Assembly (NCBI RefSeq): GCF_000969905.1
Contig: NZ_CP009520.1
Span: 2,542,001 to 2,606,000 of the forward strand
Source: Methanosarcina vacuolata Z-761
Lineage (GTDB): Archaea > Halobacteriota > Methanosarcinia > Methanosarcinales > Methanosarcinaceae
Direction of reading: 5' to 3'
DNA length: 64,000 nt
The notes under the pieces are model-generated. The model worked only from the letters and a program-made list of their open reading frames with translations, searched no databases and had not been told where the DNA came from. The position numbers were made by a program, and so were the translations under genes. Positions 1 through 64,000 of this stretch are shown one piece after another; position 1 is the first letter of the stretch, and every line of letters begins with the position of its first letter.

Positions 1-166
1 ACTTTGGTAATGTGGAATGATTATGTAAAAGAAAAAAATTCGAAGTTGAAGCGAAATAGTATATCATCCGATACAATAGGTCATGGTAATAAAAAATTAA
101 AAAAGTGGAATGATTTTGGAATAAAACATTATTTTCATTATTACTTTTTATAAAGAGGACTAAAAA

Positions 167-1209
167 ATGGAAGATTTTTCGTCAGTGGTAGATAAAAGTA
201 CTCTAACAACCCCATCAGATGTGAGTACAGTACCAATTTCATCAGAAGATAATACTATAGCAGATTCCCCAATATCTAGTACTCCTGTACCCCAGCAAAA
301 ACCTAAGTTTTCAAATATTTCCCGGAAATTTATTTATTTTTTTGTAGGATCAATATTTGTGTTTGCAGGGTTGAGTATGTTATCAGAAGGATTGTTTTTT
401 TGGAGTTTAGTTTGCTTTTTAATTGCAATTACAACTTTTAAATTTGAAGTTGGTACTCTAATAGCTCCACCGCAACCAAAGTTTTCACACATTGTCTTGT
501 ATATAGGTTATCTTATTGTAGCATCGGTTAGCTTTATTTTTGGGTTATTGACCATATTAGGCACTCCGATAGTGGGTATATTGTTTCTTTTGATGACAAT
601 TATATTTTTAAATTTTGCTTTTTTGTGGAATCCTGAAGAACAAATAAGCCGTTCAGAGATCGCCTGGAAGAATTTTTTGAAAGGATTAGAAAAGGGGTAG
701 AACAAAAAAGACCAAAAATAAACAGGTCAAGAGATATAAATCCAGGATTAGATACGATAAATGTCTCCGGAAGGAATTTTTTTAGCTGGTTGACAAAATG
801 GTTAAAGCGAGAAAGACCAAAAATAAGCAGGTCAAGAGACCTAAATGCAACATTAACTAAAATAGATGTGATGGAAGGCGAGGATTTTGAAAACTTTTTG
901 AAGTCTGTTTTTGAAAACTTAGGATATTAAGTAACAGGGACCAGAAGAACAGGCGATCAAGGTGCAGATCTTATTCTATCAAAAGATGGGAAAAAAACTG
1001 CTGTTCAAGTTAAACGGTATTCAAGTAAAGTTTCAAATAAAGTAGTACAGGAAGTTGTAGCATCTAAAGCTTTATACAAATGTACTGAAGGTTTGGTAGT
1101 TACGAATAACTATTTTACAAATTCTGCAATTGAATTAGCTAAAGCGAATAGTATAGGTTTAATTGACAGAGACGAGCTTACAAAAATCATTAAGAAAGCA
1201 TATATTTAA
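167..1209 (+). pseudogene. broken membrane-anchored Mrr-type restriction endonuclease-like gene
   Basis: The first part (167-700) encodes a Ser/Thr/Pro-rich N-terminus followed by about four hydrophobic segments and starts after an AGAGGA ribosome site. Reading then continues in another frame from about 655 and ends at 1209. That second part contains GDQGADLIL and TAVQVKRY, the D...QxK core of Mrr-type (PD-(D/E)XK) nucleases, with the family's usual C-terminal helices. Two lesions are visible. One base is missing near 654-656: the motif K/Q-I-S/N-R-S-R-D recurs three times, and only the first copy is out of frame. A TAA at 928-930 replaces a sense codon just before the nuclease core. Repaired, it would be about 347 residues. 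The family (membrane helices plus Mrr domain) is thought to act on foreign DNA; here it should be inactive unless the two lesions are sequence errors. Confidence 0.75.
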
Positions 1210-1326
1210 ACAACGGTTGATATACGGTGACGGATGTTAGTGCCATATCTGTCACCGTTTGTTGTTATTACATAATACAACTACTTCTGACTTCTAATGC
1301 AAAATCGATAGCTTTCAGGCAAGAAA

Positions 1327-1537
1327 ATTCCTTAACCGAGAATTCCTTAACCGATGATTTCTGAACCGATGATTCCTTAACCGATGATTCCTTAACCGAT
1401 GATTCCTTAACCTATGGTTTCTGAACCGATGATTCCTTAACCGATGATTCCTTAACCGATGATTCCTTAACCTATGGTTTCTGAACCGATGATTCCTTAA
1501 CCGATAATTTCGTAACCGATGATTCCTTAACTGATGA
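1327..1537. repeat. 15-bp minisatellite with 60-bp higher-order unit
   Basis: About 14 tandem copies of a 15-bp unit close to ATTCCTTAACCGATG. Variants (CCTATGG, TTTCTGA) recur every fourth unit, so 1381-1440 and 1441-1500 are identical 60-bp blocks. It fills most of the space between the Mrr-like relic and the convergent DUF4405 gene. No coding frame or promoter is apparent in 1210-1575. Confidence 0.95.
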
Positions 1538-1575
1538 CAAATGAATTCTTTTTTTGCCTTAGATTTTTACCGACC

Positions 1576-2100
1576 TTAGTCCACAGGCATATAGTTTGCC
1601 TCGATAACTTCACCCTCTTTCATTTCTCTTTGTCTTCCGAACAAATTCTTTGTGGTGAACACGATCCATCTCCAATGGAGTGCAATGTGGGCAACAAAGA
1701 AAACCAGCATCAGGATTCCAACTTTATCATGGATCAAACTCAAGATTTGGCCTGCTGCATGGTGGTTGAAGAACATTATAAGACCTGAATAACCAACCAA
1801 GGCAAATTGAACGAAAAATGCCAGGTCTACGAGATAGTTGAGTTTTACTTTTCTCGACTTTTTGATTTGTTTTTCTTTTCTGAAAAAGTTCTTTGTGGTG
1901 AACACGATCCATCTCCAATGGAGTGCAATGTGGGCAACAAAGAAAACCAGCATCAGGATTCCAACTTTATCATGGATCAATCTTAAGAGTGAACCTGCAG
2001 AATAGCGATTGAAATACATTATAAGACCTGAATAACCGACCAAGGCAAATTGAACAAAAAGTGCCAGGTCTACTAGATAGTTGAGCTTTATTTTTTTCAT
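1576..2100 (-). CDS. DUF4405-type membrane protein with internal tandem duplication
   Basis: A 174-residue integral membrane protein made of two nearly identical halves of about 81 residues. Each half has the sequence LVDLA.FVQFALVGYSG followed by IHDKVGILMLVFFVAHIALHWRW: two membrane helices with the His residues (I-H-D, A-H-I, L-H-W) typical of the DUF4405 / cytochrome b561-like fold. Four helices together would make one heme-binding bundle, so the gene probably arose by doubling a two-helix unit. The first ATG follows a GGAGGGAGGAAATG-type Shine-Dalgarno. Over 92 bp (1646-1737 and 1889-1980) the two halves are identical in DNA, so the duplication is recent or is kept alike by gene conversion. 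Function is unknown; an electron-transfer membrane cytochrome is an inference. Confidence 0.8.
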   Translation of the reverse strand: MKKIKLNYLVDLALFVQFALVGYSGLIMYFNRYSAGSLLRLIHDKVGILMLVFFVAHIALHWRWIVFTTKNFFRKEKQIKKSRKVKLNYLVDLAFFVQFALVGYSGLIMFFNHHAAGQILSLIHDKVGILMLVFFVAHIALHWRWIVFTTKNLFGRQREMKEGEVIEANYMPVD

Positions 2101-3149
2101 TTCCTCCCTCCTTTTTAATATTTACAGCGACATTTTTGTAAGATTATCAATTTCAGTCCGTTTGATTGATTTTCGTTTTATTGATTTTTGCTTCACGAAC
2201 CGTTTACATAGCGGTTCTGCTGTTCTCCAATGACTGCTGTGCGCTCCCTTAATTGGCAGAAAAAGAAATAAATATACTTGCAAAAAATAGACGTAAATAG
2301 AGGTTTACTTTCAATTTAAAAGTTAAAAAACTCATTTATTTGCAAATAAAACTTAATTAGTGCATATTTTTCATAATCTAAAAACTTTTAACCTATGTTT
2401 CTTAATTGTCTGTTTAATAAGAACCAGAAATTAAGGGGAAGGAAAAAAACTTTCCAGAAGATGAAATACTCCCAGAATTAAGTTAAAATCAGGTTAATTC
2501 TTGTTGGGCACTCATGAATATCCTCTTTCCTGAATGCAGGACTCCTTACTTCATTACCGTTGATAGGAATAGTAAACACAGAGTATTACTTAAATAAGCC
2601 TTCTCTGATTTTTTTTAGAAAAAGATTAGACCTAATGAGTAAAACTTGAATGTAAATAAAAAATTAATTATATGGGGAAGTTTGGGATTTCGTAGTGGTC
2701 GCTTTCACTATGTCTTCATATATATAACTTTTGCAAATACTTTTTAATGAGCTATTCCAGATTTAGCTATTCCATTTTTAACGACTCCATTTTTAGCTAC
2801 TCCAGCTTTCAAGCATGTCCTGTTAGCTCGGGCATGTATCTAAAAAAATCAGATGAGTACTGGAAAATCCTTGCCTTTCAATCTCAGGTAAAATTCCGAA
2901 ACTGGGGCAAAGTCCTGAAAAATAACACTCTAAACCCTAGTTTTGTCGAAGAAAACGGCTTCTATGAAAGGTCTGAAGATTTTTTGAGAAGACCCCCTAG
3001 CAAATAATACTTTACTGAGATTTAATTTTTTACTTAAAATGCAATTAAAGATTAAATTCAATAACTAACGCCTAGAAAAGCTTCATTGATAAATTAATTC
3101 CGTATATCTCCTATTTTTGCTAAGTATGCTTTTATTATTAAATGCAAAT
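2101..3149. other. long intergenic region, no convincing gene
   Basis: AT-rich sequence upstream of the DUF4405 gene. An 86-codon frame at 2747-3007 begins with a small 15-bp tandem repeat (encoding SYS-type residues), has no ribosome site and resembles nothing I know. I treat it as doubtful. Nothing else stands out before the structured stretch starting at 3150. Confidence 0.5.
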
Positions 3150-3445
3150 GAAGGAGATGACTGCCTTCTCCTAGAAACTGACAGGTAAGGTATCTGCATC
3201 TAGCAGATACCTTTAATCCTGTACGGCTCAATGGGAAAGAAGCAAATAGAAACAGGATACCTCGCCACTCTTAGCGACCATTAGATCAACACAAAAGTTC
3301 ACCATTGAGAAGCGATAGAAGGGAGCAGTCAAACCTACACTCCAGAAAATGAGGCACTATGCAGCTTGCAGGTGCCTCAAAAACGAAGATCGATTTAAAT
3401 CCTACTCCATAGATGAGGCACTGTGCAGCTCGCAGGTGCCTCAAA
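3150..3445. ncRNA. candidate structured RNA with possible pseudoknot and twin hairpins
   Basis: A dense set of perfect helices can be drawn: AGGAGA/TCTCCT (3152-3157 with 3167-3172), an 11-bp stem AAGGTATCTGC/GCAGATACCTT (3187-3197 with 3203-3213), ATCCTGT/ACAGGAT (3216-3222 with 3252-3258), and CTCAATGG/CCATTGAG (3227-3234 with 3302-3309). The last pairs the loop of the third helix with a downstream segment, so it would form a pseudoknot. ACAGG at 3181 competes with the copy at 3252 for CCTGT. Two 28-nt hairpins follow, GAGGCAC...GTGCCTC at 3351-3378 and 3415-3442, both followed by AAAAACG. No reading frame fits. Strand is unknown; it could be a free RNA or a leader for the transporter operon starting at 3646. 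Confidence 0.4.
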
Positions 3446-3645
3446 AACGCATACCACTAAACGCATATCACTATTATCCGTTACTAATCCTGTAATTCAA
3501 GAAGGACAGTTAAATAACAGTAAAACTTGAGTACAGTATAAAAAAGATAATTATGTGCCCTAAGATTCGATGATTCAGGCAGATATGAACAAAATCAAAA
3601 TTAATCCGACAACTCTGAAGCATGAACATGGTTTAGAGGGTATGT

Positions 3646-4620
3646 ATGACGCTTATCAAGATCATAGAGATATTTAAAAAGAAATTAAATACCTCAATTT
3701 TAAAGCCACTTGAGAAAGCAGCAGATTTCTACAGTGAATCGAAGAATGATTCCAATATAAATGGTCCAGGGGGGTTCAAGAAAAATAGCCCTTACGGCAG
3801 TCCAGCCCGTAATTTTGCTAAAAGTCCTGATTCAGGGAATGCCTCCAGGAACGTAGAGATTCCATTTATCAAACTGACCGATGTCTGGAAAATTTATCAG
3901 ATGGGGGAAGTTGAGTTTGCGGCTCTTAAAGGAATAAACCTTGAGATTTATGAAGGGGAGCTCCTTGTAATCCTGGGCCCCAGTGGAAGTGGAAAAAGCA
4001 CGCTTATGAATTTGCTGGGCTGTCTGGACATGCCATCAAAAGGTACTGTTTGCCTGAATTCTAAAGACATCTCAGAACTAAGTGAATCCGAACTCGCCGT
4101 CGTCCGAGGACAGATGATTGGCTTCATATTCCAGAGCTTTAACCTCCTTCCAACCCTGAATACGGAAGAAAACGTGCTTTTACCTATGGAATTCCAGGAA
4201 GAGGATCGAAAAACAGCCCGACAAAAAGTCTCATATCTGCTTGAAATTGTCGGACTCTCAGATAAGAAAAAGAACCTTCCATCACAGCTTTCAGGCGGAC
4301 AGAGGCAGAGAGTTGCAATAGCTCGCTCCCTCGGTGTAAACCCGCCCATAATCCTGGCAGATGAGCCTACAGGAAACCTGGACAGTAAAACAGGAGATTA
4401 TATCCTGGATTTTCTGGATGGGCTGCAGAAACGTGAAGGTAAGACGATCATCATTGTAACACATGACCTTGAACTTGTAAAATATGCAACAAGAATTGTG
4501 TACATCCGAGACGGCGAGATTGAAAAAATAGAAACACATCCGAAAAACGAACAAAGTATGAAAAACGAACAAAGTATGAAAAATGAACGAGGTACGAAAA
4601 ATGAAATAAATCTAAATTGA
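3646..4620 (+). CDS. ABC transporter ATP-binding protein, MacB/LolD type
   Basis: Cytoplasmic ATPase that powers the FtsX-type permease encoded two genes downstream. All ABC motifs are present: Walker A GPSGSGKS (residues 111-118), signature [10 protein letters not shown], Walker [13 protein letters not shown] and the switch histidine in VTHD. The ATPase domain starts only near residue 75; the preceding 70 residues form a polar, unstructured extension not usual in LolD/MacB ATPases. The C-terminus carries a short repeat ([18 protein letters not shown]). The ATG at 3646 follows AGAGGG. It is nine bases upstream of the CARDB-type gene, so the three genes form an operon. The substrate is unknown; MacB-type systems export peptides, macrolides or lipoproteins. 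Confidence 0.9.
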
Positions 4621-4629
4621 GGAATTAAA

Positions 4630-6102
4630 ATGAAGAAGTGCTCTTTACTAATATTTTTACTGCTGTTTTCAGCGTTCACATATCCTGAGGCTGGGACTGC
4701 GCTTGCCTCTAATGGGGATATAAAGTCCGCATCTCTGGAAGTAAACCTGGCTAAACAGAACCCTGATGCTGCCCGTCCTGGAGAACCTGTTGAACTCACT
4801 ATCAGCGTGCAAAATGTAGGAAACACTGACCTGAAAGACATTGCTGTCACAGTTAACCCTGAATATCCTTTCAGTAAGGTTTCCGGAGAAGACCTGACAA
4901 AAAAAGTCTCCTACCTGAATGCACGGCAGGATGATGACGATGCAGCAGTCCTTAAGTTCAAGCTTATGACAGATGCCAATGTTTCAGAAGGCACATATGA
5001 TATCGATATTACCACCACTGCTAAAGAAAGCGGGTCCTCATTAAACACGATTACTACTACAAAAACCGTCCAGCTTGAGGTAAGGGGTAAAGAGTACGCG
5101 CAGATTGTTACCATAAACAAAGCAAGCATTGACCTGGCACAGGAAGAACCTCTGGAATTCATAATAACAAATACCGGAAACTCACCTCTGAAAAACATGG
5201 TAGTTTCCTGGAAAGACCCAAAAGGGGTAATTCTGCCAGTATATTCGGATAATACAAAGTACATCAAGTACCTGGCTGCAGGTGACTCCGTAACCGTATC
5301 TTACTCTGTAATGGCAGATGTAAACGCAGACCCTGGACTCTATACTCTGAATGTAGACCTCAAATTTGAAGACTATGAATCGAATGAGAAAAGCATTGCT
5401 ACCACAGCAGGGCTTTTCGTTGGTGGGAAAACTGATTTTGATGTTTCTTTTTCAGAAAGCGACCAGGGAGAAGTTTCCCTTTCAGTTGCAAATGTGGGCA
5501 ACAACATGGCTTATTCCGTGAAAGTTTCAGTCCCTGATCAGGACGGTTACAGGGTATCAGGAAGCTCTTCAACGATTGTTGGAAACCTTGAGAAAGGGGA
5601 CTATACAATTGCATCTTTCAATGTTGTGAGCATACAGAGTCCTGGAGGTGCTGAAAGTGGAGGAACACCAGGGGTTGCAAGAGCAAGCGAGAAAGACGAA
5701 AATGTGACTTCCACGGTTTCCAATCCCCTGAAAGTCCAGATTGAATATACGGATGCAAGAGGGGAAAGAGTAACGGTTGATAAGGAAGTAGAACTCGAAA
5801 CGACTACCGGGAATGTAACTGCACAGGGACGAGGAAGGATAGGAGCGGCAGGTAACAGCAGTGTATTCAGTTCATATCTGATTTATATTGTTTTAATAGC
5901 GGTCGCAATAGCAGGTTTATTCGTTTACCGCAGAAAAAAACAGGCCGAAAACGAGAAAAAATCCGGAAATAAAAAGTCTGAAGACCAGAAGCACGGCTCA
6001 GGAACAGGTGCAGGGACAGGTGCAGGGACAGGTGCAGGGACAGGTGCAGGGACAGGTGCAGGGACAGGTGCAGGGACAGGTGCAGAGACAATTAGAGATT
6101 GA
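4630..6102 (+). CDS. secreted CARDB/NEW3-type (COG1361) surface protein, membrane anchored
   Basis: A 490-residue protein with an N-terminal signal peptide (about residues 1-26), three or four immunoglobulin-like repeats of the COG1361/CARDB kind (AARPGEPVELTISVQNVGNT, EPLEFIITNTGNSPL, SLSVANVGN), a single membrane helix near residues 415-435 and a basic cytoplasmic tail. The tail ends in a run of about eight GTGA tetrapeptides encoded by a 12-bp tandem repeat (about 5999-6090), a likely source of length variation. It sits between the ATPase and permease genes, and the ribosome site is GAGGAATT. It probably takes the place of an extracytoplasmic adaptor or substrate-binding partner of the MacB-like exporter; that role is inferred from gene order. 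Confidence 0.8.
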   Translation: MKKCSLLIFLLLFSAFTYPEAGTALASNGDIKSASLEVNLAKQNPDAARPGEPVELTISVQNVGNTDLKDIAVTVNPEYPFSKVSGEDLTKKVSYLNARQDDDDAAVLKFKLMTDANVSEGTYDIDITTTAKESGSSLNTITTTKTVQLEVRGKEYAQIVTINKASIDLAQEEPLEFIITNTGNSPLKNMVVSWKDPKGVILPVYSDNTKYIKYLAAGDSVTVSYSVMADVNADPGLYTLNVDLKFEDYESNEKSIATTAGLFVGGKTDFDVSFSESDQGEVSLSVANVGNNMAYSVKVSVPDQDGYRVSGSSSTIVGNLEKGDYTIASFNVVSIQSPGGAESGGTPGVARASEKDENVTSTVSNPLKVQIEYTDARGERVTVDKEVELETTTGNVTAQGRGRIGAAGNSSVFSSYLIYIVLIAVAIAGLFVYRRKKQAENEKKSGNKKSEDQKHGSGTGAGTGAGTGAGTGAGTGAGTGAGTGAETIRD

Positions 6103-6124
6103 AAAGGAAATCTCCATAGAAAAT

Positions 6125-6197
6125 GGGAGGGTGCAAGATGAAAAACACAAACCTTTTCAAAAAACTGCTTGTCTGCAAGCCTTTTTAAAAAAGGCTT
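6125..6197 (+). promoter_or_regulatory. possible leader peptide plus palindrome inside the transporter operon
   Basis: In the 131-base gap before the permease gene, GGGAGGG is followed seven bases later by a 16-codon frame (6138-6188, MKNTNLFKKLLVCKPF). The frame ends inside a perfect palindrome, AAGCC-T5-A6-GGCTT (6177-6197). This could be an attenuator, an mRNA-processing site or chance. Confidence 0.25.
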
Positions 6198-6233
6198 AAG
6201 CGAAAATCCCAGCAACGAACGGAAAGATGCGAG

Positions 6234-7478
6234 ATGAGAAACTCAACGTACCTGAAAATGGGTCTGAACATGCTTGTGCATAGCAAGCTCCGAAGCTGGC
6301 TGACCATTATTGGAATAGTTATAGGGATCGGATCTGTTGTTGGCATCCTTTCCCTTGGAGATGCTATGCAGGAACAGGTGCAGAGCAGGCTCGCCGAAAT
6401 GGACCTGACGAAGATAACCATAAGTCCGGGGTATACCAAAGCGTCATCCAACATGCCTGGCCCTCCTGGGATGAGGGGTTCATCAACAGATGCTGAATTA
6501 ACAGATGATGACATCGAGGCTCTCCATGGCCTGGATGGAATACAGTACATAGCAGGAGATATTTCCGGCAGTGAATCAGTGATTTACGCAGCGCAAAATG
6601 CAACTCTCTCAATTACTGGTGTGGATCCTCAGGTCTGGAAGTACATGACTACCCTGAAAACACAATCCGGAAGATTGCTTGAACCGGCTGATAAATATGT
6701 TGCAGTTATAGGAAGCGGGGTTGCAAGTGGAATTTATGACCAGGAAATAGGGGTCAATCAGGTAATAACTGTAAACGGTAAAGCCGTACGCGTTGTCGGC
6801 ATCCTGGAAGAAGAAGGTGGACGTGGAGACCGAAGCATTTACATGCCGATCGATGGGGCAGTAAACCTGCTTGATGACGCAGAAGAAGGTGTTTATGATA
6901 GCATCACGGTGAAAACCAGGAGTGAAGATCTGGTTGATGAACTGATGGAAGATATCGTGGATAAACTCATGGTTTCAAGACACATTATTCAGGAAGATGA
7001 CAGGGATTTTTCAGTGACAGCTTCTAAATCGATGGCCGAGTCTGTTACCGAAATGACGAGTTCAATGACCCTGTTTCTTGGAGCTATTGCAGCCGTATCC
7101 CTGCTTGTAGGAGCCGTCGGGATTGCAAACACGATGTTTACCTCTGTCCTGGAAAAGACAAAGGAGATCGGGACCATGAAAGCCATTGGGGCAAAAAACA
7201 TGGATATACTAATGATTTTCCTCTTTAATTCCGCAATGGTTGGCCTTGTTGGTGGTATCCTGGGAGATATTCTTGGAGCATTTGTTTCAACTCTCTTCCC
7301 TATGCTGGGTCTACAAATGATGCGAGGAGCAAGTTCAGGTTCTTCAGAAATTTATTTTGCTCCTGACCTGATGGCTTTCGGGCTTCTACTGGCAGTTTTA
7401 ATAGGAGTAATCTCAGGAATCGTCCCTGCATACAGGGCTTCAAAGTTAAAACCAGTAGATGCACTGAGATACGAATAA
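6234..7478 (+). CDS. ABC transporter permease, MacB/FtsX type
   Basis: A 414-residue permease with MacB architecture: one membrane helix after the conserved N-terminal phrase MLVHSKLRSWLTIIGIVIGI, a large extracytoplasmic MacB_PCD-type domain (about residues 40-265), then three FtsX helices. The phrase EKTKEIGTMKAIGAK before helix 3 is the family's coupling motif, and the protein ends with YRASKLKPVDALRYE, the standard MacB terminus. It works with the ATPase at 3646. Together with the CARDB-type protein, it is likely to move a substrate outward across the cytoplasmic membrane. No TolC-like partner is expected in an archaeon. Confidence 0.92.
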   Translation: MRNSTYLKMGLNMLVHSKLRSWLTIIGIVIGIGSVVGILSLGDAMQEQVQSRLAEMDLTKITISPGYTKASSNMPGPPGMRGSSTDAELTDDDIEALHGLDGIQYIAGDISGSESVIYAAQNATLSITGVDPQVWKYMTTLKTQSGRLLEPADKYVAVIGSGVASGIYDQEIGVNQVITVNGKAVRVVGILEEEGGRGDRSIYMPIDGAVNLLDDAEEGVYDSITVKTRSEDLVDELMEDIVDKLMVSRHIIQEDDRDFSVTASKSMAESVTEMTSSMTLFLGAIAAVSLLVGAVGIANTMFTSVLEKTKEIGTMKAIGAKNMDILMIFLFNSAMVGLVGGILGDILGAFVSTLFPMLGLQMMRGASSGSSEIYFAPDLMAFGLLLAVLIGVISGIVPAYRASKLKPVDALRYE

Positions 7479-7920
7479 ACGGAAAAGAAAAGGAATCGCC
7501 TCTTTCTTAATTTCCTGCTTAATTTGAGACGAAGAAGAAAACGGAAGGTGTAGATTATCAGATATGGCAGTACCGGGAATCAAGAGTTTGACTGAGTTGC
7601 CGGACTCACTGACTTTCGGAGAAAAACTCTAGAAAAACTCTATATCAGTTAAAGAGTCACGGTTTAACCTCAATAAAACTTTGAAGATTTCTACATTTTT
7701 CGTCTCCTGCTTCCATTCAGAAATTCTTAATCTATATAGAAAATTTGTGGAAAAAATATGCATTACACTGAGAAAAATTTATGAATTTTATGAGGAAGCT
7801 TCAGAACCTGAGTTTCAGAACCTGAGTTTCAGAACTGGGCTTTTGACATGTTGAATCATGAACAGAAAAAATTAGTGTGAGAATATGAAGAAATTGCAAA
7901 ACATACTGGTAGATGATTGA
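7479..7920. other. intergenic region
   Basis: No gene seen. A 14-bp phrase, TCAGAACCTGAGTT, recurs at about 7800-7835. The rest is AT-rich and presumably holds the promoter of the transglutaminase-like gene. Confidence 0.5.
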
Positions 7921-8922
7921 ATGAGAAAAATGAATCTAATTTTGACAGTTGCCCTTATATTGGCTATATTTCTTTGTACTGGTGCGAGTGCTAGAAATGT
8001 AGAAATGGGAAACAGTCCAGAATACAGGAATACTCTAGATTGGTTATCTTTTGAACCTCAGAATCTTGGGGTTCAGTGCTGCAGTTTCGTAGGTATTGTT
8101 GAAAGTGGAGTACATGAGTTTCAAAACTTAAATTTGAGATTTTCTCTGTCTCCTGGAGAAAGAAACATAAATATGCCACAAAATTTCCAACCCACTTATA
8201 ATAACGGAGGACCTCAACAGTTACCTCCTGCTGTCTCCAGAGAAGATCCTTCAAAAGGGATATCTCCTGACATGAGGGCCAGGAGTTTTCTGGACGAACA
8301 ATACATAACGCAGCAAAACACTTCCTACTATCAATCCTGTGTTACCCCATATGCAGATGCTGTAACCTCTTACCTTGAGGAAAATGATCTTGACGATAAG
8401 TACGAGATCTATCAAGCCGCTTTATCGTGGACCTGGGTATCCGATGAGACCCTGAACGGTGTAGATGAAAAATGGCTTACTCCAACAGAGTTTCTTGATG
8501 AAACCCCTGCATATTCCAGCAATCCGGATTATGGAGAGCCTGTCAGTGATTGTGAAGAACAGGCAAATACTCTTGCATCCCTGCTGATTGCTTCGGGAGA
8601 ATATAATGAAAGTACCGTGCGTGTGGCTATAGGAAAAGTAGATTTTGGAAATGTCAGTGGTGGACACGCCTGGGTAGAAGTTTATGAAGACGGGGAATGG
8701 TTCCCACTTGACCCAACTGAAGGACCCTACTACGATGATGACAATTGCTCTATAGTGTCTGCGGATGTGTCAGACATCGATTATGATGAGTACCTGGAAA
8801 GTACATATCCGGCTGTAAGAGTCTGGTATTATTACAATGACAAGTACTTTATGGAAGTAGGGAAACAGAACGGAGATGTTCCAGCATTCTGGGACGAACA
8901 ACCGGAAAGTTATCCGAACTGA
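7921..8922 (+). CDS. secreted transglutaminase-like (papain-fold) protein
   Basis: A 333-residue protein with a clear signal peptide (residues 1-24, LILAIFLCTGASA). The C-terminal half has the transglutaminase-core triad: Cys211 in SDCEEQANTLASLL, His249 in GGHAWVEV and Asp264 in FPLDPTEG. The archaeal members act outside the cell and are probably peptidases or amidases rather than crosslinkers. No membrane anchor follows the domain. It stands alone, with no operon partner within 400 bases on either side. The ATG at 7921 is preceded only by a weak GGTAGATGAT element. Confidence 0.85.
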   Translation: MRKMNLILTVALILAIFLCTGASARNVEMGNSPEYRNTLDWLSFEPQNLGVQCCSFVGIVESGVHEFQNLNLRFSLSPGERNINMPQNFQPTYNNGGPQQLPPAVSREDPSKGISPDMRARSFLDEQYITQQNTSYYQSCVTPYADAVTSYLEENDLDDKYEIYQAALSWTWVSDETLNGVDEKWLTPTEFLDETPAYSSNPDYGEPVSDCEEQANTLASLLIASGEYNESTVRVAIGKVDFGNVSGGHAWVEVYEDGEWFPLDPTEGPYYDDDNCSIVSADVSDIDYDEYLESTYPAVRVWYYYNDKYFMEVGKQNGDVPAFWDEQPESYPN

Positions 8923-9446
8923 ACACCTGGCGGATAAGGTATTTTTAATCTTCGCAGAATTATCAAGTGTTTTAGATCCTTGAGAAATCGGTATTCGAAA
9001 AAAGAAGGGAAGGAACACCTCAGAGATTTTCGTTCTTTTCATTTAAGGGAAGCGAAAAACCAGAGGCACTTCCTTTCATGATTCATTTTTGAGCCTCAGA
9101 TTGTCTTGCCGGGATCGAAAAATTTCTTTTATTGGAAGCTATTTCTTCTTATTTTTTAATGATTAACAGATGTCCCAGGTCTTACTTATTTAGAGTTAAA
9201 CTTAATATATTTTCTCACCCCTTGACTCCTGAAAGGTGGGGGCATCTTTTAAAACTTTTATAGTATATATTTTTTTCGTAAGATGGACGTTTCAAAATTA
9301 GTCTTTTTAAATATAATCTGATTATTATTTTTTAGTATCTGAAAAAGGAAGTATGATCAGGAATACATGTAAATATAACTTATGAAAAATATATGCAATG
9401 GTAATGCTATAAGAGTGGGTTTACAGGTCGATTTCAGGCAAATAAT
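8923..9446. other. intergenic region
   Basis: No gene seen. CACCCCTT...AAGGTGGGG near 9218-9245, followed by a T-rich run, could terminate transcripts from upstream. The remainder is AT-rich. Confidence 0.4.
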
Positions 9447-10154
9447 GTGAAAATATATACAGATTTTCAAAGAGGTTTTTGGGTGTTATACAAGAAAATA
9501 CCAATTCAAATGTATGAAAACTTTCACAATATATTCAGTGGAAGTAATCAAAATACTTTAAAAATCTGCAGGGAATGTGGTGGAGTGTGCGAGCATAATA
9601 AAATCGGAACTCTGTTGCCCGGGGAAGAGGAATATATGGCAAAAAAACTGGGTATAAGTGTTTCGGAATTCAAAATTCGCTACCTTGATGCTCTGAAAAT
9701 GGATGACGAAACTTTAATACATGTATTAAAATTAGGGAAGTTGTGTCCATTTTTAAGTGAAGAAAATAAAGAATGTGAGTGCCGGAATTTTAAGCCTATA
9801 TTCTGTAAAATCTATCCTGTAGTTTTGACGCTTGAAGATAACAAAATAAATTTTACAATAGATAAATGGTGCAAACTGTCAAGAAAAAAAGCTTGCAGGC
9901 TTTATTTTGAAACTGCCATCCCGCTTTTGTTAAGCCTTGCAATTCCGATAGAATGGTTAAGACATGTAATTAGCTATGATAATCTCTGCTTTGACTACGA
10001 TCAATTGAAAAAATACAGGCGCGGAAAAAACAAGTATGCAATTTTTTCTCTGGAAGAATTGTTGAGTTTGCAGAAAGCCGAGATCAAAGCCACCAGTCTG
10101 CGTGTTGACTTCAGTCATGATTTTGGTCAGAAAGTGGAAGAACTTGTTTTTTAA
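9447..10154 (+). CDS. YkgJ/FliB-type cysteine-cluster protein
   Basis: A 235-residue cytoplasmic protein. It has CRECGGVCEHNKIG (about residues 46-59) and, after a linker, CPFLSEENKECECRNFKPIF with CKIYP, the Cys pattern of the YkgJ zinc/iron-chelating family (UPF0153). The family is thought to bind a metal or iron-sulfur cluster; the role is unknown. GTG at 9447 is used here; an ATG at 9510 (Met22) is an alternative start and would leave the Cys domain whole. No neighbours in operon. Confidence 0.75.
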   Translation: MKIYTDFQRGFWVLYKKIPIQMYENFHNIFSGSNQNTLKICRECGGVCEHNKIGTLLPGEEEYMAKKLGISVSEFKIRYLDALKMDDETLIHVLKLGKLCPFLSEENKECECRNFKPIFCKIYPVVLTLEDNKINFTIDKWCKLSRKKACRLYFETAIPLLLSLAIPIEWLRHVISYDNLCFDYDQLKKYRRGKNKYAIFSLEELLSLQKAEIKATSLRVDFSHDFGQKVEELVF

Positions 10155-10266
10155 CTTTAAACTGGAATGGTCGAGTCCAAGCGCTTGCAGGAGTTGAGTT
10201 CGCGATCTGGCAAAATCAACTTTTTATTTTTCAGCTTTCCTATCTTTTTCAGCTTTTTTGTTTATC

Positions 10267-10381
10267 GGACTTACGGCACATGGAGTACAAAATCAAGCAC
10301 TTTCGAAATTGTGACTTGTTTTGTGTTTCAGACAGTTGAAGGTTTAATGCTATTGATTTCTCAGTTCAACTGCGTAAGTCC
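10267..10381 (+). mobile_element. MITE, 114-bp GGACTTACG family, copy 1
   Basis: A 115-bp element bounded by GGACTTACG and CGTAAGTCC. Homologous copies of 114 bp lie at 62616-62729 (same orientation) and 56897-57010 (opposite). Internal matches include TATAAAATCAA-type sequence near the left end and GTTAAAGGTTTAAYGCTAT on the right. A 93-codon frame at 10167-10448 runs across it and is not a gene. Confidence 0.8.
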
Positions 10382-10424
10382 TAATTTTTTTCAGCTTTTT
10401 TATCTTTTTCCGCCGTTTTATCTT

Positions 10425-12614
10425 TTAACTCTGTACTTTACCATCTAACCTGGCAGTCCCATCTTCGACTTTAATACCTTCTATCGGAATCACGAAAGCA
10501 AAGGTGCTCCCCTCTCCAGGTTCGCTCTTGAACCATATGTATCCGCCGTGCAACTGCACAATCTGTTTAACCAGAGAAAGACCAAGCCCAGTTCCCTGAA
10601 ATTGCTTGGACAAAAACGAATCCACCTGGCTGAAAGGCTTGAAAAGTTTACTCTGATCCTCAGGTTTAATCCCGATTCCTGTATCCGTGACAGTTATTTC
10701 TACCATATTTCCCTTTTTTCTTGCCCATATTTTTACAAACCCGTTTTCATAGGAGAATTTTATGGCGTTATCCACAAGGTTGTACATTATCTGAACAAAA
10801 CGGGCTTCGTCAGCATATATATTGGAAAGGCTGCTATCTATATAGATTTCAATTTGAATATTTTTCCGATCGGCTATAGGATATAAAAGATTTTTTATTA
10901 TGTGAAGCTTACTGGCAAGATCAACCTGTTTATAACTTAGCTCCATTTTTCCAGCTTCTATTTTAGAGAGATCCAGGATGCCATTTATTAAATTCAGAAG
11001 GTGTTTTCCACTTTTCGAGATGTTCCCGACGGATTTTAGCTGTCTTTCATTCAGTTCGCCGTAGACCTGTTCATACAGAAGATCAGAAAACCCTATAATA
11101 GAGTTAAGCGGGGTTCTCAGTTCATGGCTCATATTCGCCAGAAATTCGCTCTTGGTACGATTTGCGGCTTCTGCGATTTGCTTTTCCTGAAGGAGGGTTT
11201 CTGTGGCTTTACTTTCCGTAATGTCCCTACACATTTCGAGGACTCCTATAATCTTTCCACCCTCTTCAGTTACAGGAATTGCCTGAACAATCCAGACTCT
11301 GCCATCTTTCCCAGTAAATTCTCCTGATTTTTTATTACCTGTCATGAAAATCTGTTCAAGATCCAGGGAGTCGGATAATGGTATACTTATATCAGGGGTA
11401 TTCTTAAGGCATTGACCCATTGCTTTTTGAAGATCTATCTTCATAAATTCCAGTGCAGCTTTGTTCGCCCAGATAATATAAAGTTGAGGGTTTACGAAAA
11501 TAGCCAGCTCATTTAGAGAGTCAAGCAGGACCTTCTTTTCTCGTTCCTGTGCCTTTAACTCCTGTTCGGCAAGCTCTATTTCATTTAACATTCTGTTTAT
11601 TTCCTTTGAAAGACGGTAAAGTTCATCGTTGTTTTTAAGAGGCAATCTTCGGGAAAGATCCTTTTCCGACCGGACTTTGGTAACAAAATTATCAATTCCT
11701 ATTAACCTTGAGATAAATAACTTATCAAACGCAAATTTAACCCCTACTCCGGTCATGAGACCGGTTAGCAAAAGGAAGAAATACATGTTATTCAGGGTTT
11801 TCTCACCGTACTTATAGAGTTCTCTTGGAAAATCCGCTCTTATAATAAGAGCGGGCTTGCCTGATACATCTAGCAATTCAAAATAGCCAGCTACTTTATT
11901 TTCGCTAAGGGGTTCGACAATAGTTCTATCCGGGTTCTCTGAAAGGCTTTTTAATTTGGTCTGGAAATCAGGAGGCAAATCTTCATCAATTCTGTACATT
12001 AAAAGGGAAGAACGAGTAGAATCTTTGAAATCATTAAGAAGTACGTCGTCGAAATATCTCCCAAAAATCAAGGTGCCTTTCATAGGCCCATTATATTTTG
12101 TCGTAAGGATCGGATGGCAGGCAACAAACATAGGATCTTCATCGAGCAAAACGAAACCGCTCTTCTTGTCATTTTCGGATTTTGAAAGAAGAGTTCCGTC
12201 TTCAACCATTCTAAGAAGCTTTTTCGGAATTGGTTTTTCCTCTCCAGTATACATATCTACTGATTTTGCATAGACAACAGATCCGGATTTATTTACAAAA
12301 AGCATCACATTAACCTTAATTCCTGTAAGAGTTTGATTCTGAAGGTTTACTTCCGTATAATTCGGATTCTTGTCTTCAACAAAACTGCAAGTATCATCCC
12401 AGCAAGCCCAATCCTGTACTGTACGATTAAGATATCCCTGCTCGGTTGAAATGACATTTTGCACCCTTTCTACATTGTCCGCGGTGTCCACTTTTTCAAG
12501 CTCTAAAAAATTGGAAAGCTGCATATTATGGGTGAGTGTAAACGCAGCTGTGAGAACGCCAAAAATTAAGAAAGTTATTAGAAGAACCTTTTTACTAATA
12601 TCTATTCCAGACAC
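10425..12614 (-). CDS. membrane sensor histidine kinase, CHASE4-HAMP-PAS-HisKA-HATPase
   Basis: A 729-residue sensor kinase. Membrane helix 1 (about 9-28) and helix 2 (about 276-298) enclose a CHASE4-type extracytoplasmic domain (WACWDDTCSFV at 69-79). A HAMP linker (about 300-350), a PAS domain (about 360-470), a dimerisation/phosphoacceptor domain with His497 in FLANMSHELRTPLN and an HATPase domain (DNAIKFS, DTGIGI, GTGLGLSLV) follow. There is no receiver domain and no response regulator nearby. GTG at 12614 is the start, only 21 bases from an inserted MITE (12636-12891), so its promoter must lie in or beyond that element. The signal is unknown. Confidence 0.93.
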   Translation of the reverse strand: MSGIDISKKVLLITFLIFGVLTAAFTLTHNMQLSNFLELEKVDTADNVERVQNVISTEQGYLNRTVQDWACWDDTCSFVEDKNPNYTEVNLQNQTLTGIKVNVMLFVNKSGSVVYAKSVDMYTGEEKPIPKKLLRMVEDGTLLSKSENDKKSGFVLLDEDPMFVACHPILTTKYNGPMKGTLIFGRYFDDVLLNDFKDSTRSSLLMYRIDEDLPPDFQTKLKSLSENPDRTIVEPLSENKVAGYFELLDVSGKPALIIRADFPRELYKYGEKTLNNMYFFLLLTGLMTGVGVKFAFDKLFISRLIGIDNFVTKVRSEKDLSRRLPLKNNDELYRLSKEINRMLNEIELAEQELKAQEREKKVLLDSLNELAIFVNPQLYIIWANKAALEFMKIDLQKAMGQCLKNTPDISIPLSDSLDLEQIFMTGNKKSGEFTGKDGRVWIVQAIPVTEEGGKIIGVLEMCRDITESKATETLLQEKQIAEAANRTKSEFLANMSHELRTPLNSIIGFSDLLYEQVYGELNERQLKSVGNISKSGKHLLNLINGILDLSKIEAGKMELSYKQVDLASKLHIIKNLLYPIADRKNIQIEIYIDSSLSNIYADEARFVQIMYNLVDNAIKFSYENGFVKIWARKKGNMVEITVTDTGIGIKPEDQSKLFKPFSQVDSFLSKQFQGTGLGLSLVKQIVQLHGGYIWFKSEPGEGSTFAFVIPIEGIKVEDGTARLDGKVQS

Positions 12615-12635
12615 CCCAAAAACTTATTATAAGAA

Positions 12636-12891
12636 CTAGTGTCTTGGCAATTTAATTGTTGAGCATAATCCTGGTAGCTTCTCATCAGAATACAATGATT
12701 TTGAACTCATTAGATAATTAATGAATTTATCCCAAAACTCAAAATTCGTTTTATATATTTTGTATTTCAAGTGACGACCCGAGCTGTTGATCGTGAAAAT
12801 AATCGGAGTAGTCCTTATCGGAGTGATCCTGATAATTGAGAGCAAAAATGGGTTTTGGGATGAGCTCAATAACTAAATTTTCTGACACTAG
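12636..12891. mobile_element. 256-bp MITE in front of the histidine kinase gene
   Basis: Ends are long imperfect inverted repeats: CTAGTGTCTTGGCAATTTAA at the left and, read inward from the right, CTAGTGTCAGAAAATTTAGT, both continuing as TT-R-TTGAGC. A 77-codon minus-strand frame (12636-12869) lies entirely inside, shows no transposase motif and is not called. No second copy is in this window. Confidence 0.7.
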
Positions 12892-13065
12892 CTTGAAAGT
12901 AATATATTATTGATATTAAAAAGGTGAGAAAGTATATAAATTTTAGTAGATGTTAGACAGAGTTTAAGATCAATTGAGGTTTGTTCTTCCTTTTTCATCA
13001 AGGGATTCTACCTAAAGAGATAAGATAAATGAATAGGCTTTCAATAAAAGCTTAAACCAGCTTCA

Positions 13066-13920
13066 TTATTGTTTTTCAGTTGTAACGTCTCTAGCGTTCA
13101 GGTATGATTGTTCGGTAATTTTCGGATTTCCTCTTATGTTCACAACTTTCATATCAAAAGTACGGGCAAACTCTTTAACATTTGTATGGAACTCCGGACT
13201 ATCTACAAGCCCGCTATCGATTTTTGCAGCCAGGCAGTAGAGTGGATTTTTCAGATAATAGTTGTTAAAGTCCCGGTTCCCGTTTTTATTTTCCAGCTTC
13301 TTCCAGCTAGAAGCCCACATTGGGGTCAGGTAGATCGTGCCCATGCCCTGGAATCTGGTCATAGCCCTTGCATAAGCCTCGTTTCCTCCAAGCGCCAGAC
13401 TGATGCAGTCCTCTATGATTTCTCCGTTTTGGTCTTTCAGGAAGAAAAGAGGACATTCCAGATCCGAGAAATCTTCTTTCAGTTTTCCAAGTGCATGTCC
13501 GCAGATCCCATAAAAAACCAGGATTCTGTCGGAAAAAGACGACATTTCATGGATATTTCTGTAAACTTCAGCCTTTAAAATCTCAAGATCGGCATGCAGG
13601 TCCAAGCTTAACAGGTTTACGACAACAATAACCTCTTCCCTGAGTTTCTTTTTCCTGCAAAATTTTTTGAGGATCGGGAAGCTTGAAAGAAGCCTTGCAG
13701 GAACTATGAAACCAGGGCTGGAGCGGCTCTTCAGGAGCATTGGTACCCTGTCCAAAAAAGCTGTTCTTGGGTTGCAATTTCTCAACCTGAGCTTACGGAG
13801 GAAACCTGAGCTTTCCCGGTTTTCCACAACGATTAGCTGCTGTAACTCACGGTCTTTTGATAATACATGTACAAGCTCGTCTTCGAGCATTCCACAAGCA
13901 ACAATGCTCAGTACAGACAT
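13066..13920 (-). CDS. DUF1638 family protein
   Basis: A 284-residue soluble protein beginning MSVLSIVACGMLEDELVHVL and containing ILVFYGICGHALGKL and CISLALGG, which match the DUF1638 pattern. DUF1638 genes are common in methylotrophic methanogens and often lie near corrinoid methyltransferase genes; biochemical function is unknown. Conserved Cys residues (Cys9, the GIC Cys and Cys after DFSDLE) suggest metal or cofactor handling, which is my inference. ATG is preceded by AAGGAAGGA at a rather long distance. It is convergent with nothing and stands alone. Confidence 0.8.
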   Translation of the reverse strand: MSVLSIVACGMLEDELVHVLSKDRELQQLIVVENRESSGFLRKLRLRNCNPRTAFLDRVPMLLKSRSSPGFIVPARLLSSFPILKKFCRKKKLREEVIVVVNLLSLDLHADLEILKAEVYRNIHEMSSFSDRILVFYGICGHALGKLKEDFSDLECPLFFLKDQNGEIIEDCISLALGGNEAYARAMTRFQGMGTIYLTPMWASSWKKLENKNGNRDFNNYYLKNPLYCLAAKIDSGLVDSPEFHTNVKEFARTFDMKVVNIRGNPKITEQSYLNARDVTTEKQ

Positions 13921-14056
13921 AATTCGGATGTCCTTCCTTGTAACTTTTTTCTGGAATCCTTTCTGGAAGTTTTATTTTCGTGATTTTTTCTGGTGAATCT
14001 TTGTTTCTAGGATTCTTTCATGTAATTTTATGTTTGAGATTTTTCTTTGTAGATCT

Positions 14057-14202
14057 CTATACCCAGATAATCTTCCATACCCAGATAAACTTCTATACCC
14101 GGATAAACTTCCATACCCGGATAAACTTCCATACCCGGATAAACTTCCATACCCGGATAAACTTCCATACCCAGATAAACTTCCATACCCAGATAATCTT
14201 GT
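14057..14202. repeat. 18-bp tandem repeat
   Basis: Eight copies of an 18-bp unit near ATACCCGGATAAACTTCC. Because 18 is a multiple of three, both strands have open frames through it (73 and 98 codons), which are artefacts. It lies upstream of the DUF1638 gene; 13921-14350 otherwise contains no gene. Confidence 0.95.
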
Positions 14203-14350
14203 ATGGTAAAATCCAGGGCATTAACAAATTTGCCTATGAAATCAATCATAAAAAATTTATCTATATTTACAGATAAAATGCAATATTAATAAAAAAATTT
14301 TAGAAAACAAAAGAAAGTAAGTAGGAACAGGAAGAATAGATACCTGTTCC

Positions 14351-14605
14351 TTATTTCCTTCTACCGTTCTGTTTTTGTTTATTTTTTGAATTCACAGGGA
14401 GTTTTTTATCAGGAGTGACTCCGTAATATTTTGTCCTTGCGGCTCCCCAGATGCAGCCGTTTTTCCCGAAGATTTTCAACTCAATATTCTGGATAGCCTT
14501 GCAAATTTTGTTTCCTTCTCTTGCACCCTTGCAGACTATACAGTACTTTTCACAAAAAACAGGGGCATTTTCCTTATTTTCAACCATTTCTACACTCTCA
14601 GCCAT
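14351..14605 (-). CDS. small cysteine-rich protein
   Basis: An 84-residue protein with six Cys residues (CEKYCIVCKGAREGNKICK and NGCIW) and a basic C-terminal tail. The pattern suggests a zinc- or iron-sulfur-binding knot, but I do not recognise the family. It precedes the PNPOx-like gene at 14678 on the same strand, but that gene lies upstream in transcription with 72 bases between them, so cotranscription is possible. The Shine-Dalgarno is weak (GGATAAGAAG). Confidence 0.5.
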   Translation of the reverse strand: MAESVEMVENKENAPVFCEKYCIVCKGAREGNKICKAIQNIELKIFGKNGCIWGAARTKYYGVTPDKKLPVNSKNKQKQNGRRK

Positions 14606-14677
14606 AGTTTATTCTTCTTATCCAGGTACTTATGAGTGCTTATCCAGATATTATGCTGAAGATATGGTTAAATTTGA

Positions 14678-15082
14678 TTAGAGTAATTTCTTTCCTGCGT
14701 CAGGGCCGGGAGCGCACTGAAATACGTCGCTAATCCTTACTTCTATAAGGTTCTTTGCAGGAAGCCCGGGCTTTGCTGCATGCACGATTGCTTTCATTTT
14801 TTCAAATTTTTCTCCGGAAATGATAATTTCAGCCTTACCTTTTATCTGGAAGCAACCGCCGGTGTCTGGTCCCCATACATAGACTGCCACGTTTGGATTT
14901 TCCTTAAGGTTTGCCAGGGATTTGGCCATGAAGTTATCTGATATCCAGATTGTTTCATCATCTACAAGCTGGCAGAACCCTATGGGTATCACATTCGGAA
15001 TTCCTTCATTTGAGGCCGTAGCTACGGGAAAGATCTTTACCTTCGAAAAAGCAGTTTTCATCTCTTCATTTAATTTTACCAT
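14678..15082 (-). CDS. pyridoxamine 5'-phosphate oxidase-like flavin protein
   Basis: A 134-residue split-barrel protein of the PNPOx-related FMN-binding superfamily: VKIFPVATASNEGIPNVIPI, DDETIWISDNFMAKSLANL and PNVAVYVWGP follow the fold's strand order. I start at the ATG at 15082 because GGTGAT precedes it by three bases; the frame is open upstream to 15265 but that stretch is not family-like. Such small members may be flavin or F420 reductases or general stress proteins. Substrate unknown. Confidence 0.8.
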   Translation of the reverse strand: MVKLNEEMKTAFSKVKIFPVATASNEGIPNVIPIGFCQLVDDETIWISDNFMAKSLANLKENPNVAVYVWGPDTGGCFQIKGKAEIIISGEKFEKMKAIVHAAKPGLPAKNLIEVRISDVFQCAPGPDAGKKLL

Positions 15083-15329
15083 GATATCACCATCAAGATG
15101 GTTGCAGTATAAATTTATATATTTAAGCGTCAGAATTGTGTATCGAAAGTCGGATTTATGTATTTTAATAACCTTCATGGAAAAGGTTAAGTCGAGCTTT
15201 AAAATATAAAGGGGAAAACATTGAAGCTCAATGACAATAGAGAATCTTGGAGTAGACGTATTCAAAAAATACAGTTTAATAATATTTTTTAAATCTTGAT
15301 TAAGTCAAAACCTGTTATCTCATAATGTT

Positions 15330-16007
15330 TCAACAAATTCTTAACATTGTATTTCCACCCTTTTGAAATTCATATGCTACCTTTATTTCCTCTACATCTC
15401 GATTTCTTGCCCTTAAAAAATTAATTATAGGCTCGACATATGGTGATCGGTCGGCGTTTACGTCCAGTAGCGGAAATATTCTGACCTCATTTGAAACCCT
15501 GCACAATTCCTCTACCGATTTCAAATGAAATTCCAGTGATAGGTTTTTTGTATAGAGAAATAACAAATGCGAGCACAGTGCCAGATCAAACTCTTTATCA
15601 CTAAAAGGCAGAAAGGGAAGTTCACCAGATACATACCTATTTTGCACCACGCCTCCTGAAAAATCTTTCAGAAATTTCTCCATAGCTGACATTCTTATTC
15701 TTCCAAGTTCTTCAACTGAGCCAATTTCTTGCCAGATAAATTTATCCTGGTTTTTCTGGGTCTGATCAATAATGTCATTATAGGTTTCATGAATTCTCTG
15801 TCTAATCTGATCAGCACTGAAAAAGTAGACAGGGTCAACTGATATGATATTTCCGCCTCGTTCTGTAAGTTCTGCGTTGAAGCTCGCAGGTCCGTCTCCA
15901 CAACCCAGGATCTTTCGCTTGAGATCGTCAGGTGTTAAGTTAAACATTCTGACGTATTCTTTGAGATACCTTCCCCATGGCTTAATATTATGATACATAA
16001 TTATCAT
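15330..16007 (-). CDS. SAM-dependent methyltransferase-like protein (class I fold)
   Basis: A 225-residue cytoplasmic protein. ILGCGDGPASFNAELTERG is motif I of class I methyltransferases, IISVDP is motif II and GELPFLPFSDKEFDLALCSH is the motif IV/post region. The later part, VEELCRVSNEVRIFPLLDV, matches the usual helix-strand ending. Substrate unknown. It is followed by no partner; the flavin-like gene downstream is 247 bases away. Confidence 0.8.
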   Translation of the reverse strand: MIIMYHNIKPWGRYLKEYVRMFNLTPDDLKRKILGCGDGPASFNAELTERGGNIISVDPVYFFSADQIRQRIHETYNDIIDQTQKNQDKFIWQEIGSVEELGRIRMSAMEKFLKDFSGGVVQNRYVSGELPFLPFSDKEFDLALCSHLLFLYTKNLSLEFHLKSVEELCRVSNEVRIFPLLDVNADRSPYVEPIINFLRARNRDVEEIKVAYEFQKGGNTMLRIC

Positions 16008-16374
16008 ACGCTGTACACTAGAGTATATATATATACAAAATATATAAATTAGTATTCCCTAATAACGAGCCAATCCAATAACTAACTTTACACAGAAACT
16101 AGAAGAGTTTTAGAACTGTTTTGAAACGTTGTCATTAATCATGGTTAGAAGAATAACCAGGTTTAGAGGCTTTCTCAGAATTCAAACTAAACAAATTATT
16201 AATCAAATGTTAGTCTCCAGCTCGGTGGGCACCAGCGTAAATGAGAATTTACTTTTCAGTGGCATAGCTGTCTTTTTAACATAATTTTCCTGCAAATATA
16301 GATAAGATTATATCAAAAGAACATGTATTATGAAATGAAAATTTAATTATAAAGTATATCTTTTAAATATATAT
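16008..16374. other. divergent promoter region
   Basis: Between the divergent methyltransferase and fasciclin genes. Very AT-rich, with ATATATATAT-type TATA candidates near 16022-16035 and 16360-16375. No gene seen. Confidence 0.4.
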
Positions 16375-17127
16375 TTGGGGGGAAAAAATATTAGAAAATC
16401 TGGAACTCTTGTAGTTTTACTTTTAGCAATAGTATTTATTTCCGGCTGTGCGGAAAATGCTCAGGAAAATAAGACAGAGAGTGAAGAAATGGTAACTCCG
16501 GTAGAAGGTGCTACCCCTGGTGTAACAGAACAAGTTACAGAATCGGCAGAGGGGGACACTGGAGAAGGGTTACTGTCTGGTCAGGAAGAAACTTCCCTGG
16601 ATGAAGGGAAAGAAGTCATAATCCCGGGTGAAGAGAACTCGAGCCAGGAAGTGTTGGATGAAGAAAACTCAGGCCAGGGCAATGAAACTTCTTCTGAAAA
16701 CCAGGTCCTGGATAACAATCAGACAATTGTTCATACTGCAGAAGAGGCAGGATATACTACCTTTGCTTCACTTGCGAGGGATGCAGGACTTGAATATACT
16801 CTTAATGAAGGAGGGCCTTATACTGTTTTTGCTCCTACTGACATAGCTTTTGAGAGCCTTCCAGAAGGCATGCTTGACGACCTTCGTAATGATAGAAATA
16901 AGCTGAACCGTGTGCTAACCTATCATGTGATCAATGGAGAATACAGGGTTGCAGATCTTAAAAATATTGATTCTTTGTCTTCCCTGGAGACCGAAAAGCT
17001 GGCTGTGAATACTACAACTAACGGAATGATAATGGTAGGAGATGCAACTGTAATAGAGCCTGACATCGTTGCAGCTAATGGAGTAATACATGGGATTGAC
17101 AAAGTAGTGATTCCATTAGAAGTCTGA
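16375..17127 (+). CDS. fasciclin (FAS1) domain lipoprotein
   Basis: A 250-residue exported protein. Its signal segment ends in VFISGCAEN, a lipobox-like Cys at residue 25. An acidic Glu/Ser-rich linker (about 26-115) leads to one complete FAS1 domain (about 118-250) with both FAS1 hallmarks: GPYTVFAPTDIAFESLP and, at the end, ANGVIHGIDKVVIP. FAS1 proteins mediate adhesion at the cell surface. The start is uncertain: TTG at 16375 is taken, and a G-rich run (16377-16382) lies inside the reading frame rather than upstream. Confidence 0.85.
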   Translation: MGGKNIRKSGTLVVLLLAIVFISGCAENAQENKTESEEMVTPVEGATPGVTEQVTESAEGDTGEGLLSGQEETSLDEGKEVIIPGEENSSQEVLDEENSGQGNETSSENQVLDNNQTIVHTAEEAGYTTFASLARDAGLEYTLNEGGPYTVFAPTDIAFESLPEGMLDDLRNDRNKLNRVLTYHVINGEYRVADLKNIDSLSSLETEKLAVNTTTNGMIMVGDATVIEPDIVAANGVIHGIDKVVIPLEV

Positions 17128-17158
17128 AATAGAAACCCGGAACAGAAGCAAAGCTTAT

Positions 17159-17350
17159 GTTGATTTAAAAATCACGTTGATTTAAAGATCATATTGATTT
17201 AAAGATCATATTGATTTAAAGATCATATTGATTTAAAAATCATATTGACTTCAGATAACTTTGATTTGCTTCTTTTATTCCTTTTTTACCTTACTTCTTA
17301 GATAGCTATCCTGTCAGTCAGCTTTCTGTCAGTCAGCTTTCTGTCAGTTA
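17159..17350. repeat. 17-bp and 15-bp tandem repeats
   Basis: Five copies of a 17-bp unit close to ATTGATTTAAAGATCAT (17159-17243), each nearly self-complementary. After a short gap comes TGTCAGTCAGCTTTC in about three copies (17306-17350). They lie 3' of the fasciclin gene; no gene is seen in 17128-17561. Confidence 0.85.
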
Positions 17351-17561
17351 ACTTTTGTTCAGTTTTGCTAGCCAATTATTATTCCATTAGTCAAGTTTTA
17401 TTCAATCTCGTCGGCCAGGCTTTTATCGTCTGATTGCTCACAAACTTTAAGACAATTGCATAGAAGAGTTCAGGAGATATCAGAAGCATGAAAAGAAATC
17501 ACATTAAGTACGAAGGGATTATTTTCAGCACTGGCTGTTCCCAAAAATTAAAATGCAGGTT

Positions 17562-18002
17562 TTATAGGTTCACCTGCTCCCTATACCCGAACTTAACGCT
17601 GTAATCAAGATAATAGATAACTTCTGGCTTGATTTTTATCATGATACTCTCCGGGTCAGGTGGCGTGTCTGCAGCAACCGGAAATTTGGCTGCCATTATT
17701 TCCCCTACTTCTCGTAATTCGTTTTCATTGGTAACTATTGATGCCTTTCCTTCAATCTGAAGGGCTTTCATCTCAAACCAGTCTGGATCATCCTCGTCGA
17801 CAGTATATGCTACATAAGGATTTTGCATAATATTCTGGACTTTCCGGGTATTCTTATTGGTTGCCACGTATACAACAGCATCTTCGGATACATATGCCAT
17901 TGTATGTGCCATTGGCCTGCCCTGCGGGCTTACGGTTGCAAGGTTCAGGTAGTAATGATTTGAAAGGTACTCGTAAATCTTATCTTTAAGCTTTTCTGCC
18001 AT
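17562..18002 (-). CDS. PNPOx-like FMN-binding protein
   Basis: A 146-residue split-barrel flavoprotein-like protein. NHYYLNLATVSPQGRPMAHT, VVYVATNKNTRKVQNIMQNP and VAYTVDEDDPDW follow the PNPOx_N pattern. It is a second, distant member of the fold besides the one at 14678. I choose the ATG at 18002 because GGTGGGG lies four bases upstream; a further upstream Met (18014) would overlap that site. Possible activity: flavin-dependent reduction of an unknown substrate. Confidence 0.82.
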   Translation of the reverse strand: MAEKLKDKIYEYLSNHYYLNLATVSPQGRPMAHTMAYVSEDAVVYVATNKNTRKVQNIMQNPYVAYTVDEDDPDWFEMKALQIEGKASIVTNENELREVGEIMAAKFPVAADTPPDPESIMIKIKPEVIYYLDYSVKFGYREQVNL

Positions 18003-18516
18003 AGTCCCCACCAAAATGTTTATAGCTCTCAGCTAAAACCCCAATTGATTGGATTTTTACCCCGGTTCTGCCATAATATTATAAATTTGGCGTAGTCTTT
18101 CTAATCCCGTGGTATGACTTCCAATCTTATGACTTCCAATCTTGAACAATTTCCGACTCTGTAATAGACTCTGTAGTAAGTATTAGTCATGTAATAATTA
18201 AAAGTCCTTAAACAAACTTTTAGTCCTATAATACAAAAAAGGAAAAACGCGGTTCATTCTGTCTTTCCCCCATACAGTTTAGAGGGACAAAATTTATAAA
18301 TTTTACTTATATCTTCAGTCGGTGGTAGTATCAAGGTTATAGCTTCATGATTTTTCCCAGAGTATATCAAAAAGATAGTGAAATAAGACTTACAGAGATA
18401 ACGCAGGACTGAAAGAGTTAAAGAAAGGCCGAAGGAAGTTAAAATAAAGGCCAAAAGAAAATAAGAAATGACTGAAGAGAGTTAAAAAGGATTGAAAGAA
18501 CAAAAAGAAGTCTTAT
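18003..18516. other. intergenic region
   Basis: No gene seen. It contains imperfect direct repeats (TGACTTCCAATCTT twice near 18116-18143) and a purine-rich stretch around 18420-18510. It separates the flavoprotein gene from the end of the first PAS-GAF gene. Confidence 0.4.
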
Positions 18517-19506
18517 TTAAGACTTTCTCTTCTTTCTGCATTCTTTTAACTTTTCTTCCAGGCGGATACGAGATATAAAGACTCCGAATTGCGTCGCAAT
18601 GGTTTCAATGACAGTGCGCACGCTATCCGGAATCTCGAATTCAAGGCTCGAAGCAAGACAAAAAGCTGCAATAACCTTTTTTCTTGATTTTACGGGGATA
18701 ACTGCGGTAGCCCTGAGATTTTCATGTCTGAGTGCATCATCTCTTGCCGTGAGAAGCAGATCTATATGCTGTTTATAAACCGGCTGCCCTATCATAACAA
18801 GTTTAGTATTTGGGGAATTGGCGCTGTAGTGGGAGGCATACTCGACAAAATTAGGGGAAAAACCACGGTGAATGGCGAGCGTCATATCTCCTGTTTCTTC
18901 ATCGATAAGATAAATTCCTCCAGCATTGATCTCATCTATCTGGAGGCAGGAATCCAGTAGTTTCTCAAGAGTCTCGTTCATGGAACTGGAAGTGCTGAGC
19001 GCGATTCCAAGGTCTCTCTGGATATAGAGCAGTTTTTCTTTCCTCTTCCGCTCAGTGATATCCAGGACTATCCCCTTAAGGTACTTTACAATTCCATTGT
19101 CATCGGCTTCAATGAAAGTCCTTTCTTCAACCCAGCGCACTTCGCCTGATTTTGTCAGGATGCGGTATTCCTGAGAGAAATCCACGTAATCTTCGTCTAT
19201 CCTTCTTAAGAGTTCTCTTTCCACTCTCTCCAGGTCGTCAGGATGCACAATATTGCCATACATGACTTTTCCTGATGTAAACTCTTCTACGGTATACCCG
19301 AATTTCTTAATGTTTTCTGAGACAAACTCGGCAGGCCAGTACTTCTCCGGCCTCCAGAGGAAAACCGTAACAGGAACTTTATTTATTACCGAGATCAGCT
19401 CCTTTGCCATCTCAAGAGCATTACATAAAGCTAATTCATTCAGGTATTTACAGGCTTTCTGCCTACCATTCCCATTTTTAGCCGAGTTTGAAACCACTTT
19501 GAACAT
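18517..19506 (-). CDS. PAS-GAF signalling protein, paralogue 1
   Basis: A 329-residue soluble protein: an N-terminal helix, a PAS domain (about 35-155, with the PAC phrase YRILTKSGEVRWVEERTFIE and DITERKRKE) and a GAF domain (about 165-320, GGIYLIDEETGDMTLAIHRG). No kinase, receiver or DNA-binding output domain follows, so it must signal through a partner. The start at 19506 is chosen because GGAGA lies just upstream and because it gives exactly the same 329-residue length as the tandem paralogue, in which the frame is closed upstream. The two proteins are roughly 90% identical, and the GAF half is nearly unchanged. Confidence 0.88.
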   Translation of the reverse strand: MFKVVSNSAKNGNGRQKACKYLNELALCNALEMAKELISVINKVPVTVFLWRPEKYWPAEFVSENIKKFGYTVEEFTSGKVMYGNIVHPDDLERVERELLRRIDEDYVDFSQEYRILTKSGEVRWVEERTFIEADDNGIVKYLKGIVLDITERKRKEKLLYIQRDLGIALSTSSSMNETLEKLLDSCLQIDEINAGGIYLIDEETGDMTLAIHRGFSPNFVEYASHYSANSPNTKLVMIGQPVYKQHIDLLLTARDDALRHENLRATAVIPVKSRKKVIAAFCLASSLEFEIPDSVRTVIETIATQFGVFISRIRLEEKLKECRKKRKS

Positions 19507-20027
19507 CTCATTCTCCGTAGATAAAAAATCTCTTACAGGAAGCTCTGAACACATTTCCGATATTTACGTTTTTTGCTTTGCAAGCATAGAAGTACACAAT
19601 AAATTAAAAAGCTTGTGATTAGAGATTTCAAATGTATCAGGATGCAGAGACTTAAATGTGAGAATATATAAAAAGATCTTACAAAAAAAAGCACATAGAT
19701 ATGATATAACATAAGAGAAAAATATATATACAACATCTGGATTAATAGCCAGTATAGTTAATAACTATTCTATTTATAGACCTATTTTCTTATCTCACGT
19801 TTGAATAGTGCACTTACGATAAGTGAAGTAATTTGTCTATTTTGCCAATAAAACTCCTGAAAAGTTATTGATAAAAGCTGAAGAAGACATAAAGAAAGGC
19901 TTACTAATGCGTGAATGCTCTATCTGAAAACATCTTTTAGGTTTCAAGGAATTTGCCTATACGTCTTTGTCCTCTTAACTACTGGTTCCTGAAAAGAATA
20001 TCCTGAAAAGAGCAAAAAATATCTTAT
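19507..20027. other. upstream region of PAS-GAF paralogue 1
   Basis: No gene. About 19507-19800 is clearly homologous to the upstream region of paralogue 2 (21018-21400), so the duplicated unit included its promoter. It lacks the roughly 77-bp insertion present there (21301-21377) and is the empty site. Confidence 0.6.
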
Positions 20028-21017
20028 TTAAGACTTTGTCTTCTTTCTGCATTCTTTTAGTTTTTCTTCCAGGCGGATACGAGATATAAAAACTCCGAAT
20101 TGCGTCGCAATAGTTTCGAGGGCAGTGCGGACGCTATCTGGAAACTCAAGTTCAAGGCTCGAAGCAAGATAAAAAGCTGCAATAACTTTTTTTCCTGATT
20201 TTACGGGGATAATTGCGGTAGCCCTGAGATTTTCATGTCTGAGTACGTCATCTCTCGAAGTGAGAAGAAGGTCTATGTGTTGTTTGTATACAGGCTGCCC
20301 TATCATAACAAGTTTCGTATTAGGAGAATTGGCACTGTAATGAGAGGCATACTCGACAAAATTAGGAGAAAAACCACGGTGAATGGCAAGCGTCATATCT
20401 CCTGTTTCTTCATCGATAAGATAAATTCCTCCAGCATTGATCTCATCTATCTGGAGGCAGGAATCCAGCAGTTTCTCAAGAGTCTCGTTCATGGAACTGG
20501 AAATGCTTAGTGCAATGCCCAGATCCCTCTGGATGTAGAGCAATTTTTCTTTTCTTTTCCGCTCAGTAACATCCATAACTATTCCCATAAGGTACTTTAC
20601 AGTTCCATTTTTATCCGCTTCAATGAAAGTCCTTTCATCAACCCAACGTATCTCACCTGATTTCGTCAGGATACGATACTCCTGAGAATAGTCCACGTAA
20701 CCTTCTTCTATTCTCCGTGAGAGTTCTCTTTCAACCATTCCCAGGTCATCAGGGTGTATGATATTGCCATAAAGAAGTTTTCCGGATGTAAATTCTTCGG
20801 CAGTATACTCGAATTTCTTTATGTTTTCTGAGACAAATTCAGCAGGCCAGTACTTCTCCGGCCTCCAGAGAAAAACCGTAACAGGAACTTTATTTATTAC
20901 CGAGACCAGCTCCTTTGCCATCTCAAGAGCGTTACATAAAGCTACTTCATTCAGGTATTTACAGGCTTTCTGCCTGCCATTCCCATTCTTAGCCGAATTC
21001 GAAACCACTTTGGACAT
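20028..21017 (-). CDS. PAS-GAF signalling protein, paralogue 2
   Basis: Same 329-residue PAS-GAF architecture as the gene at 18517, in direct tandem. Changes are concentrated in the PAS half (for example GYTVEEF to EYTAEEF and DERTFIEADKNG), while residues of about 150-250 in the GAF half are almost unaltered. This suggests divergence of the PAS input with the GAF output surface preserved. ATG at 21017 is preceded by GGAGA. Like its twin it has no enzymatic output domain. Possible roles: accessory sensor to a soluble histidine kinase elsewhere, or competitor of its twin through hetero-dimer formation. Confidence 0.88.
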   Translation of the reverse strand: MSKVVSNSAKNGNGRQKACKYLNEVALCNALEMAKELVSVINKVPVTVFLWRPEKYWPAEFVSENIKKFEYTAEEFTSGKLLYGNIIHPDDLGMVERELSRRIEEGYVDYSQEYRILTKSGEIRWVDERTFIEADKNGTVKYLMGIVMDVTERKRKEKLLYIQRDLGIALSISSSMNETLEKLLDSCLQIDEINAGGIYLIDEETGDMTLAIHRGFSPNFVEYASHYSANSPNTKLVMIGQPVYKQHIDLLLTSRDDVLRHENLRATAIIPVKSGKKVIAAFYLASSLELEFPDSVRTALETIATQFGVFISRIRLEEKLKECRKKTKS

Positions 21018-21300
21018 CCCGTTCTCCGTAGTTTAAAAATCTCTTACAGGAAGCTTTGAATAAATTTCGGATATTTACATTTTGTGCTTTGTAAATATAG
21101 AAGTACGCAATAAATTAAAAAGCTTGTTATTTGAGTTTTAGAATGCATCAGAAGGTAGAGACTTGAAAATTGGAATCTACATAATGATTTTATAGAAAAG
21201 AATAAACATATATGAGAAAACCTTTAAGAAAAATATATATCATATTAAGATTGACAACCAACTTAGTTACTACAATTTAGTACTAACTAATCTATTTTTA

Positions 21301-21377
21301 AAGGCACGAGGCTAAATAATGCAACTGCCCAATGAGGTACAATGAAGTTTTTTTGTTGCAACAATTACAGGCGTGAC
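21301..21377. mobile_element. about 77-bp inserted element, copy A
   Basis: Its core (CGAGGCTAAATAATGCAACT through TTACAGGCGTGACTATA) is almost identical to 44402-44477. The homologous upstream region of paralogue 1 runs straight from CTATTTATA into GACCTATTTT (19770-19787) without it, so it is an insertion or, less likely, a loss there. It contains the palindrome TTGTTGCAACAA. 21018-21300 holds only promoter-type AT-rich sequence. Confidence 0.65.
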
Positions 21378-21537
21378 TATAGACCTGTTTATTATCTCAC
21401 ATTTGTAACGGTTCTTATTCTCTCTGCCTCAGGTACAATTCTATTTCTACATGATTTCCAAGGTCAATTTGATATATAACCGATGATATATTTTTAGATA
21501 TATCTCTACGAAAGATAAAAAGAGGCGAGTTGAGAAT

Positions 21538-23214
21538 ATGGATGACCTTCAGGGAGTATTGAGAGGACAGAAGATTTCTTACTTTTCTATGGAAATAGGG
21601 CTCAGCAGTGAAATCCCTACTTATGCTGGAGGGTTGGGCGTACTTGCAGGGGATACTATTCGCTCGGCAGCGGACCTGAATATTCCGCTGGTAGCAGTAA
21701 CACTGGTAAGCAATAAAGGCTATTTCAGACAAATTCTTGACTCTTCCGGAAACCAGATCGAGCACACCGAAGAATGGAATCCTGCTCATTTTATGACACA
21801 TCTCACAGCAGAGGTAAGCGTAAAAATCCAAAACAGAGAAGTTAAAATCAGGGCCTGGCTGTATAATTGTAAAAGCCTTACAGGAGGCTGTGTACCTATT
21901 ATCTTCCTTGATACTGATGTCGAGGGGAATGACCCGGAAGACCGCAAAATTACGGATTTTCTCTATGGGGGAGACCAGCGTTACAGGCTCAAGCAGGAAA
22001 TAGTACTTGGGATCGGGGGGGTAAGAATGCTTGATGAACTGGGCTTCAAAATCCGGAAGTACCACATGAACGAAGGCCATTCAAGCCTGCTTGGCCTGGA
22101 ACTCCTTAGGTGTAATGGCATTGACCCTATGAAAGTAAAGGAGCTCTGTATTTTTACAACACATACCCCTGTGGAAGCAGGACATGATAAATTTGATTAC
22201 GGGCTTGTAGAAGACCTGATCCGGGACAAAAACTGTGTGGATGTCCTCAGGAGATTCGGAGGAGCCGAACGCTTTAACACAAGCCTTTTTGCCCTAAACC
22301 TATCGAACTATATCAATGGAGTCACAAAAAGACATAGCCTGATCTCGAGCGAACTCTTTCCGGGCTACAAAATTCAGGCGATCACAAACGGTGTCCATTC
22401 ATATACCTGGACTTCTCCTTATTTCAGGAAATTGTATGACCGATACCTGCCTGGCTGGGCAAATGAACCTGAACTTCTGGTACGGATAGACGGAATTCCG
22501 GACACTGAGATCTGGGAAGCTCACTGGAACGCAAAAAAAGCCCTTATCGATGAAGTAAACAAAAGGACAGGTGTGGGTATGGACTATGAGAGCCTGACAA
22601 TCGGCTTTGCACGGCGCATGACTGCATACAAGCGGGCAACCCTGGTTCTATCCGACCTTGAAATGCTCAAAAAAATAAACAGGCGGGGTAAAATTCAACT
22701 TATTTTTGCAGGCAAATCCCACCCGAACGACGGAGCCGGAAAACAGCTTATCAGAGATATTTTTAAAAACATTGAAATTTTAAGGAAAGAAATCAAGATT
22801 GTTTTTCTGGAAAACTATGATATGGATCTTGCTGCGAAAATGGTCTCCGGGGTTGATCTATGGCTGAACACACCAACCCGCCCTTATGAAGCCTCCGGCA
22901 CGAGCGGTATGAAAGCTGCCCATAACGGAGTTGTAAACTTCAGCGTGCTCGATGGATGGTGGATTGAAGGCTGGATTGAAGGTGTAACAGGATGGGCAAT
23001 TGGCCCTCAGCCCGAAGAAAAACTTTCCGAAGAAGAAGCAAAAGCAGCAGAACTCAGCGACCTTTACAATAAGCTGTATTATATTATAGTCCCCATGTAC
23101 TACGACCGCAAAGATGAATGGGTTAAGCTAATCAACAATTCCATAGGCATGATAGCTTATTATTTTAATAGCCACAGAATGATGAGGCGTTATGTCACAC
23201 ATGCTTATCTGTAA
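21538..23214 (+). CDS. glgP: alpha-glucan (glycogen/maltodextrin) phosphorylase, short type
   Basis: A 558-residue GT35 enzyme releasing glucose-1-phosphate from storage glucan. It opens with KISYFSMEIGLSSEIPTYAG and GGLGVLAGDTIRSAADLNIP, the signature of the short archaeal/thermophile-type phosphorylases, which lack the roughly 250 extra residues of E. coli GlgP. Lys459 in EASGTSGMKAAHNG is the pyridoxal-phosphate lysine, and HMNEGHSSLL and THTPVEAGHD are also conserved. It starts at ATG 21538 after GAGGCGAG. It stands alone; a hairpin at 23256-23274 may end the transcript. It supports glycogen mobilisation, a reserve known in Methanosarcina. Confidence 0.92.
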   Translation: MDDLQGVLRGQKISYFSMEIGLSSEIPTYAGGLGVLAGDTIRSAADLNIPLVAVTLVSNKGYFRQILDSSGNQIEHTEEWNPAHFMTHLTAEVSVKIQNREVKIRAWLYNCKSLTGGCVPIIFLDTDVEGNDPEDRKITDFLYGGDQRYRLKQEIVLGIGGVRMLDELGFKIRKYHMNEGHSSLLGLELLRCNGIDPMKVKELCIFTTHTPVEAGHDKFDYGLVEDLIRDKNCVDVLRRFGGAERFNTSLFALNLSNYINGVTKRHSLISSELFPGYKIQAITNGVHSYTWTSPYFRKLYDRYLPGWANEPELLVRIDGIPDTEIWEAHWNAKKALIDEVNKRTGVGMDYESLTIGFARRMTAYKRATLVLSDLEMLKKINRRGKIQLIFAGKSHPNDGAGKQLIRDIFKNIEILRKEIKIVFLENYDMDLAAKMVSGVDLWLNTPTRPYEASGTSGMKAAHNGVVNFSVLDGWWIEGWIEGVTGWAIGPQPEEKLSEEEAKAAELSDLYNKLYYIIVPMYYDRKDEWVKLINNSIGMIAYYFNSHRMMRRYVTHAYL

Positions 23215-23679
23215 TGTACTCTGATTTTTCAGAGGATTTTGTGAGCATAATTTCGGTTCCCTTATTTTGGGAACGTAGGTAAATTTTGGAAATACAGATG
23301 AGTCAAATATTTGTAGACTACTTTTTGTAGACTACTGTAAAATTTTAGTAAATCTTTTTTGGTGGATGAGAACTGACCAGGCATTACTGCTTTGGTTACC
23401 ACACTTCCTCAGAACTAATTTTTTGCGATTTTTATACTGAAATCAACATTTTTTGGCATCGTCTTCAAATTGAGTGTAACAATTACATTTTAAAATCTAA
23501 GAAGATGAAATATTGCGTAGGCAATATCATGAATACTTTTGTTAGAAAGAAACAGAGTGTAGTTAATCATCAATCATCAGATATATTTTTAAACAGTGCG
23601 TAGTATAATCTCTAATGCATCTTTACAAAAGTTGGATTTAAATAACAAAAATTTAGTTAAGTTTTAGAGGGTTGGCCGG
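23215..23679. other. intergenic region downstream of glgP
   Basis: Contains the hairpin at 23256-23274 and otherwise no gene. An AT-rich stretch near 23575-23600 (ATATATTTTTAAA) may be the promoter of the TctA-like gene. Confidence 0.4.
23256..23274 (+). terminator. hairpin after glgP
   Basis: GTTCCC, a seven-base TTATTTT loop, then GGGAAC. It lies 42 bases after the glgP stop. No long T-run follows, so this may be an mRNA 3'-end stabiliser rather than a terminator. Confidence 0.35.
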
Positions 23680-25080
23680 GTGGAAGATATCTCATTAATT
23701 TTACTTTTTTTATCAGTTTTAGGAGGTTACCTGCTTGGCATAATCTCAGGGCTCCTGCCTGGAGTGCATAACAATAATTTTGCGCTTGCCCTTATAGCCC
23801 TTGCCCCTTTCCTGGCTGAAAAAGGGCTTTCACCTTTTTACATTGCTGTAATTATTCTCTCAAATGCTGTCTCCCAGACTTTTCATGACGTAATCCCTTC
23901 AGTGTTTCTAGGGGCACCGGATGGGGATACTGCGTTAATGGTCCTACCAGGGCACAGGCTTCTGCTTGACGGAGCAGGAGCCGAAGCAGTCCGGCTTTCA
24001 GCACTGGGAAGCGCGGGCTCGGTAGTTGCTTCCCTAATTTTCGTACTTCCGTTTTCGCTTTTCTTTAAGGCCATTTATCCTTATGTTGAAGCGCATATGG
24101 CATTGATTCTTATTTTAATCGTATTTCTAATGCTTGCAAGTGAAAAAGGTGAAAGTGTTGAAGATTCAAAGGAGAAAAGCCCATTTGCAAAATATAAATA
24201 CAAAATTTTTGCTCTGGTTTTGTTTCTGATCACAGGCGTACTTGGACTCTTTGCTTTTGATAGGGAATCTCTTATGGTTCCAGTTGTTAATTTGGGAGAG
24301 CCGTCGATACTCCTACCTCTGCTTAGTGGGCTTTTTGGGGCCTCCCAACTAATAATAAGCCTTCTCACAAGCTCAAATATTCCTGAGGAGTCCGTATCGG
24401 CACTCAAGCTTTCTCGAAAAAGAATTCTCAGGGGAATCCTTACAGGCAGCGCAGCAGGCTCACTTGTTGCATGGCTACCAGGCCTCTCTTCAGCGATTGC
24501 AGCACTACTTACAGGCCTTGTTGCAAAAGTTGATTTTGACAGAATTCCGCTTAAGAAAAAAATTTCAGAATCTGATTTAGGAAGGTTAAAAACCTCCCTT
24601 TATTCTGACCCTTATGCCAGTAACCCTTCAACTCTTGAGAGCTCTAAGGAATTCATAGTTTCAAACTCCGGAGTAAACACTTCGAATGCTATTTTCGGGC
24701 TGGTCGCTTTTGTAGTAATCGGAAGAACCCGAAGTGGGGCAATGGTTGCCATAGAAACTATTTTGGAGACAAATACGCTTAATTTACCTGTACTGCTGCT
24801 CTTTTTTGCCGCTATGGTATTAACTGCGCTTTTTTCCTACTTTTCTACGATCTGGATAGGAAACAATGCCCATCTCTTTCTAAAGAAAGTTAACTACAGT
24901 AAACTCTGTGCAGGTGTCCTTATCGGACTTGGAGTAATGGTTTATCTTTTCACAGGACTTTTCGGTTTTTTTATTTTTTTGATCTCAACCCCAATAGGAA
25001 TGCTCTCCTCTTTTATGAATGTCAGAAAATCCCATGCAATGGGGGTCATCTTACTGCCTGTGATCCTGTACTTCTTGTAA
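23680..25080 (+). CDS. TctA-family (DUF112) multi-pass permease
   Basis: A 466-residue membrane protein with about ten to eleven helices. The N-terminal LGGYLLGIISGLLPGVHNNN and the repeat-like LGAPDGDTALMVLPGHRLLL (compare LPGLSSAIAALLTG later) are the two Gly/Pro-rich half-motifs of the TctA tricarboxylate-transporter family. TctB and TctC partners are absent, as is usual for the archaeal branch, so it may work alone. Substrate unknown. Start GTG at 23680; a GGTTGGCCGG stretch precedes it. Confidence 0.85.
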   Translation: MEDISLILLFLSVLGGYLLGIISGLLPGVHNNNFALALIALAPFLAEKGLSPFYIAVIILSNAVSQTFHDVIPSVFLGAPDGDTALMVLPGHRLLLDGAGAEAVRLSALGSAGSVVASLIFVLPFSLFFKAIYPYVEAHMALILILIVFLMLASEKGESVEDSKEKSPFAKYKYKIFALVLFLITGVLGLFAFDRESLMVPVVNLGEPSILLPLLSGLFGASQLIISLLTSSNIPEESVSALKLSRKRILRGILTGSAAGSLVAWLPGLSSAIAALLTGLVAKVDFDRIPLKKKISESDLGRLKTSLYSDPYASNPSTLESSKEFIVSNSGVNTSNAIFGLVAFVVIGRTRSGAMVAIETILETNTLNLPVLLLFFAAMVLTALFSYFSTIWIGNNAHLFLKKVNYSKLCAGVLIGLGVMVYLFTGLFGFFIFLISTPIGMLSSFMNVRKSHAMGVILLPVILYFL

Positions 25081-25370
25081 AAAAGTAGCTTTTTTAATTG
25101 TATAAGTTCCAACTTCCGTCTTTTCAGTTTCAGATATGCTTTTTTTAGTTTCATAGATGCTTTTCCATTACCTATGAGGTAAGATAACTGCGATTTAAAA
25201 ATTTTACATCATGTGCCCGTTATTCAAAGAATATCATGTGCGTTTGGGAGAAAATCAAAGCAAAAATAGCGTTTCTTTGAAAGTTGAGCCAGAATTATTG
25301 ATAATTCTGGAAATATATTGATTTCCATCCTGAGATAATATATTGAAAACTGTATAAAAACTGTAAACAC

Positions 25371-25411
25371 AAAAACTCCCTTTTTTCTAAAAAAGAAATG
25401 CAGGAGTTTTT
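25371..25411. terminator. bidirectional terminator between convergent genes
   Basis: AAAAACTCC (25371-25379) pairs perfectly with GGAGTTTTT (25403-25411). The loop contains a second palindrome, CTTTTTTCTAAAAAAG. A/T-runs flank both sides, so it can terminate both the TctA-like gene (+) and the PGF-CTERM gene (-). The surrounding 25081-25457 has no gene. Confidence 0.6.
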
Positions 25412-25457
25412 CTAAATTGAGTAATAACTCTTATACATTTCTTTAAACTGTTATTAT

Positions 25458-26597
25458 TTACTCCTTTCTTAAAAGAAATACCATTATCAATATCATTACG
25501 AGGCTTGCCGCTCCAAATCCAGGTGTATCAGGAATAGGAATGGTAACGGACTTATCCTCGGAAATGGGTGTTTCAGGGGTTGAATCTTCTACATGAATAG
25601 GAAGATCGAGCGTGTAATATTCTCCATCCTCTTTGTTATTTCCAAAATAATAAACTACTTTGCCTGTGACAGTAAAATCGCCAACCTGGTTGGCTGCAAT
25701 TCTCACTTCAATATCCCTTCCCTTGCCGGGTTCAATATCATATGTAGTTGTGTACTGTCCCGCGCCGGACTCAACAAACTCGGAGGAAGAAACACTCATC
25801 CCGGACGGAGGGATAATAATCGCCTGGACATGCATAGTAGGTTTTGTGATAAAATTCACGGCTGAAAGCTTGAGCAGGATATCTTCTCCTTTAAGGACTG
25901 ACGTTTTTTCGCCGTGAAGGTCAACACTTGCAGAAGATTTTTCCGAGTGGTCGGCTGATGTTTCTTCAGTTTCTTCGGGTGTATTTTCAGATTCTTCTTG
26001 TGTGTTTTCAGGTTCTTCTTGTGTGTTTTCAGGTTCTTCTTGTGTATTTTCAGGTTCTTTACTATAATAATTGTTTACAGTAGTTGTTTGCGTGTTAGTT
26101 TGTGAATTATCATAAGTGTTTACAATAGTTGTATCATAATTGTTTACCGCACCTGTTTGTATGTTTTCAGGTTCTGTTGTCGAATCGTTTTCCTCTTCGT
26201 CCTCAGTTTCTTTTACATCCTCTTTGCTTTCATCAGAAACAGCCTTTCCTATGTACTTATTTACCAGATCGACTTCAACTCCACGCATGGAGATCTCTTC
26301 CCCTAACTCATTGAAGTATATGCTATCGAATCCTTTTGATGAGTCTGGATCTACATAATACAAGCTGAGCATCTGATTGCCATTTTTATCTTCCCATGTA
26401 TCACAGTTCCATGTAGGCTGTTCATCTTTCACGGCATCAAATACTGTGTTAATATAGTTATCCGATACTGGTATACTAGCAATAAAATCAGTTATTTCTT
26501 CTTTTGTCGGGAGATCTTTGGGTTCAGTTGCTGCTACACACGATGTCAGCAGAGCGAAGATTAAGAAGATACCTATTATTTTTAGTGGTAGTTTCAT
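25458..26597 (-). CDS. PGF-CTERM-type surface protein
   Basis: A 379-residue exported protein. It starts at the ATG at 26597, with AGGAG six bases upstream; the frame extends to 26699, but that part is not signal-like. Residues 1-24 form a signal peptide (LKIIGIFLIFALLTSCVAA). A middle segment is Glu/Thr-rich with an 8-residue repeat (NTQEEPE, four copies) coded by a 24-bp tandem repeat. A beta-rich domain follows (about 225-345). The C-terminus TPGFGAASLVMILIMVFLLR followed by KE is a PGF-CTERM signal, processed by archaeosortase and lipid anchored in related archaea. Likely a cell-surface protein; ligand unknown. Confidence 0.82.
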   Translation of the reverse strand: MKLPLKIIGIFLIFALLTSCVAATEPKDLPTKEEITDFIASIPVSDNYINTVFDAVKDEQPTWNCDTWEDKNGNQMLSLYYVDPDSSKGFDSIYFNELGEEISMRGVEVDLVNKYIGKAVSDESKEDVKETEDEEENDSTTEPENIQTGAVNNYDTTIVNTYDNSQTNTQTTTVNNYYSKEPENTQEEPENTQEEPENTQEESENTPEETEETSADHSEKSSASVDLHGEKTSVLKGEDILLKLSAVNFITKPTMHVQAIIIPPSGMSVSSSEFVESGAGQYTTTYDIEPGKGRDIEVRIAANQVGDFTVTGKVVYYFGNNKEDGEYYTLDLPIHVEDSTPETPISEDKSVTIPIPDTPGFGAASLVMILIMVFLLRKE

Positions 26598-27558
26598 TTT
26601 AACTCCTGTTTTCAATCTGTCCTGAATAATTTGTATAATCTGAATGATGGCATTATAACGAAGTACGAAAACATACACATGCCAGCTATGAAGTAACATG
26701 ATCCAATGGTCAGGTTCTGTTGCAAAAATAATAATATCCTCAGTTTGATACTATAATTCACACTTTTGTGTATCATCTTCTCCGTGGTGAGATTGAGTAA
26801 CTTTCCTAGTTGTGAAAATTTTCACTGATCTTGTAACAAAGCTGGATTTTTTGCAACGGAACTTAGATATTTATGCACATATCGTGGAAGAAGAACTTTT
26901 AGTTGTTACTAATGCAGTAGGTGAAAACATAATAAATAGTAATAGAAAGATGGCTGAAGCTAAAACAACCAGGCGTGATTTTTTTGTTTTCATTATATTT
27001 TCGTCCTTTATAGTATTTTTCAAAAAATATAGATTGAATAATTTAGTTGTTCAAAGAATCTATAAAACTTTCCATTTTATTCTGCTCCCCATAAAAATAG
27101 ATGGTCCACCTTTATTCAATTGATGTTTTTAAAACACCTGGATGCCAGCCTTTCGCTTTTGAAAACTCTATTGTTTTTCTTGAAACTCTGTTGTTGTCCT
27201 GCCTAAAAGTCAGTTTTTGTCTTTCGAGTAGAGTTGTTAAGATTTCGCTCTTTTCAAGGGCTTTTCTAAAACCTATCAGTTTTTAAAGTTTATTTTTCCT
27301 TTGACCAGCGGCAGAAGCTTGAATTTCTGGGTGTAAGGATTTCTATAATATCTACTGCTTTTTCCACAAACTTTATAAATTTTTAAATACATAAATTCAA
27401 CAAAAAACAATGAATAAAACATTAATATGTATATTATAAGGAATATTTCCTAGTTTCTAAGTTTATTTTTGTTTAACTCCAGGGAGCTTTACTTAAAAAG
27501 CGAGTAAGCACACAAACACATTTAAATGAAAGGAACAGAATAATAATAGGTGGTAATA
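26598..27558. other. long intergenic region
   Basis: A 103-codon frame at 26812-27123 (GTG start, an acidic helix then one hydrophobic segment) has no Shine-Dalgarno and no family resemblance; I leave it uncalled. The rest is AT-rich, and the promoter of the next gene probably lies near 27420-27440. Confidence 0.4.
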
Positions 27559-27888
27559 TTGGGGGAAACCATTGAGTATTGTCATTATGGTCGTTATGTA
27601 AAAATGCCTGGAAAACTCCTTGAGCCTATAGATAGTATGGCTAAAATCGGTTTAAACAAAGACGAACAAAAAATTTTACAGGGGTTTGTGCACAACAAAG
27701 CTGAACAAAAAACCGGTTACTACGACAAGAAAATAGCCGAAATGAAGCAGAAATACGACATGGACTTTTCAACTTTTCAGAATATGATCTATTTAAGGAA
27801 AGCAGAGATAGATCTTGAAGAATGGAACGATTTCGTGCTATGGGGAAGTTACGTCAAAGCACACCGATATTGGGCACAGTTTTGCTGA
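27559..27888 (+). CDS. small antitoxin-like protein
   Basis: A 109-residue acidic/basic helical protein. LNKDEQKILQGFVHNKAEQK, YYDKKIAEMKQKYDMDFSTF and LEEWNDFVLWGSYVKAHRYW follow a pattern I associate with short antitoxins of archaeal and cyanobacterial toxin-antitoxin pairs; this is a resemblance, not a proven family. The TTG at 27559 is taken because GGTGGT lies four bases upstream; a GTG at 27550 would overlap that site. No intact toxin gene is next to it. The following 630 bases hold only broken frames, so it may be an orphan. Confidence 0.55.
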   Translation: MGETIEYCHYGRYVKMPGKLLEPIDSMAKIGLNKDEQKILQGFVHNKAEQKTGYYDKKIAEMKQKYDMDFSTFQNMIYLRKAEIDLEEWNDFVLWGSYVKAHRYWAQFC

Positions 27889-28518
27889 GCGAAAACTGAA
27901 CCCGTCAATTTATCATTCTCTCCAGGACTTCATGTGAAAAAAGAAACTCCATCAGCTTTGCAGACCTGACAAAGAGCATTTTGTAGTAAAGGTTAGTTTT
28001 TCAGTTATTAGCTTTTGTAACATTAAATATATAATTATTAAATTTTTAGTTGTCAATTCGGTGATATTAAATTTTATATGAAGTCGCGGAGGATTAAAGT
28101 ACAAAGATGAAAGAGGAGTTGAATGCAAAAATACACCTGCAAGAGAAGCAGGAATTGTGGACTCAATATGGATTTTAAAGGAACTGCTGACATTCAGATG
28201 TTTTAAAACATCAATCGAATCTTTCGTGTCTTCCTTGGTTATAAAGTAAGTTCAAGTACTTAGATGGCCCATCTTTAACGGAAGAATTATACCCCTATTT
28301 CCTTTTATTCTGTGTTTTCCGTGCTTTCCGTGGTTAACCCTTCAACTTGAGATTGGGAAGAAATATTGATCCTTGACTATAAAATCGGCTGGAACAATGG
28401 TTCAGAGCCCTGAGCTCTTCCCATCCGGGGCAAAACAAGCTCAGAGCCTTGAACTTTTCCTTTTCGTTCAGAAACTTAGCTCAATATCATGAACTTTCTT
28501 TCTTTATTTCTTTTTAGC
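27889..28518. other. intergenic region with degenerate repeats
   Basis: No intact gene. Near 28310-28340, TGTGTTTTCCGTGCTTTCCG and its neighbours form a 10-bp-period repeat of a kind scattered through many prokaryotic genomes. From 28400 to 28515 a degenerate GCTCAGAGCCTTGAACTTT-like unit recurs about three times. Confidence 0.45.
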
Positions 28519-29601
28519 TCAAAAACTCGGCTCAGGTTCATCAACCTTAACTTCAGGTTCCAGAGCAGGAGCATCAAAGAAAGGAATTTCTGCGTTTTCA
28601 TACCAGGCTTCAAGAAAACTTAACAGATGGTATTTAAGGAAAACGGAAAGAGGTACACCGAGGAAAAACAGAGTTCCCATAACCAAAATCAGTTCTATAA
28701 CGATAAAGGGGATCAGGAGTAGCCAGAGAAGAAAGTCCGATAACAGGGACGAAAAGAGGAAGTACAGAGCCACGTCGAAAATAAGGAAAGCAATCCCTAA
28801 AACCAGTACCACCAGTACAAAAAGGAAAATTGCAAGAATTGTGATTCCTATATCGAGTAGTAGCCTGACAAACCAGTAAACTATAACTTCGCGCCAGCTT
28901 TTCCTGAAATTTCCGAGAACAAGCTTGAAAGCCGAAAGAATTCCTTTATTCCGGTAAATGGCAAGCGGAATTGCAAGGCTTAAAAGGGAATTTATTGCAA
29001 CTGCAAGCATAATTAGCACAATAATTACACCGACAATCCAGAGAAATCCTCCAAGACTGGCAGGCAAGGAAAAGTCTGAAGGTACTTCACGAATAACGGG
29101 TATAAGAGGAAGAAGAGATAGTCCGAAGAGCGCGAGAAATACTAGCCCGAAAACTAAACGTACAAGCAGGAGGCGGAATCCTTTTCCCAGAAACTTTCTT
29201 GAATAAGCCCAGAATTTTACTTCATTTCGTACAAGGGATTCCACAAAAACAAACTCCATAATACTGGAAATGTACGAAAAAATCAAGACCAGGATAATAA
29301 GGGAGATTATTAATGCGGCTACAGTTGCCAGGTGTGGCACCTGATAAATATATCCGAAAGCAATACTGTGCATGTCAAAAGGAAGATCAGGCATCTGACC
29401 GGGCTCAATAAACGAAAAATTATTTTTTAAGTCTCCTGAACCTATATTGTAGTTGCTCGTATTTCCATAACTCGAAACCCCGCCTAACAGAAAAGTGATG
29501 ATTGCGAGTTTTACCCATTTCCAGAAATCAAAAGGTTCAAGAAGAGCTTCTCTTGTTCTTGAGAGAGCTCTGTCTACTGCACCTATCGCATACCAGCTCA
29601 T
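28519..29601 (-). CDS. multi-pass membrane protein of unknown function
   Basis: A 360-residue protein with about six to eight hydrophobic helices, a conserved-looking N-terminus (AIGAVDRALSRTREALLEPF, then DFWKWVKLAI) and a short acidic, cytoplasm-like tail (EPEVKVDEPEPSF). It resembles large archaeal membrane proteins annotated only as DUF7544-like or hypothetical. No catalytic motif is seen. ATG at 29601 has no clear Shine-Dalgarno. It stands alone. Confidence 0.75.
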   Translation of the reverse strand: MSWYAIGAVDRALSRTREALLEPFDFWKWVKLAIITFLLGGVSSYGNTSNYNIGSGDLKNNFSFIEPGQMPDLPFDMHSIAFGYIYQVPHLATVAALIISLIILVLIFSYISSIMEFVFVESLVRNEVKFWAYSRKFLGKGFRLLLVRLVFGLVFLALFGLSLLPLIPVIREVPSDFSLPASLGGFLWIVGVIIVLIMLAVAINSLLSLAIPLAIYRNKGILSAFKLVLGNFRKSWREVIVYWFVRLLLDIGITILAIFLFVLVVLVLGIAFLIFDVALYFLFSSLLSDFLLWLLLIPFIVIELILVMGTLFFLGVPLSVFLKYHLLSFLEAWYENAEIPFFDAPALEPEVKVDEPEPSF

Positions 29602-29787
29602 AATATATAATTTTTGTAAAAAGATATATAATTATCTATAGTTAAATGTGAGATTTCCCAGACAAATTTAGGGATACTCAGGAAAACTTGAGACTTTTCA
29701 GACTTATGAACTCTTTTATTCAACAAAGATTCTTCTAAACTTCGCAATAGTTTTATTCAATATTTATTTCCCTGAGTTCACAATTGT

Positions 29788-30165
29788 TTACTCTTGAGTT
29801 CGTTTCAAAATGACTTCTGTATCTTTTCCCAATAAATAAAAAATGTTGCTATTCATTACTAACGCCCTGTATATTTTATCCAGCCTTTCATACCTTAGAA
29901 TAATTCTTCTAAACCTAATTTTGATTTTTGAATAGAACCTTTCTACTACTGATCTTTTCCAATACGATTCTTTGCTAAATCTTTTAGGTCTTCCTCTTTT
30001 TCTCTTCTTTCTGCTTTTTGTTTTCTGGAATTGAAGCTTTTATTTTCTTCTGCGCAGGTACTGTCGTACCTGCCGCATCATCATAAATAGAATCTGCCAC
30101 TATCTTTTTTGGTCTTGTTACTGACTGTGTTCCGTCCTTATTTATAAGAGGATGCACATTTTAAC
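29788..30165 (-). mobile_element. 3' relic of a DDE transposase gene
   Basis: Read on the minus strand, the end of a transposase is clear: SYWKRSVVERFYSKIKIRFR, then LRYERLDKIYRALVMNSNIF and a stop at 29788-29790. VVERFYSKIK is the Glu-bearing C-terminal motif of IS4/IS5-type DDE enzymes. Upstream, DGTQSVTRPKKIVADSIYDD is in another frame, so there is at least one frameshift near 30000-30010. The N-terminal two thirds is gone. The relic stops 15 bases before the next gene. Confidence 0.8.
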
Positions 30166-30179
30166 TTTTGTGATTTTAA

Positions 30180-30866
30180 ATGTATGACGATAATGTAAAC
30201 AGTTTACAAATGGATGCCAGAGAAAGTATAATTCAAGCAGGTCTTATTTCTATAGCTAGGTCAATTCCGTCTATAGGAGTTGTGGTTGATGCTTTTATGG
30301 AACATAAGAATAACAATAGATGGAATTACGTTGGAAAATTCTTTGAAGATGTCAGCCAACAAATGGGAGTTCTCGAAGAAAAAATAAATGAGTTATGTGC
30401 TATAACTGATCCCAATGAGATTCTTCATTTAATGTATATTGCTATTGATAATGTCGAATTTGAATATCAAGAAAGTAGAAGAACTAAGTATGCTGAATTA
30501 TTTGTTAATAGTATTCTACTTGGAAATCAAATTAATTTTGATGAAAAGAGGTTTTTTTTCCATTTATTTAATGAACTTTCAGATGCGGATATTTCTTTTT
30601 TAGGGAAGTTTTTTCAGAAATCAGCAGAAACTCAAAGTGGAGTTCCTTTAAAATTATTTCGCCCTAATTTAAGCGAGGTCGTTCCTATAGTGGCTAGATT
30701 GGAATCGAGAGGATTGATTGTTAAGATATTTGACGTGATTGATGGTGGTGGAGCAAGCGGTTGGGATGAATCTATCACTAACTTAGATAGCCAATGGCAA
30801 GATAAGATATATGATTTTACACCAGTGGGCGTAAAGTTCTGTAGATTTCTGAGTGGAGACCAGTAA
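30180..30866 (+). CDS. hypothetical protein
   Basis: A 228-residue soluble, mostly helical protein; I do not recognise it. It has one weakly hydrophobic segment near residues 18-40 (AGLISIARSIPSIGVVVDAF) and a C-terminal region like a winged helix (VVPIVARLESRGLIVKIFDV, then YDFTPVGVKFCRFL), which often reads as a MarR-like ending. It is squeezed between a transposase relic and a DUF2726 gene, a typical island setting for defence or foreign genes. No Shine-Dalgarno is visible at the ATG. Confidence 0.6.
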   Translation: MYDDNVNSLQMDARESIIQAGLISIARSIPSIGVVVDAFMEHKNNNRWNYVGKFFEDVSQQMGVLEEKINELCAITDPNEILHLMYIAIDNVEFEYQESRRTKYAELFVNSILLGNQINFDEKRFFFHLFNELSDADISFLGKFFQKSAETQSGVPLKLFRPNLSEVVPIVARLESRGLIVKIFDVIDGGGASGWDESITNLDSQWQDKIYDFTPVGVKFCRFLSGDQ

Positions 30867-30920
30867 CTGTTGCCTTACTTGATGGGATAGCTAGTGAAAC
30901 AGGTATCGCATTCGGGAGCA

Positions 30921-31868
30921 TTATTCTATTAGTTGGAGGTTATAGGCGCATAGCTTATGTTGCTTTATAAAGTCCCTTTGCTTTTTTGATATTTCATCAT
31001 GTGTAGAAATATTAATTTTATATCTTTCAAGATATTTTTTAAATTCTTTATATATATTGTAAGCTGAAATTTCGGTCGCAATTTCACGTGCTGGTATTGC
31101 AAAGTAGTTTATTGCAAGACATTCCACTGAGTCGATTATGTATTTGTCATTTTGGAGTTTTAGTATAGATAGAGTGGCATAAGATTTACTATCTTTAGAA
31201 CGCCCAGACATAAACCCTATCAATGGATCGCAGCATAAACCTTTCTCATAGGCTTTTTCGATAAATACTCTATAACGGACAACTGGGTCATAACCAACTA
31301 CACTAAACCACATCCAAGGCTCATCGGGAGGAATTTGTCCTTTGTCTTTCGCATTGTAGAAAATTTCCTGTAAAAAATAAAGTTCGGTAATCCAGCTCAA
31401 TATTGTTGGGAATCGTCCTATTTTCTCAAAATATGCTGACGTTATCCTTAGAAGAGGCAAGTCAAATTTACAACAAATACTGTTTTTTAACTCATCCCTA
31501 CGAATTGCTGACGCATCGGTTTTATGCTGCAATCCATCAAATTCAACTGCAAACTTTGGTATATGATCTTTATCAGTGACTAAAAAATCAAAATGAGCCA
31601 TTAACGCATATTTATATTCATTGTCATGTAGTCCACTGTTTCTTATTTCAAGCACATCTGCAACTCTAATTTTAGTATGTACACTTGCTTCATATTTACT
31701 TGTGACATCATTTAGTATTTTATTAGTTACTTCTTCTGGCTCATTTAATATTCTCTTTAGGCGATAATTTCCAATTTCCATCACAGTTTTCATGAAGTAA
31801 GTAACGTAAATGCTTTTTGATTTATTTCTATCTGCAATACACATGCCCATATAATCACACACGGGCAC
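30921..31868 (-). CDS. DUF2726 (PD-(D/E)XK nuclease-like) protein
   Basis: A 315-residue protein whose middle part matches DUF2726: IRVADVLEIRNSG, ALMAHFDFLVTD and PKFAVEFDGLQH, where the Asp and Glu and the following His resemble a PD-(D/E)XK nuclease core. The C-terminal half (ERYKINISTHDEISKKQRDF) is helical and unassigned. It is convergent with the unknown gene at 30180. DUF2726 proteins occur in defence islands and fused to helicases, so a DNA-processing role is plausible. GTG at 31868 is used; ATGs at Met7 or Met26 are alternatives. Confidence 0.7.
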   Translation of the reverse strand: MPVCDYMGMCIADRNKSKSIYVTYFMKTVMEIGNYRLKRILNEPEEVTNKILNDVTSKYEASVHTKIRVADVLEIRNSGLHDNEYKYALMAHFDFLVTDKDHIPKFAVEFDGLQHKTDASAIRRDELKNSICCKFDLPLLRITSAYFEKIGRFPTILSWITELYFLQEIFYNAKDKGQIPPDEPWMWFSVVGYDPVVRYRVFIEKAYEKGLCCDPLIGFMSGRSKDSKSYATLSILKLQNDKYIIDSVECLAINYFAIPAREIATEISAYNIYKEFKKYLERYKINISTHDEISKKQRDFIKQHKLCAYNLQLIE

Positions 31869-32066
31869 TTATGTGTGAGCAAAACGTGTGCATGTTCACG
31901 GTAACGCTTTTTCTGTTCTAGGTCTATACCAAGCAGTATAAACCATAGTTCCTACAGGTTTGAATAAATAGAAATAGTAATATTCAATTGTGCGCTTATA
32001 ACTTGACAATATACTGACTGAGTAGTTTTTTTAATTCAAAGTATCAGGTATTATTGGTAGTCTTTT

Positions 32067-32972
32067 TCACCGATGAGATCCATGGGACCTGGACAGAGCT
32101 TCAAAACCTGACACGACTTCAAACAGCTCTTCATCAATGCCGCTCTGGCGCACACGGTAGTATTCTCCACTGAGATTATTAAGCAGCTCCTCAATGTTTT
32201 TATCGGCACGTTGCATTGCTGCCAGTCGACTAGAATTTTCACTTGCAAGGGACTCGGCACATGCCCTAAAAAGCGAAACGAAAAGGTACTCGCGGATGAG
32301 TGCCCGTAAGGTCTCTGTGATATCGCCAATTACCTCAGGCAGCAAGTTTTTGGTTGGCCAGGAAAGTTTGGTCAGGTCATCTCTCCAGGTTTCATCAAAT
32401 GGCAGCAACCGCTGGCTAACCGGTTCGTAGGTAACTCTGGTTTTGTGGCGGTTGTAATATAGATAGAGTTCGGCATCTTCATCCTGGCTGCGTAGTTTCT
32501 CATTTTCCACAAGAATTTGCGCTATAAGAGGGGTAATTGCCTTAACCGAGTTTGGTACATTAAAAAGCCCGATCGGCGCCAGGCCCTCGTCTGTCAGGCG
32601 CGAATAAACACGCTCTCCTACAGCCCAGACCTGAGCTTTACCTGGCAAAGCTTTCAGTTCCCTGACCGCATGACCGGTAATTATATCATTAAACTGACCC
32701 ACAAGTCCCTGATCTGAACCGAAAACGACAGCCCCTATAAAGCGTGTATTCTTTTGTCCTTTTCCTTCTTGCGGAGCTGGCATGAGTGCAATTTTCCTGA
32801 AACATAAGCCCAAACCCATTTCTACTGTGTGATAATAGTCAGATAACGCAATAACTGATTTTTCATATTGCCCTATATTCGAAGCTGCCAGGGCTTTCAT
32901 CGTGCGGACGACAGACTGAAGATCTTTTGCCCTATCAATCTTTGTACGCAGACTCTGAGTGTTTTCGGTCAT
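32067..32972 (-). CDS. atpG: N-ATPase gamma subunit
   Basis: A 301-residue central-stalk subunit of the N-type F1Fo-ATPase. It begins [20 protein letters not shown], the classic gamma N-terminal helix, has [17 protein letters not shown] in the Rossmann part and ends with the second stalk helix ([20 protein letters not shown]). Last gene of the operon; its ATG overlaps the atpA stop by four bases (ATGA). It appears intact but would lack a working beta subunit. Confidence 0.93.
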
Positions 32973-34687
32973 GATTTATCCTGAGCCTCCGGCTCGGACT
33001 TGCTTTTAGTCTGGGCTTCGGACTTACTTAATTTTTCCTCAGTTTCGGCCCCTAAATCAGTTTTTTCGTCGGTTTTAGTTCCTGGCTCGGGTTTACCCTT
33101 AGTTTGGGTTTTTGACTCAGTTTTCTCTTCAGTTTTAGCTTCCGGCTTCGGTTTGGATTCAGGGTTTGGCTGGTAAGGTTCCAGTGCTTTACGGGCAATA
33201 TCAAGGATAGTTTCACGGTCCTCGTCGCTCAATTCTTTGTCGCCTTTGAACCGATCGCGCACGTCTGCAGGAATATCTGGTACTGCCTTGCGCAGGGAGC
33301 TTTCAGCCTCCACCATTTTGTCAAGTGGCACATTATCGAAGAGTTTTGAGTTCAATGCAACAAGGATAACAATCTGATCTGGCACGGGTACAGGAGAGTT
33401 CTGAGGCTGCTTCAGAAGGGCACGGATCCGTCTCCCATGATCAATGAGCTTTCGTGTATTTTCATCTAGTCTTGCACCGAACCGGGTAAACGCTTCGAGT
33501 TCTTCAAATTGTGAATAGGCAAGCTTGAGGTCTCCAGCCACTGCTCTATAGGCAGCAAGCTGTGCTTTACCGCCGACTCGGGAAACGGATTTGCCAACAT
33601 CAACTGCAGGCAGCACACCCAATTCAAAAAGCGAAGGTGAGAGGTAAATCTGCCCATCCGTAATTGAAATCAGATTAGTTGGAATATAGGCGGAAATATT
33701 CTGCGCTTCGGTTTCGATAATGGGGAGAGCAGTTAGTGATCCGCCACCAAGTTCTTTGAGCAGGTGCGTAGACCGCTCCAGCAGTCGTGAATGAATATAA
33801 AAGATATCGCCAGGATATGCTTCCCGTCCCGGAGGCCGACGAAGTAAAAGAGAAAGTTCTCGATAGGCGCGTGCGTGATTGGTTAAGTCATCGTAAACAA
33901 TCAGCACGTCTCGACCTGCTTCCATAAAATACTCTGCAATGCTGGTCGCAGCGTAAGGAGCGATATAGATTAACCCTGACGGGTCATTGCCTTCAGTTAC
34001 AACAACAATCGTGTAATCCATTGCGCCCCTTTCCCGTAAGTTTGCCACTGCTCTGGCAACTGCTGATGCACGCTGGCCAATGGCACAATAAACGCACAGG
34101 ACGTTAAAATTGCGCTGGTTGAGAATAGTATCGATTGCAATTGCAGTTTTGCCAGTCTGGCGGTCCCCTAAAATCAATTCTCTCTGACCGCGTCCTATTG
34201 GGATTAACGCATCAATAACTTTAACACCGGTCTGGAGAGGCACGGTAACAGGAGCTCGATCCATAATTGCAGGACTGTGCCGTTCAATAGGCAAGCGTTT
34301 ACTGGAAACTATTGGTCCTTTATTATCAAGTGGACGGCCTAGCGGGTCAATAACTCGTCCAAGCAATTCTTCGCCTACGGCAATATCCATAACCCGTCCA
34401 GTGCGTTCAACCTGATCTCCAGCATGCAGATGTGAGTATTCACCCAGTAAAACGGTACCGATTTCTTTTTCATCAACATTAAACGCGATCCCAAACAAAT
34501 CCCCTGGAAACTTTATAAGTTCATCAAAACCCACAGTAGGGAGGCCAGATACATTTGCGATACCTGTTGAAACTGTCAAAATTCTGCCCACCTCCTGAGG
34601 GATGAGCGTAGGGGTCACTGATTCCCTGGCCTGATGTATTTCGGTAAAAACTTTGTCGAAAACGTCTTTAAGACTTTTAGGTTCCAT
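32969..34687 (-). CDS. atpA: N-ATPase alpha subunit with charged C-terminal tail
   Basis: A 572-residue alpha subunit with P-loop [32 protein letters not shown] and [11 protein letters not shown], the last being the alpha signature region. The first 505 or so residues match ordinary alpha subunits. The last 65 are a Lys/Glu/Thr/Pro-rich repeat ([17 protein letters not shown]) not found in standard alphas, similar in style to the tail of atpF just upstream. Nothing in the core is missing. Confidence 0.93.
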
Positions 34688-34794
34688 GTTAACTGGCTCT
34701 TCATGTAGGCTCTGGTTTGGGATTAATCTCCTGCTTAGCCACAGATTCGGACTTAGTTCCAGATTGATGTTTAAACTCTGACTCTTGCTTAGCC

Positions 34795-35817
34795 TCAGAC
34801 TTTTTTTGCATCAAGTTCTTGTTCAGTCTCTGACTCTTGTTTAAACTCTGAATCTTGTTTTGCATCAGGCTCTTGTTCAGTCTCTGACTCTTTTTCGATC
34901 CGGGCATTAGAATCAGTTTCAGGTCTGTTTTCAATTTTGGATTCAGTTTTCGATCTGGGTTTATTAGTCTCAGCCTCAGGCTCCTTTTCAGCCTCGAATT
35001 CGTTTTCCGATCTGGGTTTATTATTTTTGGTTTGAGGTTTGGGTTTGGCTTTACTCTCAGGCTGTTCTTTCAGCAGTTCGTCTATAATTTTTTGCATCGA
35101 TGTAAGATAATCCGCAATGCTCCACGCAACTTTTTGTCCGTCTGTGTTTAATTCGATACCACTGACAAGGTCTGGTGCAGTCTCAAACCTGAGTTGAATT
35201 TCTATACCAAGAGTTTCTTTAATCGCCTTTTTAATAGAATCACGCTGTGTTTGTGGAAGATCAAATGCAGTACGGATGAGCACCTGACCTGGTGATGTAC
35301 TGAGCGCTGAGGCTAACTGCTTCTTTTCATTATCTTTCAGATTGCGCAGCCTTTGAACAAACACGTTAACTGTGCGTTCTTCCAGACTGGTTTCAGCCAG
35401 ATCGGTCAGTACTTTTTGAGCTATGTTAAATACTTCCTGTTGTGTCCGGCGGCCGATTTCCTGACTTAAGTTCTGTCCTTCGTTCCTTAATGCCTCCTGT
35501 TGTTTTGCTCTCAAATCGGAGGCTTCCTCCCTCACATCTTCGAAAAGCCGCTGACGTTCGGCCTGTGCTTCTTCCTTTGCCTTGTTCATGAGAGCATTGT
35601 GCTGCTGGTCGAACTCTTCGTTCTTACGCTTGAATTCTTCTTTCTCTTTTTGAGCTTCTGCTTCTTTTGCATCCGCATTCTTAAGTTCATCTGCGACCTT
35701 CTTCTCGCGTGCGTCGACTGCATTGAGTATCGGTTTGTAAAGAAAACGCTTCAACAACCACACCAGGATGAGGAAGTTGATCACCTGCGCAATGACGGTG
35801 AACCAATCGATTAGCAT
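34795..35817 (-). CDS. atpF: N-ATPase B subunit (b plus delta-like), tail frameshifted
   Basis: A 340-residue peripheral stalk: one N-terminal membrane helix ([20 protein letters not shown]), a long charged coiled coil (about 35-130), then a delta-like domain (about 130-245, including [20 protein letters not shown]) that replaces the separate delta subunit absent from N-ATPases. A Glu/Lys/Gln-rich repeat follows. An A7 run on the coding strand (34801-34807) pushes the frame into a stop at 34795; with six A's it would continue another 31 codons (SEAKQESEF...) to 34701, 13 bases before atpA. The core is untouched, so the loss affects only the low-complexity tail. It starts at ATG after AGAGGA. 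Confidence 0.9.
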
Positions 35818-35836
35818 AGGCTATTTCCTCTTTATT

Positions 35837-36112
35837 TCAGGCAAGTGCACGGTTCCAGAACGGGTTGGCAAAAATGAGAATCATTGAGACAACGAAACAA
35901 TAGATAGACAGAGACTCAATCATAGCAAGGCCAACGAACAGCGTCCTGGTAATGGTCGCCGAAGCGTCGGGTTGCTGTGCCAGTGAGCTCAGGGCCGTCG
36001 CAACAGCTCGCCCTTCACCAATTGCGGGTCCGATAACCCCAATACCTATTGTGATACCAGAAGTGGCGATTGATGCCACCGCGATTATGGTTGTATAGGT
36101 GTCCAAAGCCAT
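35837..36112 (-). CDS. atpE: N-ATPase c subunit, sodium-type ion site
   Basis: A 91-residue proteolipid hairpin. With the start at 36112 (GGAAGGA upstream; an earlier in-frame ATG at 36127 overlaps that site), helix 1 has GPAIGEG with Glu33, and helix 2 has Glu66-Ser67 and Tyr71 in MIESLSIY. The Glu-Ser...Tyr set matches the sodium ligand pattern of Ilyobacter-type c subunits, and Glu33 replaces the usual Gln, the double-carboxylate feature reported for N-ATPases. It implies sodium translocation in the intact enzyme. Confidence 0.93.
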   Translation of the reverse strand: MALDTYTTIIAVASIATSGITIGIGVIGPAIGEGRAVATALSSLAQQPDASATITRTLFVGLAMIESLSIYCFVVSMILIFANPFWNRALA

Positions 36113-36149
36113 AGTTTTTCCTTCCATTGTTAGAATTGCTATTCAGTTC

Positions 36150-36839
36150 TTATTGTCCAGTTTCACTTCTGGATTTGCTGGTCCTCGTGGCGGCAGTAAT
36201 GTAAACCGTAGCCAGGATACTGAATATATAGGCCTGCACCATACCAACGAGCAGACCAAGTGCTATCATGAGATCCGGAAAGATGAACGGTGTGATGGTA
36301 AGCAAAATGGCAACGATCATCGAGCCGCTCATAATATTGCCGAACAGACGGATTGCAAGAGCTAACGTGCGGGAGATTTCACTTATAATATTAAATGGCA
36401 GCATGATTATTGTCGGCTCTGTGTACGTCTTAAGGTAGTTACCAACTCCCTGTTCTTCGATACCGAAAAGTGGCACGGCTACAAACACACATAATGCAAG
36501 AGCAGCCGTAGTAGAGAGAGATCCTGTTGGCGGTTCATAGCCTGGAATTATGATGCAGAGATTGGCTACGGCGATTAACAGGAAGACCGTGCCCAAAAAG
36601 CCTAGATACTTTCTTGGCTGGTCCAGGCCAACGTCCTCAATTTGTTCCAGGATGCCTGTGACAATAATTTCCAGAATATTTTGCCAGCGGGAACGTTCCA
36701 GACCAGTAGAGAGTTTGCTGGTAATGATTTTTGAACCAACTACCATTACCAGCATAAGTCCCCAGGTGTATACAATCGTGGCATTGAGTTTGATAAAGCC
36801 GTACTGCCAGAAAATCAGCTCATCAGGGCTAAGTCGCAT
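36150..36839 (-). CDS. atpB: N-ATPase a subunit
   Basis: A 229-residue membrane subunit with about five or six helices. The essential arginine lies in LALAIRLFGNIMSG, the family's helix-4 motif, and the C-terminal helix has GMVQAYIFSILATVYI. It forms the ion half-channels with atpE. Start ATG at 36839 overlaps the atpR end by 11 bases. Confidence 0.93.
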   Translation of the reverse strand: MRLSPDELIFWQYGFIKLNATIVYTWGLMLVMVVGSKIITSKLSTGLERSRWQNILEIIVTGILEQIEDVGLDQPRKYLGFLGTVFLLIAVANLCIIIPGYEPPTGSLSTTAALALCVFVAVPLFGIEEQGVGNYLKTYTEPTIIMLPFNIISEISRTLALAIRLFGNIMSGSMIVAILLTITPFIFPDLMIALGLLVGMVQAYIFSILATVYITAATRTSKSRSETGQ

Positions 36840-37143
36840 TACTGGCCTCCTTTGTCAATTGGTTTGAGTCTTCATCTGGCAGTCTGGTAAGCCTGACTAT
36901 TATATGGCGCATAACAAAAAACCCAAACAGGCATGTTAGCAATCTCTCCCAATGGCTATCCGAGACGAAGTAGAGTCCAGCTATGACAATGCTGGTCCGT
37001 ATCAACAGGCTGCCGAGGAACCAGAACGCGGGCTTTCTGGATGAAAGTCCCTTCCGAACCGTCCACCAGAGCCCGCCGAAGAAAACAGCTCCGAGCAGAA
37101 AACCAGCTATCAGAGACAAGACAAGATTCAATATTTCATTCAT
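36829..37143 (-). CDS. atpR: N-ATPase AtpR membrane protein
   Basis: A 104-residue protein with three membrane helices (LVLSLIAGFLLGAVFFGGLW, AFWFLGSLLIRTSIVIAGLY and LLTCLFGFFVMRHIIV). AtpR is found only in N-ATPase operons, always between atpQ and atpB, and is thought to help assemble the c-ring or a subunit. A membrane-embedded Arg (LIRTS) is conserved. Start and stop overlap the neighbours by 8 and 11 bases. Confidence 0.88.
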   Translation of the reverse strand: MNEILNLVLSLIAGFLLGAVFFGGLWWTVRKGLSSRKPAFWFLGSLLIRTSIVIAGLYFVSDSHWERLLTCLFGFFVMRHIIVRLTRLPDEDSNQLTKEASNAT

Positions 37144-37466
37144 TGTAATCCTCCTGTTCCTCCTGCATTTTCTGGCGCTCTTTGGTTACCCAGTGCCATG
37201 CATTCAAGCAGCCGATAAAAAGGCCGATGATCAGCATCGTGAGTGTCCAGGAAAAGCTTTCTGGATAGTGTTTATCTAACCAGAGCCCGATTGCAGCCCC
37301 AATTAAAGTTGGAATTGCTACCGACCAGCCTATGAGTCCCATCATGCCTAAACCAAGCCAGATAGTCCTGTCCACATGACGTTGCGCCCTGAGTTTGCGT
37401 TCAGCTTTTGTCCCAACCTGACGGGCCAGAGGTGATTCATCCTCCAAAGGTTTCTCTGATAGTTTG

Positions 37467-37474
<8 letters not shown>
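37136..37474 (-). CDS. atpQ: N-ATPase AtpQ (AtpI-like) protein
   Basis: A 112-residue protein with a charged N-terminus and two membrane helices (LGMMGLIGWSVAIPTLIGAA and TLTMLIIGLFIGCLNAWHWV), the AtpI/AtpQ pattern. AtpI-type proteins act in c-ring assembly and possibly ion supply. It overlaps atpC by 8 bases and atpR by 8 bases, so translation is probably coupled. Confidence 0.88.
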
Positions 37475-39816
<2,342 letters not shown>

Positions 39817-40469
39817 GGCTCTTCTTCATTTCATAGGGGTAGTTTGAAATATAACTTTCCTGATTTTAGATAAATCATAGTAATAAAATACTTGGTGTTT
39901 CGATACCCTCTTGCATTTCTGTTTATCAACTGTACAATACTGTTAATACCTTCCACAACTCCGTTAGTGACCCTGGAATCAAAGTAGTTTAGAATTCCAT
40001 CCCAATGACTTTTAATGGTTTTAGCAACCTCAATTATTGCCTTTAATCTGCTATGAGTTGCCCAAAAATACCATTTTTCGCGAGCCCATGGAACTTTTAT
40101 TTAGAGAACTCCACAATTACTACAACTTATTCCTGGAATTCTACAGTGTAAATATGCAGAATATTGAAAGTAGTTAATGTGCCGTAACACTTTTTCCTTA
40201 GTATCATAAGCTGAGCAGTTTGGTTTCACACTTAGGACAGGGAAATTTGGGACCACGTTTAAAATCAAGCCAAATATTAAGTTTTTCAGATGTTAAATCA
40301 AATTCAGTATTGGTTATTTGCCAAGGTTCTTTGACATTCAAAAGTATTTCAAATGCTTTTTCAGAAATGGGATATCAAACTCATGCAGTTATCTGTACTA
40401 AATAATATGATACTTGTTTATATAATAGTTTCAGTATAATAACTTGCATATATTAATCAACAAAGAGTC
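39817..40469 (-). mobile_element. internally deleted ISL3-family insertion element
   Basis: Minus-strand translation shows both ends of an ISL3 (COG3464) transposase but not its middle. The N-terminal piece has VKEPWQITNTEFDLTSEKLN, then FPCPKCETKLLSL (the zinc-finger start) and, after a stop, YLHCRIPGISCSNCG. The C-terminal piece reads FDSRVTNGVVEGINSIVQLI and NRNARGYRNTKYFITMIYLK to a stop at 39831. Left tip GGCTCTTCTTCATTT (39817) and a weaker right tip AACAAAGAGTC (40469) bound it. The DDE catalytic centre is largely deleted, so it cannot transpose by itself. Confidence 0.85.
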
Positions 40470-40972
40470 ATTTTATCTTTATCTCCTTTTTTCTGATTTT
40501 CGCTCCCTTTTTCTGTCTTCCTCTCCTTTTTTCTGTCTTTCTCTCTTTTTTTCTGCCTTCGTTTCCTTTTTTCTGCCTTTATCGTCTTTTTCCTTTCCTA
40601 CTTGTTTTTCAGGCATAACCTCTCGGAAAAGGGTCTGTAAGCTCTAGAATTTAGGAATCTGTCTTATAGTTTCTTTAATTGATAAGATATCTCGGAAAAG
40701 CATTTATCTGACTTTACCTATAACTCTGTGTTCCAGGATACCAGATACAGACTTAAGTCAAGACATTCGAAGAAAGCCTGCTAAAGCAATATCTTGGATT
40801 ATGTGTAGGAGAGTTTTCGACAAACTGGCCAAGATTATAGAAAAAGTTATAATCTCGGGATACACTTTAAATTTATGCCTACACTCTAGACTTATGTAAT
40901 CCCCTGTCCAGAATTACGATATCCGGCTAAATTTAAATTTTCGGTGATTTAGGCTATATATCAATTTGGATA
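40470..40972. other. intergenic region with T/C-rich tract
   Basis: 40478-40600 is a pyrimidine-rich, degenerate repeat of about 21-24 bases (TCTCCTTTTTTCTGTCTTTC). The rest shows no gene. Confidence 0.5.
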
Positions 40973-41048
40973 GAATAGGATTAAACGGAATTGGATGAAA
41001 TGGTAAAGCAAAAATCTCAGTAAATGGTTACGTAACTATGGAATAAAA
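40973..41048 (+). repeat. degenerate copy of the gap leader and first codons
   Basis: About 76 bases closely match 41172-41248: both read AATAGGATTAAA, then GGATTGGAT(G/A)AAATGG, then AAAGCAAAAATC. In this copy a base is missing after ATGGT and stops follow, so no protein is made. It is a tandem partial duplication of the leader and the first ~15 codons of gap. Confidence 0.8.
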
Positions 41049-41197
41049 TTTTTTTTGGAGACAGAAATTTCTGACCAACAGTTGATTTTTATCATTGGGC
41101 TGGCATTAACTTTTGCACATTAATAAGTATAAAAATAAATGAGTTAAATTATATTTAGAAAATTAGAAAATAATAGGATTAAAAAGGATTGGATAAA

Positions 41198-42214
41198 ATG
41201 GTTAAAGCAAAAATCGCAGTAAATGGTTATGGAACCATAGGAAAAAGAGTTGCAGATGCCGTTAGGGCTCAGGATGACATGGAAGTTGTCGGAATTTCCA
41301 AAACAAAGCCGAACTATGAGGCTGCAGTGGCTCATCAGCTAGGATATGACATATATGCCCCAGCTGCAAATCTCGGAGCTTTTGAGAAAGCCGGGATGCC
41401 TGCAGCCGGCACAATTGAAGAAATGGTCGAAAAGGCTGACCTGGTTGTAGACTGTACGCCCGGAGGAATCGGTGAAGGAAACAAGCCTCTGTATGAAAAA
41501 GCCGGGGTAAAGGCAATCTGGCAGGGCGGCGAAGATCATTCACTTGCAGGTTTCTCATTTAACGCGATTTGCAATTACGAGCAGGCTGTGGGCCGCGACC
41601 TGGTCAGGGTAGTCTCATGCAATACTACAGCTCTTTGCAGGGCCATTTACCCGATAGACAAAGAACTGGGGGTAAAAAAGGTCAGGGTAGTTCTTGCAAG
41701 GAGGGCAACCGATCCTAATGATGTAAAGAAAGGGCCAATTAATGCAATCGTACCCGACCCAATCAAGCTTCCGTCCCACCACGGGCCTGATGTAAAAAGT
41801 GTGCTTCCACAGATTAATATTACAAGTGCAGCTCTGAAGATCCCAACAACTCTGATGCACGTGCACACCGTGAATATGGAAGTTGAGAAGGACTGCACTG
41901 TAGATGATGTTAAAAACATCTTTGGTTCCCAGCCAAGAATCCGTTTCGTGGGACTGGGTATGTCGTCTACAGCAGAAATTATAGAATTTGCCAGGGATAT
42001 GAAGCGCCCCAGAAATGATATGTGGGAGAACTGCATCTGGCCTGAATCAATAACTGTAGAGGACAAGGAGCTTTATTTCTTCCAGGCTGTCCATCAGGAA
42101 TCTATTGTAGTTCCGGAAAACGTGGATGCTATAAGGGCCATGATGGAACTTGAAAGCGACGGTGCAAAGTCAATTGAAAAGACAAATAAGGCTATTGGCC
42201 TGAATAAAAAGTAA
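41198..42214 (+). CDS. gap: type II archaeal glyceraldehyde-3-phosphate dehydrogenase
   Basis: A 338-residue phosphorylating GAPDH of the archaeal type, used in gluconeogenesis and in glycogen turnover. It has VAVNGYGTIGKRVADAV-like Rossmann start (KIAVNGYGTIGKRVADAV), catalytic Cys in VVSCNTTALCR and HVHTVNME further on. NADP use is usual in the family. ATG at 41198 is family-typical; the frame is open nine bases upstream (TTG). A broken copy of the leader lies 200 bases upstream. Alone in its transcription unit. Confidence 0.95.
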   Translation: MVKAKIAVNGYGTIGKRVADAVRAQDDMEVVGISKTKPNYEAAVAHQLGYDIYAPAANLGAFEKAGMPAAGTIEEMVEKADLVVDCTPGGIGEGNKPLYEKAGVKAIWQGGEDHSLAGFSFNAICNYEQAVGRDLVRVVSCNTTALCRAIYPIDKELGVKKVRVVLARRATDPNDVKKGPINAIVPDPIKLPSHHGPDVKSVLPQINITSAALKIPTTLMHVHTVNMEVEKDCTVDDVKNIFGSQPRIRFVGLGMSSTAEIIEFARDMKRPRNDMWENCIWPESITVEDKELYFFQAVHQESIVVPENVDAIRAMMELESDGAKSIEKTNKAIGLNKK

Positions 42215-42444
42215 TAAAAATAAGGTGCCGGAATCTAAGTTTATATAGACTCCGGCTTTGACTGTTTCTGGATATTCAACCTGAATATCTGGAACTGGAT
42301 TTCTTGGACCCAGAAATTCCATACATAAATTATATATTTTGCATTGTATCTCTTACTACCTCAAAGACCGAAAATTCGAAATCCTTATCTTTTGAATGAA
42401 GAAAATAAGATTTGGAACTTTTAATTGGAAAAAATGGCTAAGAC

Positions 42445-43251
42445 ATGAATTCAACAAATTCAGGATTTTTGAAATTATCTCGAGAGGCTTTTAAAGCCGC
42501 ATCAGATTCTATCTGTGATCTTGCAGGTACTGATGCTGCAGGCAGTTTTGTTTGTATGGGAGCCGATGGTACTCCGACTACCAGAATAGACCTTGCAGCA
42601 GAGGACGCTATCGTTGAAGTCCTTAAAGAAGACGGCAGGTCCATGAGAATTATCAGTGAAGAGCTTGGCGAACTTATTTTAGGGGATTCACCTGAGTTTT
42701 CTGTTGTTCTAGACCCGCTTGATGGGACATATAATTCCGCAGTAGGAATTCCATTTTATAGTGTTTCTCTAGCCGTTTCTTCTCATGACCTTTCAGACCT
42801 CAGGTTCGGGTATGTGAGTAACCTTGCATTACGCGAGGAATACTACGCAGAAGCTGGAAAAGGGGCTTACCTTAACGGAAAAAAAATAAAAGCTTCCGTT
42901 AACTCGGATCTGATGAAATTGTGCGTCAGTGTTTATGGTTACCGGCAAAATATAGAAAGAACCCGAAAGATATACAGTAGCGTCAGGAGGGTGAGGTTAT
43001 TCGGGAGTGTAGCTCTCGAGTTGTGTTATGTAGCCTCAGGCCGACTTGATGCTTTTGTTGACGTCCGAAATGCTTTGCGTGTGACTGACGTGGCTGCAGG
43101 GCAGTTGATTCTGGCCGAAGCGGGCGGGCTTGTTACAGACGGATACGGAAACTCTTTAAGACTTCCTGATAATGTTACTTCAAGAGTGGAAATGATTGCG
43201 TCCAACGGACACGTGCATGAAAAGCTTTTAGAATTACTCTTCGGAGGATAA
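42445..43251 (+). CDS. inositol monophosphatase / fructose-1,6-bisphosphatase-type enzyme
   Basis: A 268-residue Li-sensitive-type phosphatase. The metal ligands are visible: EELGE, VVLDPLDGTYNSAVGIPFY (the DPxDGT motif) and ALRVTDVAAGQLILAEAGG (WD-type site with D). Archaeal members often hydrolyse both inositol-1-phosphate and fructose-1,6-bisphosphate, so the enzyme may serve gluconeogenesis or lipid headgroup synthesis. It abuts NAD kinase by one base; the two genes are fused or adjacent in other archaea. Confidence 0.9.
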   Translation: MNSTNSGFLKLSREAFKAASDSICDLAGTDAAGSFVCMGADGTPTTRIDLAAEDAIVEVLKEDGRSMRIISEELGELILGDSPEFSVVLDPLDGTYNSAVGIPFYSVSLAVSSHDLSDLRFGYVSNLALREEYYAEAGKGAYLNGKKIKASVNSDLMKLCVSVYGYRQNIERTRKIYSSVRRVRLFGSVALELCYVASGRLDAFVDVRNALRVTDVAAGQLILAEAGGLVTDGYGNSLRLPDNVTSRVEMIASNGHVHEKLLELLFGG

Positions 43252-43252
43252 G

Positions 43253-44080
43253 TTGGCGATAAAGAAAATAGGGATATCTGCTCGCTGCGACAGGCCTGAA
43301 GTAATTGAAAAGGTAAGGGAGATTCTTGCCCATTTCAGCTCAAAGGTCCAAATTTTTGTCGCCACTCCTACGGCTGAGGTACTCGGAATGGAAGGTACTC
43401 CGATTGAAAGAATGAGGGGAGAAGGAGTGGAACTTATTATTAGCGTAGGAGGGGACGGTACAGTCCTCCGGAATATTGCCAAAATGAAAGACCCTCTTCC
43501 TATACTCGGAATCAATATGGGTACTCTTGGTTTTCTTGTAGATGTTGAGCCAGAACATGCTCTTGAAACTATAGAGGAAGTGCTTTACGGTTTTTCCTAC
43601 AGCGACAGAATGCGAGTCGATGTTTTTCTTAATGGGGAAATGCTTGAGACTGCAACGAATGAGATTGCAATAATGTCTGCAAAGCCTGCGAAGATCATTC
43701 AGTTTGAGGTTTATGTCGAAGATTGCCTTCTTGACTCTATGCGTGCGGATGGTGTGGTTTTTGCAACCCCTACAGGCTCTACTGCCTATGCAATGAGCGC
43801 AGGCGGCCCTATCATCAGTCCAAGGGTAAGCGCTATTGTGGTTGTCCCTGTAGCTCCTTTTAAACTCTCTTCAAGGCCCTGGGTTATCCCGTCAGACAGC
43901 GAAATCACTATAAGGTTGTCGGCTCCAAAAAAAGAGGCGGTTATTGCAATTGACGGGCAGAAGTCCTACAGGATCAAGCCCGATGATGTCGTCAAACTTA
44001 AGAAGTCCAGATTTCCTGCACGCTTTGTAAGGATTTCAGATACCTGTTTTTATGAAAGGGTCCAGAGAAAACTTACCTGA
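43253..44080 (+). CDS. nadK: NAD kinase
   Basis: A 275-residue ATP-dependent NAD kinase making NADP. GGDGT at residues 66-70, GTLGFLVDVEP, NEIAIMSAKPAKI and ADGVVFATPTGSTAYAMSAG are the family motifs. TTG at 43253 is the start: GGAGGA (43243-43248) lies just inside the end of the phosphatase gene, and the two coding regions are one base apart. So it is probably cotranslated. Function is essential. Confidence 0.95.
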   Translation: MAIKKIGISARCDRPEVIEKVREILAHFSSKVQIFVATPTAEVLGMEGTPIERMRGEGVELIISVGGDGTVLRNIAKMKDPLPILGINMGTLGFLVDVEPEHALETIEEVLYGFSYSDRMRVDVFLNGEMLETATNEIAIMSAKPAKIIQFEVYVEDCLLDSMRADGVVFATPTGSTAYAMSAGGPIISPRVSAIVVVPVAPFKLSSRPWVIPSDSEITIRLSAPKKEAVIAIDGQKSYRIKPDDVVKLKKSRFPARFVRISDTCFYERVQRKLT

Positions 44081-44180
44081 GAGCAAGCCTTTGATTGAGA
44101 GCGGGCCTTTACTTGAGAGCAAGCTTTTAATTGAGAGCAAGCTTTTGATTGAGAACGAGCCTTTTTACTTATTACTCAAA
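44081..44180. repeat. about 18-bp degenerate tandem repeat after nadK
   Basis: Five imperfect copies of ATTGAGAGCAAGCTTTTG, starting right at the nadK stop and fading out toward 44280 as GAGAAAACCTTTACTT-like pieces. No gene is seen in 44081-44768 apart from the small element at 44396-44477; 44699-44745 has AATTAAAAATATTCCTC twice. Confidence 0.8.
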
Positions 44181-44395
44181 GAGCAGGTCTTTACTTACGA
44201 GTCTGAGAAAACCTTTACTTGTTAACTTGAGAGAGCCTTGATTTAGTATTGAGAAAAGTCTTTACATATTCCCAGAGGAAAACCTTTACTTATAGTTTAA
44301 GTTTTCCCATCAGGTTGAGTACTTTTCTCTGACCTGTAAATCTCTCAATTTTTCCATGCGACTTTTAACTAAAAATCTACTGATATAACCTAACC

Positions 44396-44477
44396 TATAG
44401 TCCCGAGGCTAAATAATGCAACTGCCCAATGAGGTACAATGAAGTTTTTTGTTGCAACAATTACAGGTATGACTATA
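44396..44477. mobile_element. about 82-bp inserted element, copy B
   Basis: Bounded by TATAGTC and GACTATA. The inside is nearly identical to 21301-21377, differing by one T in the T-run and by TA for CG near the right end. The empty site at the other locus shows it is a discrete insert. Confidence 0.65.
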
Positions 44478-44768
44478 ATTTGCCAAACTTGAGCTCGTTT
44501 TTATCCTGTTTTTCGAGAAGCCGTTGCCGGAAATTCTATTCCTCCAAGGAAAACATTTATACATATGCAGGTAAAGCTATGCTTAATTTTTACGAGATAC
44601 AGGATTTTCTGACTTTTAGGGACGTTTGAGTCCCAGTACCTCTTTATTCAGCCTTTGAGTTATTTCTCAGATAAATCATCTATATATCATTAAAAATAAT
44701 TAAAAATATTCCTCCCAGTAATTAAAAATATTCCTCATAATAATTAAAAATCACAGGAAGTAGTAGTA

Positions 44769-45986
44769 ATGCCAGAGAGCGAGCAGTATTCTAGAAACAA
44801 ACTTATGGATTTTATCGAATATCGCCCCCTTGATATCGAAATCTGTGACGTGACCCTGCGCGATGGGGAACAGACTCCAGGAGTTGTGTTCACAAAGGAA
44901 CAGAAGCTGGCAATGGCCACTGAGCTTGATTCTATTGGTGTAGAGGTTATAGAAGCCGGATTTCCGGTAGTTTCCGCAAACGAAAAGGAAACCGTTAAGG
45001 AAATTGCAAATCAGGGCTTTAATTCAAGGATATGCTGTCTCTCAAGAGCAGTAAAAGGGGACGTGGATGCTGCACTTGAATGTGATGTCGATATTGTGAG
45101 TATTTTTATTGCAATGTCGGATATGCACCTCAAATACAAGTACCATCGAAGCCTTGAGGAGATGCTTGGCTGTGCCAAGGAAACCATTGAATACGCTACC
45201 GATCACGGGTTAAAAGTACGTTTTGCAGCCGAAGACGCTAGCCGGACCCCTATCGACCGCTTAAAACAGGCTTTTAAGGAAGTAGAAAAAGAGTATAAAG
45301 TGCAGTACGTAAGCCTTGCAGATACGATTGGTATCCTTAACCCTACAACGACACACTACCTTGTTAGCGAAATTTTCAAGGAAGTTAATACCTCAATCTG
45401 TATCCACTGCCATGACGACCTCGGAATGGCTACCGCAAATACCCTTGCAGCCGCCGAAGCTGGTGCAAAACAACTCCATACCACAGTTAATGCAATCGGT
45501 GAAAGAGCAGGAAACGCTTCCCTTGAAGAAGTGATGGTCGCCCTCAGGGTACAGTACGGTATTGACCGCTATGACACCACAAAGCTGACCAACCTTTCTA
45601 AAATGGTCTCGGAATATTCAGGTATTACACCCTCGGTAAATAAAGCCGTTGTCGGGCAAAATGCCTTTACCCACGAGTCCGGAATCCACGTTGCCGCGAT
45701 TCTTGAAGAACCGCGCACCTACGAACTCTTCCTCCCGGAAATGGTCGGCGGGAAGCGCAACCTTGTCGTAGGAAAGCACACCGGCACAAAAGCCCTAAAA
45801 GGCATTATTAACAGCATAGGCTTATGCCTTGAGCGGGAGGAACTTTGCGCCCTGATCGAGAAAGTCAAGGTCTGCACCGAAGAAAAGCATAAAAGCATCT
45901 CACGGGACCAACTTGAAAGGTTGATTACTCAGGTCAGGCAGGAAAAAGAGACAACAGAAAAGGGAGAGGAGAAGTTTTCTATTTGA
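44769..45986 (+). CDS. aksA: homocitrate synthase (coenzyme B pathway)
   Basis: A 405-residue member of the IPMS/homocitrate synthase family. ICDVTLRDGEQTPGVVFTKE holds the metal Asp and catalytic Arg, IHCHDDLGMATANTLAAAEA holds the two metal His, and GERAGNASLEEV and FTHESGIHVAA follow. The length of about 400, without the LeuA regulatory domain of 500-residue enzymes, fits AksA, which condenses 2-oxoglutarate and longer 2-oxoacids with acetyl-CoA on the way to the 7-mercaptoheptanoyl chain of coenzyme B. A NifV role is possible but no nif genes are here. ATG follows GGAAGTAG. Alone. Confidence 0.85.
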   Translation: MPESEQYSRNKLMDFIEYRPLDIEICDVTLRDGEQTPGVVFTKEQKLAMATELDSIGVEVIEAGFPVVSANEKETVKEIANQGFNSRICCLSRAVKGDVDAALECDVDIVSIFIAMSDMHLKYKYHRSLEEMLGCAKETIEYATDHGLKVRFAAEDASRTPIDRLKQAFKEVEKEYKVQYVSLADTIGILNPTTTHYLVSEIFKEVNTSICIHCHDDLGMATANTLAAAEAGAKQLHTTVNAIGERAGNASLEEVMVALRVQYGIDRYDTTKLTNLSKMVSEYSGITPSVNKAVVGQNAFTHESGIHVAAILEEPRTYELFLPEMVGGKRNLVVGKHTGTKALKGIINSIGLCLEREELCALIEKVKVCTEEKHKSISRDQLERLITQVRQEKETTEKGEEKFSI

Positions 45987-46239
45987 AAACTCTGAATATT
46001 TCACATAGATTCATTTGCTTTTTTCATCATTTAAATCTTGTTTCATTTATTTTTTGATTTTCATTTATTTTTCGATTTTCAGTTATTTTCGGGTAAGTCG
46101 GGAGGATTATTCTTCCTTTCTTCCCCAGGAACCGTACTTGAAAATTTCACTTCATACATCCTTATAATTCCACCCATTACAGGATTATGGAGGTGAGCTA
46201 CTGGTCCGGGACCAAAAAATATTATATCGAAAAATTAGC

Positions 46240-46524
46240 GTGACCAGCGCCGTTCCCGACGCCTCTGCGTATGTAGAAAGAGCCGGAAAACTCTACAGCA
46301 CAGCCGTTCCTCAAGAAATCGATTATCCTGTTTACAGCGTTTCGAAAGAAAATGGTTTGGTGACTGTTACGCTGAGCAATGCGAGAGATCAGTATGTTAA
46401 ATACTGGGCTTATTTCAAAACGGTTGACAGATTTGTTTTTGATAAGGAGAGCGGGGAGTATGTGGTTTATGCGAGTGAGCAGGAGGAAAGAGAGAAGAGG
46501 CTGGAGGAGAATTGGTTTGGGTAA
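46240..46524 (+). CDS. small hypothetical protein, start uncertain
   Basis: A 94-residue soluble protein (VYSVSKENGLVTVTLSNARD, YVKYWAYFKTVDRFVFDK) that I do not recognise. The GTG at 46240 has no Shine-Dalgarno. GGAGGTGAG at 46189-46197 instead leads into ATG 46188, in a frame that ends at a stop overlapping the GTG (GCGTGA), a layout consistent with an upstream 17-codon peptide or a one-base error. The reading frame used here is also open upstream to at least 46190 but lacks an ATG/GTG/TTG close to that site. Confidence 0.5.
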   Translation: MTSAVPDASAYVERAGKLYSTAVPQEIDYPVYSVSKENGLVTVTLSNARDQYVKYWAYFKTVDRFVFDKESGEYVVYASEQEEREKRLEENWFG

Positions 46525-46676
46525 AAAACTCTAATCTATAGGTCATCGTATATTCATATTCTTCTTTGTCTTTCATTTCTTAATAATTTCAGTTTTTCTT
46601 CTTTTAACTTCCGTTTGATTGCTTTGCCACATCTGTTACTTATTTCCAATTTGATTATTCTAACCACTCTGCATAC

Positions 46677-49304
46677 TTACTTACTTGTTTCTTTAATTAA
46701 ATTGGCTTGCTCGTAGTATTTATCTGCTTTCTTAACTTCTCCAAGTTGGTAGTAGGCAGAACCTAAGTTTCGAAGATTTTCTCTTTCTATAGACTTGTCA
46801 CCTAGTTCTCTTGAAATATATAATGCTTGTAAGTAATATTCAATCGCTTTCTTTGGATCACCTAAGAGTGTGTAGATGAAACCAAAGTTTTCAAGGCTTT
46901 CTCCCTCGATTTTTCTGTCACATACTTCTTTCGAAATTAATATTGCTTGATTTCCGTATTCGATTGCTTTTTCTATGTTACGAGACATTACATAGGCAAA
47001 ACATAATTTTTCAAGTAATCTTGCTTCCATATGTTTATTTTCAATTGTCTTTACAATTTGTAATGTCTTTTTATAATATATAATCGATTTTTTCTCTTCA
47101 TTCAGATGAAGATAATTATCCCCAAGTTTTTCGAGCAGTTTCTCTATTTTTTCGTCACCTAAAAATTTTAAAATTACTACTAGTGCCTGTTCATAGTATT
47201 CAACTGCTTTTTTTACATCTCCAAAATCACTGTAAGCATTTCCTAGATTTATTAGTTGGTTCTCTTCAAGGCGTCTATCTTCAATTTTTCTTGCAATATA
47301 TAGTGATTTTTTGTGATATTCAATTGCTTTTTCCACTTTTCCGAGACTTCTGTGAATACTTCCCATGTTTCCAAGTATAAGTCCTTCGGCAGGGACATCT
47401 CCTAATTCTTTTGCAATTAATATAGCCTGCTCGTTATATTTTTCTGCTTTTTTGAACTCTTTGAGAGAATAATATACATTACCAATATTTTCAAGCTGAT
47501 GCTCTTCTATACGTCGATTCCCAATATCCCTTGCAATTCTTAGTGCTTGTTCATAAAATTCAATCGATTGTCTTAGTTTACCAATACATCTATAGGCACT
47601 TCCAAGATTTCCAAGTAAGTTTCCTTCTCCTTCTTTGTTCTTCAAGTCTTTTGCAATTTGTAATGCTTGCTCAAAATATTCAATTGACTTCTCAAATTTA
47701 GAAAGATCTCTGTAGGAAATCCCAAGATTGCAAAGGAGACTTCCTTCACTATTTCTATTCCCGATATTTCTTGAAAGTTCCAATGCGAGTTCGTAATATT
47801 CAATCGCTTTTTTTGTCTCTCCTATCTGGTTATAAGCAATTCCAAGATTTCCAAGAACAAAAATATGACTTTCTATGTTTAATAGCGGCTTATCTTTGAG
47901 GGGATTGTTGGGTAATAGTTTTGTATAAAGTTCAATAAGTGTTCTAGGACTACCCCATAAATCCAATAAATGATGAAGATTACTATTAACAATAATTTCT
48001 ATACACTGGTTATATTCTTCTGCCATACATGCATGATAATGGGCTTCAATTAAAGATTGTACGTCCTCTTTTTTTGCAGGTTTGGCTGGTAAGGAAAAGG
48101 AAAGGTAGTATTTGCAGGCAAGTTTGTGGCACTCTAGTTTTTCTGATAGCTGGGTTCCTGCATACCTGCATATCAATGACTCTTCCCAATAATAACCATT
48201 TTCAGTTTTCTGTATAAGAGATTTATGAGCCAATTTCAATGCAACTTTCTTTATCCTGCGTTCGGTCCACTTCGGATGATTTGCTACTATTTCGATGGCC
48301 TTTGTGGGAGCAGGTTGTCGGAAAATAGATATATACTGCAGAAGTTCGCGTTCATCTTCAGATAGCCTTCTATAAATTTTAGCCAAAATATTCTCTGCTA
48401 CTTCTCCCTCTTCACCAATCCATAGAGAACCATCATTCAGGAGAGTAGAAAGCGTATCTGCCTCTTCTCTCACAAGTTGAGCCAGAAGAATAAGAGCAAG
48501 TGGATGACCATCGGACAGTTTTATGGCTTTCTTTAACTCAGTTTCCGATTCATTAAGAAGTCCCTCGTGTCTTAATAGAAGAATTCCAGCCGACGTATCC
48601 AGTCCTCTAATTTGATATGAAAAAGGTCTGATTCCACGTTCGCTTGCAAGAGAATCCCAGCTTGTAAACAGAATCTTGCTTCTAATACAACTTTCCTTTG
48701 CTGATTCTATCAGCTCAGAGAAGCCGACTTTTGACTCCAAAGGTTTGTTCGTTTGGGGATCAAGTATAACCTCAAAATTATCCAGAACCAGAAGATAAGA
48801 AGCTTCGTTTAATTCATTAAATAGAAGGTTTATTTGATCTAAGATCTTGTAGCGTTCTAGGTCTTTCACAGGTTTGCCAATAACAGTAAAAAAGCTACCT
48901 ATAATTTCACTTATATCAGTAGTTTCATCCACTTTTCGCCAATATATCCCAGCAAATTTTCCACTTTCTCCCATTCTGTCAACGAACATGCTTGCCAGAG
49001 TAGATTTGCCGGTTCCGCGAAGACCCGTAATAACGAGTGCACTATTATCTTCTAAATAATTCTCAATTTTCTCAAGCTCTGTTTCTCTTCCGAATACTCT
49101 TTTCGGATCAATAATAAGTCTGGCTCCTTGAGTGTAAATCCATGAATATCCCTGTTTAGTTGAGCCATCAGGATAGACAAAAGTACAGTTAGTATACTGT
49201 ATCTGCGATATATTACTGCCTATGGCGCTTTGACCGGAGATATTCCCCTGTGTAAAATTTCCACCCACGTCTATTATTGGAACCGAAGGCTCATCTGCTT
49301 CCAT
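46677..49304 (-). CDS. STAND NTPase with N-terminal Gly-rich motif and TPR repeats
   Basis: An 875-residue signal-transducing NTPase. Residues 13-36 carry a Gly-rich motif (GGNFTQGNISGQSAIGSN). An NB-ARC/STAND NTPase follows (about 68-340) with Walker A GLRGTGKS (94-101), Walker B LLVLDNFE (171-178), ILFTSWD and the GHPLAL motif (266-271); then a winged-helix part (about 310-400) and about ten TPRs of 40 residues from 480 to the end (AIEYYELALELS-type). In this class the TPRs sense a signal and the NTPase oligomerises to trigger an effector. Its partner is likely the small protein at 49348, which has the same motif. Confidence 0.88.
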   Translation of the reverse strand: MEADEPSVPIIDVGGNFTQGNISGQSAIGSNISQIQYTNCTFVYPDGSTKQGYSWIYTQGARLIIDPKRVFGRETELEKIENYLEDNSALVITGLRGTGKSTLASMFVDRMGESGKFAGIYWRKVDETTDISEIIGSFFTVIGKPVKDLERYKILDQINLLFNELNEASYLLVLDNFEVILDPQTNKPLESKVGFSELIESAKESCIRSKILFTSWDSLASERGIRPFSYQIRGLDTSAGILLLRHEGLLNESETELKKAIKLSDGHPLALILLAQLVREEADTLSTLLNDGSLWIGEEGEVAENILAKIYRRLSEDERELLQYISIFRQPAPTKAIEIVANHPKWTERRIKKVALKLAHKSLIQKTENGYYWEESLICRYAGTQLSEKLECHKLACKYYLSFSLPAKPAKKEDVQSLIEAHYHACMAEEYNQCIEIIVNSNLHHLLDLWGSPRTLIELYTKLLPNNPLKDKPLLNIESHIFVLGNLGIAYNQIGETKKAIEYYELALELSRNIGNRNSEGSLLCNLGISYRDLSKFEKSIEYFEQALQIAKDLKNKEGEGNLLGNLGSAYRCIGKLRQSIEFYEQALRIARDIGNRRIEEHQLENIGNVYYSLKEFKKAEKYNEQAILIAKELGDVPAEGLILGNMGSIHRSLGKVEKAIEYHKKSLYIARKIEDRRLEENQLINLGNAYSDFGDVKKAVEYYEQALVVILKFLGDEKIEKLLEKLGDNYLHLNEEKKSIIYYKKTLQIVKTIENKHMEARLLEKLCFAYVMSRNIEKAIEYGNQAILISKEVCDRKIEGESLENFGFIYTLLGDPKKAIEYYLQALYISRELGDKSIERENLRNLGSAYYQLGEVKKADKYYEQANLIKETSK

Positions 49305-49347
49305 GTGATAAACCTCTAATTAAAAGAATATTCTTATAAAGCCGTAA

Positions 49348-49758
49348 TCAGAGCGTTATACCGAGTAAAGTAGCTGCTATCTTTATCGAGCCACAGATTT
49401 CTGATATGTTTTTTACTGTCTTCCCGGCGTCTTTAAGAGTTTCAATGATATTTTCAACCCTTGATTTGATATTTTGTAATTTTGGCTCTTCTTTTCCGGC
49501 TTCTTTGATAGCAGCACTCATATCACCTTTGATGATATCTTGGTCTTCGGAAGAAAGATCCAGATTAGAGAGTTCTTTCTGTAAATCAAGGAGACTTTTC
49601 TTAAGGTTCTCAATATCGGTAGGTGATGGAGATTGAACTTGGGATATATTTGTACCAATTGCAAATTGCCCACTAATATCACCAATATGTACATCCCCAC
49701 CGGCATTTATTCCGTAGCCTTTATCCCCCACGTTCTTGGAACCATTTTCTTCGTACAT
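49348..49758 (-). CDS. small partner of the STAND NTPase
   Basis: A 136-residue protein upstream of the NTPase gene on the same strand, 43 bases apart. Residues 20-42 (GGDVHIGDISGQFAIGTN and so on) repeat the motif found in the NTPase N-terminus (GNFTQGNISGQSAIGSN). The rest is a charged helical domain (about 45-110) ending in a weakly hydrophobic stretch (ICGSIKIAATLLGITL). The DNA of the two motif copies has diverged, so the likeness is kept at the protein level. I infer homotypic contact between the two proteins, with this one as adaptor or effector; no known effector domain is recognised. ATG follows GAGAGGTTTTG. Confidence 0.75.
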   Translation of the reverse strand: MYEENGSKNVGDKGYGINAGGDVHIGDISGQFAIGTNISQVQSPSPTDIENLKKSLLDLQKELSNLDLSSEDQDIIKGDMSAAIKEAGKEEPKLQNIKSRVENIIETLKDAGKTVKNISEICGSIKIAATLLGITL

Positions 49759-50355
49759 TCAAAACCTCTCTTATATTTGAATGATTTATGCCGTCACAAG
49801 TTCGGGTATTTTTTTATGAACCACATTAATAAATAGTGTAGAAATTAGAACGTCTTTGATATAGAGATTTCGAATTAGTTTAAAAGTAGACATGTACGTA
49901 TCCCTCAATTTATTATCATAGCTTCATAATTCTAATCTCCAAAAAAAACCAAGAATCATTTTGGAAATTTCGCACTTCGCCGCCTGCTTCTCAGTCGTAT
50001 GGTACCCCGTTTTAAGATTCCTCGAAATTCTTCTAACCGGCCCTGAATTCAGAAAGTCTTCAAAATTGTACTTACCGGCGTAGTTCACTCAAAAAAGCGA
50101 TTCAAAAAACCCGCCCCGAAAAATAAGTCCGTCGCCCGGCTCCCCTCCGGAAAAAAAGCCCGCTGCCGGAAATTTCCATAAACGTTTTTACTCCTGTGGA
50201 ATCTCATTGATTTTTGTCAGAAATAATTGGCCCTGAATAAAAAATCCGCAAAAAAACAGGTTGAGGAGTAGTAACTTTGACTGAAACTTCGAGTAAAACA
50301 GATGAACAGCTATAACAAAAAAATGGAAAGTGGGTGGCAAAATAATGCCATTTCA
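49759..50355. other. intergenic region with GC-rich repeat
   Basis: No gene. It includes a GC-rich element (50091-50171) that lies 3' of the chagasin-type gene and is repeated 3' of gyrA. Confidence 0.5.
50091..50171 (-). repeat. GC-rich 3' repeat, copy 1
   Basis: About 80 bases (AACCCGCCCCGAAAA, TCCGTCGCCCGGCTCCCCTC) nearly identical to 51189-51269. On the minus strand GC-rich blocks are followed by T6 runs (CGGGCTTTTTT, GGGTTTTTTG). Because each copy lies just after a minus-strand gene, it may act as a shared terminator. Confidence 0.6.
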
Positions 50356-50670
50356 TTACTCTACTATAACAAACCTTTGTTGCATAGGAGTAGGTTCCAA
50401 TATATCCAGCGGCTGAGAGAACTTTACACTATGGAAAATAATTGGACCGTTCCCGCTTTCGACTGCAACAAACTTGAAATTGCTGGTTCCACCTTTTCCC
50501 GGTATAGTGGGCTCATCAGGTACATACGTTGACTCTACAAAGTAAACACAACTTGGCATCTCTGACAGTAAGCAGTTATAGCCGGTCGAAGAAGGGTTCG
50601 AGGGGATTGAAATTTCGAATATTTCTCCAACTGCCGCATTTATCGGGGGTAATACTTCTAATTCTTGCAT
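50356..50670 (-). CDS. chagasin-family (I42) cysteine protease inhibitor
   Basis: A 104-residue single-domain protein without a signal peptide. The three inhibitory loops of the I42 family are visible: NPSSTGY (29-35), GKGGTSNFKF and a third near PIIFHSVKFSQPL. It would block papain-type cysteine proteases inside the cell or from foreign sources. Archaeal chagasins are known. ATG follows AAGGAGGAATTAAAG. It stands alone 3' of gyrA. Confidence 0.88.
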   Translation of the reverse strand: MQELEVLPPINAAVGEIFEISIPSNPSSTGYNCLLSEMPSCVYFVESTYVPDEPTIPGKGGTSNFKFVAVESGNGPIIFHSVKFSQPLDILEPTPMQQRFVIVE

Positions 50671-51342
50671 TCTTTAATTCCTCCTTTATATCAACTCCCT
50701 CACCATTTTTCAGGTAATATTGTGTGTGAAAATACTTTACACAATTTATCTAAAATGGTTGAGTTATAAGCTAAAATGTAGTTTAAGTATATACAACTTT
50801 TTAACATTATATATTAATATAGAAGAAAAATTTTTTATTTCATCACAACAAATATACATAAATCCAGTATAGATGATAATTAATATGGATCTTACAGGAT
50901 TTTTCTCCATTAATCTCTGTTCGTTCTATGGACTTTCTATTGACTCAGCTCTTACAGAACCTGTTTTTAAGAATCAACAAAACTTAAATAGTCCCTGAAC
51001 AACAAAAAATCGTAACATTAACCGGCAATCAGAAAACATTTACTCTTTTTAATCACTAAATTACAGCTTAGAGTTTATTTATAAACACTTATAAAACGCC
51101 AGCGAGGTCTATATAAGTAAACTTTTAGATTCGCAGCATAAGGTTCTGAAGATAATGAATAAACACACCTTCCGGTACTCAATCCCTCAAAAAAATCGAT
51201 TCAAAAAACCCGCCCCGAAAATAAGTCCGTCGCCCGGCTCCCCTCCGGAAAAAAGCCCGCCGCCGGAAAGAAATCCCTAAAAAGTCTTGACTCCGGCAAC
51301 AGTTTGAGTGAAGAATTATTTTTCTTCACCCGTATTCGTTAT
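50671..51342. other. intergenic region between gyrA and the I42 gene
   Basis: No gene. The I42 promoter is presumably in the AT-rich part near 50740-50830. 51189-51269 is the second GC-rich repeat. Confidence 0.4.
51189..51269 (-). repeat. GC-rich 3' repeat, copy 2
   Basis: See 50091-50171. This copy is 74 bases beyond the gyrA stop. Flanking words (CCGG followed by CTCAAAAAA) are also shared, so the repeat is a mobile or recombining unit about 80-110 bases long. Confidence 0.6.
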
Positions 51343-54243
51343 TCACTCTTTTTCAATTTCTTCTGCTTCATCCTCTTCTGCTTCATCCCCTTCTGCTTCA
51401 TCCTCTTCTACTTCATCCTCTTCTACTTCATCCTCTTCTACTTCATCCTCTTCGGTTTCCCCGGTTTCTTCAGCTTCGTCGGCAGCTTCAAGGTCTTCCA
51501 ATTCGTCAAACTCATCTAGACCTTCAGATTCGCCTTCCGGAGCTTCGGCTTCCTCTTCTGCTCCAGTTGCTTCTGCGGCTTCTTTATCATTAAAGGCTGT
51601 GAGTTTAAGGTTCTTTTCGGCTTTTCCGTTCTGGATCCTGGCTATACCTGCGACTGTGTCGCCGGGTTTTAGATTCATAATTCTTACACCCTGGGTGTTT
51701 CTGCCCTGGATCGAGATCTCTTTAGCAGGAATGCGGATAATGATGCCGTCGGCACTGGTGAAGATAAGTTCATCGTCATCGGCTACGGATCGGACTCTTG
51801 AGACAGGGCCATTCCTCTCGTTGGTAATGATTGTTATCACGCCTTTTCCACCGCGGCGGTGCGCAGGGTACTGGGAGTACTCGGTTCTCTTGCCAAAGCC
51901 GTTTTCGGTCACCGTCAGGAGGGTTGTTGTTTCGTCAACAAGGTCCAGGCTGACAACCTCGTCGTCCGGGCCTTCAAGAGTCATACCCCGGACACCTCTT
52001 GCAGTTCGGCCCATCGGGCGGACATCTTCTTCATAGAAGCGGATAGCTTTGCCTTTCTTTGAAACCATCAGGACTTCTTTTTTGCCATTGGTAAGGAGAA
52101 CTCTTACAAGCTCGTCATCTTCGTCAAGGGTGACTGCAATTATGCCTGCTTTTCTCGGGTTCTTGAATTCCGAGAGAGGAGTCTTTTTAATGGTACCTGC
52201 CCTTGTTGCCATAAGCAGGTAGTGGTTTTTGTCAAATTCCTTGACCGGGATCATTGCATTGATTGTTTCGCCTTCCTTAAGCTCCAGAAGGTTTACTATG
52301 GCTTTGCCTCTGGACTGACGGGAGCCTTCAGGGATCTCATATACTTTTTCCCAGTAGAGCCTGCCAAGGTTTGTGAAGAAAAGGATATAGTTATGGGTTG
52401 AGGAAATGAAGAGATTTTCCACGAAGTCTTCTTCTTTCATTTCCATGCCGATTATACCCCTGCCTCCGCGGCGCTGCATAGTGTAAGTCTTGAGTGGGAT
52501 GCGCTTTATGTAGCCTCCATTGGTAATCGTGACAACAACTTCCTCTTCATGAATCAGATCCTCATCTCTAACTTCAGAAGCAGCCTGCACGATCTTTGTC
52601 CTGCGAGCATCCCCATACTTATCCTTGAGCTCCAGAAGTTCATTCCTGATTATTTCGTACTTGAGCTCATCGTTCTCAAGGATTTTTCTGAGTTCACCTA
52701 TCAGCTTTACAAGCCCTTCAAGCTCCTCAAGCACCTTCTGGGTTTCAAGTCCTGTCAGGCGCTGCAGGCGCATATCAAGGATAGCTTTGGACTGGACCTC
52801 GTCAAGGGAAAAATTCTCCATTAAACCCTGCTTTGCTTCATCAGCATTTGCCGAGCCTTTTATCAGAGCGACAACCTCATCGATATTATCCAGGGCGATC
52901 TTGAGCCCGTCAAGGATATGGGCTCTCTCCTCGCTCTTCTTGAGGTCATAAAGGGTACGCTTCTGGATAATTTCCACCCTGTATTCAAGATAGATCTCAA
53001 GAAGTTCCTTCAGGTTCAGCTCTTTTGGTTTTCCGCCAACAAGAGCCAGATTGATTACCCCGAAAGTAGTCTCCATTTGAGTATGCTTATAAAGCTGGTT
53101 TAAAACAACCTTTGGATTCGTGCCTCGAGAAAGCTCGATAACTACCCTGATTCCTTCCCTGTCAGACTCGTCACGAAGGTCGGAAATTCCCATGATTACC
53201 TTTTCCCGAACTAGCTGGGCAATATTTTCAATCATCCTGGCTTTGTTTACCTGGTAAGGAAGTTCGGTTACGATAATTTGCTGTCTGTCTTTTTTTAACT
53301 CCTGAATCTCGGCAACGGCCCTAATCTTTAAAGAACCCCTTCCGGTCATATAAGCCGATTTTATGCCTGCTGTCCCAAGAATATGAGCACTTGTAGGAAA
53401 ATCCGGCCCTTTGATTACAGTCATGAGCTCAGGAATTGTGACGTCAGGATTTTCAATAAGCATGAAAATGCCGTCGATGACCTCTCCGATGTTATGAGGG
53501 GCCATGTTTGTTGCCATTCCTACTGCAATACCTGTGGACCCATTGACAAGAAGGTTCGGAAGTTTTGCAGGGAGGACTTCGGGCTCTTCTATTGACCCGT
53601 CGTAATTTGGCATGAAGGGGACTGTTTCCTTGTCGATGTCTACCAGCATCTCTTCTGCGATTTTGTCCATACGGACTTCAGTGTAACGCATGGCAGCAGC
53701 CGCGTCCCCATCTATTGACCCGAAATTTCCCTGCCCATCAATTAAAGGGTAACGAAGAGAGAAATCCTGGACCATACGCACAATAGTGTCGTAGACCGCA
53801 GTATCTCCGTGAGGGTGATATTTACCGAGCACGTCTCCTACCACACGGGCTGACTTCTTGTAAGGTTTGTCATGCGTAATCCCTGCCTCTTTCATGGCAA
53901 AAAGGACCCTGCGGTGAACTGGCTTTAGGCCGTCTCGGGCATCGGGAAGTGCCCTTCCAACGATTACACTCATTGCATAGTTAATGTAAGAGCGTTTCAT
54001 CTCATTTTCGATGAGGATGGTAGTAACCCCACTCCTTTCTGGCTCCAGACCTTCGTCTTCGGGATCATCTGAAGCAGGGTCGGATACGTTTAATTCCAGT
54101 TTTTTGCCTGGATCTTCTTGTGTAAGGGCGGCCGAACCGTCCTCATTTTCCGGCTCTCCATCTTTATCTTCGGGGATAAGGGTAGACTGATAAGATTTTT
54201 TCAATTCATCTTCAGATTTATTCTCGTCTTCATATTTTGCCAT
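51343..54243 (-). CDS. gyrA: DNA gyrase subunit A
   Basis: A 966-residue gyrase A. After an acidic 70-residue N-terminal extension comes the breakage-reunion domain ([20 protein letters not shown], active Tyr187 in [10 protein letters not shown]), then the C-terminal beta-pinwheel with a GyrA box, QRRGGRG, which marks true gyrase rather than topoisomerase IV. The last 70 or so residues are an acidic tail with DEVEE repeats, encoded by a 15-bp tandem repeat. Cotranscribed with gyrB, 11 bases apart. It introduces negative supercoils; gyrase in Methanosarcina was gained from bacteria. Confidence 0.95.
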
Positions 54244-54254
54244 TTTTAGCCACC

Positions 54255-56855
<2,601 letters not shown>

Positions 56856-57138
56856 GAGCGTGTCTTAAAATTAAATTTGAGTTTACAATTGGGATAGGAC
56901 TTGCACACTTGAATTGAGAAGCATTAATATTAAGCCGTTAAATGTCTAAAATATAATTTTAATCAATAATGCTTATTGAATTTGGTTTTATACCTCTAGT
57001 GCGTAAGTCCGATAGGATTACAGATTATCTTTAGGTCAATCTGTACCTGAATTGCTGAAAAAATTTACGGTATAAATTTTAAAGTTAACATTGTCCATTA
57101 TCCAAATGTATGAATGATTTGAATTTTAAGACAGCCTC
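56856..57138. mobile_element. 283-bp IS5-type MITE
   Basis: Inverted ends GAGCGTGTCTTAAAATT (56856-56872) and AATTTTAAGACAGCCTC (57122-57138), differing at two of 17 positions, with TA on both outer sides. The same end sequence bounds a recognisable IS5-family relic at 58090-58571. A second, unrelated MITE is inserted inside (56897-57010). Confidence 0.75.
56897..57010 (-). mobile_element. MITE, 114-bp GGACTTACG family, copy 2 (nested)
   Basis: Bounded by GGACTTGCACAC and GTGCGTAAGTCC. Its reverse complement aligns along its length with the copy at 62616. GATAGGA flanks both sides (56893-56899 and 57011-57017), partly overlapping the tips, so GATA may be the target duplication. It lies inside the IS5-type MITE and so is younger. 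Confidence 0.75.
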
Positions 57139-57189
57139 TAAGTTATGTAGCCATCATCTTTCCTTTCACTATAAGCCAACCAGTCACGA

Positions 57190-57696
57190 TCACTCATTTG
57201 ATGAACCAAATAAAGTTCCTAGTCCACTGAATCTATCTTTTTTTTCAATGTTTATTTTGTATACTATTGGATGCGTATTGCGATCGTAAGATTTGCGTTC
57301 GGTAGTATCCCACTTAATATTGTAATCTTTTTTTATCCGCTCCCTAGCTCTTCTGGCTATATTGTTGAAAGATAAAAATATTAACGGTTCGTCTTTCGAT
57401 TTTATTCTTCTACCAAAAAATTTGTTCAGCAACTCTACACTATCATGCGCAAAATTTTCTTTAGAGATAATGTATTTTACAACCTCGTTGACAGTTGGAA
57501 GAGTTGTGTTCATGTTTTCTTGCTTACAAGTCTTCGTTTCTGGCATATTGATATTTGTATCTGAGTTAATTTCCTTGACAAGCTGAGATTTGGAAATTTC
57601 CGCCAGTGATGAAAGAATCTTTGCGAGAAATTCAGGGTCGTCTTCTTCTAAATATATTGGTCCTAATCCTTCGAGATGTAACTTTACTTTTGTCAT
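57190..57696 (-). CDS. hypothetical protein with repeated 5' region
   Basis: A 168-residue soluble, charged protein I do not recognise. The N-terminus (MTKVKLHLEGLGPIYLEEDD) is followed by a variable Asn/Thr-rich linker (about 45-68) and a helical domain with RRARERIKKDYNIKWDTTER. A truncated copy of the promoter-to-codon-40 segment lies 240 bases upstream, and a third shorter piece of the start lies between (57697-58012). This suggests reshuffling of N-terminal modules, as seen in variable or toxin/antitoxin-like genes, but that is inference. No ribosome site is obvious. Confidence 0.55.
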   Translation of the reverse strand: MTKVKLHLEGLGPIYLEEDDPEFLAKILSSLAEISKSQLVKEINSDTNINMPETKTCKQENMNTTLPTVNEVVKYIISKENFAHDSVELLNKFFGRRIKSKDEPLIFLSFNNIARRARERIKKDYNIKWDTTERKSYDRNTHPIVYKINIEKKDRFSGLGTLFGSSNE

Positions 57697-58012
57697 AATA
57701 CGAAATTCCTTCGAGGTGTAATTTTACTTTTATCATAATCAGAAATAGGCGTTTTAACATCATACGTATTTCGTAAAATACGAGAAATTTGGTAATTAGT
57801 ATTGGTTATGGTTGGATTGCAGCTGAGATTTGGAAATTTCCGCCAGCGATGAAAGAATCTTTGCGAGAGACTCAGGATTGTTTTCTTCTAAATATATTGG
57901 TCCTAATCCTTCGAGATGTAACTTTACTTTTGTCATAATACGAAATAGGCGTTTTCGTAATATAAATATTTCGCCAAATTCGAGAAATTTGGTATTGGTA
58001 TGGTTATTGCTT
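57697..58012 (-). repeat. duplicated 5' segments of the 57190 gene
   Basis: A 5' copy starts with an ATG at 57936, exactly 240 bases from the real start at 57696, and stays in frame for about 40 codons (MTKVKLHLEGLGPIYLEENN). Between them, at about 57706-57737, only the first dozen codons recur (ATGATAAAAGTAAAATTACA). The upstream sequence AAATAGGCG...GAGAAATTTGGTA is repeated as well. Confidence 0.8.
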
Positions 58013-58089
58013 GGATGTTATTAATCTCTCGTTTCGTGGATATATACAAAAATAGAACTTATTTATCAATTTGCTTAAGTCTTATCCCT

Positions 58090-58571
58090 AAGACTGTCTG
58101 AATATTCCTTTTCACTTGCTTAAAGATTTGATACGAGCCTTGCAGTATTATAACCGCGTACTCCTGGTGTTTCTGTGGTTTTAACCAACTAGCTATCTAA
58201 AATTGCTGCACTAAGCTCTGGTTCTCTCCCATTTGCAATTCTCAGTTCTGTTCTCAGTGCAACGTTTACACGCTATCAAATTCCATCAAGCCGCCAAAAA
58301 CGGAAATAGCGGTAACAGTTTTCCAATGAAGAAATTCATGTGGTAACATTCACCATGCACAACCCGAACGTAGTAAATAAAAGATGGCGTTTAATATCTT
58401 TCGATAGGAATGAATGCGTTTTCTGTCTCTATTGGTTCTGCAACTCGGAATATGAGGCTTAATTTTTCTCATTTTTAATTGGAGAAATCACTAGGATAAG
58501 GAATTCTTTTATTTTGAGCTGGCACTAACGAACAATCTGGTTACAGAAATATTTAATTTTAAAACAGCCTC
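58090..58571 (-). mobile_element. IS5-family (DUF4096-type) transposase relic
   Basis: Minus-strand translation from ATG 58472 gives RKRIHSYRKILNAIFYLLRS, GCAW-stop-MLPHEFLHWKTV, then, after a frameshift, YRYFRFWRLDGI, VNVALRTELRIANGREPELS and VKTTETPGVRGYN. This is the N-terminal half of a DUF4096-bearing IS5-family transposase with three stops and a frameshift; the catalytic C-terminal half is missing. Tips: AATTTTAAAACAGCCTC (58555-58571) and a worn AAGACTGTCTGAATATT (58090-58106). It is the probable source of the MITE at 56856. Confidence 0.85.
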
Positions 58572-59192
58572 TTAGATCCACAACTGCGAAAGAACGAAAA
58601 AAAGGTATCTGTACCTTTACTCAGTATTTTTTCAAGCCGTAACAACTTATATCACTATCTTATAAACTAGTTCGCCTGACCACAACCTTTGCGCTGCAAC
58701 TGTTGCGCCAGTTGATCACGCCGACCACGTTGCTGCTTGGTTTTTCGGTCAAGCCTTTTTTGAAACCTAAGTTCCGCATTTTTAGGCGCATAAATGTCTC
58801 CTGATATCGGAGTATGCGCTTAAATTTAAGCACCTGATCTTTGTAGCAAAATTTCAAAATCGAGATCTGGTAACTTCACATCTTCTCGTTACTACATCTA
58901 TGCGCTTAATATTTGGGAACTAAGGTTGAAAAGGCTTGTGATCACGCCGATAGGGTTTGGGGATAAGTTCATCAAACTCAAACGTTACTAGGGTTTTCGC
59001 TCAAGCCTTTAAAAGAGGGTTGTAACCACGCCCGCTGCATGGTCCAAAACGAAATTCGGGTAAATCAGACGCCCTGAGCTCGTTGAGAATGTAGCCTTCC
59101 TGACCCCTAATTCAGCCCTCTTGAGCGAAGCGTAGCATAGCGAAAAGGGCACCGTCCTCCCGAGACGGAACTCGGGTGACGGAACTCGGGTG
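58572..59192. other. intergenic region with scattered repeats
   Basis: No convincing gene. GATCACGCCGA recurs at about 58714 and 58940, and a GGCTTGASCGAAAA word (minus strand) recurs near 58750 and 58990. TTAAATTTAAG palindromes and a doubled GACGGAACTCGGGTG (59164-59193) are also present. The 65-codon frame at 58660-58857 is not called. Confidence 0.45.
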
Positions 59193-60302
59193 TTACAGCA
59201 TACCCATATCTTTGAGCCTATTGGGCAGGTATACCTCGGTTACGAAATCAAGGCCTTTGCCTGCAAAAGCCTGCTGTTCGGCCTTTTTCCCTATATCGAG
59301 CTGGAGCTGGATTTGTTCTTTCCAGTAGTCGGACTCGAAACGCGGGTCGGAAAGTTCGCTACGCAGTGCATTTATATCCTGATCGGTAAGCTTGTCGGTC
59401 GAGAGTTCGTATTCAACTATGTCTGAGGGCTGGAGGCCAAGGAACTTGGCTGCGGGGGTTGCCATAAATTCCGAGAGATGAGCACTTTTTATAGCCCCGT
59501 AGGCAACAGAGGCATAGATCCTGTAAGACCATGGATCGCCGTCCGTAAAAACGGCTACGGGGATGCCCAATTCCTCGTTCATGCGCTTGATAATCCTTCG
59601 GGTTGAACGGGCAGGCTGGCCTTTGAGGTGGACAAGGATCGCATTGTAGGCTTCATCAAACCCGTTTTCCATTAGACGTGCGTACATACCACCGGTTTCT
59701 ATAGCAATAATCATGCTTGCATCATGGGCTTTGAATTCGATATTTTCCACATTGAAGGGAATCTGGTACCCTCCTTCCCCCACGTCCTTTTGGCAGTGAA
59801 TATTCCGTTCTCCGCGATTTGTCTGCTCTGTAATTTCAATAGGCCCGAACATGGTAGCTCCGTCTTCTTCAGGGCGCATATGGAAATACTCTCTCTGAAG
59901 GCTTGTGAGAAGTTCAAGGTCTTCGATCAGACGGTCGCTCTCAGCCTGTTCTTTGAATTTCGCAGCTTCCCAGCCTTCCGAGATATAGTAAAGCTCTCGA
60001 AGCGTTGAACCGCGGTTCTGGGCAAGGTGCTCGTTTATAAGGAACTCGGTGGCGTAAGTAGTTTTCAGGAGCTGGAATGCCCCTTTTACGGTTTTTGCAC
60101 TTCTCTCGCTTTCCCGGTCTCCGTAGACCCAGACATCGCTCTCGTCGGAATATTCCAGATTTGACTTTGTCCGGCTTGGAAGGCTGATGCTTGGGACAAC
60201 CTCATCTTCAAACTGGTTATAAATCTTCTCTGCAAGCCCAAACAGCTTTTCTTTTGCCAGGATGTCTCGCTGAGCTTTTTTATTACTTATTTCTCTAGCC
60301 AT
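59193..60302 (-). CDS. top6A: DNA topoisomerase VI subunit A
   Basis: A 369-residue Spo11-type catalytic subunit. [13 protein letters not shown] holds the active Tyr (second of the pair, Tyr106) in a CAP-like domain. TOPRIM follows: [13 protein letters not shown] and [15 protein letters not shown]. It forms an A2B2 enzyme with the upstream gene and relaxes or decatenates DNA by ATP-driven double-strand passage. ATG is two bases after the top6B stop, and its Shine-Dalgarno GGGGGCG lies inside the top6B end, so the two are translationally coupled. Confidence 0.97.
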
Positions 60303-60304
60303 TT

Positions 60305-62170
60305 TTACGCCCCCTTAAAGGCTTTTGCCCCGGTTACAAGCTCTTCTTCAAGCCCTTCCACAACAAGGTCCGGAAATTTCCCGAGTTCTTTGTCGGTTGC
60401 AGATTCTATCCTGTAGCTTAGAACCTTTGAAGAACCAGTTGCTGCGGAGATATCCCATACATAATCGTAATCATTGCCCAGAGTCACAACCTTTGGTTCG
60501 GGCTTTGCTCCGAGTATTGTCCAGGGAAGCATTTCATGAACCCTGAAAGAGTATGTAGAGGTTCCGAAATTCTTGACCTTTATTATAACGTCTGCAGTCC
60601 CATCCTCATTTTTCTTCACTTTTCTGTGTACCAGCAGGTTTCCCATAATCTTTGCAACAACTGGATTAATGTCAGGGACATCTTTTTCCAGGATGTTCGC
60701 AACTTTTACAGCCATCTTAGGGAGGACCTTTGTAATAATAATCTCTTTTTCCCGGCGCTTCTTGAGGTTGCTCTGCTTACTCATGTAGTGCTTGAGCTTT
60801 CTTGCAACGTCTTTGATCGCGAGGTCAATCTCGTCCTTAATCACAGGAATGTCAGCAATAGCATCTTTTGATTCTGAAGTGAAAGGCACGTTAATAGAAG
60901 CAATATGGATAAGGAGGATAGCCGGTCCTGCAGGAACTCCCCCTCCGGGCTGGTTTAAGCCATACTGTTTCCATTTAATGTCTTCTACGGCATGTGTTGT
61001 CACACAGCCTCCCTGCTGGTAAAGCAAAGGCACACGGTTAGCAAAACGCATTATACTGATCTTTTCTTCTTTTGGAAGTTTTCCCCCGTAAGCGAGTCCA
61101 ACTTCCACCACAAAAGGATTTCCTGAATATACTGCGGGTTTTCGGGTGCTTGTGGCAATAAAATCCACATTCGTTTCTTTTTCAAGCCCCCTGTAAATCA
61201 GCTCTTCTCCTATTGGGGAAAGGCAGTCTGTAGGAGGAGCCATGATCTTTACCTTCTCAAAAGCCTCAATTAGCTTTCTTGCCTCGTGGCGGCCAAGGGC
61301 ATGAGGGTCGATCTCAGGGTCAAGCCCTGAAGCTTTGCAGATTTCCTCGGCAGTCAACAGCCCAATTTTGCAAAAAGAGTAGCGGAGGAACGGGGCAAGT
61401 TTCTGGCGCTCAGTATAATGGAGCATCTTCATTAGAGTGCCAAGTTCTATACCTTCAGGATGGGGCAGGATTTCTTCGGCTGGCTCGGGCATCTTATCCG
61501 TGGCTCTTTCAAAAACTTCCTCATTGCCGTCAGGTTCTATAAGGGTAATTCTTGCATGGGGGTTCACGATTGCAGTAGCTTTGAGGTACTCGGAAATTGA
61601 CTGTCTTCTTCCTTTTACGTAGGCAGCCTTCATTTCCAGCTCGATCTGAGTCCCGTGTGGGCGGAACCAGTCTTTTATCTCGTCTTTCAGGATATCGGGC
61701 TCATTCGTGCTGGTATTGATCATAAGTTCGTAATAATGTGCAGGGTTACCGGAGCCGGTTTTGGAGAGGATTTTCGTCTGCCTGCCCGCAGTCATCTGGG
61801 AATAGAGCACGGCTGCGGAAATCCCTATTCCCTGCTGTCCCCTGCTTTGCTTGAGGGCATGGAACCTGGAACCATAGAGAAGCTTTGCAAAAACTTTGGG
61901 AATTTGCTCTTTTACAATTCCTGGCCCGTTATCTTCTATAATAACAGTTACGTAGTCCTGTCCGGTTCTTTCAATCTGGACAAGAATATCGGGCAGAATT
62001 CCTGCTTCCTCACAGGCATCAAGGGCATTGTCAACAGCTTCTTTTACGGTTGTTATGAGGCTTCGAGGAGCCGAATCAAAACCCAGGATCTGTCGGTTTT
62101 TTTCAAAAAATTCTGCAACGCTTATTGACTTTTGATTTTTGGCAAGTTCTTCTGCAATGGTGAATTCCAT
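60305..62170 (-). CDS. top6B: DNA topoisomerase VI subunit B
   Basis: A 621-residue ATPase subunit. GHKL motifs are clear: [28 protein letters not shown] and [20 protein letters not shown] helix-two-turn-helix insert, transducer domain and C-terminal Ig-like domain (about 530-610) fit the methanogen type. It is the first gene of the pair. A TATA-like element (62214-62229) and TGAGGT precede the ATG at 62170. Confidence 0.97.
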
Positions 62171-62213
62171 GAAAATTTACCTCAGGTTGAAAAATCAATG
62201 TAACTTTATACTA

Positions 62214-62229
62214 CTTTAAATATTCTTTT
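62214..62229 (-). promoter_or_regulatory. likely top6B promoter (BRE/TATA)
   Basis: On the minus strand the sequence CAAAAGAATATTTAAAG gives a purine-rich BRE followed by a TATA-like box, about 45 bases upstream of the top6B ATG, a normal distance for a short archaeal leader. Confidence 0.4.
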
Positions 62230-62615
62230 GCACATATATCTAAAGTAGGAATTTTTGCCTTAAAAGTAATGCGATTGTTAAGATTTTAGGGTTTTAGCGC
62301 CTTACTGTTCTAGTGCTTTACTATTTTTGCATTTTACTTTTCTAGTGATTCGATTCCAAAATCAATTCCTTATTTCCTGAAAAAAATATGTGATCGTCGT
62401 AGCTATTCAAAGGTCACGTTTTATGAATCTACTTCGGAATCACAGTACTATTGTTTGCGATTTTAGTATTTTACTTTTCCAGTGTTTTATGATTTTAGCG
62501 TTTACTGTTATCTAATGCTAATTGTTTTAGTATCAAGAAATTCAAAGTTTTGATTCATCTGTTTTGTAAAATCCCGATTCTCAAAGAGCATTGACTTATC
62601 ATATTTCATTGTTTA
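62230..62615. other. intergenic region upstream of top6B
   Basis: No gene. Degenerate repeats around TTTTACTTTTCTAGTG and GATTTTAGC recur between 62285 and 62515. Confidence 0.4.
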
Positions 62616-62729
62616 AGATTTACGCACTTGAAATATAAAATCAACCACAATAAACAGTGTAGTCAGAGATTCTTTTTAGACCGTTAAAGGTTTAACGCTA
62701 TCGATTTCTCGTTTCAACCGCGTAAGTCC
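62616..62729 (+). mobile_element. MITE, 114-bp GGACTTACG family, copy 3
   Basis: Begins AGATTTACGCAC (tip worn at two positions) and ends CGCGTAAGTCC. Aligns with 10267-10381 in the same orientation and with the reverse complement of 56897-57010. Followed 10 bases later by a 24-bp tandem repeat. Confidence 0.75.
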
Positions 62730-62739
62730 TAATTGTTAT

Positions 62740-62811
62740 AAGAACAAGAATGAGGGCAGATCTAGGAACAAGAATGAGGGCAGATCTAGGAACAAGAATG
62801 AGGGCAGATCT
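62740..62811. repeat. 24-bp perfect tandem repeat, three copies
   Basis: AGGAACAAGAATGAGGGCAG plus ATCT, three times, the first copy with one change (AAG for AGG). It lies just 3' of the minus-strand membrane protein at 62852. Confidence 0.95.
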
Positions 62812-62851
62812 GCAATTATGCACCATTATTCCATTGGCTACATAGCTCTCA

Positions 62852-63262
62852 TTAATTTATCTGCATAAGGCTCTGTGTTTTAACCTCCCTCTTTTCCATG
62901 TAAAGAGTGATCAAAAGTATTGTAATGTAACCTCCTGATATAATCGCAGTCTTATTAATTTCTATTTTCAACAAGGTTGCAATTATTATTACAATAAGCC
63001 ATAGGAAAAAACCCAGTAAATTACTTTTAAGCCCTATTATGTCTTCAATTCTCTTTTTTTCGTCAATTACTTTTCTGGAGACTATATAATGCCCCAGTAT
63101 TATGAAGAAAATGGTAAGACCTATATTAACCCAAATAACTATTTGATTAGAAAAATGTAATACATCGCTCGTCTTAAAAGACAACCTGAACATAATAAAA
63201 CTAAATACAGCGCCTAACACTAAACCAAAAATCTCTTCAGATTTGAATTTTTGTACTTTCAC
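62852..63262 (-). CDS. four-helix membrane protein, hypothetical
   Basis: A 136-residue protein with four membrane helices (GLVLGAVFSFIMFRL, IVIWVNIGLTIFFIILGHYI, LLGFFLWLIVIIIATLL and IISGGYITILLITLYM) and a charged loop (SRKVIDEKKRIEDIIG). I do not recognise the family; the pattern recalls DUF2178-like small archaeal membrane proteins. It stands alone. Confidence 0.6.
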   Translation of the reverse strand: MKVQKFKSEEIFGLVLGAVFSFIMFRLSFKTSDVLHFSNQIVIWVNIGLTIFFIILGHYIVSRKVIDEKKRIEDIIGLKSNLLGFFLWLIVIIIATLLKIEINKTAIISGGYITILLITLYMEKREVKTQSLMQIN

Positions 63263-63793
63263 AAAATATCACATTTTAAATTAAATTTTTGTAATCATCT
63301 TACCTCAAATTAATTAAGAATTACATATTTATGATACAAAATAAAGTACAATAGATATCATAGTTGAAATTTAAGTTTTGAAAGTTACGAGTTTAAGGCT
63401 GTTGGTTTTGTAGTTTAAATCGTGAATCCTATTATCTTATATTTGAAGAGCGAGAGAAAACAATTCTAAATATAAAAAGGCAAACTTCTATAAAGTTCGT
63501 CCTGGTATTGCATCATTGATGATGTACGTTTATGGATTTGATATACTTAAGACATTCCATAAAGTATAAGAAGTAATTCTAAAGTATCGAAGCACTGTTA
63601 TTTTTCTACATCACTAATTGTTTCAAGCACGTGGATGTGTTTAAGTATTTTTTAAAAGAAAAATACCCAACAGTTTCGATCTCAATAAAAGGTTAAGGTA
63701 GAAAGCCATGACATGCTAAAAAATATGTTGCTTTCGTTTTGTCGTTCCTTCTGTTTTATTCTGGCAGAATGCACTAATATTTAAGCCGGAGAA
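63263..63793. other. intergenic region
   Basis: No gene seen. AT-rich, with no clear repeats. Confidence 0.4.
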
Positions 63794-64000
63794 TTAAAGT
63801 TCTGCTCCGATAATTGTCTTGGTGGTTATTACAGTTTCGCTTTCCCTGACTCTGTCTACCACGTCGTTCAGGAGAGTCATGTCTTCAACATCTATTATTA
63901 TTACAAAGTCATACTCCCCAAAGACATGGTAAACATCCTTAATCCCCTCGATGTTCTTCAATTCTCGGTATGCTGCCTTTTCATAACCTGGCAGCACATT
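63794..64000 (-). CDS. Lrp/AsnC ligand-binding domain protein, partial at window edge
   Basis: The C-terminal 69 residues (reading NVLPGYEKAAYRELKNIEGI, then DVYHVFGEYDFVIIIDVEDM) match the RAM/AsnC ligand-binding domain, which binds amino acids and assembles rings. The stop is at 63794, and the frame continues past the window end, so the true start is outside. Family stand-alone RAM proteins are about 75-80 residues, so only about ten residues may be missing; a full Lrp regulator with a DNA-binding half is also possible. Confidence 0.85.
   Translation of the reverse strand, partial: NVLPGYEKAAYRELKNIEGIKDVYHVFGEYDFVIIIDVEDMTLLNDVVDRVRESETVITTKTIIGAEL

What the first reader, a model, noticed from the sequence alone, without database searches (positions are those of the whole stretch)
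3150..3445. Candidate new structured RNA with pseudoknot and duplicated hairpin
Within 300 bases there are at least four perfect stems of 6-11 bp, one of which (CTCAATGG/CCATTGAG) links the loop of another to a distant segment, plus two near-identical 28-nt hairpins with the same AAAAACG tail. ACAGG occurs twice and could pair with the same CCTGT, giving mutually exclusive folds like a switch. No ORF explains it, and it is 200 bases before an exporter operon.
Basis: partly seen in the sequence, partly recalled or inferred. Interest (0 to 1): 0.7.

Follow-up and report, generated by a model that had tools for sequence, protein, structure and literature searches.

The report
Structured RNA leader of archaeal exporter
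Ahead of an ABC exporter operon, this Methanosarcina genome carries a strongly folded RNA of about 230 bases whose shape is kept in most species of the genus and in a sister genus; it is probably a new, undescribed control element built into the start of the exporter's messenger RNA.

Summary
Window 3158-3378 folds far better than shuffled sequence (z -4.9). The same element recurs in 22 of 31 Methanosarcina genomes and in 3 of 4 genomes of a second genus of the family. Of 28 genus loci checked, 26 lie just upstream, same strand, of homologues of the same ABC ATPase gene; the others are an orphan copy and a copy fused to an exporter remnant. The window's own genome has a second copy, upstream of a paralogous exporter. 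Rfam has no match, even permissively.

The fold is nested: closing helix P1 at the predicted 5' end, hairpin P2, arm P3 with a conserved CCUCGCCAC loop, then a conserved linker and hairpin P4 (duplicated here). Helices persist although their sequences change between clades; the tree-aware test is positive but moderate (9 compensatory changes against 3.5 expected, P about 0.006).

Best reading: a new family of cis-acting leader RNA controlling a MacB-type exporter. Its promoter motif also precedes an ArsR-like regulator gene with its own structured leader, which suggests a two-operon regulon. What it senses, whether it switches, and even its transcription are unshown.

The parts
3119..3151 (+). 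Conserved promoter block GCTAAGTATGCTTTTATTATTAAATGC.. (TATA-like TTTTATTATTAAAT at 3130-3143); predicted start of transcription near 3157-3160
   Evidence: nearly identical in all 26 aligned leaders and in the second genus; start site inferred from the usual archaeal TATA-to-start distance, not measured
3158..3164 (+). P1 5' strand UGACUGC, at the predicted 5' end of the RNA
   Evidence: pairs with 3325-3331; P1 core paired in 97.5% of cells over 28 leaders, one A-U to G-C double change
3325..3331 (+). P1 3' strand GCAGUCA
3181..3222 (+). P2: ACAGG 3181-3185 / CCUGU 3218-3222 stacked on the 11-bp hairpin 3187-3213
   Evidence: minimum-energy fold; G-C to A-U and C-G to U-A changes in clade A; equivalent hairpin in clade C
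3227..3309 (+). P3 arm: CUCAAUGG 3227-3234 / CCAUUGAG 3302-3309
   Evidence: helix kept with different sequences in clades A, B and C; arm-swap test
3259..3268 (+). Conserved single-stranded motif ACCUCGCCAC inside P3
   Evidence: alignment A1: kept in nearly all leaders of clades A, B and C; altered or lost in L011, L012, L013, L014 and L020
3332..3350 (+). Conserved linker AACCUACACUCCAGAAAAU between P1 and P4
   Evidence: among the most conserved columns
3351..3378 (+). P4 hairpin GAGGCAC..GUGCCUC with AAAAACG tail
   Evidence: outer helix paired in 95.4% of cells over 28 leaders
3415..3442 (+). P4', tandem duplicate of P4
   Evidence: 95% over 37 nt; present only in part of clade A
3635..3639 (+). 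Predicted ribosome-binding site AGAGG before the ATG at 3646
   Evidence: conserved UUUAGAGG upstream of the start codon in nearly all leaders
3646..4620 (+). ABC ATPase of MacB/LolD type, first gene of the operon
   Evidence: Pfam ABC_tran 8.7e-33; homologue downstream of 26 of 28 genus leader loci
4630..6102 (+). Exported protein with NEW3/CARDB repeats
6234..7478 (+). MacB/FtsX-type permease
   Evidence: MacB_PCD 7.5e-35, FtsX 7.1e-21

Best explanation
The element is a cis-acting structured 5' leader RNA of a MacB-type ABC exporter operon. It is a new RNA family restricted, as far as searched, to Methanosarcina and one sister genus. Transcription probably starts around 3158, so the first bases form the 5' strand of P1, which closes a junction holding P2 and the P3 arm; a conserved linker and hairpin P4 follow, and the transcript runs on for roughly 140-380 bases into the ATPase gene. 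Because the smallest natural versions keep only P1, linker and P4, the likely working core is that unit. My best guess is that it governs stability or translation of the exporter mRNA by guarding the 5' end and offering a binding site for a protein, with P2 and P3 as accessory parts. Shown by sequence comparison: the fold, its conservation, its linkage to the exporter, the shared promoter motif. Inferred: transcription, start site, cis action, protein binding. The confidence is for 'conserved structured cis leader'; for the protein-binding/5'-guard mechanism I give about 0.35.
For: Fold z -4.9 here, -5.2, -2.4 and -4.4 in a clade-B, a clade-C and a second-genus leader, each closed by P1 or a close equivalent. 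28 leaders aligned: P1+P4 paired in 92.8% of cells against 27-43% with slid partners; clade A 88.8% against 35-45%. P3 arms pair better with their own clade's partner (0.87-0.97) than with most others (0.47-0.85). Tree-aware count: 9 compensatory changes against 3.5 expected, P 0.0055. Linkage: 26 of 28 genus loci lie upstream of the same ATPase family, same strand, plus all three second-genus loci. Covariance model R1: 22 of 31 genus genomes and 3 of 4 in a second genus. No terminator-like site and no long T tract between P4 and the start codon. Minimal versions L013 and L014 keep promoter, P1, linker and P4 only.
Against: No RNA data: neither transcript nor start site was seen. No single helix is significant by itself in the tree-aware test; P1 has only one double change. 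Exporter paralogues without the leader exist (for example G000:C2:1323944), and two leader copies lack an intact exporter (L093, L095). No consistent pairing with the ribosome-binding site was found.
Confidence: 0.75

Rival explanations
1. A bistable leader (riboswitch-like or kinetic switch): the 5' segment GACUGC pairs either with a proximal GAGCAGUC (P1') or with the distal GCAGUC (P1), and a signal tips the balance to change exporter expression.
For: In clades B, C and others P1' keeps standard pairs in 94.4% of cells against 8-51% when slid, while P1 keeps 97.5%. In clade B the A-to-G change in the 5' strand is matched in both partner strands. The gene behind is an exporter, as with several known riboswitch classes.
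Against: P1' is absent from clade A, including this copy. The tree-aware test finds no clean compensatory event for P1'. In the second genus the A-C mismatch sits in one or the other pairing. The middle is deleted in L013 and L014, so no indispensable aptamer is seen. No ligand is suggested.
Confidence: 0.2
2. An independent small RNA made from its own promoter that acts in trans and merely sits upstream of the exporter.
For: It has its own promoter-like block and a compact fold; M. mazei makes sRNAs from intergenic regions, for example sRNA162 (PMC3510493). An orphan copy exists (L093).
Against: 26 of 28 genus loci stay directly upstream of the same gene family on the same strand, and paralogous duplication carried leader and gene together. 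No terminator-like signal follows P4.
Confidence: 0.15
3. A DNA-level control region or decayed mobile element; the inverted repeats are protein-binding sites or remnants, not RNA.
For: The promoter block and about 120 bases upstream are also conserved, and the same promoter motif precedes a regulator gene.
Against: P1 spans about 170-250 bases in full-length copies, helices vary in sequence while keeping pairing, and they sit downstream of the TATA-like box. The element is not a dispersed repeat: only two loci in the genome. No transposase was seen linked to it.
Confidence: 0.07
4. A leader peptide or attenuation ORF.
For: A short frame ATG AAG GAG ATG ACT GCC TTC TCC TAG stays open in many leaders.
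Against: The start codon is missing in L023, L024 and L093, the frame is broken in L021 and L024, lengths vary from 8 to about 70 codons (sequences), and the ATG would lie before the predicted start of transcription.
Confidence: 0.05

Closest known systems
sRNA162/sRNA171 of Methanosarcina mazei (PMC3510493)
   Same: Structured RNA of a Methanosarcina intergenic region, duplicated, known only from the genus, near ArsR-type regulator genes and upstream of another gene
   Different: 191 nt with three stem-loops and a 39-nt single-stranded linker, lies upstream of MM2442 (conserved protein of unknown function, not described as an ABC ATPase), acts in trans. Ours has a long-range closing helix P1 and stays linked to an exporter. 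Direct sequence comparison was not done
ROSE-type RNA thermometers upstream of bacterial ABC transporter genes (PMC11342760, PMC12857270)
   Same: Structured leader before an ABC transporter gene
   Different: By title and abstract these are bacterial elements; no Rfam match here and no consistent masking of the ribosome-binding site
Candidate cis-regulatory RNAs found by comparative genomics (PMC2864571)
   Same: Conserved fold upstream of a gene family, compensatory changes, ligand unknown
   Different: No Rfam family matches, so none of those deposited there is this one

Membership tests
cis-regulatory leader RNA (general kind) | conserved secondary structure supported by compensatory changes | tested here: met
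   (moderate on the tree: 9 against 3.5, P 0.0055)
cis-regulatory leader RNA (general kind) | constant position upstream of one gene family, same strand | tested here: met
   26 of 28 genus loci and three in a second genus
cis-regulatory leader RNA (general kind) | is part of the mRNA and changes its expression | not testable with these tools
   no RNA or reporter data
riboswitch | conserved ligand-binding core plus expression platform | tested here: inconclusive
   CCUCGCCAC loop conserved, but the whole middle is absent in L013 and L014; no consistent platform found
riboswitch | binds a small molecule | not testable with these tools
   needs biochemistry
any Rfam 15 family | covariance-model match | tested here: not met
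   0 at gathering threshold over the window; 0 at E up to 5 over 3100-3650
sRNA162/171 | located upstream of MM2442-type gene, 191 nt, three stem-loops with 39-nt single-stranded linker | tested here: not met
   downstream gene is an ABC ATPase and the architecture differs; sequences not compared directly
RNA thermometer | melting hairpin that masks the ribosome-binding site | tested here: not met
   no common partner of the AGAGG site across 26 leaders

The most novel reading that the evidence does not exclude
A two-member archaeal regulon in which an ArsR/HTH_20-type regulator and a MacB-type exporter share one promoter type, and both mRNAs begin with long leaders that fold their own 5' end into a closing helix; in most clades the exporter leader could flip between two mutually exclusive helices, making it a switch of a class not yet described in archaea.
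Probability: 0.2. Interest if true: 0.75.

Novelty: new member of a known kind. Interest (0 to 1): 0.55.

Why it matters
To my knowledge few structured cis-regulatory RNAs are documented in archaea. This one lies in a genetically tractable methanogen genus, is conserved over about two dozen species and a second genus, and sits before a defined exporter operon, so leader-based control in methanogens can be tested directly with reporter fusions and RNA probing.

Tried and rejected
Rfam at strict and permissive thresholds: nothing. Masking of the ribosome-binding site by P4, the linker or the ACCUC loop: partners differ from species to species. Intrinsic terminator after P4: none. Leader peptide: frame not conserved (sequences). 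Pseudoknot via the second ACAGG: no excess over shuffles. Sense of strand: the reverse strand folds about as well (z -4.45), so the + strand is chosen from the promoter block and the gene orientation. Dispersed repeat: only two places in the genome. A first tree-aware covariation script gave P 0.39 because ties at the root were broken differently for the two columns; it was replaced. Literature searches for a described Methanosarcina leader or sRNA at this gene found none in the open library; the original M. mazei dRNA-seq paper was not among the results, so prior detection as an unnamed sRNA or long 5' UTR cannot be excluded.

Full report
Observation. The stretch is intergenic and folds far below dinucleotide shuffles (z -4.89). 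Inside it lie P2 (3181-3222, containing the 11-bp hairpin) and P3 (CUCAAUGG 3227-3234 with CCAUUGAG 3302-3309), whose interior carries ACCUCGCCAC. After P1 come a linker and hairpin P4 (3351-3378), which is repeated at 3415-3442. In this fold everything nests; there is no pseudoknot.

Relatives. The window's genome has a second copy at C2:1328482-1328843, upstream of a paralogue of the same ATPase gene. A DNA search of 60 genomes found the element in 22 of them, all in the genus. A covariance model of the 3' part (R1) finds it in 22 of 31 Methanosarcina genomes and, in an even draw of 150 genomes of the order, only in that genus and one other genus of the family, where 3 of 4 genomes match. 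The second-genus loci keep the promoter block, P1, P4 and the downstream ABC ATPase. Over all 28 genus loci examined, 26 lie directly upstream of the ATPase gene. Two exceptions are informative: L093 is an orphan copy with no exporter behind it, and L095 is a copy fused by deletion to the end of an ATPase gene. Some exporter paralogues have no leader.

Structure across relatives. Twenty-eight leaders were aligned (A1). P1 and P4 keep standard pairs in 92.8% of cells against 27-43% with slid partners. In clade A, which holds the window copy, the whole structure keeps 88.8% against 35-45%. In the other clades P2 and the inner P3 helix keep 72.5% against 27-41%. P3 has three sequence versions (CAAUGG/CCAUUG, UACAAUGG/CCAUUGUA, AAACGGG/CCUGUUU); arms taken from different clades mostly pair worse than arms from the same clade (the P3 register was set by hand). 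A tree-aware count of compensatory changes gives 9 against 3.5 expected, P 0.0055, with no single helix significant alone. I regard the structure as well supported by energy, persistence and variation together, and the covariation itself as moderate. Leaders L013 and L014 have lost P2 and P3 entirely, so P1, linker and P4 are the core.

Surroundings. A 30-base block with a TATA-like sequence, GCTAAGTATGCTTTTATTATTAAATGC, precedes the RNA at constant distance and places the start of transcription at P1 by the usual archaeal spacing (general knowledge). Scanned over a large genome collection, the motif is found in Methanosarcina records at two kinds of place: before this leader, and before a gene for an ArsR/HTH_20-type regulator. 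On several contigs the two lie a few kilobases apart. The regulator's own mRNA would begin with a leader closed by an extended helix (GUCAGGAAC.../...GUUCCUGAC plus a variable, still-paired extension), with z -4.28 in this genome. The exporter is an ABC ATPase, an exported NEW3/CARDB-repeat protein and a MacB/FtsX permease.

Mechanism. No terminator-like site lies between P4 and the ATPase start, so the RNA is most simply the start of the exporter mRNA. Pairing with the ribosome-binding site was computed for 26 full leaders and shows no common partner, which argues against simple translational masking. In clades B, C and some others the 5' segment can also pair with a nearer GAGCAGUC (P1'), mutually exclusive with P1 and kept at 94.4%. 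That would make a switch, but the clade with the window copy lacks it and the tree-aware test found no clean compensatory event. I therefore place a protein-binding or 5'-end-guarding leader first, a bistable switch second, a trans-acting sRNA third.

Known or new. No Rfam family matches. The nearest described Methanosarcina RNA found, sRNA162/171, differs in gene context and architecture. The element is a new family of a known kind, a cis-acting leader RNA, pending transcript evidence.

Noticed in passing
L067 1500-1800 (G000:C2:3194075); also L094, L113, L115, L118, L124, L125, L132, L135, L136, L153, L160: The same promoter motif precedes an ArsR/HTH_20-type regulator gene whose leader is closed by a long helix starting at its predicted 5' end (GUCAGGAAC../..GUUCCUGAC); the helix extension varies between species and stays paired. 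Points to a regulator-exporter regulon.
   Followed up: partly
L095 (G022:C21:299000-301800): A leader copy whose 3' half, together with the start of the ATPase gene, is deleted, fusing the leader to the end of the ATPase gene.
   Followed up: no
L093 (G008:C1:1986491-1986790): An orphan leader copy with promoter, P1 and P4 but no exporter behind it; the next gene is on the opposite strand.
   Followed up: partly
window 3000-3118: About 120 bases upstream of the TATA-like block are conserved across the genus (TTTACTGAG..., ATTAAAGATTAAATT, AAAAGCTTCATTGATAAATTAATTC), perhaps operator sites of the shared regulator.
   Followed up: no
L032 2857-2893; equivalent places in L026, L030, L031: Clades B and C carry another long hairpin (GGTCTAATTGG../..GATTAGACC type) between P4 and the ATPase gene, where clade A has the duplicated P4.
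   Followed up: no
G000:C2:1323944 (L034, L064): A tandem paralogue of the exporter ATPase, 5 kb from the second leader copy, that lacks the leader and its promoter block.
   Followed up: partly
window 5990-6100: The exported protein ends in a run of short Gly/Ala/Thr-type repeats (GAGTGAGTG...), open in other frames too.
   Followed up: no
window 1576-2100: A minus-strand ORF made of two near-identical halves (DUF4405/cytochrome b561-like), an internal duplication.
   Followed up: no
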